A stretch of 64,000 nt of DNA. It comes from an uncultured Pelagibacteraceae bacterium. Lineage in GTDB: Bacteria > Pseudomonadota > Alphaproteobacteria > Pelagibacterales > Pelagibacteraceae. The position numbers were made by a program, and so were the translations under genes. Shown piece after piece: positions 1-64,000 of this stretch (position 1 is its first letter; each line of letters begins with the position of its first letter). Under the pieces are notes generated by a model that did no database searches, was not told the origin of the DNA, and was given only the letters and a program-made list of their open reading frames with translations. Location of the stretch: NCBI GenBank assembly GCA_902579105.1, contig CACHFM010000001.1, forward strand, positions 62,001 through 126,000. Direction: 5' to 3'.

Positions 1-818
1 CAGTAATATCTGGATTTGCTTTTAATAAAAGAGTTTTAATTCAAGGATATCATGGAACTGGAAAATCTACACATATAGAACAAATTGCAGCACGTCTTAA
101 TTGGCCTTGTATAAGAGTTAACTTAGATAGTCATATAAGCAGAATAGATTTAATTGGAAAAGATGCAATTATTTTAAAAGATGGCAAACAAGTCACAGAA
201 TTTAAAGAAGGTATTTTACCATGGTCTATACAAAATCCAGTTGCACTTGTTTTTGACGAATATGATGCAGGAAGACCAGATGTAATGTTTGTAATCCAAA
301 GAGTTTTGGAAGCAGAAGGTAGTTTCACTCTACTTGATAAAAATAAAGTTATTAAACAAAATAAATTTTTTAGATTATTTGCTACTTCAAATACTGTAGG
401 GCTTGGTGATACAACTGGTCTATACCATGGTACACAGCAAATAAATCAAGGACAAATGGATAGATGGAATATTGTTACTACGCTAAACTATCTAAGCCTT
501 GAAAAAGAAATGGAGATCATTTTAGCAAAAAATAAAAACTTTAATAATTTAAAAGGTAAAGAAAAAGTCGCTAACATGATCAAAGTTGCTTCTTTAACTA
601 GAAAAGGTTTTATAGCTGGAGATATTTCTACTGTAATGAGTCCAAGGACTGTTTTGCATTGGGCTGAGAACTCTGAAATTTTTAAAGATACTGGGTACGC
701 TTTCAGAGTTACTTTTCTTAATAAGTGTGACGATATAGAAAAAAGTACTATTGCAGAATATTATCAAAGATGTTTTGGTGATGAATTACCAGAATCATTG
801 ATAAATATTCAAATTTAA
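1..818 (+). CDS. cobS: CobS-type AAA+ ATPase, 5' truncated
   Basis: This is the AAA+ subunit of the CobNST-type aerobic cobaltochelatase, a MoxR-like ATPase that works with CobT. The reading frame is open from the window edge, so the gene starts outside; the ORF-track start at 285 is only an internal Met. The translated upstream part shows a Walker A (GYHGTGKST) and a Walker B ([16 protein letters not shown]), followed by the sensor region ([15 protein letters not shown]). About 271 residues are present, and full CobS is about 330. The stop codon abuts the cobT start with no gap, so the two are co-transcribed and probably translationally coupled. The magnesium/cobalt-chelatase large subunit CobN is not in the window. 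SAR11 is generally regarded as unable to make cobalamin de novo, so the chelatase name may not describe the actual role. Confidence 0.9.
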
Positions 819-2630
819 ATGAGTAATAAAGAAACAAATTTAAAAGAAAAATTTAAAATAGCATTAACTTCAACTTCAAAAGTAATTTCGGAGGATTTTG
901 AGATTAAAAAAAAAAATTCTAATAAAAAAAAAAATTATGAATTAAGTAATATAGAAGTAAATAATCTTTCTAACCCAAGTGATTTTATAAAATTGAGAGC
1001 AGAAACCGACTCTAATGCTTTAAAAAAAAAATTTTCTAATGATTTAATTTATAAAAAAAATTTACCCACTAATACTTCTTCAAGATCACTTTATAATATT
1101 GCAGAAAAAATTAGATACGAAGCATTAGGTGGAAAAATGCTTAAGGGTATAGAAAAAAACTTTAATGAAAATTACAAAGAAATTATTAACAATAAAAAAA
1201 AAGACTCCTTAAAAAGTAAAGAAGATGTTCCTATTTTAGAAGCATTTGAACTATACATGCTTAAAAATTTTCATGAAATTAAATTAAATACTTTAACAAA
1301 TAAGATGTTAAATTTTTGGGAAAAAGACTTTGAACAATCAATAGACAAGCATAAAAAATTTTTAAAACAAAACTTAGAAAATCAAGATAATTATAGTTTA
1401 AAATTTTCTCAAATTTTAGAAGAAATGGATATTTTTCAAAATGAAAAAGAAAATGAAAAAAATGAAGAAAATCAAAAACAAGAGCAAAATAATCCTTCAA
1501 ATGATGATCAAAACAACGATAATGAAGATAACAAAGATGAAAATAATGAGCAAGAAACCCAAGCTACTTTGGATGCTGATTACAACATAGATGAATTTAA
1601 TATAAATGAAGAACTACAAGATATCGACTCGAACGAACAAAGTTCAGAACAAATTAATAAAAAAAATATTGATAATATTAATCTTGATTATAAAATCTTT
1701 ACCACTCAATATGATGAAGTTACTAAAGCAGAAAATTTAGAAAATTCTGGTGAAGCAGCAAAGCTTAGAAAAACTTTAGATCAACAACTAATTGGATTTC
1801 AAGATGTTATAACTAAACTTGCAAATAAACTTCAAAGACAATTGCTTGCAAAACAAAATAGGGCTTGGGAATTCGATTTAGAAGAAGGTTTACTTGATAG
1901 TTCTAAGTTACCAAGAATTATTATGGATCCATATAATTCTTTATCATTTAAAAAAGAAAAAGATTTAGATTTTAAAGATACAATTGTAACTTTGCTTATT
2001 GATAATTCTGGTTCGATGAGAGGAAGACCTATTACAATTGCAGCAATTTGTGCTGATATATTGTCAAGAACTCTAGAAAGGTGTTTGGTTAAAGTCGAAA
2101 TTTTAGGCTTTACTACTAAAAATTGGAAAGGTGGGCAAAGTAGAGAACTATGGAATAAAAATTCAAAACCTAAAACTCCTGGAAGATTAAATGATTTAAG
2201 ACACATAATATACAAAGGTGCAGATGCTCAATGGAGACAAGCAAAAAATAATTTAGGACTAATGTTAAAAGAGGGTTTACTTAAAGAAAATATTGACGGA
2301 GAGGCAATCTCATGGGCCTATAATCGAATACAAAAAAGAAAAGAAGAAAGAAAAATATTAATGGTTATTTCTGATGGTGCTCCTGTTGATGACTCTACTC
2401 TATCTGTAAATTCAGGTGACTATTTAGAAAAAAATTTAAAAAAAATAGTAAAATTTATAGAAAATAAAACTGAAATTGAAATTTTAGCAATAGGAATTGG
2501 GCATGATGTCTCTAGATATTATAACAAAGCGATAAAAATTACTGATGTTAACGAATTGGGAGATGTAATGATATCTCAATTAAGTTATTTATTTGACAAA
2601 AAACTTAAAACAAAAAAAAAATTTAATTAA
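819..2630 (+). CDS. cobT: CobT-type vWA protein of the cobaltochelatase family
   Basis: CobT is the von Willebrand A partner of the CobS AAA+ ring. The protein has 603 residues, close to the usual CobT length. It has a charged N-terminal region (about 1-200), then an acidic, Asn/Gln/Glu-rich low-complexity segment (about 205-280) typical of CobT. The C-terminal vWA domain (about 385-600) has the MIDAS motif DNSGSMRG near residue 396 and a later SDGAP loop. ATG directly follows the cobS TAA. The last four bases are shared with the stop of the opposing histidine kinase gene (TTAA). Family membership is clear. The biological role without a CobN in view is uncertain; a general AAA+/vWA remodelling pair is the alternative. 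Confidence 0.88.
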
Positions 2631-3907
2631 ATATTAAATAAATCTTTATTTTCCCATTTAACAATAACTTCTGCTCCATTTCTTGTTTTAGAATTTCTAA
2701 ATTCAATTGATGCAAAATTTTTTTCTAAAAGTGTTTTACCTATAAACAGACCTAATCCTAAACCTGTTTTTGATTTTTCTTGATAATCTTCTGTTCTTAA
2801 ATATGGTTCTCCAATTTTTGACAAAATATCTTTTGGATAACCATCACCGTCATCCTCAATAGTTATTTCTGTCATTTCACTGTCACTTTTAAGATTAATA
2901 TAAATTGTTTCTTTAGAAAATTTATTAGCATTTCCAATAAAATTTCTTAATCCATAAACTATTTCGATTGATTTGGTAATCTTTTTAGAATTTGAATCTT
3001 GATCAAAATTAAAAATAAATTTTTTTTTACTAATTTCTTTAAATGTAGAAATAATTTCATTCAAATAATCCCTCATTCTTAAATCTTTATCAATAAAATC
3101 GTCTTCTTCTACAGGATTTAAACTTAAACGTTTTAAAATTTGATTACATCTTTCAACTTGGCTTGACAATAATTCAATATCTTTTTCAATTTCTTTTTTT
3201 CCTTTAAATTGTCGAGAAAGTTCATGAGTAATTATTTTAATCGTTGAAAGTGGAGTCCCTAAAGAATGCGCAGCTGCGGCGGCTTGACCACCTAAAGACA
3301 ATAACTCATGCTCTTGAGCCATAACTTCTTCCATTTTTGCTAAGGCTTCCTTTCTTAATCTAGACTGATTTCCAAATGTCATTGCAAAATAATTTAAGAA
3401 AACAAGAGCGATTATTAAAGCAATCGGTATAGAATAATAATAATAAGGACTCACATGAAAATGAATACTTAATGGATAAGGTAAATCTTTAGAAAAAAAA
3501 GTTAAAAGAATAATAAAGTTAGCGGTTAAAAAAACAAGCAAAGTATTTGTTTTAAAGCTTAAATTTGAGGAAGAAAATACACTAGGAATAATTAAAAAAA
3601 TTATAAATGGATTGATAATTCCTCCAGTTAAATAAAGTAAAATACTTAATTGCAAAATATCAATTAATAAAAAAATAAACGCTGATTTATCTGATAATTG
3701 AGTTTTATTATAATTAAAGATTAAATATAAATTACTTAAAATTCCTAAAATTATAACTATATTTGATAAAATAAAATCAAATTTAAAATTTAAGATAAAA
3801 TATACAAAATTTACAGCAATAAACTGACCAATAATTCCGATCCATCTTAAATTTACATAAGTTGATTTTTTAAATGAATGGTATTTTGAAGTTTCAAAAA
3901 ACTTCAT
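2627..3907 (-). CDS. regB: RegB/PrrB-type redox sensor histidine kinase
   Basis: This is a membrane histidine kinase of the RegB/PrrB/ActS family, which senses ubiquinone/redox state and phosphorylates RegA. About six hydrophobic segments fill residues 20-175. They contain the family quinone-binding signature GGXXNPF (GGIINPF, about 95-101). The H-box [13 protein letters not shown] places the phospho-His near residue 214. A Cys lies exactly 40 residues later (QVERCNQIL), the same spacing as H225/C265 of Rhodobacter RegB. N, G1 and G2 boxes of the HATPase domain follow ([20 protein letters not shown]). It sits 2 nt downstream of gyrB on the same strand. No RegA response regulator is in the window. 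Confidence 0.9.
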
Positions 3908-3909
3908 TT

Positions 3910-5976
<2,067 letters not shown>

Positions 5977-6080
5977 TTATAATTTTGGAAAAATTTATTA
6001 TATCATTTTTTAATTATAATTGTTGAATAAATTAGCCTAATTAAAAGACAGAAATTAAAGATAAAGTCTTTAATAATTAA

Positions 6081-6110
6081 TTGACCATAAATGTAAGTGT
6101 TGTTTTTAAT
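6081..6110 (+). promoter_or_regulatory. possible sigma70-type promoter for the FkbM gene
   Basis: In the divergent gyrB/FkbM gap, TTGACC (6081-6086) is followed after 18 nt by TTTAAT (6105-6110). These match the consensus hexamers at five of six positions each. The site lies about 28 nt upstream of the FkbM start. In DNA this AT-rich such matches are common, so this is only a candidate. Confidence 0.3.
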
Positions 6111-6137
6111 TTGTTCTAATTTAAACTTAAAAATATA

Positions 6138-6818
6138 ATGAATTATGTTCATCTTGGAGCTTGTATTGGGGATTGGGACAATAAGTGTGGATTTACCAAA
6201 TTTATAAAAAATAATTGTAGCGCTGATGATAAAATTTTTTTAATAGAAGCAAATCCAAAAAATATTATTAAATTAAGAAAGAGTTATAAAAATTTTAAAA
6301 ACGCGAAAATTTTTAATCTAGGCGTTTCTATAAAAAAAAATAAAAAATCATCATTTTTTTTTACTGAAGATGATGCGCCTCACTATAAAATTTGTTCTTT
6401 AAATAGAGACCATGTTTTAAAACATTACCCAAATTCAATTATAAAAAAATTTAAAATAGATACTATTACAATAAATAATTTATTTAAAAATTACATAAAG
6501 GAAAAAAATATTGATTTTTTAAGTATTGATATTGAAGGTATAGATTATGAAGTATTAACTGCAATTAATTTAAATAAATATAATATACAGAATATTTCTA
6601 TTGAACATCTTCATTTAACTAAAATACAAAAAAAAAATTTACTAAAATATTTAGAAATAAATGGATATTCTTATTGTGGTTTCGGATATGATCACAATAA
6701 CTTTGATTTTCTTTTTAAAAAAAAAAAAATTTTTTTTAATAGAATGTTTGCGAAACTTCTAACAATTATAAGTAAAAAACATTTACATATTCTCAATTTT
6801 TTCATTTTAAAAAATTAA
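6138..6818 (+). CDS. FkbM-family methyltransferase
   Basis: This is a SAM-dependent methyltransferase of the FkbM type (Methyltransf_21), a family that usually O-methylates sugars, polyketides or surface glycans. It has an N-terminal motif YVHLGACIGDW, then an acidic strand end IFLIEANPKN, and the family motif DFLSIDIEGIDYEVL near residues 135-150. The C-terminus is Lys/Phe-rich and contains a run of 13 A followed by 8 T near base 6717, which could slip during replication or transcription. It is flanked by divergent gyrB and by a convergent tRNA-Ser and GT17 gene, suggesting a small accessory glycan-modifying group. The substrate cannot be told from sequence. Confidence 0.82.
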   Translation: MNYVHLGACIGDWDNKCGFTKFIKNNCSADDKIFLIEANPKNIIKLRKSYKNFKNAKIFNLGVSIKKNKKSSFFFTEDDAPHYKICSLNRDHVLKHYPNSIIKKFKIDTITINNLFKNYIKEKNIDFLSIDIEGIDYEVLTAINLNKYNIQNISIEHLHLTKIQKKNLLKYLEINGYSYCGFGYDHNNFDFLFKKKKIFFNRMFAKLLTIISKKHLHILNFFILKN

Positions 6819-6829
6819 GTTTTAATAAA

Positions 6830-6919
6830 TGGCGGAGAGAATGGGATTCGAACCCATGAAAGAATTGCTCCTTTACACGCTTTCCAAGCGTGCGCCTTCA
6901 ACCACTCGGCCACCTCTCC
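6830..6919 (-). tRNA. tRNA-Ser (GGA anticodon)
   Basis: The reverse complement folds as a class II tRNA. The acceptor GGAGAGG pairs with TCTCTCC (last pair G-U), followed by discriminator G and an encoded CCA. The anticodon stem CACGC/GCGTG holds loop TTGGAAA, giving anticodon GGA, which reads UCC. There is a long variable arm and a normal T loop (GGTTCGAATCC). It lies 8 nt downstream of the GT17 stop on the same strand. Confidence 0.97.
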
Positions 6920-6927
6920 GAATATAT

Positions 6928-7737
6928 TTAAATAATAAATTCACTAAATTTTTCTAAATTATCTAAAATATATTTTGGAAAATTTTTATTTAATTTAATT
7001 TTTTCATATTTGTGACCTCTCTCAAATAAATCTTGTCTATTTTTAATTTTTTTTTCAATAATATTTGGTGAACTATATCTATCTCCAGAAAATTCTGAGT
7101 GGGCAAAAGTTTTTAATTTTAAAGAAATTTCTTCAGGAGACATAATATTATTAAAGTGCCAACCTGCATTATAAAAAAGTTCAATATTTTTTTCTTTATC
7201 AAATCTATAAAATTTATACTTTAAATTTTTTGATCTTACTTTTTGTCTCATAAAATCAATTGACTTAAGATTTTTTTTTTTACAAACTCTAGATCCTTCC
7301 CAAGGAGACTCATGTGGATTATATAAATTTAATTTAAAATTATAAAAATCTTGTAAAAATATTCCGTATTTCCTTTTTAAGCTAAAATTATTTAATAATT
7401 CAGGTCTTATAATTTCATCAGGATCTGAAAAAAAAATATAATCATTTGGTTCAGCAAAATTTAAGTAACTAAGCAAATATTCTCTTTGAATTGCTTGTTT
7501 TTCCCATCTATCTGTCTTTTTGGGGAAAGGATCTGAATTTAAAAAATACTTAATTTTTTTTTCATCATAATAGTTTTTCCAAACAAAATTTTTCTTTTTT
7601 TTATTTCCTTTATGATCATATTCTGACTCACACACTACAAAATAGTCAACTTGATTAAATAAAATATTATACCTCAATTCAAACATAAAATTATTATCAA
7701 AAAAGGTTATGCAATCTATAATTTTATTTTTAAGCAT
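6928..7737 (-). CDS. glycosyltransferase family 17 protein
   Basis: The 269-residue protein resembles GT17 enzymes, named after eukaryotic beta-1,4-mannosyl-glycoprotein N-acetylglucosaminyltransferase. Visible landmarks are [18 protein letters not shown] at the N-terminus, then [12 protein letters not shown], the [12 protein letters not shown] segment and a metal-binding-like [12 protein letters not shown] near residues 102-113. In bacteria this family is usually found in surface-polysaccharide loci. Its start overlaps the end of the upstream Gfo/Idh gene by 8 nt, so the two are one transcription unit, and a tRNA-Ser gene follows after 8 nt. The sugar donor and acceptor are unknown. Confidence 0.8.
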
Positions 7738-8758
7738 TAAGCCAGCTTTCTAAAATGTTAGTATTAACTATAGTTTCTTCAATTGTAACAGCTGGGTAAA
7801 AAGGTTCATTTTTACCTTCCAAAATATTTTTACTAATTTCATTAATCTCATAAGAATATATATTCTTTTCATATTTATTTTTAATTAATTCCTTTTTTCC
7901 ATTAATAATTTTTATAACCTCAGTCTTTCCTGTCCAGGAGCTATTAATTAACAAATTTCCTTTTTCACAATAAATTATAGTATATGATCCTAAAGAATTC
8001 TTGAATGACGATTTAATTTTTGAAGTAAAACTATCATCAAAACATAATTCTGCTTCAGCATCAATATCAACGCCAGTAAAATTAATTTCTTTTTTAACAT
8101 TTTTTAATTTAAATTTTTTATAATTAACTCCATCAATCATCGAGGCAATTAAAAGGCTAAAAGAAGTTGGATAGCCGCCTAGATCTAGTATACACCCCCC
8201 ACCTAATTCTTTACTAAATAATCTATTATTAGTATCTATTTTTTTATTCTTCTCAAAAAAGAAAAATTTTTTCTTAGTTAATATATTTTTACAAAAAGAT
8301 GACTCCATAGAAATTACATCACCAAGTTCATTGCTTTTAATAATTTCAAGTGATTTCCTAATTTGAGGATTATATCTATACATATATCCTTCTGTAAAAA
8401 ACAAATTTTTATTTAAGATTTTTTCTTTTATTACTTCTGCATGATCTAGCTTAAGAAAGGCTGGTTTTTCAACTAAAATTTTTTTATTTTTTTCAATACA
8501 TTTATCTACCCATTCATAATGTAAATTATTGGGCAGAGCTATGTATACAATATCAACATCGTTACATTTTAATAAATCTTCATAATTTTTGAAAATATAA
8601 TTTTCACTTATTTCATACCTATTTTTAAAGTATTTCAATTTTGAATCATTTGAACTCGAAACAGCTAAAAGTTTTGAATTCTCTAAACCAAAAAATCCTT
8701 CTGAAAAGCTTTGGGCAATATTTCCTAAGCCGATAATTCCCCAATTTATTTTTTTCAT
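7730..8758 (-). CDS. Gfo/Idh/MocA-family NAD(P)-dependent oxidoreductase
   Basis: This is a sugar-type dehydrogenase or dehydratase of the Gfo/Idh/MocA fold, 342 residues long, a typical length. The N-terminal Rossmann motif is WGIIGLGNIAQSF. The family motif VEKPAFL follows near residue 97, and a Gly-rich GGGCILDLGGYP segment with the predicted catalytic region lies near residues 186-197. It starts 3 nt after the lepA stop and overlaps the GT17 gene at its 3' end, so it is transcribed with both. Work on a nucleotide- or glycan-linked sugar is inferred from the GT17 neighbour. Confidence 0.85.
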   Translation of the reverse strand: MKKINWGIIGLGNIAQSFSEGFFGLENSKLLAVSSSNDSKLKYFKNRYEISENYIFKNYEDLLKCNDVDIVYIALPNNLHYEWVDKCIEKNKKILVEKPAFLKLDHAEVIKEKILNKNLFFTEGYMYRYNPQIRKSLEIIKSNELGDVISMESSFCKNILTKKKFFFFEKNKKIDTNNRLFSKELGGGCILDLGGYPTSFSLLIASMIDGVNYKKFKLKNVKKEINFTGVDIDAEAELCFDDSFTSKIKSSFKNSLGSYTIIYCEKGNLLINSSWTGKTEVIKIINGKKELIKNKYEKNIYSYEINEISKNILEGKNEPFYPAVTIEETIVNTNILESWLNA

Positions 8759-8761
8759 AAA

Positions 8762-10567
8762 TTATTCTTTTTGTATCTTAAGTACTCCTATAAAAGCTTC
8801 TTGTGGAATTTCTACTCTTCCGAATTGTTTTGATCGAGCTTTTCCTTTTTTTTGTTTTTCTAGTAATTTTCTCTTCCTATCAGTGGCGCCGCCGCCGTGT
8901 ATTTTTGTTAACACATCTTTTTTAAATCCTTTGATAGTTTCTCTAGCAATAATTTTTCCTCCTATTGCGGCTTGAACTGGAATCATAAAATTATGCCTTG
9001 GTATTAAGTCTTTTAATTTTTCACAAACTTCCCTTCCAGTCCTTTGAGCAAAATCTTTATGTATCATCATTGCTAAAGCATCAACTGGCTCGCTATTTAC
9101 TAAAATTCCCAATTTAACTAAATCTCCTTCTCTATGTTCAATAATTTCATAATCAAAACTAGCATAGCCACTAGTCATTGATTTTAATCGATCATTAAAG
9201 TCAAATACAACTTCATTTAGAGGTAGTTCATAATTTACCACAGCTCTATTTCCTGAATAACTTAAGTTAGTTTGTATACCTCTTTTATCCTGGCACATTT
9301 TTATTATAGAACCTAAGTACTGATCTGGTGTGATTACTGTTGCTTTAATCCAAGGCTCCTCAATAAATTTGATTAATGTAGGATTAGGTAAACTTGATGG
9401 ATTTTGTAATTCAATCACACTGCCATTATTAAGATGCACTTTGTACACAACTCCTGGAGTTGTTGTTAATAAATTTACATCAAATTCTCTTTCTAATCTT
9501 TCTGTAATAATTTCAAGATGAAGCAGACCCAAAAATCCACATCTAAATCCCAAACCTAAAGCTGAAGATGATTCAGGTTCAAATGAAAAACTTGCATCAT
9601 TTAGTTGAAGTTTGGCTAAACCATCTTTTAATTTTTGATATTCTGAACTATCAACTGGAAACAATCCACAAAATACAACCGGTTTACTAGGTTTAAAACC
9701 TGGTAAAGCTTCTTTTAACGACTTTGTTGCATCACATATAGTATCACCAACTTTTGTATCAGATAATACTTTTATTCCTGTCGTTATAAATCCTATTTCA
9801 CCAGTACTTAACTCATTTATATCGGTTGGCTTTGGAGTAAAAACTCCAACTTTCTCAACAATATATTCTTGATTTGTAGACATCATTTTAATTTTCATAT
9901 TCTTTAAAAGTTTTCCATCAATAACTCTAACAAGAATTACTACGCCTAAATAAGTGTCGTACCAACTATCAACTAATAAACATCTCAAATCTGCTGAAAT
10001 TTCTCCTTTTGGTGCTGGCAAAGTTGTAATTATTTGTTCTAAAATATCTTCTATGCCTTCTCCTGTTTTTCCAGAACAAGGAATTGCACTTTTAGTATCA
10101 ATGCCTATAACTTCTTCGATTTGTTTTTTTGTTCTTTCTAAATCAGATGCTGGCAAATCTACCTTATTTAAGACTGGAACTATTTCATGATTAGTATCTA
10201 ATGCTTGATAAACATTTGCTAAAGTTTGAGCTTCAACTCCTTGTGTACTATCAACAATTAAAATTGAACCTTCACAGGCATATAGAGATCTGCTAACTTC
10301 ATAACTAAAATCTACATGTCCTGGTGTATCAATTATATTTAAAATATAATTTTTGCCATCCTTAGCTTTATAATTTAATTTTACTGTTTGTGCTTTAATT
10401 GTTATTCCTCTCTCACGTTCAATATCCATCGAATCAAGTACTTGAGCCTTCATTTCTCTTTCTGTAAGACCGCCACAACTATGGATTATTCTGTCTGCAA
10501 TTGTAGATTTACCATGATCAATATGGGCAATAATTGCAAAATTTCTAATATTGTCGATTGAACTCAT
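8762..10567 (-). CDS. lepA: elongation factor 4 (LepA)
   Basis: LepA/EF4 is a ribosome-associated GTPase related to EF-G. G motifs are AHIDHGKST (about 14-22), DTPGHVDF (80-87) and NKVD (134-137). Domain II and the EF-G-like domains follow. The LepA-specific C-terminus ([32 protein letters not shown]) is intact. The 601 residues match the usual 600. The gene lies 5 nt after pheT on the same strand and appears to belong to the long translation operon. Nothing looks degraded. Confidence 0.97.
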
Positions 10568-10572
10568 TTGCC

Positions 10573-12981
10573 TTAGGAACGAATTTTGGCGCCAGTTTTA
10601 TTTTCAACTGTTTTTATAATTAAGTTATTTATACTTTCTAAATCACTGTCATTTAATGTTTTTTTAGATGATTGAATGGTTACATTTAATGCAATAGATT
10701 TTTTTTCTAAAGGAATATTTTCTCCTTCATAAACATCAAATACTTTTACTGATTTAATTAATTCTTTATCAGTTGAAGTAATTATGTTTATTAAATCTTG
10801 AACTTTAATATTTTTATCTACAACAAAAGCAAAATCTCTTTCGGATTTTTGGTAATCCGAATATTCAAAATTAGATTTTTGATCTTTAAGTTTTAATTTA
10901 TTATCTTTTAAGTGATCTAAATATATCTCTAAAATAACTAAAGCTTCAGTTTTAATATCAAGCTTTTTTAGTATATTTGGATGTATTTCTCCAAAATAAG
11001 CTACGGGCTCTAAATCATCTTTATCTAAATAAAGTGAACCTGACTTTCCAGGATGGTAATAAGATGGCGATTTATCTCTAATAAAAAAACTATTTTTATC
11101 ATATCCTGCTTCAACTAATGTTTGAATTAGGTCTTTTTTTGCATCAAATACATCAACCAATCTATTTTTTTCATTCCAATTTAATCTAGATATTTTCCCA
11201 GATTTAATAGCTCCAATCACAGTTAGCTGTTGTCCTGGTTCGTTACCTTCAAAAATTGGACCAATTTCAAACAGAGAGATATCTTTAAATCCTCTATCTA
11301 AATTTTTTTTTATATAAAACATTAAATTTGGAAATATAGAATTTCTCAAAACATCCAAATCTGAACTTATTGGATTTACTATTTTAATTTCTTTATATTT
11401 CTCTTTGAATAATTGATTTATTTTAGAATCTGTAAAAGACCAAGTTATAGTTTCACAATATCCTTTTGATGCCACTGAACGCTGAAGAAAATGAAAAAGT
11501 TTTTGTTTTTTATTTAATGTATCTTTAATTCTTATTTTCTCTGGCTCGATTGTCTTAATATTATCATATCCTTTAATTCTTACTATTTCTTCTACAATAT
11601 CAATAGTTTGGGTTATGTCAGGTCTCCACGTAGGTATTGTCAATTCTAATTCATATTTTTTTTTTATTATTTTGAAACCTAAATTATTTAAAATTTTTAT
11701 TATTTCATTCTCATTAATTTTAAAGCCTGCAATTTTTTCAAATAAAGATATTTTAAATATAATTTTACTTTTTGTATCTTTTTTAATTTTTTGAACGTCA
11801 AATTTACTAATTTTTCCTCCACAAATTTCAGTAATTAGCTCTGCTGCTTTTGTTAATCCTAATTCAATAGATTTTGGATCTATTCCTCTTTCAAATCTAA
11901 ACTTTGCATCAGTATCTAAGTTCAATATTTTTGATGTCTTTCTTATTGATCTAGGATTAAAATAAGCAGACTCTAAAAGAATATTTTTTGTACTAAATTC
12001 TGTACCAGTGCGAGTACCACCAATTATTCCTCCTAAACCTAAAATACCTGACTTATCAGATATAACACACATATCATCCTCCAACTGATATTCTTTGTTA
12101 TCTAATGCTTCAAAAGTTTCTCCTTTTTTAGAATTTCTTACAATAATTTCTTTATCAATTTTATCAGCATCATAAGCATGAAGTGGTCTATTTAAATCAA
12201 TCATAATATAATTTGTAATATCAACTATTGAAGAGATTGATTTTTGACCTAAAGACTCTATTTTATCTTTTAACCATTTTGGACTTTCTTTATTTGATAC
12301 TCCTTTAATCAAACAACTTCCAAACATAGTACAACCTTGATTTTTATCTTTTACAATTGAGACTTTAATATTTTGAGAACTATTTTTTTTTATTTTTTTA
12401 CTTGAAATCTTTTTTAATTTCCCAGTTCCAGCAGCTGCAAGGTCTCTTGCTATACCTCTAATACCTAAACAATCAGGACGATTGGGAGTTATCGATAAGT
12501 CAACAATTTTTGTACTAGTACCCTTAAAAAAAGCTTTGCCTATTTGATTTGAATATTTGGCTTGTTTTAGCTCAGTTATACCTTCACTTTCTTCAGATAT
12601 ATTTAATTCAGATTCAGAGCATAACATCCCATAAGAAGTAACTCCTCTAATCTTACTTACTGCAAGTTTCATTTTATTTTTTGGAATTATTGAACCTGGA
12701 CCAGCATAGACAGTTAAAAGATCTTTTCTTGCATTTGGTGCACCACATACGACTTTAACTGTACTTTCTTGTCCTACATCAACATCACATACTTTTAATC
12801 TGTCAGCATTTGGGTGTTGTTCAACATTAATTATTTTAGCAATTTTAAAGCTATCAATCTCAGAAATTACATTTCCAAAACTCTCTACTTCAAGTCCAAT
12901 ATCTGTAAGTTTTTCAATTATTTTATTATCTTTATATTTTGTTTCTAAATGTTCTTTAAGCCAAGGTATAGTGAATTTCAT
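10573..12981 (-). CDS. pheT: phenylalanyl-tRNA synthetase beta subunit
   Basis: PheT is the large subunit of the (alpha beta)2 enzyme that charges tRNA-Phe. Domains in order are the N-terminal start [12 protein letters not shown], an EMAP-like tRNA-binding domain (about 39-150, with [16 protein letters not shown]), the B3/B4 editing domain (about 210-380), B5 (about 400-475), a catalytic-like core and a C-terminal FDX-ACB domain (about 708-802, starting [13 protein letters not shown]). The 802 residues are of normal length. ATG overlaps the pheS stop (ATGA), a classic translational coupling. Confidence 0.97.
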
Positions 12982-14045
12982 CTGCTAAGACCTCTATAAT
13001 TTGATGGAACGTCCAAAGGATCAAAACCAAAATGATTTAGCCATCTATAATCTGTCTCAAAAAAAGCTCTTAAATCATTTATACCATATTTAAGCATTCC
13101 AAGCCTATCAATACCAATGCCAAAAGCATATCCCTGATATTTGTCTGGGTTTACATTTACATTTTTTAGTACATTTGGATGTACCATTCCACATCCTAGA
13201 ATCTCTAACCATTTATTACCTTCACCAATAACTATTTTTCCATTTTTCAGTTCGTAACCAATATCTACCTCAGCAGATGGTTCAGTAAAAGGAAAATGAC
13301 TTGGTCTAAATCTCATTTTTATTTTGTCTACTTCAAAAAATGATTTTATAAAATAATTTAAACAACCTTTTAAATGTCCCATATTTATATCTTTATCAAT
13401 ATGAAGTCCCTCTACCTGATGAAACATTGGAGAATGAGTTTGATCACTATCTGATCTGTAAGTTCTTCCAGGAGCAATAATTTTAAAAGGTGGTTTGCCT
13501 TTTAACATAGTTCTTACTTGCACTGGAGAAGTGTGTGTTCTTAATAATAATTCTTTATTATCATCCAAATAAAAAGTATCATGCATATCTCTTGCTGGAT
13601 GATTGTCTGGAGTATTTAATGCAGTAAAATTGTAATATTCTTTCTCAACATCTGGTCCTTCCTCGACACTAAAACCAATTTCTGAAAATATTGATGATAT
13701 TTCGTCAATTACTTGTGAAACAGGATGAATTTTTCCTTGATTAATATCTCTTTCAGGTAAAGTTACATCGACTTTTTCATTTTTAAGCTTAGAGTTTATT
13801 TCTTTATTTTCAATTTCTTGAAATTTATTGTTTAATTTTTCTTGAAGTTCTTCCTTTGCTAAATTTAAATCTGATGCAAAATTCTTTCTTTCACTAGACT
13901 CCATTGAACCAAGTTTTTTAAATAAATTTGAAATTGTTCCATTTTTACCAAATAATTCAGTTTTAATTTTATTTACATTTTCAATATTTAAATCACCACT
14001 TAACTTATCTAAATATTCATCTTTAATTTTTTTTATATCGGACAT
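12978..14045 (-). CDS. pheS: phenylalanyl-tRNA synthetase alpha subunit
   Basis: PheS is the catalytic subunit of Phe-tRNA synthetase. The N-terminal coiled-coil (about 1-90) is followed by the class II core with [21 protein letters not shown] (motif 2 region) and [14 protein letters not shown] (motif 3) near the end. The 355 residues agree with the family. The gene is separated from rplT by 43 nt with no obvious terminator or T-box, and it overlaps pheT by 4 nt. No Phe-rich leader peptide of the enterobacterial attenuator type was seen in the 43-nt gap. Confidence 0.97.
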
Positions 14046-14088
14046 AATTGTAGAATATTTGTTAACTTTAGAAAAACAACAATGAAAA

Positions 14089-14445
14089 TTAATTCAATGC
14101 TGATTGTGCTTTTTGCACAATTGTTTTAAAGGCTTCTGGGCTATCATAAGCAATTTCGGCAAGAATTTTTCTATCTATTGCAATACCACACTTATTTAAT
14201 CCATTTATAAATTTAGAGTAAGTTAAGCCTTCTGCTCTAACGCCAGCATTGATTCTTTGTATCCACAATGATTTAAAATCTCTTTTTTTATTTCTTCTAT
14301 CTCTATAAGCATATTGCATTGACTTTTCCATCGCTTGCTTTGCAACTCTTATAGTATTTTTTCTTCTACCCCATTGACCTTTAACAGCCTTTAAAACTTT
14401 TTTATGTTTAGCTTTGCTTGTTACACCTCTTTTAACTCTTGCCAT
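14089..14445 (-). CDS. rplT: 50S ribosomal protein L20
   Basis: L20 binds 23S rRNA early in 50S assembly and represses its own operon in several bacteria. The protein opens with [18 protein letters not shown], has the conserved [17 protein letters not shown] stretch and the [13 protein letters not shown] helix, and is 118 residues long, as expected. It starts 2 nt after the rpmI stop, in the conserved infC-rpmI-rplT order. Confidence 0.98.
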
Positions 14446-14447
14446 TT

Positions 14448-14654
14448 TTAACCTCTTAGACTGTAAGGCATATACGATTTAACTATTTTTCCATCTTGCT
14501 TAGACATCGTTGTTGTGCCTCTTAATTTTCTTATTTGAGAATTCGTTCTTTTGATCATGCCATGTCTTTTACCAGCTTGAGCACTAATAACTTTACCCTT
14601 TGCAGATATTTTAAATCTTTTTTTTGCTGAGCTTTTTGTTTTAAGTTTTGGCAT
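14448..14654 (-). CDS. rpmI: 50S ribosomal protein L35
   Basis: This is the small basic 50S protein L35, 68 residues. It starts [15 protein letters not shown] and has the conserved [15 protein letters not shown] and LRGTTTMSK segments. It lies between infC (53-nt gap) and rplT (2-nt gap). No clear Shine-Dalgarno is visible in the gap to infC. Confidence 0.97.
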
Positions 14655-14707
14655 ATTTCTGCGGAGTTATACAAAGATTGATATAAATTTACAACCTCAA
14701 TTAAGGC

Positions 14708-15253
14708 CTATAAAGGTTGAATTACCATAATCATTTGCTTTCCGTCAAACTTAGGATCTGATTCTACCTTGCCAATTTCTTTCATATCTTCCTTAATTTT
14801 ACCCATTAGTTCATTTCCTAAATGCGAATGTTGAAGTTCCCGACCTTTAAATCTAATTGTAAATTTTACTTTATCACCTTTAGCAATAAATTTTTTTGCA
14901 TTTTTAACTTTAAATTCATAATCATGAGTTTCTGTAACTGGCCTCATTTTAATTTCTTTCAATAAAACAATTTTTTGTTTCTTCTTTGCAAGATTGGCTT
15001 TCTTTTGAGCATCATATTTAAATTTACCCATATCCATTATTTTACATACAGGTGGATTCGTATTAGCTGCAATTTCAATTAAATCTAATCCTTGATTTTT
15101 CGCCATTGAGATTGCTTCATTAGTATTCATTACTCCAAGATTTTCACCATCACTTGCAATAACTTGTACGTCTGGAGAAGAAATCCTATTATTAGATCTT
15201 GGACCCTTGTCCTTAGTTCTTCTTTGAAAATAATTTTTTTTAAAATCTACCAC
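14708..15253 (-). CDS. infC: translation initiation factor IF-3, GTG start
   Basis: IF-3 keeps 30S subunits apart from 50S and checks start-codon pairing. The N-domain (about 25-95, GENLGVMNTNEAI, NPPVCKIMDMGKFKY) and C-domain (about 95-181, KEIKMRPVTETHDYEFKVKNA) are complete. The ORF-track Met is really a GTG that directly follows the thrS TAA, with no spacer and no Shine-Dalgarno. The about 24-residue basic N-terminal extension before NNRISSPDV resembles that of other alphaproteobacterial IF-3 proteins. A non-AUG start recalls the AUU start used for autoregulation of E. coli infC, but this is GTG and coupling to thrS is the simpler reading. Confidence 0.93.
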   Translation of the reverse strand: MVDFKKNYFQRRTKDKGPRSNNRISSPDVQVIASDGENLGVMNTNEAISMAKNQGLDLIEIAANTNPPVCKIMDMGKFKYDAQKKANLAKKKQKIVLLKEIKMRPVTETHDYEFKVKNAKKFIAKGDKVKFTIRFKGRELQHSHLGNELMGKIKEDMKEIGKVESDPKFDGKQMIMVIQPL

Positions 15254-17173
15254 TTATTTTGATGATGCTTTGTTTAAAGCAGAGAAAGTTTTTAAGAACA
15301 AATTCAAATCTATATTTTCTTGTTTATTAGAGTCTAATCTTCTAATCGTTACAGAATTAGAGTCAACTTCTTTTTTACCACAAATTAATAAAAGAGGTAT
15401 TTTTGCTAGAGAATGATCTCTAATTTTATAATTTAAATTTTGATTTTTTAAATCTACTGCAGAACTAATGCCTGCATTTTTTATTTTTTTAGATACTTCA
15501 ACTGCGTAATCATTAAATTCCTCTGAGATAGGTATTACCATTGTCTGCAAAGGAGATATCCAGAAAGGAAACTTACCTGCATAGTTTTCAATTAGAATTC
15601 CAACAAATCTCTCTAAAGAACCAAATAACGCTCTATGTAGCATAACTGGAACTTTTTTAGTTCCGTCTTTATCAATATATGATGCATCCAATCTTCCAGG
15701 TAAGTTTAAATCAACCTGTAAAGTTCCACATTGCCAATCTCTACCGATTGCATCTCTTAAAACAAATTCAATTTTTGGACCATAAAATGCTCCCTCACCC
15801 TTATTAATACTATATTCTAACTTGGAAGCTTTTACTGCTTCAAGCAAAGAAGCCTCTGCTTTATCCCAAATTTTATCATCTCCAACTCTTACCTCTGGTC
15901 TATCAGCATATTTAAGAATTACATTTTCAAAACCAAGATCTTTATAAATATCTAAAATTAAATTAGTTACCTCTAAACATTCACTAGTAATTTGATCTTC
16001 AGAACAAAATATATGAGCATCATCTTGAGTGAACGCTCTTACCCTTAATAATCCATGTAAGGCTCCAGATGGTTCATACCGATGTACTTTTCCAAATTCT
16101 GCAATACGTAAAGGAAGATCTCTATAACTTTTTAAACCTTGATTAAATACTTGAATATGCCCAGGACAATTCATTGGTTTAATTGCAAATACTTTTTCAT
16201 CAGGAGTTTCTGAAGTATACATATTTTCTCCATATTTTTCCCAATGCCCAGATTTTTCCCATAGTTGTCTATCTAATATTTCTGGTGTATTTACCTCTCT
16301 ATAACCGGCAGCATCTTGTCTACTTCTCATATAGTTAATTAATTTCTGAAATAGGGCCCATCCCTTTTCATGCCAAAATACTGATCCAGGACTTTCTTCT
16401 CTAAAATGAAATAGGTTCATTTCTTTTCCAAGTTTTCTATGATCTCTTTTTTCAGCTTCTTCAATTCTTTTCAAATAATCTTCTAGTTCTTTTTGATTTG
16501 CCCAACTAGTTCCATAAATTCTTTGAAGCATTTCATTATTTGAGTCTCCTCTCCAATATGCACCTGAAACTTTCATTAATTTAAATGCTTTACCAATTTT
16601 TCCAGATGAAACTAAATGAGGACCCCTGCATAAATCGTACCAATTTTCCCCATGATGATAAACAGAAAGTTCTTCATTTCCCGGAATACTTTCAATTATT
16701 TCAGCTTTATATTTTTCACCAATCTTCATAAAATGACTAATTGCTTTTTCTCTTTCCCAAACTTCTCTTCTTGTTTTAACATCTTTGTCAATTATTTCAG
16801 ACATTCTTTTTTCAATCTTTTTAAGATCATCATTTGTGAATGGTTCCTTTCTGGCAAAATCATAATAAAATCCATTTTCTATAACTGGTCCAATTGTTAC
16901 TTGAGTGCCTGGATATAATTCTTGAACAGCCATAGCCATTATATGTGCTGTATCATGTCTAATAACCTCTAATCCTTCAGGGTCTTTTGAAGTAAAAATT
17001 TTAACAGCGCTGTCTTTATTTATTTCAAAATATAAATCTTTAAGTTCACCATCTACACTAATTATAAGTGCTTGTTTGGCTAATGATTTACTAATTTTTT
17101 CTGCTACTTCTATCCCAGTAACTTTGTTAGGGAAATCAATACTGTTTCCATCTGGTAATGTTATTGTAGGCAT
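15254..17173 (-). CDS. thrS: threonyl-tRNA synthetase
   Basis: ThrRS charges tRNA-Thr and edits Ser-tRNA-Thr. Domains are TGS (about 1-62, starting MPTITLPDGNSIDFP), the editing/SAD domain (about 65-225, with RHDTAHIMAMAVQELYPG), the class II catalytic core (about 240-540) and the anticodon-binding domain (about 545-635). The three zinc ligands are all present: KPMNCPGH, GALHGLLRVRAFTQDDAH and MLHRALFGS. The length of 639 is typical. Its ATG is immediately preceded by the stop of the GT4 gene and its TAA abuts the infC GTG. Confidence 0.97.
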   Translation of the reverse strand: MPTITLPDGNSIDFPNKVTGIEVAEKISKSLAKQALIISVDGELKDLYFEINKDSAVKIFTSKDPEGLEVIRHDTAHIMAMAVQELYPGTQVTIGPVIENGFYYDFARKEPFTNDDLKKIEKRMSEIIDKDVKTRREVWEREKAISHFMKIGEKYKAEIIESIPGNEELSVYHHGENWYDLCRGPHLVSSGKIGKAFKLMKVSGAYWRGDSNNEMLQRIYGTSWANQKELEDYLKRIEEAEKRDHRKLGKEMNLFHFREESPGSVFWHEKGWALFQKLINYMRSRQDAAGYREVNTPEILDRQLWEKSGHWEKYGENMYTSETPDEKVFAIKPMNCPGHIQVFNQGLKSYRDLPLRIAEFGKVHRYEPSGALHGLLRVRAFTQDDAHIFCSEDQITSECLEVTNLILDIYKDLGFENVILKYADRPEVRVGDDKIWDKAEASLLEAVKASKLEYSINKGEGAFYGPKIEFVLRDAIGRDWQCGTLQVDLNLPGRLDASYIDKDGTKKVPVMLHRALFGSLERFVGILIENYAGKFPFWISPLQTMVIPISEEFNDYAVEVSKKIKNAGISSAVDLKNQNLNYKIRDHSLAKIPLLLICGKKEVDSNSVTIRRLDSNKQENIDLNLFLKTFSALNKASSK

Positions 17174-18328
17174 TTAATTTAATATTCTTTTATACTCTGA
17201 ATAAGTAGAAAAGCACATTTTTTCAACATTAAATTTTTGAATTATATTTTTTCTTCCTTCAATACCAATTGTTTTTAACGATGATTCGTCCAAAGACAGT
17301 AATTTTAAAATTTTTTGACTTAATGCTTTTGAATTACCAGACTCAAATAAAAAACCAGTTTTATCGTCAATTATCGTTTCATTAGATCCACCAATATTAC
17401 TTGCTATTATTGGCTTTTCCATTGACTGGGCTTCTACAGCAACTCTACCAAAAGCTTCTGGTTCTATCGAGGCTGATACTACAATATCTGAAATTTTATA
17501 AGCTAAAGCCATATCTTTACAAGAATCAATAAATTTTATTTGATTCATCATTCTATATTGTTCAGTCAGTCTAATAAGTTTTTTTTTATATAAATCTCTA
17601 CCTTGATCACTTCCAAGGATAATTGCATAAAAAGCCTCGTAGCCAAGTTCAGTATTTACTAAATTAATAGCTTCGATAAAAAGCTCTTGTCCTTTCCATG
17701 AAGTAAGTCTTCCAGGTAATAAAATTATTTTTTTATCTTTCTCGATTTCCCATTTTGTTAATAATTTTTTTTCATCACTTTCTAATTTTGTGGTTGGATC
17801 AAAATAATCAACATTGATACCTCTAAATATAACTAAAAGTTTTTTTTTATTATCAAGATATTTAGAATAATTTTCTTTAATATGTGAAAAAATGAAATTA
17901 GATCCAGCTATAATCAAACTTGATCTAACCATTACTGAATTATAAAACTTTTTAAAATTATTTTTAAAATTATAAGTACCATGAAAAGTCGTAACAAATT
18001 TTCTACCAGTAATCATTGTAGCTAAGAAACAAGACCATGCAGGAGCTCTACTTCTGGCGTGCACTATTGAAATATTGTTAAATAAAATAATTCCAACTAA
18101 AGCTAAAAAATTAAAAAATATTAATATTGGATTCTTACTGTTAACAGGTAATCTAATGACTTTAACTTTTTTTTTATTAACAAATTTTAATAATTCACCT
18201 CCACTTGTCACTATAAACGAACCACAATTATTCTCAGATAAATAATGAGCAATATCATAACACCCTGTTTCTGCTCCTCCATAACCTAACTTTGGTATTA
18301 CTTGCAAAACTTTTAAATTAGATGTCAT
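17174..18328 (-). CDS. glycosyltransferase family 4 protein
   Basis: This is a GT-B fold, GT4-type glycosyltransferase of 384 residues. The N-terminal domain begins VLQVIPKLGYGGAETG, a signature of Glyco_transf_4. The C-terminal Glycos_transf_1 domain shows LLPGRLTSWKGQELFIEA and EAFGRVAVEAQSMEKPIIAS, which contains the E-x7-E nucleotide-sugar binding motif. A lipopolysaccharide or cell-surface glycan role is usual for this family. The gene is first in the translation operon: its stop directly abuts the thrS ATG. Its own upstream neighbour is a divergent hydrolase 42 nt away. Confidence 0.88.
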   Translation of the reverse strand: MTSNLKVLQVIPKLGYGGAETGCYDIAHYLSENNCGSFIVTSGGELLKFVNKKKVKVIRLPVNSKNPILIFFNFLALVGIILFNNISIVHARSRAPAWSCFLATMITGRKFVTTFHGTYNFKNNFKKFYNSVMVRSSLIIAGSNFIFSHIKENYSKYLDNKKKLLVIFRGINVDYFDPTTKLESDEKKLLTKWEIEKDKKIILLPGRLTSWKGQELFIEAINLVNTELGYEAFYAIILGSDQGRDLYKKKLIRLTEQYRMMNQIKFIDSCKDMALAYKISDIVVSASIEPEAFGRVAVEAQSMEKPIIASNIGGSNETIIDDKTGFLFESGNSKALSQKILKLLSLDESSLKTIGIEGRKNIIQKFNVEKMCFSTYSEYKRILN

Positions 18329-18370
18329 CTGTTATAATTATATATTATTAGATGAATCATATAAATCATT

Positions 18371-19114
18371 ATGACAAATTTCAGATATCATAAAATCACA
18401 AAAACTAGGAAAATTAGATATATTTCTAAAATTTATAAAAATTCTTCATTTATTGTTTTTTTACATGGCTTTATGTCAGACTTAGAAGGGGAGAAACCTA
18501 AATCATTTTTAAATTTTGCTAAAAAAAATAAATTAAGCTTTTTAGCTCTAGAATATTCAGGACACGGTAAATCTTCAGGAGTTTTTACAAAAGGAAATAT
18601 TACTAAATGGAGTAATGAAACATCTATTTTAATAAAAAAAATTATAAAAAAAAAAGATTTTATAATTATTGGCTCAAGTATGGGTGCATGGATTTCATTA
18701 AAACAACTTCAAATATTTAAAAACCAAATTAGTGGTTTCTTAGGAATTGGCTCTGCTCCTGAATTTTTGGAAAAACTAATGTGGAAAAAATTCACAAAAA
18801 AAATGAAAACTGAAATAATAAAAAAAGGAATTTATTATCTAAAACATGGAGATTATGAATATCCCATAACTCTTCAATTAATTAATGATGGAAGAAAAAA
18901 CAAGGTTTTAAATAAAAAAACAAATTTAAAGATAAATGTCACCATGATTCATGGACAAAAAGATGAAGTTGTTCCAGTCTCATATTCAAGAAAAGTTTTA
19001 AAAATTTTTAAAAAAGCAAAAAAAAAATTAGTAATAATTAAAAATGGTGATCATAGTTTATCAAAAAAGAAATATCTTAAAATAATATTAAAAGAACTTA
19101 AATTAATTATTTAG
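18371..19114 (+). CDS. alpha/beta hydrolase (ABHD10-like serine hydrolase)
   Basis: This 247-residue alpha/beta hydrolase has an oxyanion-region motif VFLHGFMSDLEG, then LEYSGHGKSSG, a nucleophile elbow GSSMGAW (Ser near 104), an acid-loop IHGQKDEVVP and a His in NGDHSLSKKKY. All three triad positions are therefore present. The spacing and the LEYSGHG motif recall the palmitoyl-protein thioesterase ABHD10 group common in alphaproteobacteria. The substrate is unknown. It is divergent from the GT4 gene and ends in a reciprocal 4-nt stop overlap (TTAG) with gltB. Confidence 0.82.
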   Translation: MTNFRYHKITKTRKIRYISKIYKNSSFIVFLHGFMSDLEGEKPKSFLNFAKKNKLSFLALEYSGHGKSSGVFTKGNITKWSNETSILIKKIIKKKDFIIIGSSMGAWISLKQLQIFKNQISGFLGIGSAPEFLEKLMWKKFTKKMKTEIIKKGIYYLKHGDYEYPITLQLINDGRKNKVLNKKTNLKINVTMIHGQKDEVVPVSYSRKVLKIFKKAKKKLVIIKNGDHSLSKKKYLKIILKELKLII

Positions 19115-22100
19115 CTTACTGCTTTTATATTGTTTTTTAAAGTTATTGGGTTTTTAAGTTTTTTTAACATTTCTTTTGGACAAACTTGTACAAAATTTTT
19201 TATTTCATCATTAAAGTTTTCAATTATATCTCCTGATAAAATTGATTGAGTTTCATTATGATGTTCTAGCACTAAATTTCTTAAAAAACTTTTCCAATAT
19301 TCAGTCTCTACATTTTGCCAAACAACTGAATCATTATTAACTTTTTTTTCAAATTCTTTTGTTTTATCATAAATAAAAGCGATTCCTCCTGTCATACCTG
19401 CAGCAAAATTATCTCCTACATCTCCAAGAACAACAACTGTTCCACCTGTCATGTATTCACAACCATTTGAATCACACCCTTCAATGACTGAAGTTGCACC
19501 TGAATTTCTTACTGCAAATCTGTCTCCTGCTTGTCCAGCAGCAAAAAGTTTTCCTGATGTTGCACCATAAAGAACTGTATTTCCTATAATAGTATTTTCT
19601 TTAGAAATTAAATTACTTTCATCTGAAAGTTTAATTGAAATTGTTGCACCAGATAATCCTTTTCCAACATAATCGTTTGCATCACCTTTAAGTATAAGTT
19701 TCAAACCTTTCATAGAAAAAGCACCAAAAGATTGCCCTGCAGAACCTTTAAAATTCAAAGTTAAAAAATTATTTTCCAATTTCTCATATCCATATTTATT
19801 GTACAAATTGTGCGATATTCTTGTGCCTACGGCTCTATTGGTATTTTTAATTATAAACTCTTTTTCAACTTTTTGTGAGTTGTCTAAAAAACTTTCAATT
19901 TCAGGCCATATTTGTTGATCTAAAGTATCCGGTACCTTATTAATTTCTTGATTTTCACAATATCGTTTATTGTTTCCTGGATCTGCTTGCACAAATAATG
20001 GATTTAAATCTAGATCATCTAAATTTGATGAACCTTTATTAACTTGCATTAATAAATCAGTTCTTCCGATTATATCATTTAGAGATTTAAAACCAATTTC
20101 AGCTAATATTTCTCTTACCTCTGTCGCAATAAAAGTAAATAAATTTACTACCTTATCAGGTGTACCTGAAAATTTTTCTCTCAATTTTTCATCCTGGGTA
20201 CAAACTCCTACTGGACATGTGTTTGAGTGACATTGTCTAACCATAATACATCCCATAGCAACTAAAGCTGTAGTAGCAACTCCGTACTCTTCGGCACCCA
20301 TCATTGCTGCAATTACAACATCTCTTCCGGTTTTAATACCACCATCAGTTCTTAAAGTAACTTTATGTCTTAAATTATTTAGTGTTAATACTTGATTAGC
20401 TTCTGTAAGTCCCATCTCCCAAGGTATACCAACATATTTGACACTTGTTTGAGGAGTAGCTCCTGTTCCTCCATTGTGACCTGAAATAAGAATAATGTCA
20501 GCCTTAGCTTTAGCAACTCCAGCTGCTATAGTTCCAACACCGGAAGAAGCAACTAGCTTAACTCCTATTCTAGCCTTTGGATTAACTTGTTTTAAATCAT
20601 AAATTAATTGAGCTAAGTCTTCTATTGAATAAATATCATGATGAGGTGGAGGAGAAATTAGTGTAACACCAGGTGTTGAGTGTCTTAATCTGGCAATTTC
20701 ATCGGTAACTTTAAAACCTGGTAACTGACCACCTTCACCAGGCTTTGCTCCTTGGGCGATTTTAATCTCAATTTCATTACAATTATTGAGATAATTTATT
20801 GTTACACCAAATCGTGCAGAAGCAATTTGCTTTACTCTAGAGTTTGCACTATCTCCACTATCCATAACCTTAAATCTATTTTCATCTTCACCACCTTCTC
20901 CACTACATGAGGCTCCTTTAATTCTATTCATACCTATTGCTAATGTTTCATGAGCTTCTTTTGATAAAGCTCCATGTGACATGCTTCCACTACCAAATCT
21001 TTTTAATATTTTTTCTATTGGCTCAACTTCAGATAATTCAATTGATGGACCTAGTTTTTTTTTTCGAAAATTAATTAAATCTCTTAAGTTGATTGGTGGT
21101 AAATTATATATACCTTCAACATATTTTTTATATGCTGAATATGAGTTTGATCCTACTGCACTTTGTAGTAAATGAATAAGTGTACCCTGATATTGATGAG
21201 TTTCACCATTTTTTCTGTATCTATAAATACCTCCAATGGGAAGAACTTTTTCTGTACTTTCAAATGCTTCTTTGTGAATCTGACGTATTTTTTTTTCAAT
21301 ACCTGTAAGTCCAATTCCTGAAATTTTAGAAGTTACTCCTGGAAAATAATCATCAACTATAGTTCTACTTAATCCAACAGTTTCAAAATTACATCCTCCT
21401 CTATAAGAACTTAACACTGATATTCCCATTTTGGACATTATTTTCAAAAGACCTGCGTTTACAGATTTTATATATCTCTGAATACAATCATCAAAACTAT
21501 ACTTTCCAAACAATTTCTTTTCATATCTTTGATATAAACTATCAAAAGCTAAATAAGGATTAACTGTTGTTGCACCTACTCCTATTAATGCAGCAAATGA
21601 ATGAGTATCTAAAGCTTCACCTGATTGAACATTAATCGAAACATATCCTCTTAATTTTTTTTCTATTAAAAAAGTATTAATAGCTCCAATACATAATAAC
21701 ATTGGCATTGGTAATTTATTAGATGAAAGTTCTTTATCACTTAAGATTAATTGTGTTATACCTTGCCTAACAGCAATTTCAGACTCTTTCTGAATTCTTT
21801 CAATTGCACTTAACAAATTTTCTTCATAAAAAAATGTACAATCTATAATCAATGAATTATTACCAAAGAAATTTGTAAATTTATTAAACTGTGAATTTGA
21901 TAATATTGGACTATTTAAAACATAAATATTTTCTTCAGTTAAAGTGTCAAAATCTAGTATATTTCCTAAATTTCCAAATCTAGTTTTTAAACTCATAACT
22001 TTATTTTCACGCAGTGAGTCAATTGGAGGATTTGTTACCTGGCTAAAATTTTGTCTAAAAAAGTGATAAAGTGGTCTATATTTATCAGATAATACTGCTA

Positions 22101-23619
22101 ATGGTGTATCATCTCCCATTGAACCAGTTGCTTCTTTTGCATCCTCAGCCATTGGATGTAAAATTAATTCTAAATCTTCTAAACTAATTCCAAATGTATG
22201 TTGTCTTCTTCTTAAATCTTCTCCATCAAAATTATTCTTCTCATTAGAAATATTTAATTTTTCATCTAAATCAATAATTTGCGAATTAAAGTGTTTAAAT
22301 TCCTTGGCTAAATAATCTTTAATTTTGTCATTTGAAAAAACTTTACCTTTCTCTATTCTAACTCCTATAATCTCGCCTGGGCCTAGTCTTCCTTTAGATA
22401 AAATCTTTTTTTCGTTTAGTTCTATCATTCCAGTTTCAGATCCAGCAAAAATAAGTTTATCTTTAGTTATTGCATATCTAAGAGGTCTTAATCCATTTCT
22501 ATCATTTGCAGCAATGACCCATTCATTATCTGTTGCTGCTATTGCAGCAGGCCCATCCCATGGCTCCATTGTGCTATTCAAAAAATTAAATAACTGCTGA
22601 TGATTTTTTGAGAGAGTTTTGTTTTTTTTTGACCATGCATCTGGAATTAACATTAATTTAGCTAAAGGAGCAGGTTGACCTGACTTATTCAACAATTCAA
22701 AAACATTATCTAATGCTGCTGAATCGGAAACTCCTTTTTGAATTACTGGTTTTAAATTTTCTATATTTTCAAAAAGTGGGCTACTCATTTCTTCTTCATG
22801 AACTTTCATCCAATTTTTATTTCCTTTATAAGTATTTATTTCGCCGTTATGAGCAACTGCTCTAAATGGTTGAGCTAAACTCCAGCTAGGTGCAGTATTG
22901 GTTGAAAATCTTTGGTGAAAAATTGCATATCTTGATATAAATCTTTTGTCTTTTAAATCTAAAAAAAAATCAGATATTGCTTCAGCTAAAAACATTCCCT
23001 TATAAATAATTGACTTAGAGCTAATGGAACAAATATAAAAATTATTTAAAGATAAATTAAAAGCTTTATTTTCTATTTTTTTTCTTGTTTCATAGATTTT
23101 TCTTTCTAATTCTTTATCAACTAAATTTAAATCATTTGGTTTAAATAATACCTGAATAATTTCAGGCATTGTTTGAAGAGCTTTTTCACCTAAAACTTTT
23201 GGGTTTACAGGAACTTGTCTCCAACCATAAATACTAAAATCATTTTTTGTTAATTCACTTTCAACAATTGTTTTGCAGTTTTCTTGTGAAGAATAATCAT
23301 TTCTTGGTAAAAAAATCATTCCAACACAAATTTCAGATTTATCATAGTCGTGTCCCGTAACTTGTATTTTTTCTATGAAAAAATCCTTTGGAATTTCCAA
23401 ATGTATTCCTGCACCATCCCCTGTTTTTCCGTCAGCATCAACTGCTCCACGGTGCCAGACGGCTTTTAAGGCCTCAATACCATACTCAACAACTGCTCTT
23501 GATTTTTTTCCCTCCGTAGAAGCTATCAATCCAACGCCACATGCATCATGTTCCATTTCACTACAATAAACATGATTCTTAGTGAGTAATTCTAAATTTT
23601 TTTTATAGTTTTTTATCAT
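19111..23619 (-). CDS. gltB: glutamate synthase (NADPH) large subunit
   Basis: GOGAT alpha makes two glutamates from glutamine and 2-oxoglutarate and is the exit of the GS/GOGAT ammonium route. A propeptide of about 26 residues precedes the Ntn nucleophile Cys in HDACGVGLIAS. The order is glutaminase domain (27 to about 430), central domain, FMN-binding synthase domain (about 830-1190, with GEGGEDENRF and ISGHNGGTGATPQTS), a 3Fe-4S motif (CHSNTCPVGVC) and the C-terminal GXGXG beta-helix (about 1250-1480). The 1502 residues are full length. ATG overlaps the gltD stop (ATGA), so the order gltD-gltB is the reverse of E. coli. Confidence 0.97.
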   Translation of the reverse strand: MIKNYKKNLELLTKNHVYCSEMEHDACGVGLIASTEGKKSRAVVEYGIEALKAVWHRGAVDADGKTGDGAGIHLEIPKDFFIEKIQVTGHDYDKSEICVGMIFLPRNDYSSQENCKTIVESELTKNDFSIYGWRQVPVNPKVLGEKALQTMPEIIQVLFKPNDLNLVDKELERKIYETRKKIENKAFNLSLNNFYICSISSKSIIYKGMFLAEAISDFFLDLKDKRFISRYAIFHQRFSTNTAPSWSLAQPFRAVAHNGEINTYKGNKNWMKVHEEEMSSPLFENIENLKPVIQKGVSDSAALDNVFELLNKSGQPAPLAKLMLIPDAWSKKNKTLSKNHQQLFNFLNSTMEPWDGPAAIAATDNEWVIAANDRNGLRPLRYAITKDKLIFAGSETGMIELNEKKILSKGRLGPGEIIGVRIEKGKVFSNDKIKDYLAKEFKHFNSQIIDLDEKLNISNEKNNFDGEDLRRRQHTFGISLEDLELILHPMAEDAKEATGSMGDDTPLAVLSDKYRPLYHFFRQNFSQVTNPPIDSLRENKVMSLKTRFGNLGNILDFDTLTEENIYVLNSPILSNSQFNKFTNFFGNNSLIIDCTFFYEENLLSAIERIQKESEIAVRQGITQLILSDKELSSNKLPMPMLLCIGAINTFLIEKKLRGYVSINVQSGEALDTHSFAALIGVGATTVNPYLAFDSLYQRYEKKLFGKYSFDDCIQRYIKSVNAGLLKIMSKMGISVLSSYRGGCNFETVGLSRTIVDDYFPGVTSKISGIGLTGIEKKIRQIHKEAFESTEKVLPIGGIYRYRKNGETHQYQGTLIHLLQSAVGSNSYSAYKKYVEGIYNLPPINLRDLINFRKKKLGPSIELSEVEPIEKILKRFGSGSMSHGALSKEAHETLAIGMNRIKGASCSGEGGEDENRFKVMDSGDSANSRVKQIASARFGVTINYLNNCNEIEIKIAQGAKPGEGGQLPGFKVTDEIARLRHSTPGVTLISPPPHHDIYSIEDLAQLIYDLKQVNPKARIGVKLVASSGVGTIAAGVAKAKADIILISGHNGGTGATPQTSVKYVGIPWEMGLTEANQVLTLNNLRHKVTLRTDGGIKTGRDVVIAAMMGAEEYGVATTALVAMGCIMVRQCHSNTCPVGVCTQDEKLREKFSGTPDKVVNLFTFIATEVREILAEIGFKSLNDIIGRTDLLMQVNKGSSNLDDLDLNPLFVQADPGNNKRYCENQEINKVPDTLDQQIWPEIESFLDNSQKVEKEFIIKNTNRAVGTRISHNLYNKYGYEKLENNFLTLNFKGSAGQSFGAFSMKGLKLILKGDANDYVGKGLSGATISIKLSDESNLISKENTIIGNTVLYGATSGKLFAAGQAGDRFAVRNSGATSVIEGCDSNGCEYMTGGTVVVLGDVGDNFAAGMTGGIAFIYDKTKEFEKKVNNDSVVWQNVETEYWKSFLRNLVLEHHNETQSILSGDIIENFNDEIKNFVQVCPKEMLKKLKNPITLKNNIKAVS

Positions 23620-25055
23620 GCTACTTTTATTTTTTTTAATTCATTATTTTCAAGATAAGTCTTTATTGAATAAGCAACTTCTCTACCATCTTTTATGGCC
23701 CACACAACTAAAGATGCACCTCTAACAATATCTCCTGCAGCAAAAACACCGTTTAAATTTGTTTCCATAGTATCAAAATCTGCTTTTATAGTTCCCCATT
23801 TAGTCACTTGAAGTTCTTTTGCATCAAACAATAACGGTAAATTTTCTGGATCAAAACCAAGAGCTTTGATTACCATATCTGCTTTGATTTCAAATTCAGA
23901 ACCTTCTTTTATTTCTGGCCTTCTTCTGCCTGACTCATCTGGCTTACCTAGTTCAATTTGATCTACAATTAAATTTTCAACTTTATTTTTACCTTTAAAT
24001 TCTTTTGGGCTTGATAACCAAACAAATTCAACACCCTCTTCTTCTGCATTCGCAACTTCTCTGGCTGAACCTGGCATATTTTCTTTATCTCTTCTATATA
24101 AACATTTTACAGATTTTGCCTTTTGTCTAACAGATGTTCTTACACAGTCCATTGCTGTATCTCCACCACCAATAACTATAACATCTTTGCCTTCAGCATT
24201 AAGTATACCTTTATCAAATAATTCAACTTTATCTCCTAAACCTTTTTTATTTGACGCAGTTAGAAATTCCATTGCTGGAAAAATATTATCTAGATCTTTT
24301 CCAGGCAAATCTATCTCTCTTGGTTTATAAACCCCAGTTGCAATTAAAATAGCATCATGTTTTTTCCTCAGTTGATCTAAAGTTGCATCTTTACCAACTT
24401 CAAAATTTTGAACGAATTCTATTCCACTTTCTTTTAAAAGTTTTGTTCTTCTCTCAACAACATATTTTTCTAGTTTAAAATTTGGTATACCATAAATCAG
24501 CAAACCACCTGCTCTATCATATCTATCGTAAATAGTAATTTTATAACCATTTTTTCTTAATTGTTCTGCAGCTGCTAAGCCTGCTGGTCCAGCTCCAATT
24601 ATACCAACATTCTGATCTTTTTCATATTCTACTGAAATTGGTTTAACCCATCCTTGTTCCCAAGCATTATCAGTTATGTATTTTTCCATTGAACCGATAG
24701 TAACTGTTCCATGACCAGATTGTTCAATTACACAATTTCCTTCACACAATCTATCTTGAGGACATATTCTACCACAAACTTCAGGCATATTGTTTGTACT
24801 TTGAGCTAATTCGTAAGCTTCTTTCAGTCTGCCTTCAGCTGTTAGTTTAAGCCAATCAGGAATATTATTGCTTAAAGGACAGTGAACTTGACAAAAAGGT
24901 ACTCCACATTGAGAACATCTACTTGATTGCTCTTTAGCTTTTTCGGTTATAAATTCATCATAAATCTCATTAAAATCTTTTTTTCGGTTATCAACTTCCC
25001 TTTTAGGTGGGTTTTGTTGACCTATTTTTACGAATTTTAACATTTTATCAGGCAT
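23616..25055 (-). CDS. gltD: glutamate synthase small subunit
   Basis: GOGAT beta passes electrons from NADPH through FAD and Fe-S centres to GltB. The N-terminal Cys-rich domain shows CSQCGVPFCQVHCPL and CGRICPQDRLCEGNC. The FAD motif is GAGPAGLAAAEQL and the NADPH motif is VIVIGGGDTAMDC. The C-terminal AAGDIVRGASLVVWAIKDGR closes the flavin fold. The length is 479 residues; a second Met (residue 5) is an equally possible start. The gene overlaps gltB by 4 nt. Upstream is a 182-bp divergent region with uppP that contains a hairpin. Confidence 0.96.
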   Translation of the reverse strand: MPDKMLKFVKIGQQNPPKREVDNRKKDFNEIYDEFITEKAKEQSSRCSQCGVPFCQVHCPLSNNIPDWLKLTAEGRLKEAYELAQSTNNMPEVCGRICPQDRLCEGNCVIEQSGHGTVTIGSMEKYITDNAWEQGWVKPISVEYEKDQNVGIIGAGPAGLAAAEQLRKNGYKITIYDRYDRAGGLLIYGIPNFKLEKYVVERRTKLLKESGIEFVQNFEVGKDATLDQLRKKHDAILIATGVYKPREIDLPGKDLDNIFPAMEFLTASNKKGLGDKVELFDKGILNAEGKDVIVIGGGDTAMDCVRTSVRQKAKSVKCLYRRDKENMPGSAREVANAEEEGVEFVWLSSPKEFKGKNKVENLIVDQIELGKPDESGRRRPEIKEGSEFEIKADMVIKALGFDPENLPLLFDAKELQVTKWGTIKADFDTMETNLNGVFAAGDIVRGASLVVWAIKDGREVAYSIKTYLENNELKKIKVA

Positions 25056-25107
25056 AAATTTTAAAAATTTTTATTAAAATATACATTGTTTTTATTAATT
25101 AAACCCA

Positions 25108-25140
25108 AAAATAGGTCAGTTAATATGACCTTATTTTTTT
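25108..25140. terminator. bidirectional hairpin with U-tract in the gltD/uppP divergent region
   Basis: AGGTCA and TGACCT form a 6-bp core stem around a 7-nt loop (GTTAATA), extended by A/T pairs past one bulged T. On the plus strand it is followed by TTATTTTTTT; read on the minus strand it is followed by ATTTTTGGG. No gene ends here, because both neighbours start and point outward. It would therefore act on leader RNAs of either gene, or insulate the two promoters. Confidence 0.5.
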
Positions 25141-25237
25141 ATTTTCTTACATAAATTATGGTTTTTTAATTATTGCATAGCTAATATGATCAAATCGAAT
25201 TGTTTTAAATGAATATTTTTTAAGTTACGTAGGTGAG

Positions 25238-26005
25238 ATGTATGAAAATATTATAGAAGTTATAATTCTTTCAGCAATACAAGGTATATCAGAATTCTTA
25301 CCCATAAGCTCTTCTGCACATCTAATTCTAGTATCAAGTCTATATGAATTTAAATCTAACTCTTTATTAATTGATATCAGTCTACACCTAGGATCTTTAT
25401 TTGCTATAATTTATTTTTTTCGCAAAGATTTATTAGATATTAAACATAATAAAAGACTTTTAAGCTTAATTATTCTAGGCTCAATTCCTCTGATGGTCTT
25501 TGGATATATTTTATATTCAACAGATTTAATTTATAACTTAAGAAATATTAAAGTAATCGCTTGGACAACTTTAATATTTGGAATTATTTTATATATAGCT
25601 GACCAAAGTCGTTTTGATAAAAAAATTTCTACAAACTTAAATTTTCAAACAATTTTTTTTATAAGTTTTTTTCAAATACTTTCTCTAATACCAGGTGTGA
25701 GTAGAGCGGGAATTACAATAACAGCAGCAAGAATTTTAAAATTTAATAGAGTAGACTCAAGCAAAATATCATTTTTGCTTTCTATACCTGCGCTTTCTGG
25801 TGCAAGCTTTCTTGGATTAAAAGATGTATTTAAAGAATCTATTGAGTTCAATTATTTAATCTTTATTGCTATAGTTTCTTCTTTTATTTTTTCTTTTATA
25901 ACAGTTAAGTTTTTTTTAAATTATATTAATAAATTTTCTATGAATGCATTTGTAATTTATAGAATTATTATAGCATTAATTATATTTGTAATTATTTATA
26001 ATTAG
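25238..26005 (+). CDS. uppP: undecaprenyl-diphosphatase (UppP/BacA)
   Basis: UppP is the integral membrane phosphatase that regenerates undecaprenyl phosphate, the lipid carrier for peptidoglycan and glycans. Both family motifs are seen: QGISEFLPISSSAHL near residues 14-28 and PGVSRAGITITAAR near residues 155-168. About seven to eight hydrophobic segments cover the 255 residues. The start GGTGAGATG has a weak GGTGAG ribosome site. The 3' end overlaps the convergent EamA gene by 14 nt. Confidence 0.95.
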   Translation: MYENIIEVIILSAIQGISEFLPISSSAHLILVSSLYEFKSNSLLIDISLHLGSLFAIIYFFRKDLLDIKHNKRLLSLIILGSIPLMVFGYILYSTDLIYNLRNIKVIAWTTLIFGIILYIADQSRFDKKISTNLNFQTIFFISFFQILSLIPGVSRAGITITAARILKFNRVDSSKISFLLSIPALSGASFLGLKDVFKESIEFNYLIFIAIVSSFIFSFITVKFFLNYINKFSMNAFVIYRIIIALIIFVIIYN

Positions 26006-26888
26006 TTTTTTTAATACTTGGAGCCAATTGAGAGAAGATAACTGCGATCAATATTAAAAAACATCCTACAATATTATTTATATTTAATATTTGTTCTAAA
26101 ATTATCCAGGCTGCAATTGCAGCAAATACACCTTCTAAAGAATAAATTATTGCAGCAGGTGCTTCCTCTATATTTTTTTGAGCAAACATTTGTAATGTAA
26201 AAGCGATACCTCCTGATAAAACTCCAGCATATATTATTGAATAGCTTTCTAATAAAATATTCGAAATTATAATATCTTCAAATATATACGATGAAATAAC
26301 TGATAGTGTTGCAACCAGTAACCCTTGCAAAGCAGAATAAAATATTGGAATATCAAACGTCTCCATAAATTTTCCAGCAAAAATTATATGGAGAGCCCAA
26401 AATATAGAACATAAAATTACAAGTGCATCACCCTTCATAATTTCTGAGTCTGAAAAATTACTTAAAAGATAAACTCCATATATGCAAAGACCTATAGAAG
26501 GCCAAATACTCCAATGAACTTTTTGTGAATAAATGAAAAATAATAAAATTGGCACTAGAGGTACATAAAATACTGTAAAAAAAGCTGCATTTGCAACATT
26601 AGTGTATTGAAGTGCGGCCTGCTGTAAAGATGTTCCTAAAAATAAAGATATTCCCATTATAAATAAATATTTAAAAAACTTTTTTCTATTTAATTGAATT
26701 TCTGTAAATATTTTTTTTCTTTCAAAAATTAATGCAAACGGCAATATTGTGAAAAAACCAACAAAAAAACGTGCTGCATTAAAAGTTAATGGACCTATAT
26801 TGTCCATACCTGTGTCTTGAGCAATAAAAGCTGTTCCCCAAATAAAAGTAATTATTAAAGCACAAATCAAAGAAAAAGATTTTGTCAT
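25992..26888 (-). CDS. EamA/DMT-superfamily permease
   Basis: This 298-residue protein has about ten hydrophobic helices arranged as two EamA repeats. The first repeat begins ALIITFIWGTAFIAQDTGMD, the second holds EEAPAAIIYSLEGVFAAI, which is typical of the second EamA repeat. Members export or import small metabolites such as amino acids, but the substrate cannot be predicted. It follows the GBBH/TauD-like gene by 25 nt and probably ends the aceE-aceF transcript. Confidence 0.87.
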   Translation of the reverse strand: MTKSFSLICALIITFIWGTAFIAQDTGMDNIGPLTFNAARFFVGFFTILPFALIFERKKIFTEIQLNRKKFFKYLFIMGISLFLGTSLQQAALQYTNVANAAFFTVFYVPLVPILLFFIYSQKVHWSIWPSIGLCIYGVYLLSNFSDSEIMKGDALVILCSIFWALHIIFAGKFMETFDIPIFYSALQGLLVATLSVISSYIFEDIIISNILLESYSIIYAGVLSGGIAFTLQMFAQKNIEEAPAAIIYSLEGVFAAIAAWIILEQILNINNIVGCFLILIAVIFSQLAPSIKKTNYK

Positions 26889-26913
26889 ATTTGACTTAAA
26901 AAATTAAAATAAT

Positions 26914-28011
26914 TTAATATAGACTATTAATTTTGCAGACACTTTCAAAATCTTCCATATTAATATAACAACCAGCCATTTTTCTTTTACCTTTAAATGA
27001 TCCTCTGCCATGTAAAACTCTCCAATTATTAAAAATTAATAACTCACCTGATTTTAAAGTATGTCTCCATTGAAATTCTGGTGAATTTGCCAAACTATCA
27101 AATTTTTTTATAGCTTTATAAAATTTAATCATTAATTTATTTTCAATTCTAAATTCTGTACGATCATAATTATTAAAGCTTACTTGAATTAATTCTTTAT
27201 TGGAATTTAATTTAAAAATTGGTCTTTTTGCTTCTAATATAACACCATCTCCAACATACTTTCCTGGTACTTCTATATTTGAAAGAATATCAAAAATTTC
27301 TTTGTCATCATTTTTAATTACTTCAGCAATTTTAAAACCATCAACCATTATAGAGTCTCCTCCTGTAGCATTATAATCACAACATAATAATAGCTGGAGA
27401 CCTGGGGCATCATTGCTATAAGTAGAGTCTGTATGAGGTCTAAGTTCATCTTGCGTATAAGCACTATCAGCCATATCTTCATTAGACTCAAAATTCCATA
27501 AACCTCCAAATATAGAATTTCTCACATATCCTATTTTATTTGCAATTGACTCGACAGTTTCTATTTGTGTTTTACAGTTTTTTATTACACAAAAACCAAT
27601 ATCATATAAATTTTTTAAAAAAAATTTAAAACCTTTTTTTGATAAAATGTCATTATAATTTAGAAAAACTTGACTGCTAATATCTTTTTTTTTCCATAAT
27701 ATATGTTTGTGATTAAAGATATTTTTTTTCAAAGAATTATTTGATAAAAATTCAGTAGAATATCTAATGACTTTCTTTGAGTCTGACCACAAAATTTTAA
27801 TATATTTACCATTATCAATTATAGAAGCTTCTTTAATAAATAATTTCGAACTTAATGATGCTGTATATGTTTTTCTTTGATTGCTTCTATAGTCCCAATT
27901 TTCCTCATCTTTAGCGTTGTCTCTTAACCATATATTTGGAAATTTATCTTCAAGTTTGTTTTTAAATTTTACATATAAACTATCTGGTAAAATTTTAATA
28001 CTATCTATCAT
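26914..28011 (-). CDS. gamma-butyrobetaine hydroxylase-like 2-oxoglutarate dioxygenase
   Basis: This is an Fe(II)/2-oxoglutarate dioxygenase of the TauD/GBBH group, 365 residues. The N-terminal GBBH-like domain shows IWLRDNAKDEENW. The cysteines that bind zinc in GBBH (LRDNCPCPEC type) are missing here, as in some bacterial homologues. The catalytic domain has the iron ligands in LRPHTDSTYSND (HxD) and WRVLHGRGSF (distal His), with an Arg for 2-oxoglutarate after it. Likely substrates are carnitine precursors or other quaternary amines, but taurine-type substrates are not excluded. It lies 30 nt downstream of aceF on the same strand. Confidence 0.8.
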   Translation of the reverse strand: MIDSIKILPDSLYVKFKNKLEDKFPNIWLRDNAKDEENWDYRSNQRKTYTASLSSKLFIKEASIIDNGKYIKILWSDSKKVIRYSTEFLSNNSLKKNIFNHKHILWKKKDISSQVFLNYNDILSKKGFKFFLKNLYDIGFCVIKNCKTQIETVESIANKIGYVRNSIFGGLWNFESNEDMADSAYTQDELRPHTDSTYSNDAPGLQLLLCCDYNATGGDSIMVDGFKIAEVIKNDDKEIFDILSNIEVPGKYVGDGVILEAKRPIFKLNSNKELIQVSFNNYDRTEFRIENKLMIKFYKAIKKFDSLANSPEFQWRHTLKSGELLIFNNWRVLHGRGSFKGKRKMAGCYINMEDFESVCKINSLY

Positions 28012-28041
28012 TTTTTAAATTTAAAATACTTTATTATAAAA

Positions 28042-28983
28042 TTATATTGCTAATTTATATGCAAAATTTCTACCAAGATTATCTTTTAAATCATTATTAA
28101 ATCTTGCTGCCTCTGCTCCATCAATTATTCTATGATCATAAGATAAAGAAATCGGCAACATAGTTCTTATTTGAAATTTTCCATTTATTAATATTTGTTT
28201 TTTTTGAGATTTTCCTATACCTAAAATTGCTACCTCAGGATAATTTATTATTGGCGTAAAAAAAGATCCTCCTATTCCTCCTAAGCTTGTAATGGTCATA
28301 GATCCACCAAATAATTCTTTTTTATCAATTTTAAGATTCCTACAAAGTTCACTTAATTCTTTTAGTTCTTTGCTAATTGATAAAATTTTTTTTGTATTAG
28401 CATTTCTTATCTTGGGAACCATTAATCCATTTGGAGTATCGACTGCTACTCCTACATGATAATATTTTTTTAGTATCATTTTACCATTTGTAATATCGTC
28501 AATTGAGGAATTAAAATTTGGAAATTTTTTTAATGAGGCAACTAATGCTTTTATAATAAAAGCTAAAGGAGTAATTTTTATTTTTTCTCCAGAATAAATA
28601 TTAGTTAAAGTACTCCTAAAATTATCCATTTCTGTAATATCTACTTCATCATGATTTGTTACATGAGGAATTGTTGTCCAAGAATTAACTAAGTACGTAG
28701 AAGCTAACTTTTTTACTCTAGGAATATCTTTAATTTCAATTTCACCAAAATCAAAATGTTCAAATTCATTTTTAATTTTATTAGATTTACTTTCTTTGAT
28801 CTCAGAAACATTCATCATTTTGGAGGAAATAAAATTTTTAACATCATCCTCAACTACTCTTCCACCTCTCTGACTCCCAGACACTTGATTTATATTTATA
28901 CCCATTTCTCTTGCAAATTTTCTAGTTTTAGGACTTGCGGATGAAGGTTGATTTAAATTCTTTTGCTTTTCAAAATCTGACAT
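28042..28983 (-). CDS. aceF: pyruvate dehydrogenase E2 (dihydrolipoamide acetyltransferase) without a lipoyl domain
   Basis: This is the E2 acetyltransferase of the pyruvate dehydrogenase complex. The ORF track starts at 29019, but the ATG at 28983 (MSDFEKQKN) lies 1 nt after the aceE stop and is preferred, giving 313 residues. A peripheral subunit-binding domain begins at once (SPKTRKFAREMG, residues about 17-52, ending GRVVEDDVKNFI). The catalytic domain (about 85-313) ends with the active-site motif DHRIIDGAEAARF. No lipoyl domain is present; ordinary AceF proteins carry one to three. The only lipoyl domain in this operon is on AceE. No lpd gene follows. Confidence 0.92.
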   Translation of the reverse strand: MSDFEKQKNLNQPSSASPKTRKFAREMGININQVSGSQRGGRVVEDDVKNFISSKMMNVSEIKESKSNKIKNEFEHFDFGEIEIKDIPRVKKLASTYLVNSWTTIPHVTNHDEVDITEMDNFRSTLTNIYSGEKIKITPLAFIIKALVASLKKFPNFNSSIDDITNGKMILKKYYHVGVAVDTPNGLMVPKIRNANTKKILSISKELKELSELCRNLKIDKKELFGGSMTITSLGGIGGSFFTPIINYPEVAILGIGKSQKKQILINGKFQIRTMLPISLSYDHRIIDGAEAARFNNDLKDNLGRNFAYKLAI

Positions 28984-28984
28984 T

Positions 28985-31900
28985 TTATAATTTAGTAGGC
29001 ATAGGTTTATTAACATCAATATTATATTTTTTCATTGCCTCTTTTGAATATTTTGACGCTATTAACTGTTCTTTTGCAAGTATGCTTAAGCCATAAACAA
29101 CAAAGTGTTCTTTATCCACCTCAAAAAATTTTCTAAGGTTTTTTCTAGTGTCACTTCTACCAAAACCATCGGTACCTAAAGAATAAAAACTTTTATTTAT
29201 ATATGGTCTAATTTGATCTGAATTCATTCTCATATAATCTGAGGCAGCCATTATCGGACCTTCAGTTTTTCCCAAACATTCTTCAACATAGGAAACTTTT
29301 TGATCTTTATCTGGATTTAAGAGATTATATCTTTCAATTTCCATTGCATCTTTTCTAAGCTCATTAAAACTAGTGACACTCCAGATTTCACTATCAATAT
29401 GATATTCATTTTGTAGAACTTCTGCTGCAGACATCATCTCTCTTAAAATTGTACCAGAGCCTAAAAGTTGGATTTTAGTTTTTTTATATTTTTTAAACTC
29501 TTTAATTTTGTACATTCCTTTAAGTATTCCTTTTTCACAATTTTTATCCTTTGGCATTTCAGGATGTGGATAATTTTCATTCATCGTAGTTATGTAATAA
29601 AATACATTTTCTTTTTTCTCATGCATTCTTCTCATGCCTTCTCTAAATATTACCGCAATCTCATAGTGAAATGTTGGATCATATGAAACACAATTAGGTA
29701 TTGTTGAAGCAATCAAATGACTATGTCCATCTTGATGTTGTAATCCTTCACCAGCTAAAGTTGTTCTTCCTGCAGTAGCGCCAATTAAAAAACCTCTAGC
29801 TTGACTATCTCCTGCCGCCCAAGCAAAATCTCCCACCCTTTGAAAACCAAACATAGAATAAAATAAGTAAATAGGAATCATTTCTATATCATGATTTGTA
29901 TAAGATGTTGCGGCTGCTATCCATGAGGACATTGCTCCTGCTTCAGTAATTCCTTCTTCTAAAACTTGTCCACTTTTTTCTTCACGATAAGAAGTTAATT
30001 GAGCTGCGTCCTCTGGTTCATACTTCTGTCCCTCATGAGCATATATACCTAATTTTTGAAAAAAACCTTCCATTCCAAATGTTCTTGCTTCATCAGGTAT
30101 TATTGGAACTAATCTTGAAGAAATATTTTTATCTCTCAATAAGTTTGTAAGTATTCTAACCAATGCCATTGTAGTAGACATCTCTTTCTCACCAGTTGAA
30201 ATCTTCATAGATTCGAAAATGTCTTTTGGAGGTGTTATTATAGGTTTTGCAAAGGTTGAGCGCTCAGGCAAGAAACCTCCTAGATTAATTCTTCTTTCTT
30301 TTATATATTTAATTTCAGGTGAATTTTCTTTTGGTTTAAAATATTCAATATTTCTTACCTGTTCATCGGTTAATGGAACGTCAAATCGATCTCTGTAATA
30401 CATTAAATCATCTACATCTAATTTTTTTGTTTGATGAGTAGTATTTACACTTTCGCCAGATTTTCCCATTCCATAACCTTTAATAGTCTTTGCAATAATA
30501 ACCGTTGGACTACCAATATTTTTTGATGCTTTATCATAGGCAGCGTAAACCTTGTGAGGATCATGACCACCTCTGTTTAGTCTCCAAATATCTTTATCTG
30601 ATAAACTTGAAACCAATTCTAAAGTTTCAGGATATTTTCCAAAAAATTTTTCTCTTACAAAAGCTCCATCTCTTGCTTTCATTGCTTGATACTCACCATC
30701 GACTGTTTCATTCATAATTTTTATTAAATGACCAGTTTTATCGTTTGCAATTAAAGAGTCCCAATACGAGCCCCAAATTACTTTTAGCACATTCCATCCT
30801 GCCCCTCGAAAAATACCTTCCAATTCTTGAATAATTTTTCCATTTCCTCTTACGGGGCCATCTAATCTTTGTAAATTACAATTAACTACAAATATTAAGT
30901 TATCTAATTTTTCTCGTGAGGCTAAACCAATAGCTCCCAAAGACTCTGGTTCATCCATTTCTCCATCTCCTAAAAATGCCCAAACTTTTCTACCTTCATC
31001 TTTAATAAATCCTCTATTAATCAAATATTTCATGTATCTAGCTTGATAAATTGCAAGCATAGGTCCTAAACCCATTGAGACAGTTGGAAATTGCCAAAAC
31101 TTAGGCATTAACCAAGGATGTGGGTATGAAGAAAGTCCTCCAGACTTTACTTCTTGTCTAAAACTATCTAAATGTTTTTCATTTAATCTGCCTTCTAAAT
31201 AAGCTCTAGCATACATGCCTGGAGCACTATGACCTTGAAAATAGATTAGATCTCCACCAAATTTATTATTTTTTGCTCTCCAAAAATGATTCATCCCTAC
31301 ATCATATAATGTAGCAGCCGATGCAAATGTTCCTATATGTCCACCAAGTTCAGGAAATTTTTTATTTGCTCTAACTACCATTGCTGCTGCATTCCATCTT
31401 ATTAAAGATCTTATTCTCCTTTCAATATTTTGATCACCATTAGATTTTACTTCCGCTTCATGTGGAATTGTATTTATATATGGGGTATTTTGTGTATAAG
31501 GAATATTTACACCTTCACGATATGACTTGTTAATTAATTCTTTAATAAGAAAATGTGCTCTTTGATTTCCATCTTTCGAAATAACTGCTGACAAAGATTC
31601 TAGCCAATCTTGAGTTTCCAAAGGATCAATATCTTCATTATCTGTTACTTGAATAATTGACTCTTTTTTTTCTATATCTTGTTTTTTAATAGTTGTTGTT
31701 TCTTTTTTTTTCTCTATGGCTGCAGCTTCTGCTTGTCTAATAATACTTTCGGTATCTTTTGGAATAGATTTTTTGGAATTATCTTCATGAGATGAGGCAA
31801 TTATTAAAAGTAAATCCCCTTCAGAAACTTTATCACCAATTTTAACCTCTACAGTTTCTATTTTTCCAGATAATGTTGAAGGAATTTCTATGCTGGATTT

Positions 31901-32023
31901 GTCACTTTCAATTGTAACTACTGGATCATTTGCTTTTATTTGATCACCAGGCTTTACAAGTACTTCTATTACCTCAACATTCTCGAATTCACCGATATCA
32001 GGAACAATTAATTTTTGACTCAT
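28985..32023 (-). CDS. aceE: pyruvate dehydrogenase E1 (AceE type) with N-terminal lipoyl domain
   Basis: This is the homodimeric, thiamine-diphosphate E1 that decarboxylates pyruvate, with an unusual fusion. Residues 1-80 form a biotinyl/lipoyl domain (LIVPDIGEFENVEVIEVLV) with the lipoylation site ESDKSSIEIPS (Lys about 42). A charged, Ala/Lys/Glu-rich linker (about 85-135) follows. The AceE core starts DIDPLETQDWLESLSAVI and includes the ThDP motif region GDGEMDEPESLGAI and QGHSAPGMYARAYLEGRL. The total of 1012 residues is about 125 longer than E. coli AceE, which fits the added domain and linker. It is followed 1 nt later by a lipoyl-less E2. No PdhR-type regulator is adjacent. Confidence 0.95.
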   Translation of the reverse strand: MSQKLIVPDIGEFENVEVIEVLVKPGDQIKANDPVVTIESDKSSIEIPSTLSGKIETVEVKIGDKVSEGDLLLIIASSHEDNSKKSIPKDTESIIRQAEAAAIEKKKETTTIKKQDIEKKESIIQVTDNEDIDPLETQDWLESLSAVISKDGNQRAHFLIKELINKSYREGVNIPYTQNTPYINTIPHEAEVKSNGDQNIERRIRSLIRWNAAAMVVRANKKFPELGGHIGTFASAATLYDVGMNHFWRAKNNKFGGDLIYFQGHSAPGMYARAYLEGRLNEKHLDSFRQEVKSGGLSSYPHPWLMPKFWQFPTVSMGLGPMLAIYQARYMKYLINRGFIKDEGRKVWAFLGDGEMDEPESLGAIGLASREKLDNLIFVVNCNLQRLDGPVRGNGKIIQELEGIFRGAGWNVLKVIWGSYWDSLIANDKTGHLIKIMNETVDGEYQAMKARDGAFVREKFFGKYPETLELVSSLSDKDIWRLNRGGHDPHKVYAAYDKASKNIGSPTVIIAKTIKGYGMGKSGESVNTTHQTKKLDVDDLMYYRDRFDVPLTDEQVRNIEYFKPKENSPEIKYIKERRINLGGFLPERSTFAKPIITPPKDIFESMKISTGEKEMSTTMALVRILTNLLRDKNISSRLVPIIPDEARTFGMEGFFQKLGIYAHEGQKYEPEDAAQLTSYREEKSGQVLEEGITEAGAMSSWIAAATSYTNHDIEMIPIYLFYSMFGFQRVGDFAWAAGDSQARGFLIGATAGRTTLAGEGLQHQDGHSHLIASTIPNCVSYDPTFHYEIAVIFREGMRRMHEKKENVFYYITTMNENYPHPEMPKDKNCEKGILKGMYKIKEFKKYKKTKIQLLGSGTILREMMSAAEVLQNEYHIDSEIWSVTSFNELRKDAMEIERYNLLNPDKDQKVSYVEECLGKTEGPIMAASDYMRMNSDQIRPYINKSFYSLGTDGFGRSDTRKNLRKFFEVDKEHFVVYGLSILAKEQLIASKYSKEAMKKYNIDVNKPMPTKL

Positions 32024-32102
32024 TAATAACTCAACATAATATTTTATATGTTAAATTACACCAAAAACTTTGATATATAGAGTAAATTATTAAGTTAAGT
32101 AT

Positions 32103-32179
32103 GGACCGCTGGCCAAATTGGATAAGGCGCTCGGCTACGAACCGGGAGATTCCAGATTCGAGTTCTGGGCGGTCCACCA
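32103..32179 (+). tRNA. tRNA-Arg (ACG anticodon)
   Basis: A cloverleaf with acceptor GGACCGC/GCGGTCC, discriminator A and an encoded CCA. The anticodon stem CTCGG/CCGGG holds loop CTACGAA, giving anticodon ACG (wobble A would be deaminated to inosine by TadA). The T arm contains GATTCGAGTTC. A small ORF starts 13 nt downstream on the same strand. Confidence 0.96.
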
Positions 32180-32192
32180 AAAAGGGATTTAT

Positions 32193-32291
32193 ATGTTTGA
32201 TTGGTTTTTTAAAATATCATTACAAAAGTCAGTAATATATTTTTTTATAATTGCATTTATAATTTTATTAATTTTAACTTATCTATTATAA
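32193..32291 (+). CDS. possible 32-residue single-pass membrane protein
   Basis: This ORF is too short for the ORF track. ATG is preceded by AAGGGATTTAT, a plausible Shine-Dalgarno at suitable distance. It encodes MFDWFFKISLQKSV followed by one hydrophobic stretch (YFFIIAFIILLILTYLL) and a TAA. It lies between tRNA-Arg and the PaaI thioesterase, whose ATG follows after 6 nt, so it could be a small membrane protein or a leader translated before the thioesterase. AT-rich DNA easily produces hydrophobic codons, so the call is tentative. Confidence 0.42.
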   Translation: MFDWFFKISLQKSVIYFFIIAFIILLILTYLL

Positions 32292-32297
32292 AAAAAT

Positions 32298-32705
32298 ATG
32301 AGTGAGGAATTTCAACAAATTAGTATAAAACCTGGTTTTATGAAACACAATGGTGGTGTTTTATTTAAAAAAATATCAGAAACAGAATACCAATTTAAAT
32401 CTAAAATTAATGAAAATCATTTAAATGCGGCAGGAATAACTCATGGAGGATATTTATCTGCTTTAATCGACTCTGGGGCAGGAACTGCAGCTCATAGAGC
32501 AGCTGATAATATGCCATGTGTAACTATTTCTCTAGATCTAAAATTTATTGGGTCATCTAAAATAGGTGATGAAATAATTGGATATACAAAAATTTTAAAG
32601 AAAACAAATACTCTTGTATTCCTATTTTGTGAACTAAAATGTAATAATAAAATTATAACTTCAGCATCAGGAGTGTGGAAAATTTTAAAAATCAGACCCA
32701 CTTAA
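32298..32705 (+). CDS. PaaI-family hotdog-fold thioesterase
   Basis: This 135-residue hotdog-fold protein is of the PaaI/YbgC-like acyl-CoA thioesterase type. The helix motif NAAGITHGGYLSALIDSGAGTAA (residues about 42-64) has the family HGG with the catalytic Asp/Glu region after it. Strands VTISLDLKFIGSSKIGDEI complete the sheet. Family members hydrolyse aromatic or short acyl-CoA thioesters. It sits alone between the small ORF and guaC. The exact substrate is unknown. Confidence 0.85.
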   Translation: MSEEFQQISIKPGFMKHNGGVLFKKISETEYQFKSKINENHLNAAGITHGGYLSALIDSGAGTAAHRAADNMPCVTISLDLKFIGSSKIGDEIIGYTKILKKTNTLVFLFCELKCNNKIITSASGVWKILKIRPT

Positions 32706-32748
32706 TTTAATCCTCACTGTAAAAATATCTAATTTTACCAATATTCAA

Positions 32749-32778
32749 TTGATAAAAGTTATCCACAGCCAATATATT
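32749..32778 (+). promoter_or_regulatory. predicted guaC promoter with a DnaA box in the spacer
   Basis: TTGATA (32749-32754) and TATATT (32773-32778) are separated by 18 nt and each match the sigma70 consensus at five positions. The spacer contains a perfect TTATCCACA DnaA box (32759-32767). The predicted start of transcription is near 32785, within a palindrome, and 34 nt upstream of the guaC ATG. Confidence 0.5.
32759..32767 (+). promoter_or_regulatory. perfect DnaA box (TTATCCACA) upstream of guaC
   Basis: The 9-mer is identical to the high-affinity E. coli R1-type DnaA box. It is intergenic and lies between the predicted -35 and -10 elements of guaC, where bound DnaA would compete with RNA polymerase. 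A second perfect copy seen in the window (29565-29573) is inside the aceE coding sequence and is probably chance. Confidence 0.55.
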
Positions 32779-32780
32779 AA

Positions 32781-32796
32781 TTTGAAATATTTCAAA
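32781..32796. promoter_or_regulatory. 16-bp perfect palindrome at the predicted guaC transcription start
   Basis: TTTGAAATATTTCAAA is a perfect inverted repeat just downstream of the predicted -10 and 22 nt before the guaC ATG. Position and symmetry suit an operator for a dimeric repressor. It is all A/T apart from one G and one C, so chance cannot be excluded. Confidence 0.35.
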
Positions 32797-32818
32797 ATTT
32801 CAGATCAAATACAACTTA

Positions 32819-33853
32819 ATGAGAATTGAAGAAGATTTAAAACTAGATTATTCAGATGTTTTGTTTAGACCTAAGCGAAGCACTTTAGCAAGTCGTAAAG
32901 AAGTAAATTTAATGAGAACCTACAGATTTAAATATAGTAATCATGAATGGTCAGGAATTCCGATTATGGCAGCTAATATGGATGGAGTAGGTGAACTAGG
33001 TATAGCAGAAAAACTATCAGAATTTGGAATGATTACCTGTTTGACAAAACAACATGATATAAAAAAATTAAAACAATTCAAAAAGATTAAACCAATTTAT
33101 AAAAATATTGCTTTAAGTATTGGTATCAAAAAAGAAGATTTTGATAATCTAAACAAAGTATTAAAAGAATATAATTTTTTTAATTTTATTTGTATAGATG
33201 TTGCAAATGGTTATTCAGAACATTTTAGTAAATTTGTAAAATCTGTTAGAGATAAATATCCAACTAAAACTATAATTGCTGGGAATGTTGTTACCGCTGA
33301 TATGGCGCAAGAACTAGTTTTAAGTGGAGCTGATATTGTAAAAGTTGGTATTGGACCAGGAAGTGTTTGTACAACTAGAATTCAAACTGGAGTTGGTTAC
33401 CCACAATTAAGTGCTGTTATGGAATGTGCAGATGCTGCACATGGTCTTGGCGCTCATATTATAGCTGATGGTGGTTGCACATGCCCTGGTGATGTTTCGA
33501 AAGCATTTGGTGGAGGAGCGGATTTTGTAATGCTTGGGGGAATGCTTGCTGGACATGATGAAGGTAACGGTAAAATTATAAAATCAAATGGAAGTAAGTA
33601 TATAGAATTTTATGGATCTAGCTCAATTGTTGCTAATAAAAAGCATTATGGAGGACTTTCTGACTATAGAAGCAGTGAAGGAAGAGCTGTTAGGGTAAAA
33701 TATAGAGGAAAAATAAAAGATACTATTTCAAATATTCTTGGTGGTATTAGAAGTAGTTGTACTTATGTGGGCGCTCCATCATTAAAACAGTTAAGTAAAT
33801 GTACTACATTTGTTAGAGTTTCAAATCAATTTAATCGAACATTTGTAGATTAA
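32819..33853 (+). CDS. guaC: GMP reductase
   Basis: GuaC deaminates GMP reductively to IMP with NADPH, linking guanine and adenine nucleotide pools. The start LKLDYSDVLFRPKRSTLASR, the catalytic loop GIGPGSVCTTRIQTGVGYPQ (active-site Cys near 184) and GGADFVMLGGMLAGHDE are diagnostic. The 344 residues match E. coli GuaC (347) and lack the CBS pair that IMP dehydrogenase carries. It is a stand-alone gene with its own promoter region that includes a DnaA box and a palindrome. Its stop is shared in a TTAA overlap with the convergent TRAP permease. Confidence 0.94.
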   Translation: MRIEEDLKLDYSDVLFRPKRSTLASRKEVNLMRTYRFKYSNHEWSGIPIMAANMDGVGELGIAEKLSEFGMITCLTKQHDIKKLKQFKKIKPIYKNIALSIGIKKEDFDNLNKVLKEYNFFNFICIDVANGYSEHFSKFVKSVRDKYPTKTIIAGNVVTADMAQELVLSGADIVKVGIGPGSVCTTRIQTGVGYPQLSAVMECADAAHGLGAHIIADGGCTCPGDVSKAFGGGADFVMLGGMLAGHDEGNGKIIKSNGSKYIEFYGSSSIVANKKHYGGLSDYRSSEGRAVRVKYRGKIKDTISNILGGIRSSCTYVGAPSLKQLSKCTTFVRVSNQFNRTFVD

Positions 33854-36171
33854 ATTTTTCTTTTATAGTTTAAATATCCAAATATGAATAATAATAGAAT
33901 TGCTATTGGATAAACAATTCCTTTATTCGGTCTATTTGAATTTTCAATCTTAAATTCACTGATATAGTCACCCATTTCAAATCCACTTTTTTTAGCTTGT
34001 CCATTCCACTTTAAAGTATCAACAACTATTCTGTTATCTTGTTTTACTAAATTCATACCATATTCTTCCATTCCATACTTGGCCTCAAAAGTATTTTTAT
34101 TAATTACAAATAACTTATATCTTTCTCCATATGGACTAGGCCGTGTAACTTTAAAGCGTACTTCTTTATTCGGATCTAATTTAATCATATTAATTTGATC
34201 AATATCTTTGTAATCATATTTTGGATAAAATTTATTAAGAACAAACTCAGGAGATAGTAAAGAAATTGAAATTATAAGAAAAATTATTATTTCATACCAT
34301 CTTAATCTATTAATAAACCATCCTTGAGTCGCAGACGTAAATACAAGTATACCTACTAATGAAGTGACAATTACAGTTAAACCGTGCCAAATATTTTCAA
34401 TACCTATTAGTAATAATTCATGATTAAATAAAAATACAATTGGAAGAATTCCAGTTCTTAAACTATACCAAAAGGCTTGAAAACCTGTTTTAAGAGGGTC
34501 TCCACCTGAAATTGCTGCAGCAGCATAGGATGCAAGACCTACTGGTGGAGTTACATCAGCCATTAAACCAAAATAAAAAACAAATAAATGAACAGCTATA
34601 ATTGGAAAAATAAAACCAGAAGCATTTCCAACATCAACCAGAACTGTTGCCATTAACGAAGCAACGACTACATAATTTGCGGTAGTTGGTAAACCCATTC
34701 CTAAAAGCAAACATAAAATAATTGTTAAAAATAATAATATTGTAACATTGTCTTTTGCAATAGACTCGATAACTATAATTAAATTTGTACTTAGTCCTGT
34801 AGATCCTACTGCTCCTACAATAATACCTGCTGTAGCTATTGCTATTCCTACACCAACCATATTTAAAGCACCTTTTTCAAAACCAACTATAGTTTGATTA
34901 AACCATGATTTAAGAGCATCTTTTTTATTAGAATCTTTTATCAGTAAATAAATTAAATTTACGAAAATTAATGAAACAGTTGCATAAAAAATAGAATAAG
35001 AAGCTGTAAACCTTAAATAAACTAACATATATATCAGAACAAAGATTGGTATTAAGAAATGAATTCCTGATAAAAATGTCTTTCTTAAATTAGGAACATC
35101 TGAATCATCCATTCCTTTTAAATTTAATTTTAAAGCTTCAAGATGAGAAATATAAAATAAAGCAATATAAGATATTACTGCTGGCAAAAAAGCATGTTTA
35201 ACAACTTCAAAATAAGTAACACCAATAAAACTTGCCATAACAAATGCAGCTGCTCCCATAACTGGAGGCATTATTTGACCATTAACTGAAGACGATACTT
35301 CAATTGCACCTGCTTTTTCCTTAGAAAAACCAGTTTTTTTCATTATTGGAATTGTGAAAGTTCCAGTTGTCACTGTATTTGCTATTGAAGATCCTGATAT
35401 TAAGCCAGTCATACCTGAGCCTAAAATTGCTGCCTTTGCAGGCCCACCTCTCATTTTTCCAACCATTGCAAAAGCCAAATTTAAGAAATATTTTCCACCA
35501 CCTGCAGTTTCTAAAAGTCCACCAAATAAAACAAATAAAAAAATAAAGTCTACTGAAACACCAATCGGAATACCAAATATAGCTTCTTGATCAAGCCACT
35601 GAAAACCAACTAACCTATTTAATGAAAGTCCTCCGTGTGAAATTATTTCTGGAGCATATCTTCCATAATAAGAAAATAATAAAAAGCAAATTGCAATAAT
35701 AACTAATGGTAAACCTATTGCTCTTCTAGTTGCTTCAAGTAAAATTAAAATGCCACAACTACCAATAATTAATTCAATAGGTATTATAAAATTTTCTCCA
35801 ATAGTAATATTTAAAAGTACACCTCCTCTATCAACTAACTGATCATAAAAAAAATAAATATAAAGACATGAAAAAGCCCCTACAAAACTAATTAAAATAT
35901 CAAATATTGAAATTTTTTTTCCTTTATAAATTGGGTGAATCAAAAAAGCTAAAGTTAAAGCAAAACCTAAATGAATAGCTCTTGCTGGTAGACCTTTAAA
36001 CATTCCAATATTAAACATAAAGGGGAAAGGCGAAGCGTACCAAAGCTGGAATAATGACCAAATAATTGCAATTGATGCAACAATTTTTAAATGTAAGCCA
36101 GTAAGATTTTTTGTAGGTGATAGATCCTCTCTAATCTTACTTTTGACTTTTTCACTAATGTTTTGATTCAT
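33850..36171 (-). CDS. TRAP transporter fused permease (4TM/12TM), TAXI type
   Basis: This is the membrane part of a TRAP importer, with small (DctQ-like) and large (DctM-like) subunits fused. It has 773 residues and many hydrophobic helices. The DctM-like core shows PIGVSVDFIFLFVLFGGLLET, ILGSGMTGLISGSSIANTVTTG and LLGMGLPTTANYVVVASL, all typical of fused TAXI-type permeases. After the last core helix a periplasmic segment (about 655-745) with GQAKKSGFEMGDYISEFKI resembles the DUF3394/PDZ-like tail of these fusions, followed by a final helix. It follows the binding protein gene by 74 nt, and a hairpin with a U-tract lies between them. The substrate is unknown; sodium-coupled organic acid uptake is typical. 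Confidence 0.92.
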   Translation of the reverse strand: MNQNISEKVKSKIREDLSPTKNLTGLHLKIVASIAIIWSLFQLWYASPFPFMFNIGMFKGLPARAIHLGFALTLAFLIHPIYKGKKISIFDILISFVGAFSCLYIYFFYDQLVDRGGVLLNITIGENFIIPIELIIGSCGILILLEATRRAIGLPLVIIAICFLLFSYYGRYAPEIISHGGLSLNRLVGFQWLDQEAIFGIPIGVSVDFIFLFVLFGGLLETAGGGKYFLNLAFAMVGKMRGGPAKAAILGSGMTGLISGSSIANTVTTGTFTIPIMKKTGFSKEKAGAIEVSSSVNGQIMPPVMGAAAFVMASFIGVTYFEVVKHAFLPAVISYIALFYISHLEALKLNLKGMDDSDVPNLRKTFLSGIHFLIPIFVLIYMLVYLRFTASYSIFYATVSLIFVNLIYLLIKDSNKKDALKSWFNQTIVGFEKGALNMVGVGIAIATAGIIVGAVGSTGLSTNLIIVIESIAKDNVTILLFLTIILCLLLGMGLPTTANYVVVASLMATVLVDVGNASGFIFPIIAVHLFVFYFGLMADVTPPVGLASYAAAAISGGDPLKTGFQAFWYSLRTGILPIVFLFNHELLLIGIENIWHGLTVIVTSLVGILVFTSATQGWFINRLRWYEIIIFLIISISLLSPEFVLNKFYPKYDYKDIDQINMIKLDPNKEVRFKVTRPSPYGERYKLFVINKNTFEAKYGMEEYGMNLVKQDNRIVVDTLKWNGQAKKSGFEMGDYISEFKIENSNRPNKGIVYPIAILLLFIFGYLNYKRKI

Positions 36172-36194
36172 TATAAAAAAATACTCTATTATAA

Positions 36195-36224
36195 AAAAAA
36201 AGGCCCGATAAAAATCAGGCCTTT
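36195..36224 (-). terminator. hairpin/attenuator between TRAP binding protein and permease
   Basis: Read on the minus strand, AAAGGCC TGAT TTTT ATCG GGCCTTT forms a 7-bp stem plus GAT/ATC pairs across one mismatch, followed by a run of T. It lies between two genes of one operon, so partial termination would give more periplasmic binding protein than permease. Confidence 0.75.
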
Positions 36225-36245
36225 TAGTTTAATTCAATGATTTGA

Positions 36246-37250
36246 TTACATTAATCCAACTTCTTTATAGTATCTTTTAGCACCCTCGTGTAAAGGAGCT
36301 GATAATCCATCGGCAATCATATCTTCCTTTTTCAATGGAGCAAAAGCAGGATGTTGTTTTCTAAAATCATCAAAGTTTTCAAATACTGCTTTAACTACTA
36401 AATAAACAAGATCTGCTTCAACTGCATTACTTGTTACAACAGTTGCTTTAACACCAAAAGTAGTAGCATCTTTTTTTTGTCCTGTATATGTACCAGCTGG
36501 TATTACAGCTTTTGCATAATAATCAGCACCATCAATTAAACCTTGAACTTCAGATCCAGTTAAATTTATAGGTGAAGCTTTTGCTGCACAAGTTGCTGCC
36601 TGTTCCATAGCTCCATTTGGAAATCCTACAGAATATCCAAAAGCATCTATTTTTCCATCACATAAAGCTTTAACTTGCTCAGATGAAGTTAACTCGGTAG
36701 TTGATTTGAAGAAACTATTATCAACACCTTTCGCTTTCATAAGCTCTTCCATAGTTCCTCTTTGTCCAGAACCAGGATTACCTATATTAACAACTTTTCC
36801 TTTTAAGCCAGCAAAATCTTTAATTTTTGCTTTTTTTCTAGCCCAAATTTGGAAAGGTTCATTGTGGACTGAAAATACAGCTCTTAAGCCTTTAAACTGT
36901 TTTCCTTCCCATTTACTAGATCCATTTACAGCATGAAATTGCCAGTCTGACTGGGCAACACCAAATTGAAATTCCCCAGCAGCAATTTGACCAATATTAT
37001 AGTTTGATCCACCAGTTGAAGGCGCTGTGCATCTGTAAGCTTTATCTATACCCTTTTTTCTTCCATGTTCTTTAGCAATTGCTGATTTGTGTAACATTTT
37101 ACAAATAGCATTACCCGTTTGGAAATAAACTCCGGTAGGACCTCCGGTTCCTATCGTGAAGAACTCTGCTGATTTTGCAACACTTGTCAAAGACAACGAA
37201 GCAACTAAAATCAGTAAAGCACTTGATAGAGATGTAATTATTTTTTTCAT
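36246..37250 (-). CDS. TAXI-family TRAP transporter solute-binding protein
   Basis: This is the periplasmic receptor of the adjacent TRAP importer, 334 residues. A signal peptide MKKIITSLSSALLILVASLS with a probable cleavage after AKSA (about residue 28) precedes the mature protein. The TAXI signature is clear: FFTIGTGGPTGVYFQTGNAICK, then GEFQFGVAQSDWQFHAV and NIGNPGSGQRGTMEELM. The start has an unusually strong ribosome site (GGGAGGAA, 3 nt before ATG) compared with neighbours, consistent with high expression. The ligand cannot be deduced; TAXI proteins bind glutamate, succinate and other acids. Confidence 0.93.
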   Translation of the reverse strand: MKKIITSLSSALLILVASLSLTSVAKSAEFFTIGTGGPTGVYFQTGNAICKMLHKSAIAKEHGRKKGIDKAYRCTAPSTGGSNYNIGQIAAGEFQFGVAQSDWQFHAVNGSSKWEGKQFKGLRAVFSVHNEPFQIWARKKAKIKDFAGLKGKVVNIGNPGSGQRGTMEELMKAKGVDNSFFKSTTELTSSEQVKALCDGKIDAFGYSVGFPNGAMEQAATCAAKASPINLTGSEVQGLIDGADYYAKAVIPAGTYTGQKKDATTFGVKATVVTSNAVEADLVYLVVKAVFENFDDFRKQHPAFAPLKKEDMIADGLSAPLHEGAKRYYKEVGLM

Positions 37251-37253
37251 GTA

Positions 37254-37261
37254 TTCCTCCC
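37254..37261 (-). promoter_or_regulatory. strong Shine-Dalgarno of the TAXI binding protein
   Basis: On the minus strand GGGAGGAATACATG gives a near-perfect anti-SD match 5 nt from the ATG (counting from GGAGG). Most genes in this window have weak or no Shine-Dalgarno, so this one stands out. Confidence 0.8.
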
Positions 37262-37321
37262 TATATCGTTTTTTTATATTTTAATCTTAACAGGAAATAT
37301 TTGGATATGTATAGTAAGATT

Positions 37322-38548
37322 TTATATTGATTCTGACCATTTTTTTAACTTATCAACACCTTCAACTATTTTAGGTGCAAATTTTAAAATTAAATTATTT
37401 TTTATCATTTGTTCATTTTGGGTTTCTTGCATAAATTTTTTACCATCAAAATCGGTAAAACTTAATCTAACTAACATTCTAGTTTTATCAAATCCAAAGT
37501 CAGATCCTGGTAGCAAAGCTACTCCAGTTTTAATTAATATATCATTACACATCTCAGAAGAGGATTTAAATTTTTTATTTAAAAATTCTGGCATTAAATA
37601 AAAACCTCCTTGAGGTTTGTTAATTAAAATTTTATTTGACTTTAAATTCTCATAAACATATTCGCCTACAGCTTTTAAAATATCTCTAGATTTATCAATA
37701 TATTTTGTATGGTCATTTTCATAAGCTTTTATTGCAGCATATTGAATAGGAGCACTAACAGAAGAAAAAGTTTCACTTGCTAATACATTAATCATACTTC
37801 TAATTTCCTTTAAATCGTTAGGAACTAAAAAATAACCCAGTCTCCACCCTCCAGCTCCACACCATTTACTTAATCCAGTACTGATAATTGTTTTTTCAGG
37901 ACAAAAATTAGAAATTGACTCATAATTATTTTTAAAACTTAATTCAGAATATATTTCATCTGATAAAATAATAAGATTATATTTATTAGCAATATCTGAA
38001 ATTTCTTTTAGATTTTCACAAATTTGACCAGAAGGATTATTTGGTGAATTTAATAAAATTAAATAATTTTTATTTTTATCTTTTAAAATTATTTCTTCAA
38101 TTTCAATAGCTGTTGGAAACCAATTATTTTCTCTTTTAGTTTGTAAAATGTGAGTTTTATTTCTACCTAGAATTGCTTGAGGCATATAAGATACCCAACT
38201 AGGTGCGGGTAATATAATTTCACCATCAAAAATTACATGTAATAAAAACATTAATTCTTTCGAACCAGGTCCAATAATTACATTTTCAGATTTATAGTTA
38301 TAATTTTTTTTATTTGAAGTATATTTTGCAACTGCCTCTCTAAGTTCAGACAGACCCTGTATTGGTAAATATTTGTTTTTATGAGCGTTATTTTTCAATT
38401 CTTGAACAATATCCTCTGGTACTTTAAATGGGGATTGCCCAAAACCAAATTTAAAAATTTTTTTTCCTTTTTTTTCTAGTTCTAGTGATTTTTCATTAAT
38501 TGCTAGAGTAGAAGATGGTTTTAAATTTTTAACTAAATTTTTTAACAT
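37322..38548 (-). CDS. class I/II pyridoxal-phosphate aminotransferase
   Basis: This is a fold-type I aminotransferase of the aspartate/aromatic subgroup, 408 residues. Visible elements are FKFGFGQSPFKVPEDI, the cofactor-binding GPGSKELMFLLH, the conserved LNSPNNPSGQI, LSDEIYSEL and the Schiff-base Lys in STGLSKWCGAGGWRLGY (about 229). The C-terminal Arg for the substrate carboxylate is in MLVRLSFTDFDG. It directly follows the acetoacetyl-CoA synthetase gene on the same strand with no gap. The amino donor and acceptor are not predictable. Confidence 0.88.
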   Translation of the reverse strand: MLKNLVKNLKPSSTLAINEKSLELEKKGKKIFKFGFGQSPFKVPEDIVQELKNNAHKNKYLPIQGLSELREAVAKYTSNKKNYNYKSENVIIGPGSKELMFLLHVIFDGEIILPAPSWVSYMPQAILGRNKTHILQTKRENNWFPTAIEIEEIILKDKNKNYLILLNSPNNPSGQICENLKEISDIANKYNLIILSDEIYSELSFKNNYESISNFCPEKTIISTGLSKWCGAGGWRLGYFLVPNDLKEIRSMINVLASETFSSVSAPIQYAAIKAYENDHTKYIDKSRDILKAVGEYVYENLKSNKILINKPQGGFYLMPEFLNKKFKSSSEMCNDILIKTGVALLPGSDFGFDKTRMLVRLSFTDFDGKKFMQETQNEQMIKNNLILKFAPKIVEGVDKLKKWSESI

Positions 38549-40510
38549 TTAATAACTTAATTCTTTAAGATTTTTAAATTGCTTTAATGCTTGTGGATTT
38601 GCTAAAGCCTCTTTATTTTTAATAATATTTCCTTCAATCACATTTTTTACAGCCAATTCAACTATTTTGCCGCTTTTAGTTCTTGGAATATCTTTGACTA
38701 CAATTATTTTACTTGGAACATGTCTTGGAGATGTATTTTTTCTTATTTGATTTTTTATTTTTTTTAATAAATCTTTAGTAAAATTAAATTTTTCATTCAT
38801 CACTATAAATAAAATAACTCTAATATCATTATCCCATGATTGTCCTACTACAATAGATTCTTTTATTTGAGTAAATTTTTCAACCTCTGAATAAATTTCA
38901 GCAGTTCCTAGTCTAACACCTCCTGGATTCAAAGTAGTATCTGATCTTCCATGAATTATAAAGCCTCCTGTATTTTTTATTTCTGCAAAATCACCATGAT
39001 ACCAATTATTGGTAAATCTATTGAAATATGCTTCTTTTAATTTTTTATCATTTTTATCATTCCAAAATTTCAAAGGCATAGAAGGAAAAGGATTTTTACA
39101 AACTAATTCACCTTTTCTATTTTTTACAGACTTACCTTTATCATTAAAAATATCTACATCTAAACCTAACCCATTATTTTGAATTTCACCCCTATGAACT
39201 GGTTGATATAAGTTACCTAGTACAAAACAAGAGACTATATCGGTACCACCTGAAATTGATGATAAATGAACTTTTTTTTTAACGTTTTTATATATGTATT
39301 CAAATCCATCATTTGATAATGGAGAACCAGTTGAACAAATTGTTTTTAAATTATTAAGTTTATATTTATATTTTAATGAAGGATTAAGTTTACGCAGAGC
39401 ATCAATATATTTTGCACTTACCCCTAGCAATGTTATTTTTTCTCTATCAGCGATCTTTAATAATAAATCATTTTTTTTAAACATCGGAGATCCATCAAAT
39501 AAAACTATGGAGGCTTTAGAGGCCAATACACTGACTAGCCAATTCCACATCATCCAGCCACAAGTAGTAAAATAAAAAACATTATCACCCTCTTTTATAT
39601 CACAATGAAGTTGATGTTCTTTTTTATGTTGGATTAGTACTCCTCCAGTTCTATGACAAATACATTTTGGTTTACCTGTGGTACCGCTAGAGTAAAGTAT
39701 TGCAAGTTCATGTTCAAAATCAAAATTAAAGTAATTTATTTTATTAGAATTAATTTTCATTAATTCATTCCACTTAAATATTCTAACTTTTTTAAATTTT
39801 TTGTTATGTTTTATAAAGTTTTTTCCAGGATAATTTGTGATAATAACATTTTTTATAGAAGGTATCGCTTTTAAAATTTCTGGAAGTCTATTTAAAATAT
39901 TTATTTGTTTACCATTATAAAAATATTGATCTGTAATAAATAATATTTTTGGATTAATTTGTGAAAATCTCTCAATTACTCCTTTAACCCCAAAATCAGG
40001 TGAACATGAAGACCATATTGCACCGACTGATGCTGTGGCAATAAAAGCTTCCACAGTTTCAATGGTATTTGGCATATAAGCTGCAACTCTATCTTTTGGT
40101 CTAATTTTTTTATTTTTAAATAATTGTGCTAAATTACTTATATCCTGATTTAATTCTGCCCAACTTCTTTCCTCTCTAAATCCATTTTCGCTAATAAAAG
40201 TTATTGCTTTTTCATTATTATTTTTTGATAATAAATTTTCTGCAAAATTCAATTTGCTATTAGGTAAAAATAAATTTTTATAAAATGTTTTTGATTTTTT
40301 AATTTTTTTAGCACTTTTTATCCCTTTAATTTTAGCAAAATCCCAAAAAGAACTCCAAAATTCTGGAGAATTTTTAATACTCCAATCTAGTATCTTTTTA
40401 TAATTATTATTAAAATTATTATTAAATTTTTTTGAAATATATTTTTCAAAAGCAAAAAGTATTGAATTTTTTTTTTGTATTGAAGATGCTTCCCAAAGTT
40501 TTTTGATCAT
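38549..40510 (-). CDS. aacS: acetoacetyl-CoA synthetase
   Basis: This adenylate-forming ligase activates acetoacetate with ATP and CoA, feeding ketone-body or PHB-type carbon into metabolism. The length of 653 residues and the N-terminal acetyl-CoA-synthetase-like cap (KILDWSIKNSPEFWSSFWDF) fit the AacS subgroup. Adenylation motifs are YSSGTTGKPKCICHRTGG, NWYHGDFAE and GRSDTTLNPGGVRLGTAEIY, and a catalytic Lys lies in RTKSGKIVELAVK near the end. It is upstream of and adjacent to an aminotransferase, so the two are probably co-transcribed. A related short-chain acyl-CoA ligase is the alternative. Confidence 0.88.
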   Translation of the reverse strand: MIKKLWEASSIQKKNSILFAFEKYISKKFNNNFNNNYKKILDWSIKNSPEFWSSFWDFAKIKGIKSAKKIKKSKTFYKNLFLPNSKLNFAENLLSKNNNEKAITFISENGFREERSWAELNQDISNLAQLFKNKKIRPKDRVAAYMPNTIETVEAFIATASVGAIWSSCSPDFGVKGVIERFSQINPKILFITDQYFYNGKQINILNRLPEILKAIPSIKNVIITNYPGKNFIKHNKKFKKVRIFKWNELMKINSNKINYFNFDFEHELAILYSSGTTGKPKCICHRTGGVLIQHKKEHQLHCDIKEGDNVFYFTTCGWMMWNWLVSVLASKASIVLFDGSPMFKKNDLLLKIADREKITLLGVSAKYIDALRKLNPSLKYKYKLNNLKTICSTGSPLSNDGFEYIYKNVKKKVHLSSISGGTDIVSCFVLGNLYQPVHRGEIQNNGLGLDVDIFNDKGKSVKNRKGELVCKNPFPSMPLKFWNDKNDKKLKEAYFNRFTNNWYHGDFAEIKNTGGFIIHGRSDTTLNPGGVRLGTAEIYSEVEKFTQIKESIVVGQSWDNDIRVILFIVMNEKFNFTKDLLKKIKNQIRKNTSPRHVPSKIIVVKDIPRTKSGKIVELAVKNVIEGNIIKNKEALANPQALKQFKNLKELSY

Positions 40511-40562
40511 ATTTTTTTTAAATTACTATTATAGAATTAATCTTATTTATGTTAATCTAACT

Positions 40563-40653
40563 ATAATTTATAAGTAAAATGAGAACTTTTTATCTGCTGA
40601 TTCGGTCATGTTTTAGCCTATTTTTGTTCTTTAACAGCAACAACATCTGGTAG
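40563..40653 (+). other. possible leader with a 24-codon ORF upstream of the helicase
   Basis: In the divergent gap before the helicase, a TATAAT (40563-40568) is followed closely by ATG at 40579, which opens a 24-codon ORF (MRTFYLLIRSCFSLF...) ending TAG at 40653. The segment 40590-40655 is visibly richer in G and C than other intergenic DNA here. It could be a near-leaderless peptide, a structured 5' leader or a small RNA. None of these is proven. Confidence 0.25.
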
Positions 40654-40683
40654 GTAAAAAATAAAATATACCAAAAGTAGAAT

Positions 40684-43164
40684 ATGTCTAAACATAAAAT
40701 TACAGCTGTTCTTGGTCCTACTAATACTGGCAAAACCCACCTTGCTATAGAAACCATGCTTTCTTTTGATTCTGGCATGATTGGTTTTCCTTTAAGATTA
40801 TTGGCTAGAGAAGTTTATGACAAAGTAATAAAAAAAATTAGTTTAGATAAAGTTGCTTTAATCACAGGTGAAGAAAAAATAATTCCAAATAATGCAAAAT
40901 ATTTTTTATGTACAGTTGAGTCTATGCCAATTGATAAATATTTAGATTTTGTTGGTGTAGACGAAATTCAAATGTGTGCAGATCATGAACGTGGTCATAT
41001 TTTTACTGATAGATTATTAAATATGAGAGGTGAAAAACTCACTATGTTTATGGGTTCTAACACTATTAAAAATATAATATCTAAGTTAGATGATGATGTA
41101 GAATTTATAAATAGAGATCGCTTATCAAGACTTACATACGAAGGTCATAAAAAAATTTCAAGAATAAATAGAAAAACTGCGATAATAGCTTTTTCAGCTG
41201 AAGAAGTTTATGGAATAGCTGAATTAATTAGAAGACAAAAGGGTGGGGCTGCAATTGTAATGGGTTCTCTAAGTCCTAAAACAAGAAATGCTCAAGTAGA
41301 ACTATATCAATCTGGAGATGTTGACTTTTTAGTAGCAACTGATGCTATTGGAATGGGTATTAATATGGACTTAGATAACGTTTATTTTTCTAATCTTAAA
41401 AAATTTGATGGGAAAAAATTAAGAAAACTAAATCTATCTGAAATAGGTCAAATTTCTGGAAGAGCTGGTAGATACTTAAATGATGGAAACTTTGGTATTA
41501 CTGGAGACTGTAAAGAAATAGCTGCAGAAGATGTTGAACTATTAGAAAATCATAAGTTTGAAGAAGTTCGGACTTTATTTTGGAGAAATTCTAATTTAAA
41601 TTTTAATAATCATCTAAGTTTAATTAAATCATTAGAGGAAAAACCTCAAATGAGTTGGTTAAGAAAAATTAATGAATGTGAAGATGAAAAAGCTTTGAAA
41701 TATTTTTTAAAAGATAAGAATTTAATTAATTTACAATTTGACAAAGAAATACTAGGTCTTTTATGGGAATGTTGTCAAATACCAGATTTTGTAAAAAAAA
41801 CTTACGGGAATCACTATGAGGTTATAAGTAATGTTTTTAAGTTTTTAATTAGTAAAAAAGGTCAAATTACTAATGATTTTATGAGATTACAGTTAATAAA
41901 ACTGGATAAATTAGAGGGAAATGTCGATTCTTTATCAAATAGAATTGCAAATGTCAGAACTTGGTCTTATGTTTCAAATAAAAATAATTGGATAGAAAAT
42001 CAAGATTATTGGATTGAAAAAACTAAACTTTTAGAAGATAGACTCTCAGACAGACTTCATGAAGAACTTACAAAAACATTTATTGATAAAAGAGCAAGTA
42101 TTCTTGCTAGAGGTTTAAAACAAGATATGGAATTTAAAACGGAAATTTTAGATAATAATAATATCAAGATTGATGATCAACTTATTGGAAAAATAAACGG
42201 TCTTAAATTAAAACTCGATTTAAAAAAAGGTGCTTTAGAAACTGATATTAAATCACTTAAAAAAGCTGCAAGACAAACTTTAGGACCTGAACTTGAAAAA
42301 AGAATTCAAACTATTATTGATACTGGTCTGATTGAACTAAATGAAGACTTTAAAATTTATTGGAATAGTTTCCCTATAGCAAAATTATCCAAAGGAAATG
42401 ACTATTTAAACCCAAATATTGAACTTGTTGTTGATGAAATAATAGAAGAAAATCAAAAACAAAAATTAAGTGAATATATAAATAAATGGATAAAAAATAA
42501 AATTAGCACAATATTAAAGAGTCTTGTTGATTTAAAAAATCTTAAAGAAAAGAATTCTTCTATTAAAGCCTTAGCTTATCAATTATATGAAAATAATGGA
42601 GTATTAAAAAGAGATCAAGTTTCTGAATACATAAAAAAACTTGGACAAAATGAGAGAAAAATTTTAAGAGATTTAGGAGTAAAATTTGGAAGATATCATA
42701 TTTTTTTATATCAATTAATAAAACCAGAACCTGTATCTTTAAGAACGCTATTATGGAAAAATTTTCATCAGAAATATTATAATTTAAAGCCACCTACTTT
42801 TGGTCTTAATTTTTTAGACGATAAAGACTCTAAAAATAAAAATTTTATGTTGCTTTGTGGATTTGAAAAATTTGATACAATTTTTGTTAGGATTGATATT
42901 TTAGAAAGATTATTTGTGCAAATAATAAACTCAGACTTAAAAGAAAATAAAGAAATAAAAGTAATTCCAGAAATGTTAAATCTTTTAGGTTGTAGCAAAG
43001 ATAATTTCAAAAAACTTTTACAAAAAATGGGGTATAAAATTTTTGATAAAAAAGATGAAATATTTTTTAAATATAACCCTATTAAAAAATTCAAAAAAAA
43101 TGAAAACAAAAAACCTTCTAACGAAAGTCCTTTTAAAATATTAAAAAATTTAAATCTTAATTAA
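40684..43164 (+). CDS. Suv3-like DExH RNA helicase
   Basis: This 826-residue superfamily II helicase is of the Suv3/MgpS-like type found in alphaproteobacteria and mitochondria. Motif I is GPTNTGKTHLAIE (about 10-22), motif II VGVDEIQMCADHERGH (about 90-105). The second RecA domain has FLVATDAIGMGINMDLDNVYF and QISGRAGRYLNDGNFG. A long Lys-rich C-terminal region (about 330-826) follows, as in the alphaproteobacterial forms. It probably unwinds RNA or RNA:DNA during decay. The TerB-like gene starts 5 nt after its stop, and fdxA and carD follow, an alphaproteobacterial order. The S4 RNA-binding gene often found between helicase and fdxA is absent. Confidence 0.88.
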   Translation: MSKHKITAVLGPTNTGKTHLAIETMLSFDSGMIGFPLRLLAREVYDKVIKKISLDKVALITGEEKIIPNNAKYFLCTVESMPIDKYLDFVGVDEIQMCADHERGHIFTDRLLNMRGEKLTMFMGSNTIKNIISKLDDDVEFINRDRLSRLTYEGHKKISRINRKTAIIAFSAEEVYGIAELIRRQKGGAAIVMGSLSPKTRNAQVELYQSGDVDFLVATDAIGMGINMDLDNVYFSNLKKFDGKKLRKLNLSEIGQISGRAGRYLNDGNFGITGDCKEIAAEDVELLENHKFEEVRTLFWRNSNLNFNNHLSLIKSLEEKPQMSWLRKINECEDEKALKYFLKDKNLINLQFDKEILGLLWECCQIPDFVKKTYGNHYEVISNVFKFLISKKGQITNDFMRLQLIKLDKLEGNVDSLSNRIANVRTWSYVSNKNNWIENQDYWIEKTKLLEDRLSDRLHEELTKTFIDKRASILARGLKQDMEFKTEILDNNNIKIDDQLIGKINGLKLKLDLKKGALETDIKSLKKAARQTLGPELEKRIQTIIDTGLIELNEDFKIYWNSFPIAKLSKGNDYLNPNIELVVDEIIEENQKQKLSEYINKWIKNKISTILKSLVDLKNLKEKNSSIKALAYQLYENNGVLKRDQVSEYIKKLGQNERKILRDLGVKFGRYHIFLYQLIKPEPVSLRTLLWKNFHQKYYNLKPPTFGLNFLDDKDSKNKNFMLLCGFEKFDTIFVRIDILERLFVQIINSDLKENKEIKVIPEMLNLLGCSKDNFKKLLQKMGYKIFDKKDEIFFKYNPIKKFKKNENKKPSNESPFKILKNLNLN

Positions 43165-43169
43165 TTATT

Positions 43170-43580
43170 ATGTTTTTTAAAAATGAAGAAAATAAAAAAG
43201 AAAATAATTTTTTAATTAATATTTGTGCATTATTGATTCATGCGGCCAAAATTGATGAAAAATATACTAATAAAGAAGAAGAAATTATTAAGAAAACTCT
43301 TATAGAGTTAGGCATAAATAAAGATAATATAGCAACTACAATTAAAGATGCAAAAATCATAGAAGAAAATTCTATTCAAATTTTAGATTTTACTAAAGAA
43401 GTAAAAAATTTATCAGAACAAGATAAAATTAAAATAGTTGAGGCATTGTGGTCTATTATTTATTCAGACAAAGATGCTGATTTATATGAAACTAATTTAA
43501 TGAGAAGACTTGCAGGATTGCTTTATATTGATAATAAAACTATGGGAGATATTAAGGATAAATTTAAAAAAAAAATATAA
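43170..43580 (+). CDS. TerB-like helical protein
   Basis: A 136-residue all-helical protein with the acidic TerB/DjlA-type pattern: [28 protein letters not shown] near the start, and the second repeat [29 protein letters not shown]. These paired Asp-rich turns are typical of the tellurite-resistance TerB fold, which may bind metal or act at membranes. A tellurite role is not implied. Its stop overlaps the fdxA ATG (TAATG), so the two are translationally coupled. Confidence 0.8.
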
Positions 43581-43906
43581 TGACTTATATTGTTAATGAC
43601 AAATGTATTAAATGTAAATTAACTGACTGTGTTGATGTGTGCCCAGTTGATTGCTTTTATGAAGGCAAAAATATGCTTGTAATTAAACCCGATGAGTGTA
43701 TAGATTGTGGCGTTTGCGAACCAGAATGTCCGGTTGATGCGATTACAGCAGATACAGAGCCTGGAAGTGAAAAATGGTTAGAGATCAATACGAAATATTC
43801 AGAGATCTGGCCGAATATAAGTGAGAAAAAAGATCCTCCAGCGGATCATGAGAAATTTAAAAATGAAGAAAATAAGTACGAAAAATATTTTAAAGAAAAT
43901 CTTTAA
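43580..43906 (+). CDS. fdxA: 7Fe ferredoxin (3Fe-4S/4Fe-4S)
   Basis: This is an FdxA-type dicluster ferredoxin of 108 residues, a soluble electron carrier. The N-terminal cluster motif is [17 protein letters not shown] and the second is [16 protein letters not shown]. The C-terminal tail ([17 protein letters not shown]) is typical of alphaproteobacterial FdxA. The 3' end overlaps the start region of carD in another frame. Confidence 0.95.
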
Positions 43907-44750
43907 AAGTAAAAATAAAAAAAAAGTTACTAAGCCTAAAACTTCAAAAATAAAAAAAATTACTAAGTCTAAAATTTCAAAAATAAAAAAAGTTAGTAAG
44001 TCTAAAATTTCAAAAATAAAAAAGGTTAATACTAAAAAAATTAAAAAGAAAGCTAAAGTAAATGAAGTAAAAATTGAAACTAAAATAGATAATTTAAGAA
44101 TTCCTAAAAATAATGAAATTAAACCTGAAATTAAAAAGGTAAAAAAACAAGAAACTGCGAAAAAAGAATATAAAATTAAAGATCACGTTGTTTATCCAAA
44201 ACATGGAGTAGGTATAATTAAAGAATTCAAAAAAATTGTAATAGGTGGCATAGATGTAGAATGTTACATTATTGATATTAAGAAAGAAAAATTAGAATTA
44301 AAATTTCCAGTAAACAAACAATCATTACTAAGACCTTTAGCAACTATTAACCAAATAAATAAATGTGTTTCTATTCTTAAAGGCAAACCAAAAATAAAAA
44401 GATCTATGTGGAGTAGAAGAGCCCAAGAATATGAGGCTAAAATTTCATCTGGAAAAATTTATGAATTAGCTGAAGTTGTAAGAGATTTAAATAAAGGTGA
44501 TGATATTATGGTTGATCAATCCTATAGTGAAAGACAATTATTTGAAAAGGCATATGAAAGAATTTTAACTGAATTTCAAGTTGTGCTTGATTTATCATTG
44601 GAAGATTCACAAAAAAAATTAGATAAGGCCCTAAAAAGAAATTTAGATAAACAATCTAAAACTTTAGCTGATACACCGAAAGTTCAAACTACAGATTTGC
44701 CAGAAGAAGAGCCTGTTTCTGAAACAGAAGAAGAGCCTTTAGAGGAATAA
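43863..44750 (+). CDS. carD: CarD/CdnL-family RNA polymerase-binding regulator with Lys-rich N-terminal tail
   Basis: CarD proteins bind the RNA polymerase beta subunit and stabilise open complexes, notably at rRNA promoters. The CarD/TRCF RNAP-interaction domain starts at [17 protein letters not shown], and the DNA-binding helical part has [17 protein letters not shown] and [14 protein letters not shown]. Alphaproteobacterial CarD is usually about 170 residues. Here about 100 extra N-terminal residues are almost all Lys, Ser, Ile and Thr, with three 11-residue repeats, and the C-terminus ends acidic ([15 protein letters not shown]). ORF-track GTG 43821, ATG 43848 and ATG 43863 are possible starts; all overlap fdxA, and no in-frame ATG lies between the fdxA stop and the CarD domain, so the tail seems real. 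Confidence 0.88.
43929..44027 (+). repeat. three tandem 33-bp repeats within carD
   Basis: Units at 43929-43961, 43962-43994 and 43995-44027 are in frame and encode [22 protein letters not shown] and [11 protein letters not shown]. The second and third are nearly identical at DNA level, so copy number could vary by slippage or recombination. Confidence 0.9.
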
Positions 44751-44787
44751 AAAAAAACGCCTCACATACAAATTGTAATGAGAGGCG
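44749..44787 (-). terminator. bidirectional terminator between carD and the small Lys/Arg gene
   Basis: CGCCTC/GAGGCG form a 6-bp GC-rich stem with further pairs inside a 30-nt unit (44758-44787). Read on the minus strand it is followed by nine T, giving a strong intrinsic terminator for the small gene; that U-tract overlaps the carD stop codon. On the plus strand it is followed by CTTTTAA, so it may also end carD transcription. Confidence 0.85.
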
Positions 44788-44811
44788 CTTTTAATAAAGA
44801 TTACTAAGTTA

Positions 44812-44895
44812 CTATCTTCTTCTTCTTTTCTTAGCCTTTTTCTTTTTAGCTTTTTTCTTAGTTTTCTTTGCAGCTTTTTTTCTTCTTTTAGCCAT
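44812..44895 (-). CDS. 27-residue Lys/Arg/Ala-only basic protein
   Basis: This gene is missing from the ORF track. It encodes MAKRRKKAAKKTKKKAKKKK followed by AKKRRRR and a TAG. Only Met, Ala, Lys, Arg and Thr occur, with 20 or more positive charges in 27 residues. GGAG lies 7 nt upstream of the ATG. An in-frame ATG four codons earlier (44907) would place the GGAG inside the ORF and is less likely. Upstream are a consensus -35 and a perfect palindrome, downstream a strong terminator, so it forms a self-contained unit. It resembles histone-H1-like or protamine-like tails, and it is not ribosomal protein Thx. Binding nucleic acid is an inference from charge only. Low-complexity poly-A DNA could by chance give Lys codons, but the complete signals argue for a real gene. 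Confidence 0.7.
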   Translation of the reverse strand: MAKRRKKAAKKTKKKAKKKKAKKRRRR

Positions 44896-44917
44896 CTTTA
44901 GCTCCATGTTAAAGTTA

Positions 44918-44937
44918 AACGAATCAATTGATTCGTT
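44918..44937. promoter_or_regulatory. 20-bp perfect palindrome upstream of the small Lys/Arg gene
   Basis: AACGAATCAATTGATTCGTT is a perfect inverted repeat, 22 nt upstream of the ATG and at or just after the predicted transcription start. It could be an operator for a dimeric regulator or a 5'-end hairpin (7-bp stem) that protects the mRNA. Confidence 0.65.
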
Positions 44938-44946
44938 ATTAATATA

Positions 44947-44975
44947 TTTTTATTTTTTTATATAAGTTATGTCAA
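44947..44975 (-). promoter_or_regulatory. predicted strong promoter of the small Lys/Arg gene
   Basis: On the minus strand a perfect TTGACA -35 (44970-44975) is followed after 17 nt by TAAAAA (44947-44952) as a weak -10, in an A/T-only stretch. The start would fall near 44940, at the edge of the palindrome. Confidence 0.5.
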
Positions 44976-45095
44976 TTCTTTAATTAAATTGAAAAATTAT
45001 TAAAAAATTTTTTTTTATTTTTTATTTTTTTTTAATTTTATTTAATTAATTTAGTTAATGTTTATGCGGATAATATACAACTTAAAAAATATAAT

Positions 45096-46826
45096 TTAAT
45101 AAAGTTTTTCCAATTGATTTTTATATTTTTCTATAACTTTTTTTCTTTTTACTTTCATTGTTGGTGTCATTAAACCATTTTCTATAGAAAAATTTTCGTC
45201 TATTAATTGAATTTTTTTTATTTTTTCTAACAAAGTTAATTTTTTATTAATTTTATCAATTACATTATTAATTTTTTCTTTTTCTTTTAAAAAATCTTTA
45301 CTTGGTACTATTAATGCAACCAAATAATTTTTTTTATCTCCATAAACCATACATTGATCAATTTCTGGTTCATTTGTAATCATATTTTCAATTTTAGCTG
45401 GTGAAATATTGTCTCCTCCTGCGCTTACAATAATATCTTTTTTCCTGTCAGTAATTTTTAAATAACCATCTTCTGGATCTATTTCTCCTATATCACCTGT
45501 ATGAAGCCATCCATCAATAATTACTTTGTCGGTTTCTTCTTTTTTGTTCCAATATCCCAACATTACATTTTCACCTTTAACTAAAATTTCTCCATCATTA
45601 GCAATTTTTACTTTGTTTCCTTTAAAAGGAGGACCAACAGTTTCTACTTTTATCTTGTGTATAGGATTACAACTTACTACTGGGGATGTTTCAGTTAAAC
45701 CATAACCTTGAAGTGTAGGTAGTCCTACAGAATTCAAAAATTCTCCAATTTCTTTATCTAAAGCACCTCCACCAGAAACAAAAGCTTTTAAATTTCCACC
45801 AAACTGCTTTTTTATTTTTTTTCTAACTAATGCTTCAACTATTAAATTTAGTAATTTTTCAGAAAATGTCATTTTTTGATTTAACAATTTTTTTTTACCC
45901 AATCGAAGAGTTGCATGAATTAATTTAGCTTTAAAACCTGTTTGTTTTTTTAGGTTAATATTAATTTTATTATAAAGATTTTGATAAAATCTTGGTACAG
46001 CTGTCATAATTGTAGGTTTTGCTTCAGATATATTTTCTAAAAGTTTTTCAATTTTTTCAGCATAGAAAACTTTTGCTCCAACAGCTATCTGAGCAAATTG
46101 TACACTATGTTCATAGGAATGAGAAAGAGGAAGCCAAGTTAAAAATACTGGTCTTGAATTAAATAATGGTTTCATAATTTCACAAGCTCCTACAAGATTA
46201 TTTAAAATTCCACCATGACTCAAAATTACTCCTTTAGGATTCCCACCAGTTCCTGAAGTATAAATTATACAAGCAGGTGATGTTCTTTTTAATTTATTAT
46301 TTTGGATTTTATCTTCTTCTAATAAAATATTTTTTAATATTGAACTAAAATCCAAATATTTTTCTTTGTCATTTAAATTTAAATTGTTAATTACATTATT
46401 AACTTCATCTAATGTAATAACTTTTTTAATAAAATGTTTTTCATTAATAGTATTACTTAATTTTTTTAGCATTTCATTATTTGAAACTATAACTAAACTA
46501 GGCTCACAATCTTCAATTAAGTACTTATAATCCTCTTCTGTATATGTTGTATAAGCAGGTACCGTAATTCCACCTGATAACATGATTGCTAAATCAGAAA
46601 TAAACCATTCAGGTCTATTCTCTGATACTAAAAGACATCTATCGCCTTCTTTTATGTTTTCTTTTATTGTTTTTGATAGTTTTAAAATATTTTTTTGTGT
46701 TTCTTCCCATGTATATGTTTTTTTATTATTTGGATTTAACCATTCCAAAAAAATACTTTTTTTATTTTGTTTATCTACTTGATAAGAAAATAATTCAATT
46801 AAACTGTTTAAACTATCTAAATTCAT
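45096..46826 (-). CDS. long-chain fatty acyl-CoA synthetase (AMP-forming)
   Basis: This is a 576-residue ANL-superfamily ligase of the long-chain acyl-CoA synthetase (FadD15/Faa-like) branch. Motifs are YTSGTGGNPKGVILSHGG (P-loop), GYGLTETSPVVSCNP, WLHTGDIGEIDPEDGYL and DRKKDIIVSAGGDNISP. The C-terminal Lys is in TPTMKVKRKKVIEKY. It activates fatty acids for phospholipid synthesis or beta-oxidation. It begins only 7 nt downstream of tRNA-Leu on the same strand, so the processed mRNA would have almost no leader. No other fatty-acid gene is adjacent. Confidence 0.9.
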   Translation of the reverse strand: MNLDSLNSLIELFSYQVDKQNKKSIFLEWLNPNNKKTYTWEETQKNILKLSKTIKENIKEGDRCLLVSENRPEWFISDLAIMLSGGITVPAYTTYTEEDYKYLIEDCEPSLVIVSNNEMLKKLSNTINEKHFIKKVITLDEVNNVINNLNLNDKEKYLDFSSILKNILLEEDKIQNNKLKRTSPACIIYTSGTGGNPKGVILSHGGILNNLVGACEIMKPLFNSRPVFLTWLPLSHSYEHSVQFAQIAVGAKVFYAEKIEKLLENISEAKPTIMTAVPRFYQNLYNKININLKKQTGFKAKLIHATLRLGKKKLLNQKMTFSEKLLNLIVEALVRKKIKKQFGGNLKAFVSGGGALDKEIGEFLNSVGLPTLQGYGLTETSPVVSCNPIHKIKVETVGPPFKGNKVKIANDGEILVKGENVMLGYWNKKEETDKVIIDGWLHTGDIGEIDPEDGYLKITDRKKDIIVSAGGDNISPAKIENMITNEPEIDQCMVYGDKKNYLVALIVPSKDFLKEKEKINNVIDKINKKLTLLEKIKKIQLIDENFSIENGLMTPTMKVKRKKVIEKYKNQLEKLY

Positions 46827-46833
46827 AATCTTT

Positions 46834-46918
46834 TGGTGGGCGAAGAGAGAATCGAACTCTCACTTCTTGCGAAACACGATTTTGAGTCGTGCGCGTCTAC
46901 CAGTTCCGCCATTCGCCC
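46834..46918 (-). tRNA. tRNA-Leu (CAA anticodon)
   Basis: The reverse complement gives acceptor GGGCGAA/TTCGCCC, discriminator A and encoded CCA. The anticodon stem CACGA/TCGTG with loop CTCAAAA gives anticodon CAA, which reads UUG. It has a class II variable arm and T loop GTTCGATTC. Confidence 0.97.
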
Positions 46919-46982
46919 TTTATATATTAATTAAATAATATTTTAAATAGTATAAGAACTAAAATTATAATAAAACCAAAAA

Positions 46983-47588
46983 ATGTTTAATAGACTTTAC
47001 AAAAAATGTTTAATTTTAGCAGCACATAAAAGTTCAAATTTTTTTTTGGGCCTTGTATCGTTTGTTGAAAGTTCTTTCTTTCCTATACCTCCAGATGTCA
47101 TGATTATCCCTATGGTTATAGCAAAAAAGAAAAGTTACTTAAAAATCTTTTTTATAGCATCAATATTTTCAGTCTTAGGAGGTGTTTTTGGTTATATGCT
47201 TGGTGCTATCTTTTTTGATTTAGCAATAAATGTAATAGAATTTTATGGATATGAAAACAAAGTTGATATTTTAAAAAATAATTTGTCTGAAGGTGAAGGT
47301 TTTCTTGCTTGGTTGAGTATTCTTTTTTTGGCTGGTTTTACTCCTTTGCCATATAAAGCATTCACTATCGCAAGTGGATTAATCGGTTTCAATATATTAA
47401 TATTTATAATAGTAAGTTTAATATCAAGAAGTCTAAGATTTTTCATTATCTCATATCTATCTTATAAATTTGGTGATTTATTTACAGAATTTATGAATAA
47501 GCATGGATCAAAATGGTTTACTATTTTAGGCTTATTGTTAATTTTAATATTTGTTATCCTTCTTTTAATTTTAAAATTTAATGCTTAA
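46983..47588 (+). CDS. YqaA/DedA-family membrane protein
   Basis: This is a SNARE-associated (DedA/VTT) family protein of 201 residues, of the YqaA type. The family start FVESSFFPIPPDVMIIPMV lies at about residues 27-45, followed by hydrophobic helices and FLAGFTPLPYKAFTIASGL, the re-entrant loop motif with the Arg/Lys-rich segment SRSLRFFIIS after it. DedA proteins are linked to undecaprenyl-phosphate or lipid scrambling, but the substrate here is not known. Its 3' end overlaps dsbB by 8 nt. Confidence 0.86.
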   Translation: MFNRLYKKCLILAAHKSSNFFLGLVSFVESSFFPIPPDVMIIPMVIAKKKSYLKIFFIASIFSVLGGVFGYMLGAIFFDLAINVIEFYGYENKVDILKNNLSEGEGFLAWLSILFLAGFTPLPYKAFTIASGLIGFNILIFIIVSLISRSLRFFIISYLSYKFGDLFTEFMNKHGSKWFTILGLLLILIFVILLLILKFNA

Positions 47589-48066
47589 TTTAGACAAAAA
47601 AAATTTAATTAAAATTACTTTTTTAGTAAGTTTATTTGCATTAATTTTTGCTTACTTCGTCGAATATGTTCTAGGTTACCAACCTTGCAATCTGTGTTTA
47701 ATTGAAAGAATACCTTACTTGTTAGCACTAATTATAATCATAATTAACTATAAGTTTAATCATTTGGAAAAATATTTAATACTTTTATTAATATTTGTTT
47801 TTTTAACTGGTACATTAATATCATTATATCATTTGGGTATAGAACAAGGTTTTATTGAAGAATCTCCTTTGTGTGATCTAAAAAATAGTTCAAAAATCTT
47901 ATCTAAAGAAGCAATATTAAAACAATTAGAAGAAAGGATTGTTAGCTGCAAAGATGTAGCATTTAAAATTTTTGGTTTTTCACTTACAACTTTTAATATA
48001 ATTATATCTTTAATAATAACTATAGTTTTTACAAAAATATATTTAACACATGAAAAAAACAAATAA
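47581..48066 (+). CDS. dsbB: disulfide bond formation protein DsbB
   Basis: DsbB reoxidises DsbA and passes electrons to ubiquinone. The protein has 161 residues with four hydrophobic helices. The first redox pair is in GYQPCNLCLIERIPY (CxxC, about 38-41), the second pair is in SPLCDLKNSS and IVSCKD (periplasmic loop), so all four Cys are kept. It overlaps yqaA-like and coq7 (17 nt), making a tight operon with a ubiquinone hydroxylase. No DsbA is in the window. Confidence 0.9.
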   Translation: MLNLDKKNLIKITFLVSLFALIFAYFVEYVLGYQPCNLCLIERIPYLLALIIIIINYKFNHLEKYLILLLIFVFLTGTLISLYHLGIEQGFIEESPLCDLKNSSKILSKEAILKQLEERIVSCKDVAFKIFGFSLTTFNIIISLIITIVFTKIYLTHEKNK

Positions 48067-48583
48067 AAAAAAAGTTGAAGAGTTTATAAGAGTGGACCAC
48101 GCTGGCGAGCGTGGTGCTATAAAAATATATGAAGGTCAATTACTAGCTTTAAATACTTTTATTAAAAATGATAAATTAAAAAAAACAATTAAAGATATGA
48201 AAGAGCATGAAAAAGAACATTGTAATTATTTTGAAAATGAAATTAAAAAAAGAAATATTAAACCTACAAAACTATTACCTTTGTGGGATTTATTAGGTAT
48301 TGGATTAGGATTTAGCTCAACTATTCTTGGAAATAAAGCTGCTATGTTATGTACAGCCTCAGTTGAAGAAGTTATCCAAGAGCACTACGCAAATCAAATA
48401 AAACAACTTAATTCAGATGAAAAAAAATTAAAAAATAAAATTATTAAATTCAGAGAAGATGAAATAGCCCATAAAGATATAGCTTATGAAGAAGGTGCAA
48501 CTAAAGAAGGTCTTTATTCAATATTAGATAAAATTATTAAAACAGGTTCAAGAATTGCTATAAATATATCTGAAAAAATCTAA
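48050..48583 (+). CDS. coq7: 5-demethoxyubiquinol hydroxylase (Coq7)
   Basis: Coq7 performs the O2-dependent C6 hydroxylation late in ubiquinone synthesis. The carboxylate-bridged diiron ligands appear in order: VDHAGERGAIKIYEG, MKEHEKEHCNYF, EVIQEHYANQI and FREDEIAHKDIAYEEGA. At 177 residues it matches the short bacterial form. It overlaps dsbB by 17 nt and ends in a reciprocal CTAA overlap with the HNH gene. Along with ubiE and ubiB further on, it indicates aerobic ubiquinone metabolism. Confidence 0.93.
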   Translation: MKKTNKKKVEEFIRVDHAGERGAIKIYEGQLLALNTFIKNDKLKKTIKDMKEHEKEHCNYFENEIKKRNIKPTKLLPLWDLLGIGLGFSSTILGNKAAMLCTASVEEVIQEHYANQIKQLNSDEKKLKNKIIKFREDEIAHKDIAYEEGATKEGLYSILDKIIKTGSRIAINISEKI

Positions 48584-49152
48584 GTTTCTAACTCAACATC
48601 CCAATATAAATAATCCATCCAACTTTTGTGCAAAAAGTTTGGGGGGAAATTTTTACCATTTTTATGAAGATCTTCTGTAGAAGGTCTAAACGGATTTTGA
48701 TTTAATTTCATTCCAGAATATTTAAGCAATTTCCCACCTTTTTTTACATTACACAATGAACAAGCAGTAACGACATTGTCCCAATTGGTTTGACCACCTT
48801 TTGATCTTGGTAATAAATGATCAAAAGTTAATTCTTCATTACTTCCACAATATTGGCATGAAAACTTATCTCTTAAAAATACATTAAATCTTGTAAAGCT
48901 TGGTTTTGTTTGAGGTATAATATAATCTTTTAAAGCAATAACACTTGGCAATTGCATAGTAAATGAAGGACTTCTTATAGTTCGATCATAATTACTTACA
49001 ATAATTACTCTTTCTAAAAAAACTGATTTTACAGTATCTTGCCAAGACCATAAAGATAAGGGATAATAACTTAATGGTCTATAGTCCGCATTAAGGACTA
49101 ATGCTGGACATTTTTCTAATGAAACGTCTTGTTCAAAAAAATTATTCATCAA
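48580..49152 (-). CDS. HNH endonuclease family protein
   Basis: The protein has 190 residues. After the start (FEQDVSLEKCPALVLNADYRPLSYYPLSLWSWQD) comes an HNH domain with two zinc-knuckle pairs: FSCQYCGSNEELTFDHLLPRSKGGQTNWDN and VTACSLCNVKKGGK (about 95-140). This form is very widespread in alphaproteobacteria and cyanobacteria as a stand-alone housekeeping-like gene. Its DNA target is unknown. It is not accompanied by a methyltransferase or restriction-type partner, so it is not called a restriction enzyme. Confidence 0.88.
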   Translation of the reverse strand: MMNNFFEQDVSLEKCPALVLNADYRPLSYYPLSLWSWQDTVKSVFLERVIIVSNYDRTIRSPSFTMQLPSVIALKDYIIPQTKPSFTRFNVFLRDKFSCQYCGSNEELTFDHLLPRSKGGQTNWDNVVTACSLCNVKKGGKLLKYSGMKLNQNPFRPSTEDLHKNGKNFPPNFLHKSWMDYLYWDVELET

Positions 49153-49196
49153 TCTTTTTTAACTCAGTTAAGTAATTTTATCAATAATTAGTAATA

Positions 49197-49847
49197 TTAA
49201 AATTTTTTTAAAATATAATTTAGAGCTGTACTTGATGCCTCTATAGGAATATGATGATCACAATTTTTAATTAATAATGTTTGAACCTCTACATTATTTC
49301 TTATTAAAAAATCTTTTGCTTCCAGTAAGTGTGTTGATGGCACTACCTGATCCATATCTCCATGAATCAATAAAGTTTTTGTAGAATTTTTTATTCTATC
49401 CTTTAAATTATCTTTATCAATAATTTTTCCAGAAAATCCTACAATGCAGGAAAAATTTTCTTCTGCAGTAAGTCCAACATTTAATGACATCATGCATCCT
49501 TGACTAAAACCAGATAAACATATTTGATTATTAGTTAAATTAAATTCTTTTCTAATTTCTCTAATAAATTGATTAATTTTATTTTCAGCTTTAATTGACT
49601 GTTGTAATATATATTCAGGATCTTCTTTAGTTAAGTCAAACCATTGATAACCTGAAGGATTTATAGAGCAGGCTTCATGTCCATTTGGACAAATAAATAC
49701 TGTGTTAGGCATATGTCTCTTCCAATTTAAAGATAACATACTTATATCTTTACCGTCTCCTCCATATCCATGAAGTAAAATAACAGCATTCTTAATTTCA
49801 ATTTCTTTTTCAGGTTTAATTATTATGGAATCTAAACAAAATGACAT
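49197..49847 (-). CDS. phospholipase/carboxylesterase-family hydrolase
   Basis: A 216-residue serine hydrolase of the carboxylesterase/acyl-protein thioesterase group. The oxyanion motif is AVILLHGYGGDGKDI, the nucleophile elbow GFSQGCMMSLNVG (Ser near 115), the acid in LIHGDMDQVVPSTH and the His in NCDHHIPIEA. These complete the triad. Predicted substrates are short-chain esters or lysophospholipids. It lies 6 nt after the TlpA-like gene on the same strand. Confidence 0.86.
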   Translation of the reverse strand: MSFCLDSIIIKPEKEIEIKNAVILLHGYGGDGKDISMLSLNWKRHMPNTVFICPNGHEACSINPSGYQWFDLTKEDPEYILQQSIKAENKINQFIREIRKEFNLTNNQICLSGFSQGCMMSLNVGLTAEENFSCIVGFSGKIIDKDNLKDRIKNSTKTLLIHGDMDQVVPSTHLLEAKDFLIRNNVEVQTLLIKNCDHHIPIEASSTALNYILKKF

Positions 49848-49853
49848 ATTTAA

Positions 49854-50363
49854 TTAATTATAATCTTTAAGCCAATCAATAAATTTTTTATCATTAAAGT
49901 CAATGGAACCAATTATTCTTGCAAATTCTTCTCCATTCTTATTAATAAATATTGAAGTTGGAATTCCGCGTAATGAAAATATTTTAGAAAGAGTTACTGG
50001 TGCATCAAAGTAAGATTCAAAATTTTTAATATTTAAATTTTTAAAAAAATTATTAACTTTTTTAGGATTTTCTTTACTAATATTAATTGCAAAAATCTTT
50101 AAATTATTTAATTCAGGATTAACTTGAAGTCTATCTAGAGACGGCATTTCTTCTTTGCAAGGTTCACACCAAGTTGCCCAAAAATTTAATATAATTAGAT
50201 TTTCATTAAAATCTTTAATATTAATTTTTTGACTATTTTTGTCTAAAAAAATTACATTATTGTATATTTTTGGGTGTTTATGAATAATAATATTTTTTAT
50301 TTCAGGTAATTCATTGGCCATTACATTTGTTATGAAAAAAATAAATAATATTAAAAATCTCAT
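49854..50363 (-). CDS. TlpA/ResA-like thiol:disulfide oxidoreductase
   Basis: This is a membrane-anchored or secreted thioredoxin-fold protein with 169 residues. An N-terminal hydrophobic signal (MRFLILFIFFITNVMA) is followed by the redox site NFWATWCEPCKEEMPSL (CEPC, about 68-71) and a cis-Pro region RGIPTSIFI. TlpA, ResA and CcmG families reduce cytochrome c or other periplasmic thiols. It is divergent from argH (24 nt apart), a placement seen in other alphaproteobacteria. Confidence 0.88.
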   Translation of the reverse strand: MRFLILFIFFITNVMANELPEIKNIIIHKHPKIYNNVIFLDKNSQKINIKDFNENLIILNFWATWCEPCKEEMPSLDRLQVNPELNNLKIFAINISKENPKKVNNFFKNLNIKNFESYFDAPVTLSKIFSLRGIPTSIFINKNGEEFARIIGSIDFNDKKFIDWLKDYN

Positions 50364-50387
50364 GTTAAATAGGTATAATTAAATATC

Positions 50388-51779
50388 ATGACAAAAAATA
50401 AAAACAACCAGGCAATATGGAACACTCGAATTAAAAAAAGCGCTTCAACTTTATTTCAAAAGGTCGGTAATTCTATAAATATAGATAAAAGACTTTATAA
50501 AGAAGATATCCAAGGATCAATTGCTCATGTCGAAATGTTGTTTAAACAAAAAATAATTTCATTTAAAATTAAAAATAAAATTATCTATGGTTTAAATAAA
50601 ATAGAAAAAGAAATTTCGAATAAAAAATTTGATTTTAATAAGAAATATGAAGATATTCATATAAATATTGAAAAAAGACTTTTCCAAATCATTGGAGAAG
50701 AAGCAGGATATATCCACACAGCAAGATCAAGAAATGATCAAGTAATTACAGATTTTAAAATTTGGATAAGATCTGCAACGAAAGAAATTAATATTAATTT
50801 AGATAAAGTAATTAAAAGTACAATAAAATTAGCTGAAAAAAATATTGATACTATTATGCCTGGTTTTACTCATCTTAAAAATGCTCAAGCTATTTCTTTT
50901 GCTCATTACTTGATGGCTTATGTTGAAATGTTTAGTAGAGACAAAAAAAGATTTTTAAATAATTTAGATAACTTAGAAGAAAGTCCTTTGGGAGTTGCTG
51001 CCTTAGCAGGAACTTCTTTCAACATTGATAGAAATTATACTGCCAAAAAACTTGGTTTTAAAAAACCTACTAATAATTCAATCGATACAGTTTCAGATAG
51101 GGATTTCGTTTTAGATTTTTTATACTCAGTCTCAGTTTGCTCTATGCATATTTCTAGAATTTCTGAAGAGTTGATCATTTGGAATTCAGAAGGTTTTAGC
51201 TTAATAAATTTATCGGATAAAATTGTAACTGGATCATCAATAATGCCACAAAAGAAAAATCCAGATATGCTTGAATATTTAAGAGGAAAAACTGGCAAAA
51301 CTTATGGAAATTTATTTTCTATGCTTACAATTCTAAAAGGTTTGCCAATATCATATTTTAAAGATCTTCAAGATGATAAGGAGATTGTTTTTCAATCTAA
51401 TGATAATCTAATTAATTGTCTTAAAGTATTTGATGAAATTCTAAAAAATTCTAGCTCTAATAAAAAGCGTATGCTAGAACTTGCTAATTCTGGATACATT
51501 ACTGCAACAGACTTAGCTGATTATTTAGTAAAAAATCACTCAATGTCATTTAGAAAAGCTTATCAAAAAACTGCTTCAATAGTTAATTTTGCAGAAAAAA
51601 AGAAAAAAAATCTTGGTGATCTAACAATAGAAGAATTAAAAAAAATTGAACCAAAACTAACAAATGATGTCTTAAAAGTGTTTGATTTAAAGAATTCTAT
51701 TAATTCTAAAAAATCATATGGTGGAACATCTTTTGATAATATTAAAAAAATGATAATGAAATATAAAAAACAAAAATGA
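50388..51779 (+). CDS. argH: argininosuccinate lyase
   Basis: ArgH splits argininosuccinate to arginine and fumarate in the last step of arginine synthesis. The protein has 463 residues. The family signature TGSSIMPQKKNPDMLEYLRGK (about 283-303) contains the catalytic Ser, and HTARSRNDQV and GFTHLKNAQAISFAHYLMAY are also conserved. The ATG follows a divergent 24-nt gap, so the promoter must be very compact. The stop overlaps the ATG of the lipoprotein gene (ATGA). Confidence 0.96.
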   Translation: MTKNKNNQAIWNTRIKKSASTLFQKVGNSINIDKRLYKEDIQGSIAHVEMLFKQKIISFKIKNKIIYGLNKIEKEISNKKFDFNKKYEDIHINIEKRLFQIIGEEAGYIHTARSRNDQVITDFKIWIRSATKEININLDKVIKSTIKLAEKNIDTIMPGFTHLKNAQAISFAHYLMAYVEMFSRDKKRFLNNLDNLEESPLGVAALAGTSFNIDRNYTAKKLGFKKPTNNSIDTVSDRDFVLDFLYSVSVCSMHISRISEELIIWNSEGFSLINLSDKIVTGSSIMPQKKNPDMLEYLRGKTGKTYGNLFSMLTILKGLPISYFKDLQDDKEIVFQSNDNLINCLKVFDEILKNSSSNKKRMLELANSGYITATDLADYLVKNHSMSFRKAYQKTASIVNFAEKKKKNLGDLTIEELKKIEPKLTNDVLKVFDLKNSINSKKSYGGTSFDNIKKMIMKYKKQK

Positions 51780-51907
51780 TTAAAAAAATTTTTCTAACTT
51801 TATTATTTTGTTGCATAATCGTTTCTTGTGGAAAAAAAGGAGAACCAGAATATGATGACCTTAAAAAAAAGGCGAAAATGCAAACTTTCCTCACTAATGA
51901 GGCTTAA
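51776..51907 (+). CDS. lptM: LptM-like small lipoprotein
   Basis: This 43-residue lipoprotein is missing from the ORF track. It has a signal peptide MIKKIFLTLLFCCIIVSC with a lipobox (IVSCG) and a short mature chain beginning CGKKGEPEYDD. The CGKKGxP start matches the LptM/YifL family, which helps assembly of the LptD/LptE lipopolysaccharide translocon; E. coli yifL lies beside dapF. Here it sits between argH (4-nt overlap) and lysA (TAATG, 1-nt overlap), a placement found in alphaproteobacteria. The remaining mature sequence is only about 25 residues. Confidence 0.82.
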   Translation: MIKKIFLTLLFCCIIVSCGKKGEPEYDDLKKKAKMQTFLTNEA

Positions 51908-53121
51908 TGAAATATATTAATAAAAAACTAAAAATTGAAAGTATTAATATACAAAATATTGCTAAAAAATTTGGTACACCAGCTTATTGCTATTCATACA
52001 AACAATTAAAAGAAAATATTAATAATTTTAAAAAAAATTTTAAATCATTTTCTCCATTAATATGTTTCGCAATTAAATCTAATACTAATGTAAATTTAAT
52101 TAAAGAAATAAAGAAATTTGGATTAGGAGCAGATGTAGTATCAATGGGAGAGCTTATGATGGCTATTAAAGCTGGAATAAATCCAAAAAAAATTATTTTT
52201 TCAGGAGTTGGCAAAACATCTAATGAAATAAGTTATGCAATTGATAAAAAAATATTTTTAATTAATGCTGAGTCAAAAAGCGAAATCATGGAAATTAATA
52301 GAATAGCGAAATTAAAAAGAAAAAAAATACAAATTGGTATTAGATTAAATCCCAATACAGATGCAAAAACTTTAAATCAAATTTCAACTGGAAAAAAAGA
52401 AAACAAATTTGGTGTTAATAAAAAAACATTTTTTGAAATAATTAATAACTTTAAAAATTATAAAAATATTGAACTAAAATGTCTTAGTGTACATATTGGA
52501 AGCCAAATTTTAGATCATAAACCATATGAAAAAATGTTAAATGTTGTAAGCAAAATTTTAAACCAAACAAACCATAAATTTGAATTTATTGATCTAGGAG
52601 GTGGCATGGGTATTTCTTATGATGATAATAGTAAAAAACTTAATTATAAAAAATATAATATTGCAATCAAAAGATTTTTAAAAAATCACAAATCAAAAAT
52701 AATATTTGAACCAGGTAGATCAATCGTAGGAAATATAGGTATTTTGATCTCAAAAATAATTTATATTAAAGAAACTGAAAAAAAAAATTTTATTATTCTA
52801 GATGCGGCTATGAATGATCTAATGAGACCTGCATTATATGGGACTAATCATAAAATATTACCATCAATAAAAACAAATATAAATTCTAAGAAAACTTATG
52901 AATTTGTTGGTCCAATTTGTGAAAGTACAGATAAATTTACAACATTAAAAAATTTTCAAAAATTAAAAGAAAAAGATCTTATCGTAATATGTGATGTTGG
53001 TGCATATGGAATGTCACTAAGCTCCAATTACAATCTAAGACCTAAAGCTATAGAATTATTAATTAAAACATCAAAAATTATAGTTATTAAAAAAAGACAA
53101 AAGCACAAAGATTTAATGTAG
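51907..53121 (+). CDS. lysA: diaminopimelate decarboxylase
   Basis: LysA decarboxylates meso-diaminopimelate to lysine using PLP. It is a fold-type III alanine-racemase-like protein of 404 residues. The PLP Lys is in ICFAIKSNTN (about 58), the phosphate loop in IDLGGGMGISYD and GRSIVGNIG, and the Cys of the dimer-interface active site in GPICESTDKF. It overlaps the LptM gene by 1 nt and belongs to the argH-lptM-lysA-plsC operon. Confidence 0.96.
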   Translation: MKYINKKLKIESINIQNIAKKFGTPAYCYSYKQLKENINNFKKNFKSFSPLICFAIKSNTNVNLIKEIKKFGLGADVVSMGELMMAIKAGINPKKIIFSGVGKTSNEISYAIDKKIFLINAESKSEIMEINRIAKLKRKKIQIGIRLNPNTDAKTLNQISTGKKENKFGVNKKTFFEIINNFKNYKNIELKCLSVHIGSQILDHKPYEKMLNVVSKILNQTNHKFEFIDLGGGMGISYDDNSKKLNYKKYNIAIKRFLKNHKSKIIFEPGRSIVGNIGILISKIIYIKETEKKNFIILDAAMNDLMRPALYGTNHKILPSIKTNINSKKTYEFVGPICESTDKFTTLKNFQKLKEKDLIVICDVGAYGMSLSSNYNLRPKAIELLIKTSKIIVIKKRQKHKDLM

Positions 53122-53133
53122 CTTTTGATAAAA

Positions 53134-53835
53134 ATGATTAAAAGCTCAATATTTTCAATTTTCTTTTTTACTGGAATAATTATTATTTCATTAATTTTTT
53201 TACCTGCATTTTTTTTACCCCAGAAAATTGTTTTATTTGGAGGAAAATTAATGGGTTATTGGGCTAGTTTTTGTTTAAAGTTTTTTTTATCAACAAAGAT
53301 TATAATTAAGGGCAAAGAGAATATCGTTAGAGATGAAAAATTTTTTATTGCATCATCGCATCAATCAATGTTTGAAACATTTTTCTTACAAACTGTATTT
53401 AATTCACCGGTCTTTATTTTAAAAAAAGAATTACTTCTAATTCCTATTTTTGGTTGGTATTTGAAAAAAATTGGATCTATTTCTATTAAGAGAAATAAAG
53501 TTACGAAAGATAATTTGGGATTTTTTCATGATATTTCTCTATTAATTGCTAATTCAAAACGACCAATTATAATTTTTCCTCAAGGAACAAGAAGTTTACC
53601 TAATGAAAGAACTCCATTTAAGAAAGGAGCTTCAAGAATTTATGAAGAATTAAAAATTACTTGTCAACCAGTTGCGATTAATTCCGGTTATGTTTGGCCT
53701 AAAAAAGGCATAAAGCATAGCAATAGAACTATTACTATTTCAATTTTAAAACCAATAAATGCAGGAATTTCAAAAAATGAATTTATTAAAATTTTAGAAA
53801 ACAATATTTATTCAGAACTTGATTTATTAAACTAA
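53134..53835 (+). CDS. plsC: 1-acyl-sn-glycerol-3-phosphate acyltransferase (PlsC-like)
   Basis: A membrane acyltransferase of the PlsC/LPLAT type that adds the second acyl chain in phosphatidic acid synthesis. The ORF track begins at a TTG (53125), but the ATG at 53134 (MIKSSIFSIFFF) is preferred, giving 233 residues. It has an N-terminal membrane helix. The catalytic motif is SSHQSMFET, an HX4E variant of the usual HX4D seen also in other alphaproteobacteria, and the glycerophosphate-binding motif is IIFPQGTRSLP. The 3' end shares a CTAA stop overlap with dnaN. Confidence 0.85.
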   Translation: MIKSSIFSIFFFTGIIIISLIFLPAFFLPQKIVLFGGKLMGYWASFCLKFFLSTKIIIKGKENIVRDEKFFIASSHQSMFETFFLQTVFNSPVFILKKELLLIPIFGWYLKKIGSISIKRNKVTKDNLGFFHDISLLIANSKRPIIIFPQGTRSLPNERTPFKKGASRIYEELKITCQPVAINSGYVWPKKGIKHSNRTITISILKPINAGISKNEFIKILENNIYSELDLLN

Positions 53836-54944
53836 CCTTTCATTGGCATTACAACAAATATACTATCAAAGTCTCCTGGATCCTTTATTAAAGCCGGTGA
53901 TCCTGAGTCATTAAAATATATTTCAACTCTTTCTCCGTCTAATTGAGATGCAATATCTATTAAATATTTTGAATTAAAACTTATTTCTAAATCATGATCA
54001 AATTTTACATTTAATGTTTCCTTACCATCTCCACTATTTGAATTATTAACTGAAAGATCCAGTTTATCTTTTGATAAATTAAATTTTACACCATCTTTTT
54101 TATCTAATGATACTGATGCTACTCTATCAACTGAATTTAAAAATAGCTTTAAATCAATCTCTAATTTTTTTTGATTATTTTTAGGTATTACCTGTATATA
54201 ATTTGGAAATTTTCCATCAATAAGTTTAGAAATTAATACACTATTATTTAATTCAAATTTAATTTTAGATTTAATATTAGAGATTTTAACATCTCCATCG
54301 TAACTATCCAGTAATGAACATAACTGAAAAATAGTTTTTTTTGGTAATATAATAGATTCAAAATCAATTTTTTGATCAAGTCTTATTTTTGAAATGGACA
54401 TTCTATGACTATCAGTTGCAACTGCTGTTAAATAATTTTTATCTTCAACTTCATTTTGATGTAAATATATACCACTTAGGTAATGTCTGGTCTCGTCATT
54501 TGAAACTGAAAATTTACACTTATTTAATAATTTTAAAAGTTGTTTTGATTTTATAATAAATTCATTATTATTAAAATTTTCATCCGTTAAAGGAAAATCC
54601 GTTGCACTGATACAGTTTAGATTAAAAATAGATTTTTCAGACTCAACTTGTAGTTTGCTAATATCAGTTAAAGATAAATTAATTTTTTTACCAGAAGAAA
54701 ATTTTCTAACAATATCATACATAATTGAAGAAGTTGTTGTGGTTTTTCCTTCTTCTAATATTTCAACATTATTTAAATGATGAATAAATATTAAATCTAA
54801 ATCTGTAGCTGTAATAGTTAACTTTGAACTACTAGCATCCAATAAAATATTTGATAAAATTGGTAATGTACTTCTTTTTTCAACAACCCCCTGACAATAA
54901 TTTAATGCATGTTGAAGATCTTGTTGATTAACATTAAATTTCAT
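53832..54944 (-). CDS. dnaN: DNA polymerase III beta clamp
   Basis: DnaN is the sliding clamp. The protein has 370 residues in three similar domains and begins MKFNVNQQDLQHALNYCQGVVEKRSTLPILSNILL, as in proteobacterial clamps. Later segments are DSHRMSISK and the C-terminal AIKDPGDFDSIFVVMPMKG, with the typical MPM end. It follows dnaA by 1 nt on the same strand, the normal dnaA-dnaN pair. No recF or gyrB follows; gyrB is 50 kb away in this window. Confidence 0.96.
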   Translation of the reverse strand: MKFNVNQQDLQHALNYCQGVVEKRSTLPILSNILLDASSSKLTITATDLDLIFIHHLNNVEILEEGKTTTTSSIMYDIVRKFSSGKKINLSLTDISKLQVESEKSIFNLNCISATDFPLTDENFNNNEFIIKSKQLLKLLNKCKFSVSNDETRHYLSGIYLHQNEVEDKNYLTAVATDSHRMSISKIRLDQKIDFESIILPKKTIFQLCSLLDSYDGDVKISNIKSKIKFELNNSVLISKLIDGKFPNYIQVIPKNNQKKLEIDLKLFLNSVDRVASVSLDKKDGVKFNLSKDKLDLSVNNSNSGDGKETLNVKFDHDLEISFNSKYLIDIASQLDGERVEIYFNDSGSPALIKDPGDFDSIFVVMPMKG

Positions 54945-54945
54945 T

Positions 54946-56355
54946 TTATTTATTATTATATAGTATCTGATTTTTTAACTTATTAATGTTATCAACCATC
55001 TCTAGATCTTTTTGTTTAATCGTTTCGATAGTTTTAACTGAATGAATTATGGTTGTATGATCTCTATTAGAAAATTCTCTACCTATTTCTGGTAAAGACT
55101 TTGATGTTAAAATTTTAGTCAAATAAATAGCGACTTGTCTAGGTCTAACTAAATATCTTGATCTTCTAGAAGATAACATCTCGTTTTTACTTATTTTAAA
55201 AAACTTACAAACTATAGTTTGTATTAAATCTATTGTTACTTTATTTTCAGCTAAATTTATTAGATCCTTTAGGACAACTTTTGTTTCAGATAAATTTGGT
55301 ACTTTGTTATAAATTCTTGAAAATGAAACTACTCTATTTATTGCTCCAACTAACTCTCTTACGCTTGTAGTAATCTCATTACTTATAAAATTTTGAATTT
55401 CTTCAGAAATTTCTAATTGATCAACATATAAACTATTTAACTCTTCTGTTTTCTTTTTAACAATTTTTTTTCTTAGTTCGTTATCTGGTTTTTGAATATC
55501 AACCACTAAACCACCTGAAAATCTTGATTTAATTCTTTCCTGTATTCTTAACAATTTATTTGGTGCTCTATCAGCTGATACAATTATTTGTGAGCCTTTA
55601 TCTAATAGAGAATTAAAAGTATGAAAAAATTCTTCCTGCATAACTTCCTTACCACTAATAAACTGAATATCATCTATCAATAAAATATCTGTATTTCTAA
55701 AATATTCTTTAAATTTTACCATATCGTTTGATTTAATAGATTTAACAAACTGATACATAAAACGCTCTGCAGAAATAAACATTACTTTATTATTTTTTTT
55801 TAATTCTAAACCTATAGAATTTAGTAGATGAGTTTTTCCCATTCCAACTCCTCCATAAATATAAAGTGGATTATAATGAGATATATTTTCTGAAACCTTA
55901 AGAGATGCTTCGTAAGCAAGCTTGTTACTTGAACTAGTTATAAAATTTTCAAATCTTTTATTTGGATCTATTCTATTATACTGAAGATAAGAGTCTTTAA
56001 TAAAAGAAATGTTCTCATTTTTATTAGAATTTTTTTCAATTACTTCTTTCTGAATTTTATCTATTTTTTCATTTACTATTTTAAATTCAATTCTAATTAT
56101 ATCTTTCTTAAAAATTCGAATAATCTGTAAGATTTGATCTAAATATCTTGAAGTAATCCAATCTCTAATAAATCTAGTTGGAACAGACAATAATAAATAA
56201 TTATTAAATTCATCAACAAAGGTTATTTTTCTAAGCCAACTTTCATAAATATCTAAACCTAATTTTATCTTCATTTCATTTTGAACTAAATTCCAGTCAA
56301 AGTTTTCAGATTTAAAATTATTTATATTTTTTTCAGTATTTATTGATTTATTCAT
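54946..56355 (-). CDS. dnaA: chromosomal replication initiator DnaA
   Basis: DnaA binds oriC and opens the DNA. The length is 469 residues. Domain I (about 20-90), a short domain II, the AAA+ domain III with Walker A YGGVGMGKTHLLNS and Walker B LLIDDIQFISGKE, and domain IV with the DnaA-box recognition loop REFSNRDHTTIIHSVKTI are all present. The usual G of GGRDHTT is N here. The upstream 303 bp to rpsT hold a long A/T tract and 16-bp repeats that could serve initiation or dnaA control. Confidence 0.97.
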   Translation of the reverse strand: MNKSINTEKNINNFKSENFDWNLVQNEMKIKLGLDIYESWLRKITFVDEFNNYLLLSVPTRFIRDWITSRYLDQILQIIRIFKKDIIRIEFKIVNEKIDKIQKEVIEKNSNKNENISFIKDSYLQYNRIDPNKRFENFITSSSNKLAYEASLKVSENISHYNPLYIYGGVGMGKTHLLNSIGLELKKNNKVMFISAERFMYQFVKSIKSNDMVKFKEYFRNTDILLIDDIQFISGKEVMQEEFFHTFNSLLDKGSQIIVSADRAPNKLLRIQERIKSRFSGGLVVDIQKPDNELRKKIVKKKTEELNSLYVDQLEISEEIQNFISNEITTSVRELVGAINRVVSFSRIYNKVPNLSETKVVLKDLINLAENKVTIDLIQTIVCKFFKISKNEMLSSRRSRYLVRPRQVAIYLTKILTSKSLPEIGREFSNRDHTTIIHSVKTIETIKQKDLEMVDNINKLKNQILYNNK

Positions 56356-56419
56356 AACCTATGGGAAAACTCAGTTAGAACTAATTAATAAAATTTGCAA
56401 CAATTATATAAAAAAATTT

Positions 56420-56451
56420 AAAAAAAAATAAAATCTATGATTGTAGATTTT
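56420..56451 (-). terminator. A/T-rich hairpin terminator after rpsT
   Basis: AAAATCTA and TAGATTTT form a perfect 8-bp stem with loop TGATTG. Read on the minus strand it is followed by ATTTTTTTTT. It lies downstream of rpsT and upstream of dnaA, so it would end the rpsT transcript; the stem is weak because only one pair is G-C. Confidence 0.5.
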
Positions 56452-56510
56452 AATTTAATAAAAAATTTAAAAAAAAAATTTATTTAATTTAAAAAAATTT
56501 AAAATTTAAA

Positions 56511-56550
56511 ATTGAATCAAATGCAGATTGAATCAAATACAAATTGAATT
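56511..56550. repeat. 16-bp tandem repeats upstream of dnaA
   Basis: ATTGAATCAAATGCAG (56511-56526), ATTGAATCAAATACAA (56527-56542) and a partial ATTGAATT (56543-56550) follow one another at exact 16-bp spacing. Such iterons beside an A/T tract are the type of structure seen at replication origins and at dnaA promoters, but this sequence is not a known DnaA box. Confidence 0.8.
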
Positions 56551-56658
56551 AAGAAGTATTAAATATTTACTAAATCTAAATATAGTAATTTTATTAAATA
56601 ACAGGATATATAGTGTAGATACTAAAAGTTGTTATATTAGTTTTAGAAATTTTATCGT

Positions 56659-56919
56659 CTAGATTGCAGAAATTCTTTTTGTTATTCTCGAAACATTTCT
56701 TGATGCGTTTTTTTTCTTAATAATGCCAGTCTTAGCAACTTTCATTAATTCCGAATTTAGTTTTGGTAAGAATTTTAAAGCCTCTGCTTTCTTCTTATCT
56801 TCAATTAAAATATTCATTTTCTTTAAAGCATTTCTAAATCTACTCTTTCTAGCTTTATTTACCGCTGTTTGCTTAGAAATTCTTCTAATTCTCTTAATTG
56901 CTGATTTTGTGTTTGCCAT
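56659..56919 (-). CDS. rpsT: 30S ribosomal protein S20
   Basis: S20 binds 16S rRNA. The ORF track extends to 56982, but the true start is the ATG at 56919 (MANTKSAIKRIRRI), giving 86 residues as expected; the upstream 21 codons are read-through from the mutM 3' region. The basic helical sequence RKSRFRNALKKMNILIEDKK and the ending GIIKKKNASRNVSRITKRI are typical. There is no Shine-Dalgarno. The order mutM-rpsT-dnaA is conserved in alphaproteobacteria. Confidence 0.96.
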   Translation of the reverse strand: MANTKSAIKRIRRISKQTAVNKARKSRFRNALKKMNILIEDKKKAEALKFLPKLNSELMKVAKTGIIKKKNASRNVSRITKRISAI

Positions 56920-56969
56920 GTTTGCAGGGGTATAACTTGAGAATTTAAAGTGGTCAATAAAATAATTAA

Positions 56970-57833
56970 TTATTTTTGACAAGAATCACAAAAAAAAGTT
57001 GATCTATTGGAACTAATCTTTTTTTTTATATAATGTTCACATTTTAAATTTTTACATTTACTTCCTTCTTGCTGATAAACTTTAAAATTTTTTTGAAAAC
57101 CTCCTTTTAATCCTGATATATTTTTAAAATCTCTAATGCTAGATCCTCCCTTACTGATAGCCTTAAGAAGAATTTTTTTAGAATTTAATATTATTCTTTG
57201 ACATTCATTTTTAGTTAATAATTTTGCTTTTTTAAATGGATTTATTCTACTCAAAAATAAAATTTCACTTGCATATATATTGCCAATTCCTGAAACAAAT
57301 CTCTGATCAAGTAAAAAACTTTTTATATCTTTATTTTTATTTTTAAAAAAATTATACACATAAGTTAAATTAAAATTTTTATCAAATGGTTCTGGTCCTA
57401 GATGATTAAATCTTTTTTTTAAGTCCAAGCTATCTTTTATAATTTGAAAAAAACCAAAACGTCTTGGATCATTATAAATTACTTTAAAATTATTAAAAAT
57501 TATTTCTAAATGATTATGTTTTGATGGAAGAAAAGGTGATTGATAAAAACTGGTATTTGTAATTTTATTAATCTTTTTATTATCAACAATATGAATTGTG
57601 CCTGACATACCCAAATGAATTAGACAATAACTACCTTGAGACAAATGTATAATTAAATATTTTGAAAATCTTCCTACTTTAATTATTTTTTTATTATTTA
57701 GATAACTGTTAAAATTTAAAGGTATTTTAAATCTTAAATTCCTATTTCTAATTATTACTTTTTTAACCTTTTTTTGTTTAATTTTTTTATCTAGAGACTT
57801 TCTAACAATTTCTACTTCTGGTAATTCTGGCAT
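56970..57833 (-). CDS. mutM: formamidopyrimidine-DNA glycosylase (Fpg/MutM)
   Basis: Fpg removes 8-oxoguanine and ring-opened purines and cleaves the abasic site. The catalytic N-terminus MPELPEVEIVRKSLD has Pro1 (after Met removal) and Glu2. The middle has YNDPRRFGFFQ and the H2TH region VSGIGNIYASEILF. The C-terminal zinc finger is C-x4-C...C-x2-C (CKNLKCEHYI, FFCDSCQK), a spacing also seen in other alphaproteobacterial Fpg. The 287 residues are normal. It is divergent from ubiE (31 nt). Confidence 0.95.
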   Translation of the reverse strand: MPELPEVEIVRKSLDKKIKQKKVKKVIIRNRNLRFKIPLNFNSYLNNKKIIKVGRFSKYLIIHLSQGSYCLIHLGMSGTIHIVDNKKINKITNTSFYQSPFLPSKHNHLEIIFNNFKVIYNDPRRFGFFQIIKDSLDLKKRFNHLGPEPFDKNFNLTYVYNFFKNKNKDIKSFLLDQRFVSGIGNIYASEILFLSRINPFKKAKLLTKNECQRIILNSKKILLKAISKGGSSIRDFKNISGLKGGFQKNFKVYQQEGSKCKNLKCEHYIKKKISSNRSTFFCDSCQK

Positions 57834-57864
57834 TTGACACTATATTGAATATATATTTTTTTTT

Positions 57865-58569
57865 ATGCAACAAAATCTTCAAAATAAAAAAGGGCTAGTA
57901 GAAGGTGTGTTTAATCAAGTCTACAGCAAATATGACTTGATGAACGACTTTATGTCTCTTGGCATACATCGTTTTTGGAAAAAAAGTCTTATTAATATGA
58001 TGAACCCATCTTTAAATAAAAAATTAATTGATGTTGCATGTGGTACTGGAGATATTGGTAAACTTTTTTTGGATAGTACTAATAAAGATAATAAAATTAC
58101 ATGTATTGATCCAAATAAAGAAATGATAGGGCAAGGAAGACAAAAACTGTCAAAATATAAAAATATTGAATGGATAATCTCTCCAGCAGAAAAATTACCA
58201 TTGCCTAATAATACATTTGATTTTTATACTATTAGTTTTGGTTTACGTAATACTAAAGACCTAAATAAAGCTCTTGCAGAAGCTTATAGAGTATTAAAAC
58301 CTGGTGGTCGTTACTTATGTTTAGAATTTTCTAAAATTCAAAATTCTAATCTAGATTTTATTTATAAAAAATATTCAAAATTTATTCCAATATTGGGGAA
58401 ATTTGTTGTTGGTGAAAAAGAACCTTATAAATATTTGATTGATAGTATTGAAAAATTTGTAAATCAAGATGAATTAATTGAATTAATGAAGAATAATAAA
58501 TTTAAAAAATGTTCTTATAGAAATTTTTCTGGAGGCATTGTGTCAATTCATAGTGGATGGAAATTTTAA
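57865..58569 (+). CDS. ubiE: ubiquinone/menaquinone C-methyltransferase UbiE
   Basis: UbiE methylates C2 of the ubiquinone ring. The protein has 234 residues and shows VFNQVYSKYDLMNDFMSLGIHRFWK, the SAM motif LIDVACGTGDIGKLFL and the UbiE motif TISFGLRNTKDLNKALAEAYRVLKPGGR. Its end overlaps ubiB by 13 nt, so the two are coupled. The promoter must lie in the 31-bp gap with mutM. Confidence 0.95.
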   Translation: MQQNLQNKKGLVEGVFNQVYSKYDLMNDFMSLGIHRFWKKSLINMMNPSLNKKLIDVACGTGDIGKLFLDSTNKDNKITCIDPNKEMIGQGRQKLSKYKNIEWIISPAEKLPLPNNTFDFYTISFGLRNTKDLNKALAEAYRVLKPGGRYLCLEFSKIQNSNLDFIYKKYSKFIPILGKFVVGEKEPYKYLIDSIEKFVNQDELIELMKNNKFKKCSYRNFSGGIVSIHSGWKF

Positions 58570-60137
58570 TGATTAATAAGTTTATAATTCTATTTAAATT
58601 AGCAAGAAAAGTTGCAAAATCTGATATCCTTAATATTGCCACTAAATTTAAAAAACCTCCTCTAGTAATTAAATTATTTTTTCAACTCTTATCATTCTCA
58701 TTTAAAAAGAGAGATCAAAATGACTTCAATAAAGATGAAGGTGAAAGACTTTCTGCTTCTTTAGAGTCTATGGGAACAACCTTTATAAAACTAGGACAAT
58801 TCTTAGCCACAAGACCAGATATTATTGGTGAAGAACTATCAAATAAACTTGAAAAATTACAAGATCGTCTCCCACCATTTTCTATTAATCAAGCAAGAGA
58901 AATTATTAAAAATGATCTTGGTGAGGATACATATAATTCAATAATTGACTTAAGTGAACCTGTTGCAGCTGCATCGATTGCTCAAGTTCATAAAGCAAAA
59001 ATAAATGACAATGGAACGATTAAAGATGTGGCAATAAAAATTTTACGACCAGATATTAAAAAAATATTCAATGAAGAAATAGATGCCATAATGCTTTTTG
59101 CTTTCATTATTGAGACTTTAATAAAAAAAACAAAAAGATTGAAACTTGTTGAGGTAGTCTTTTTATTAAAAGAAATAACTAATCTTGAAATGGATCTAAG
59201 ATTTGAAGCGGCAGCTGCTAATGAATATGCAGAAAATACAAAAAACGACACAGGATTTAAAGTTCCTCAAATATATTGGAATTTTACAAGTGAAAATGTA
59301 ATGACATTAGATTGGATTAATGGAATTTCTATAAGAGAAACTGAGGAACTTAAAAGAAGAAAATTAGACCCTAACAAAATTGCTGAAGATATTATTCAAC
59401 ACTTCTTAAGACATGCAGTTAGAGATGGATTTTTTCACGCAGATATGCATCAAGGAAATATTTTTATTGATAATAATGGTCAAATAGCACCTATTGATTT
59501 TGGAATAATGGGTAGACTAGACAAAGCTAGCAAAAGATTTTTAGCTGAAATTTTATTTGGATTTATTCAAAGAGATTATAAAAAAGTTGCAGAAGTTCAT
59601 TTGATAGCAGGTCTGGTGCCTAATAATGTTCCAATTGATGACTTGGCTCAAGCCTTAAGATCAATAGGAGAGCCAATATTTGGACAATCAGTAAAAGACA
59701 TATCTGGTGGTAAACTCTTAAAACAATTATTTGATGTAACTGAAAAGTTTAATATGCAAACTCAACCTCAACTGTTAATGTTACAAAAAACTATGGTAGT
59801 AGTTGAAGGTGTAGCAAGAAAATTAAACCCAGATACAAATATATGGATAACTTCAAAGCCAGTGCTTGAAAGTTGGTTAAAGGAAACAAAAGATCCAATA
59901 AGCAACTTTAATGAAACATTAAAAAATACTTCTGAAGTAATTAAACGATTACCAGAATTTCCAGAAATTATGGATAAAGCTAATCAGGCTTTAACTTTTC
60001 TAGCTAGTGGACAAATTCCTCAAAACTCAAACTCTTATAATGCTTTAAATAATAAAAAATCTGAAATGATTGCTTTTAGAAATCAGTCTATTATTGGATT
60101 ATTAGTTCTTGTAATTTTTGGACTATTGGTATTTTAA
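58557..60137 (+). CDS. ubiB: ubiquinone biosynthesis kinase-like ATPase UbiB
   Basis: UbiB is an ABC1/ADCK atypical kinase needed for ubiquinone assembly. The protein has 526 residues. The KxGQ motif is FIKLGQFLATRPD, the Ala-rich nucleotide loop is PVAAASIAQVHKAKI, and the catalytic loops are FHADMHQGNIFID and IAPIDFGIMGRL. A C-terminal membrane helix (about 505-526, SIIGLLVLVIFGLLVF) anchors it. It overlaps ubiE and is followed 8 nt later by coaBC. Confidence 0.95.
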   Translation: MEILMINKFIILFKLARKVAKSDILNIATKFKKPPLVIKLFFQLLSFSFKKRDQNDFNKDEGERLSASLESMGTTFIKLGQFLATRPDIIGEELSNKLEKLQDRLPPFSINQAREIIKNDLGEDTYNSIIDLSEPVAAASIAQVHKAKINDNGTIKDVAIKILRPDIKKIFNEEIDAIMLFAFIIETLIKKTKRLKLVEVVFLLKEITNLEMDLRFEAAAANEYAENTKNDTGFKVPQIYWNFTSENVMTLDWINGISIRETEELKRRKLDPNKIAEDIIQHFLRHAVRDGFFHADMHQGNIFIDNNGQIAPIDFGIMGRLDKASKRFLAEILFGFIQRDYKKVAEVHLIAGLVPNNVPIDDLAQALRSIGEPIFGQSVKDISGGKLLKQLFDVTEKFNMQTQPQLLMLQKTMVVVEGVARKLNPDTNIWITSKPVLESWLKETKDPISNFNETLKNTSEVIKRLPEFPEIMDKANQALTFLASGQIPQNSNSYNALNNKKSEMIAFRNQSIIGLLVLVIFGLLVF

Positions 60138-60145
60138 TTCTGCAA

Positions 60146-61351
60146 ATGAAAAATCTGTTAAATAAAAAAATTTTATTCATAATATGTGGAGGTATTTCTG
60201 CATATAAAAGTCTTGAAACAATAAGGCTTTTTAAAAAGAATGGTGCAGAAATAAAAACCATCCTTACTGCGAGTGCAAAAGAATTTGTTACTCCACTTTC
60301 AGTAACATCTCTTTCTCAAGGTAAAGTTTATAGCGATTTATTCAACGTAGAAAATGAATCAGAAATGGATCATATTTCTCTTTCAAGATGGGCTGATGTA
60401 ATTTTGATTGCACCTGCAACGGCAAATACAATCTCAAAATTAGCTCAAGGAACAACTGATGATTTGGCATCAACTGTAGTTTTAGCTTCTGATAAAAATA
60501 TTATTTTAGCTCCTGCAATGAATGTAAGAATGTGGGAGCACCCAACTACTAAAATAAATTTAAAAAAACTTAAAGAATTTGGATATAAAGTAATTGGTCC
60601 AGAAATTGGCGATATGGCATGTGGAGAATATGGTGAGGGTAAAATGTCAGACCCATTAATTATCGCTAAAGAAATAGACAAATATTTTTTAATTCAGAAA
60701 AATAGTAAAAAATTTAAAGCTTTAGTTACAGCAGGTCCAACAAACGAATATATAGATCCTGTTCGATTTATTACAAATAAATCGAGTGGTAAACAAGGAT
60801 ATGAACTAGCTAAATCACTATTAAAAAAAGGTTTTGATACCACGTTAATATCTGGTCCCACTAATCTTGAAATTAATAATGACATTAATCTAATTAAAGT
60901 TGAAACAGCAGATGAAATGTTGGTAGCAACTCAAGAAAACTTACCTGTTGATGTAGCTATATTTTCAGCTGCTGTAGCAGACTTTAAAATTGATAAGAAA
61001 TATCAAATTAAAATTAAGAAACAAGAAAATTTAAATTTAAATTTAGAAAAGAATGTAGACATACTTAACTATATATCTAATCATAATTCAATGAGACCCA
61101 AACTTGTTATAGGATTTGCTGCAGAAACAAATGAAATTAATAAAAATGCAGAAGAAAAATTGAATAAAAAGAATTGTGATTGGATAATTTCTAATGATGT
61201 ATCAGACAAAGATATTGGATTTAATTCTGATTATAATGAAGTTACTATTCATTATAAGAATAAAGATCTTAAAAGAGAAAAACTTTCATATAAAAAAAAA
61301 TCTGGAATATCTGATGAAGTAGTTGATAGAATAATTGATCAATTAAATTAA
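60146..61351 (+). CDS. coaBC: phosphopantothenoylcysteine decarboxylase/synthetase (CoaBC/Dfp)
   Basis: This bifunctional flavoprotein makes 4'-phosphopantetheine for coenzyme A. The CoaC half (about 1-185) has CGGISAYKSLETIRLF, the substrate loop APAMNVRMWEHP and the active-site Cys in GDMACGEYGEGKM. The CoaB half (about 190-401) has LVTAGPTNEYIDPVRFITNKSSGKQG and FSAAVADFKI. The 401 residues are complete. The stop overlaps the dut ATG by one base. Confidence 0.95.
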   Translation: MKNLLNKKILFIICGGISAYKSLETIRLFKKNGAEIKTILTASAKEFVTPLSVTSLSQGKVYSDLFNVENESEMDHISLSRWADVILIAPATANTISKLAQGTTDDLASTVVLASDKNIILAPAMNVRMWEHPTTKINLKKLKEFGYKVIGPEIGDMACGEYGEGKMSDPLIIAKEIDKYFLIQKNSKKFKALVTAGPTNEYIDPVRFITNKSSGKQGYELAKSLLKKGFDTTLISGPTNLEINNDINLIKVETADEMLVATQENLPVDVAIFSAAVADFKIDKKYQIKIKKQENLNLNLEKNVDILNYISNHNSMRPKLVIGFAAETNEINKNAEEKLNKKNCDWIISNDVSDKDIGFNSDYNEVTIHYKNKDLKREKLSYKKKSGISDEVVDRIIDQLN

Positions 61352-61788
61352 TGGCAAAAGTTCTTATCAAAAAGTTAGCTTCTTCAGTTGAATTACCCAC
61401 TTATAAAACAGATGGCGCATCAGGGATGGATTTAATGGCCTTCATAAAAGAATCAATAACCCTTAAACCTAATTCATCATGTTTGGTACCAACAGGTATT
61501 TCAGTTGCATTTTCTAGTGATTTTGAAATACAAATAAGACCAAGATCAGGTTTAGCGGCAAAAAACAATATAAGCGTATTAAATACACCTGGAACTATCG
61601 ATAGTGATTATAGAGGAGAAATTAAAGTGATACTTTTTAACCATAGTAATAGTGATTTTTTAATTAACAACAAAGATAGAATAGCACAAATGATTTTAAC
61701 TCCAGTTATAAAAATGGATCTTGAGGAAACAGAAAATCTTCCTGAAACAATTAGAGGAGAGGGTGGATTTGGCTCAACTGGAAAATGA
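61351..61788 (+). CDS. dut: dUTP diphosphatase
   Basis: Dut hydrolyses dUTP to dUMP and keeps uracil out of DNA. The 145-residue trimer-type protein has the five motifs: GASGMDLMAF, RPRSGLAAKNNI, LNTPGTIDSDYRGEIKVI, RIAQMIL and the C-terminal GEGGFGSTGK. The coaBC-dut order is common in proteobacteria. Its TGA overlaps the next start (ATGA). Confidence 0.96.
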   Translation: MAKVLIKKLASSVELPTYKTDGASGMDLMAFIKESITLKPNSSCLVPTGISVAFSSDFEIQIRPRSGLAAKNNISVLNTPGTIDSDYRGEIKVILFNHSNSDFLINNKDRIAQMILTPVIKMDLEETENLPETIRGEGGFGSTGK

Positions 61789-62528
61789 GCAGAAAATTAA
61801 ATAAAAAAGAAATTGAAAAATTTTCAAGACAAATAATCTTAAAAAATATTGGTGTATTAGGACAAAAAAAAATTCTTAGCTCAAAAGTTTTAATAATTGG
61901 AATGGGTGGCCTTGGAAGTCCTGCAGCAGATTTTTTGGCCCGATCTGGTGTTGGAACGCTAGGAATAGTAGACTACGATATTATTAGTCTTTCTAACTTA
62001 CATAGGCAGAGTTTATATGACGAAAAAGAAATAAATCAATCAAAAGTAAAAATGGCCAAAAAAAAATTAAATAAAATTAATTCAAAAGTAAGAGTGAATA
62101 TTTTTAATTTTAAACTTGATAAAAATAAATTTGAAAAAATTATAAAAAAATATGACTATATAATTGATGGTACTGACAATTTTAAAAGTAAATTTTTAAT
62201 AAACGATCTATGCCTTAAACATAAAAAATATCTTGTAACAGGCGCAATAAGTAAGTTTGATGGTCACATTTTTACTTTTGATTTTAGGAACAAAAATATT
62301 GCCTCTTTAAGAGATTTTTACCAAGAGGAAATTATTACAGATGAGGTATTAAATTGTGAATATGAAGGAATATTGGGAACAGTAGCTGGAATAGTTGGAG
62401 TTATGCTTGCAAATGAAGTGTTAAAACAAATTTTAAGTATTGGAAAAAATTTAAACGGATTTATTTTAATTCTAGATTTATTAAATTTAAGTTTTAGAAA
62501 AGTAAAAATAAAAAAAAGAAAAAAGTGA
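61785..62528 (+). CDS. MoeB/ThiF-type E1-like adenylyltransferase lacking zinc cysteines
   Basis: The protein has 247 residues with the ThiF/MoeB/HesA fold, which adenylates the C-terminal Gly of MoaD- or ThiS-like proteins. The ATP loop GMGGLGSPAADFLARSGVG, the DYDIISLSNLHRQ segment and DGTDNFKSKFLINDLC are kept. The two CxxC zinc pairs of MoeB are not: NIASLRDF replaces the usual PCYRCLF, and the C-terminus is Lys/Arg only. A Cys remains in the expected catalytic-loop position (LNCEYEGILGTVAG). No MoaD, ThiS or rhodanese partner is nearby. It overlaps dut by 4 nt and the SH3 gene by 4 nt. Confidence 0.82.
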   Translation: MSRKLNKKEIEKFSRQIILKNIGVLGQKKILSSKVLIIGMGGLGSPAADFLARSGVGTLGIVDYDIISLSNLHRQSLYDEKEINQSKVKMAKKKLNKINSKVRVNIFNFKLDKNKFEKIIKKYDYIIDGTDNFKSKFLINDLCLKHKKYLVTGAISKFDGHIFTFDFRNKNIASLRDFYQEEIITDEVLNCEYEGILGTVAGIVGVMLANEVLKQILSIGKNLNGFILILDLLNLSFRKVKIKKRKK

Positions 62529-62983
62529 AAATAACATCATCAATAAAAAATATTTTTATATTCACTTTTTTAACATTTCTAATCACTTTTAGTAATGCAG
62601 ATGAGATATTTGTTTCTCTAAAAAAAAATAAAGTGAATGTTCGTTACGGTCCAAGTTTTGACTCAGATGTAAAATATGTTTATAAAAAAATAAATTTACC
62701 ATTAAAGCAGATAGATAAAAAAGAAAATTTTAGAAGAATAATCGATTTAAAAAATAATAGTGGATGGATACATATCTCTCAATTAAAAAAAAATACTTCT
62801 GTCATTGTAACAAATGATAAAATTTTATTTAAAAACCCAACCTCATTTGCAAAACCAATAGCTCAAATTAAAAAAGGGAAATTGCTTATAATTCAAAAAT
62901 GCGAAAAAAAATGGTGTAAAGTAAATGAAAAAAAATTTTCAGGATGGATAAAAAAAAATAATATTTGGGGCGAAGTTAATTAA
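62525..62983 (+). CDS. secreted SH3-domain protein
   Basis: A 152-residue exported protein. The start is GTG, overlapping the previous stop (GTGA). A signal peptide ([16 protein letters not shown]) is followed by two bacterial SH3-like units: [18 protein letters not shown]...GWIHISQL (about 35-88) and an SH3-like half with [22 protein letters not shown] at the end. Such proteins are often envelope or peptidoglycan-associated in alphaproteobacteria. The role is unknown. The 3' end overlaps the convergent katG by 8 nt. Confidence 0.8.
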
Positions 62984-64000
62984 GATCAAAACGATCTAGA
63001 TTCATAACTTTTGTCCAGGCAGAAACAAAATCTTTTACAAATTTTTGAGAAGAATCTTTGCAAGCATAAACTTCTGCAAGAGCTCTCAATTGAGAGTTTG
63101 AACCAAAAATTAGGTCTACTCTTGATCCCTTCCATTTATTTTTATTTGATTTTCTATCTTTACCAATAAAATATTGCTCAGATTTATCAGTTTCTTTCCA
63201 AGTAGTATTCATATCAAGCAAATTAACAAAATAGTCTGTCGACAGAGTACCTGGATTTTTTGTAAAAACTCCATTTTTAGATTTATCATAATTAGTATCT
63301 AAAACTCTCATTCCACCAACAAGAACTGTCATTTCAGGTGCTGTTAGTTGCATTAATTGAGCTTTATCAATTAATTTTTCTTCTGCAGAAACATTTGATT
63401 TACCTTTTTTTTGATAATTTCTAAAACCATCAGCTTGTGGTTCTAACAATCCAAATGAGTGAATATCAGTTTGGTTTTGTCTTGCATCTCCTCTACCAGG
63501 TAAAAATGGAACGTAAACTTTATGACCTGCCCTTTTTGCAGCAATTTCTATTCCTACATTTCCACCTAATACAATAAGGTCTGCCATTGATACTGATTTA
63601 TTTTTTGTATCAAATGATTTCTTAATTTTTTTAAGTGATTTAATAACTTTTGTAAGTTGTTTTGGATTATTAACTTTCCAGCTTTTTTGTGGTTCTAATA
63701 ATATTCTTGCACCATTTGCACCACCTCTTTTATCAGAACCTCTATATGTTGAGGCAGAAGCCCAAGCTGTAGAAACTAGATCCGAAACGGTTATTTTAGA
63801 TTTTAGAATTTTAGATTTTAAATTTTTAATATCTGCTGATTTAAGTTTATATTTTGGTTTATCTATTGGGTCTTGCCAAATAAGTTCTTCTTTAGGAATC
63901 TCACTTCCTAAATAACAAGTTCTTGGACCCATATCTCTATGTGTTAACTTAAACCAAGCTCTTGCAAATGCATCAGCAAACTCATCTGGATTGTTATAAA
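62976..64000 (-). CDS. katG: catalase-peroxidase KatG, 5' truncated
   Basis: KatG is a heme enzyme that removes hydrogen peroxide by catalase and peroxidase activity. The frame stays open to the window edge, so the ORF-track Met (63932) is internal. The upstream codons give [22 protein letters not shown], containing the proximal heme His (KLTHRDMGP). The C-terminal half continues with [27 protein letters not shown] and [15 protein letters not shown]. About 341 residues are visible of about 720. The distal active site (RW..H) and Met-Tyr-Trp adduct residues lie outside. No OxyR regulator is in view. Confidence 0.94.

Follow-up and report, generated by a model that had tools for sequence, protein, structure and literature searches.

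A predicted DnaA box at the upstream boundary of the guaC promoter in one of the two guaC types of SAR11

Introduction

Bacteria of the SAR11 group, which rank among the most abundant cells on Earth, possess few regulators. In one such genome, which is Pelagibacter-like, a perfect copy of the E. coli DnaA consensus stands before guaC, the gene for GMP reductase, which raises the question of whether the replication initiator controls purine recycling in these streamlined cells and, if so, in which direction. A sequence-only reading of this locus had placed the box inside the guaC promoter, where DnaA would compete with RNA polymerase, and had taken the E. coli gua operon as its precedent. In E. 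coli, nrdAB is an established case of a nucleotide gene under DnaA control (PMC8203912), and ChIP-seq supports purH as another (PMC11317965). What is new here is a set of candidate targets for this known kind of regulation, whose distribution is unusually clean and narrow.

Results

A perfect DnaA-box sequence precedes guaC

The window (the whole stretch of 64,000 nucleotides that was analysed) has a GC content of 27% and contains the following features relevant to the question.

32298-32705: PaaI-like thioesterase gene, the upstream neighbour of guaC
32757..32767, plus strand: conserved 11-mer A[CG]TTATCCACA, here AGTTATCCACA, recognised by its conservation across genomes
32759-32767, plus strand: DnaA-box 9-mer TTATCCACA, an exact match to the E. 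coli DnaA consensus
32819..33853, plus strand: guaC, GMP reductase, 344 aa (NF003470, E=1.2e-162)
54946..56355, minus strand: dnaA, encoding the presumed binder of the guaC box; domain IV of the protein can be aligned with that of E. coli DnaA (1J1V)

Both the perfect box and the identity of guaC, as first read from the sequence, were confirmed, and the start of the gene lies 52 bases beyond the box. Within the window alone the box is not above chance, since two exact copies of TTATCCACA occur against 0.74 expected and 13% of shuffles reach two; it is comparison between genomes that decides. An Rfam scan of the window returned tRNAs only. Upstream on the minus strand (28985-32023) lies an aceE-type pyruvate dehydrogenase E1 gene with a lipoyl-domain-like stretch fused at its N-terminus.

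The box is invariant in about half of SAR11 guaC genes

We sampled guaC from the 166 of 399 genus genomes that carry it, together with 80 loci from named genomes, and assembled a conservation set of 119 SAR11-type upstream regions with a full start. An exact TTATCCACA was present in 53 of the 119 within the range -95 to -40, mostly at -56 to -60, where shuffled upstream regions give an expectation of 0.05. Five further regions had one mismatch and the remainder had at least three. Because almost nothing lies between perfect and absent, this distribution is unbiased evidence for conservation. On a GuaC tree of length 6.6, the nine columns of the box showed 0,0,0,0,0,0,0,0,1 changes over the 54 rows that carry it or its TTATCCACT form, against means of 18.2 changes per flanking column upstream and 11.5 downstream in the same rows, although these rows were chosen by the presence of the box and the invariance of its columns is thus partly built in. 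That bias is countered by the mismatch distribution and by a set of umuD upstream regions picked regardless of the box (see below). The A directly before the 9-mer and the adjoining C or G are also kept in box-containing guaC genes.

Conservation of the 9-mer, which the sequence-only reading had named as a check, held in about half of the SAR11 guaC genes (53/119), whose neighbours differ widely, and failed in the other half. These comparisons support the view that the guaC box is a real regulatory element, under selection at orthologous promoters of one guaC type, absent from the other, and tied to guaC. No box was found at 11 guaC loci from other alphaproteobacterial orders.

The box follows the gene rather than the locus

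On the tree, guaC genes with and without the box are clustered yet mixed, with 8 changes compared with 37 in shuffles. Those lacking it (60 tree rows) nearly all start with GTG, and those carrying it mostly with ATG. The upstream neighbours of box-containing guaC belong to more than 20 unrelated families on either strand, including apt in 18 loci, a thioesterase in 5 and many sugar or glycosyltransferase genes, and the upstream regions are homologous only from the box onward. Together, these two observations indicate that the box goes with the gene and is independent of the locus. It is unlikely to be part of an RNA-level element in common with the upstream gene, as several box-containing loci have a neighbour on the opposite strand. 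The box-less half mostly occupies another genomic site: 48 such loci share a single position, divergent from an alpha/beta-hydrolase gene, and all 48 lack the box. That about half of guaC genes manage without it counts against the best explanation that we can offer.

Fewer than half of the genus genomes have guaC, and in the loci surveyed (L001-L137) it often stands next to surface-polysaccharide genes; both would be expected of a gene located within or close to a hypervariable region.

The same element marks the umuDC promoter

Exact TTATCCACA occurs 10 times in the genome of the window and 7 times in the complete relative G106, and the only promoter sites common to both are those of guaC and umuDC. 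The restriction is sharper for the 11-mer A[CG]TTATCCACA: of 35 copies in 18 genomes, 17 lie at guaC (in 17/17 of the genomes that carry the gene), 13 at umuDC and 5 elsewhere. Four of these five are in the coding sequence of three genes (rmuC twice, a fumarase or aspartase-like gene, and dxs), and the fifth is directly behind pstS. The umuD box was exact in 28/30 close and 20/20 diverse umuD upstream regions, and it was found also in genomes without guaC, which implies that a core protein of the genus binds it.

In G106 (C1:552947-555840), umuDC and guaC are convergent neighbours between inverted boxes. We considered whether the box might be the edge of a mobile umuDC-guaC cassette and rejected this, since the genes are usually apart and, of the other guaC loci collected, only one (L065) has umuDC in its flanks, within 4.5 kb.

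DnaA is the likeliest binder

The DNA-binding domain of SAR11 DnaA is intact: aligned with domain IV of E. coli DnaA in 1J1V, it keeps the RRSR, PRQ, K, SLPEIG and RDHTT motifs, and with them the residues that we take to be those reading the DNA. Related boxes are also found at the presumed origin. The intergenic region before hemE, where oriC is located in Caulobacter and Rickettsia, is close to the GC-skew minimum of G106, and among 19 such regions TTATTCACA occurs in 8/19 and TTATCCACA in 1/19 (relative L246). The probable SAR11 oriC itself (G106, about 910400-910660, between a hemE-adjacent gene and hemE; L231-L249) has several degenerate DnaA boxes. Given the exact E. coli consensus, the intact contact residues and the related origin boxes, DnaA is the likeliest binder of the guaC box, and we hold this to be probable.

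Recognition of A[CG]TTATCCACA by some other core SAR11 regulator is unlikely, but several observations speak for it. Conservation at the two promoters is near-absolute, including the A at -1 and position 5, which is always C in the guaC and umuDC boxes, unlike the degenerate oriC boxes, where it is mostly T and seldom C. The target promoters number only two. Moreover, guaC has no second box in the same orientation 2-3 bp away, matches at gaps of 2-3 bp averaging 3.2-3.5 of 9 upstream and 1.6-3.2 downstream, and in vivo E. coli DnaA prefers, and mostly binds, double boxes (PMC11317965). Against such a regulator stand the identity of the 9-mer with the E. coli DnaA consensus, its asymmetry, which is that of DnaA boxes, and the occurrence of TTATCCACA at the oriC position in L246. 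DnaA is also universal, as the binder must be.

The box lies upstream of the probable core promoter

Four elements around the box bear on how a bound protein would act.

32749..32778, plus strand: promoter first proposed, TTGATA (32749-32754), spacer of 18 bp, TATATT (32773-32778); -35 not conserved
32781..32796, plus strand: 16-bp palindrome TTTGAAATATTTCAAA, private to this genome and expected by chance
32782..32787, plus strand: TTGAAA, an instance of the TTGAAW element and the probable true -35, 14 bp past the box and 37 bp upstream of the ATG, with conserved spacing
32805..32810, plus strand: TCAAAT, a weak and uncertain -10 candidate at a spacer of 17

A TTGAAW element lies 13-14 bp downstream of the box and about 36-37 before the start codon in most box-containing guaC genes, and exactly 37 before it in 42/45 distinct box-less ones. 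In guaC upstream regions the mean best match to TTGAAW was 4.5 of 6, compared with 2.84 for the -35 first proposed, whose TTGATA is private to this genome. Since TTGAAW is conserved with and without the box and the proposed -35 is not, we place the box upstream of the -35 region, by about 11-14 bp and near -50 to -55, a position that would be typical of an activator. No conserved -35 was found upstream of the box in these regions. The spacing of the -10 after TTGAAW is mostly 16 in box-less genes; in box-containing ones it is most often 14, or else the -10 is poor. The simplest reading would be that both types go back to a single ancestral core promoter, which is strong where the box is absent and weak where it is present. 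In this genome the transcription start of guaC, as judged from the conserved elements, is uncertain because the conserved promoter has a poor -10 (TCAAAT). No Shine-Dalgarno-like sequence is apparent before guaC, and its mRNA is probably leaderless or nearly so.

The promoter first proposed thus exists as letters, with TTGATA and TATATT at an 18-bp spacing, but was not borne out as a promoter; likewise the palindrome is perfect, yet it is not conserved in relatives and is one of nine perfect 16-bp palindromes in the window. A scan for promoter and terminator consensus sequences was uninformative in such A/T-rich DNA, giving 13 promoter-like sites per kb compared with 6.7 in shuffles.

These comparisons bear on the sign of regulation. 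DnaA could bind and repress guaC by covering the TTGATA-18-TATATT promoter; at nrdAB, DnaA-ATP can act as a repressor that keeps RNA polymerase out (PMC8203912). The -10 columns of that promoter are T/A-rich and partly conserved, with a full TATAAT in several relatives. Its -35, however, is not conserved by the measure given above, and the box-less promoters too have TTGAAW, equally far from the start codon. We therefore regard repression as improbable, and competition with RNA polymerase between a -35 and a -10, as the sequence-only reading had it, as less likely than action from upstream.

A role in replication rather than in guaC transcription, through titration or reactivation of DnaA, seems very improbable. 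Such roles are known for the high-affinity boxes of E. coli datA and DARS, which titrate or recycle DnaA (PMC11317965), and TTATCCACA is scarce in G106 (7 copies vs 22 expected); this scarcity ranks only 8th of 399 permuted 9-mers and is suggestive only. The distance from box to start is kept while guaC changes neighbours and chromosomal place, and this counts against titration, which does not require a site to stay with one gene. Finally, a chance 9-mer in A/T-rich DNA, which the box count of the window would allow, is refuted by conservation at guaC, the shuffles, the constraint on the tree and the restriction of the 11-mer.

Discussion

The results presented above suggest a model in which a predicted high-affinity DnaA box constitutes the upstream boundary of the guaC promoter in one of the two guaC types of SAR11. 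The box would lie just upstream of a weak core promoter, consisting of TTGAAW and a poor or badly spaced -10. Bound at this site, some 50-55 bp upstream of the transcription start, DnaA would most likely help RNA polymerase, such that GMP reductase is raised when free or active DnaA is abundant. DnaA as binder, the position of the start and the activating sign are the conditional parts of this model. We give an even chance to the model as a whole, that is, a DnaA box at the promoter edge that activates guaC and belongs to a two-promoter set.

Several known systems resemble this arrangement in part. E. coli nrdAB likewise has a DnaA consensus box at a nucleotide-metabolism gene, and DnaA can activate it by stabilising RNA polymerase (PMC8203912); it differs in having a double box and a DnaA-ATP box, where guaC has one box and encodes a different enzyme. 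E. coli purH is a purine gene with a perfect TTATCCACA upstream and is bound by DnaA in ChIP-seq (PMC11317965), but its box is double, with 3-bp spacing and both halves needed, and it serves de novo synthesis, whereas guaC has a single box and serves GMP recycling. An alphaproteobacterial DnaA acting as a transcription activator is known from Caulobacter, where gcrA, ftsZ and podJ are targets (Hottes 2005, via PMC8203912); guaC is not among the targets named there.

The E. coli gua operon is close to SAR11 guaC in having a single perfect TTATCCACA and in concerning guanine nucleotide metabolism, although its box lies within guaB, which encodes the opposite enzyme to GMP reductase. Repression of the operon through this box was reportedly described by Tesfa-Selase and Drabble in 1992, and repression of GMP synthesis would shift the pool in the same way as an activated GMP reductase. 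ChIP-seq, in contrast, detected no DnaA binding within guaB (PMC11317965), which makes the precedent invoked for this locus doubtful. A 3.5 kb stretch around E. coli guaC itself contains only one-mismatch sites and no exact box, and none of these sites falls in the upstream gap. Our literature search returned no paper naming a DnaA box together with GMP reductase; the single match joining Pelagibacter with a DnaA box concerns base skews.

With the same box at umuDC, DnaA would join guanine-nucleotide recycling and translesion synthesis to the replication state. The broader idea, which we put forward tentatively and at somewhat less than an even chance, is that the initiator runs a minimal set of two promoters outside the origin, guaC and umuDC, with the box moving along with guaC. 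If so, recycling and the error-prone polymerase V would both be tied to replication, and a letter-for-letter DnaA-type site at two promoters would show what a streamlined cell still couples to its initiator, namely mutagenic repair and the balance of guanine nucleotides. Purine recycling would also gain a clear natural example of control through a DnaA box, the E. coli gua case being doubtful. A single purified protein and two short pieces of DNA would be enough to test the question.

The umuDC upstream region has further features of its own. About 130 bp of it are conserved throughout the genus (umuD at G000:C2:3202-3594; L250-L279, L322-L341), and these comprise the box, TGTTCACG, a direct repeat TTTTGATTCA(C), three GANTC sites, a -35/-10 and GAAC-N7-GAAC. 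GATTC is strongly depleted in G106 (893 vs 3091 expected), yet the umuDC promoter keeps its three GANTC sites, and a CcrM homologue has been reported in SAR11 (PMC3973325). The GAAC-N7-GAAC adjoins the umuD ATG and fits an alphaproteobacterial LexA box. In one pelagiphage infection host recA, lexA, umuD and umuC rose together (PMC12753301).
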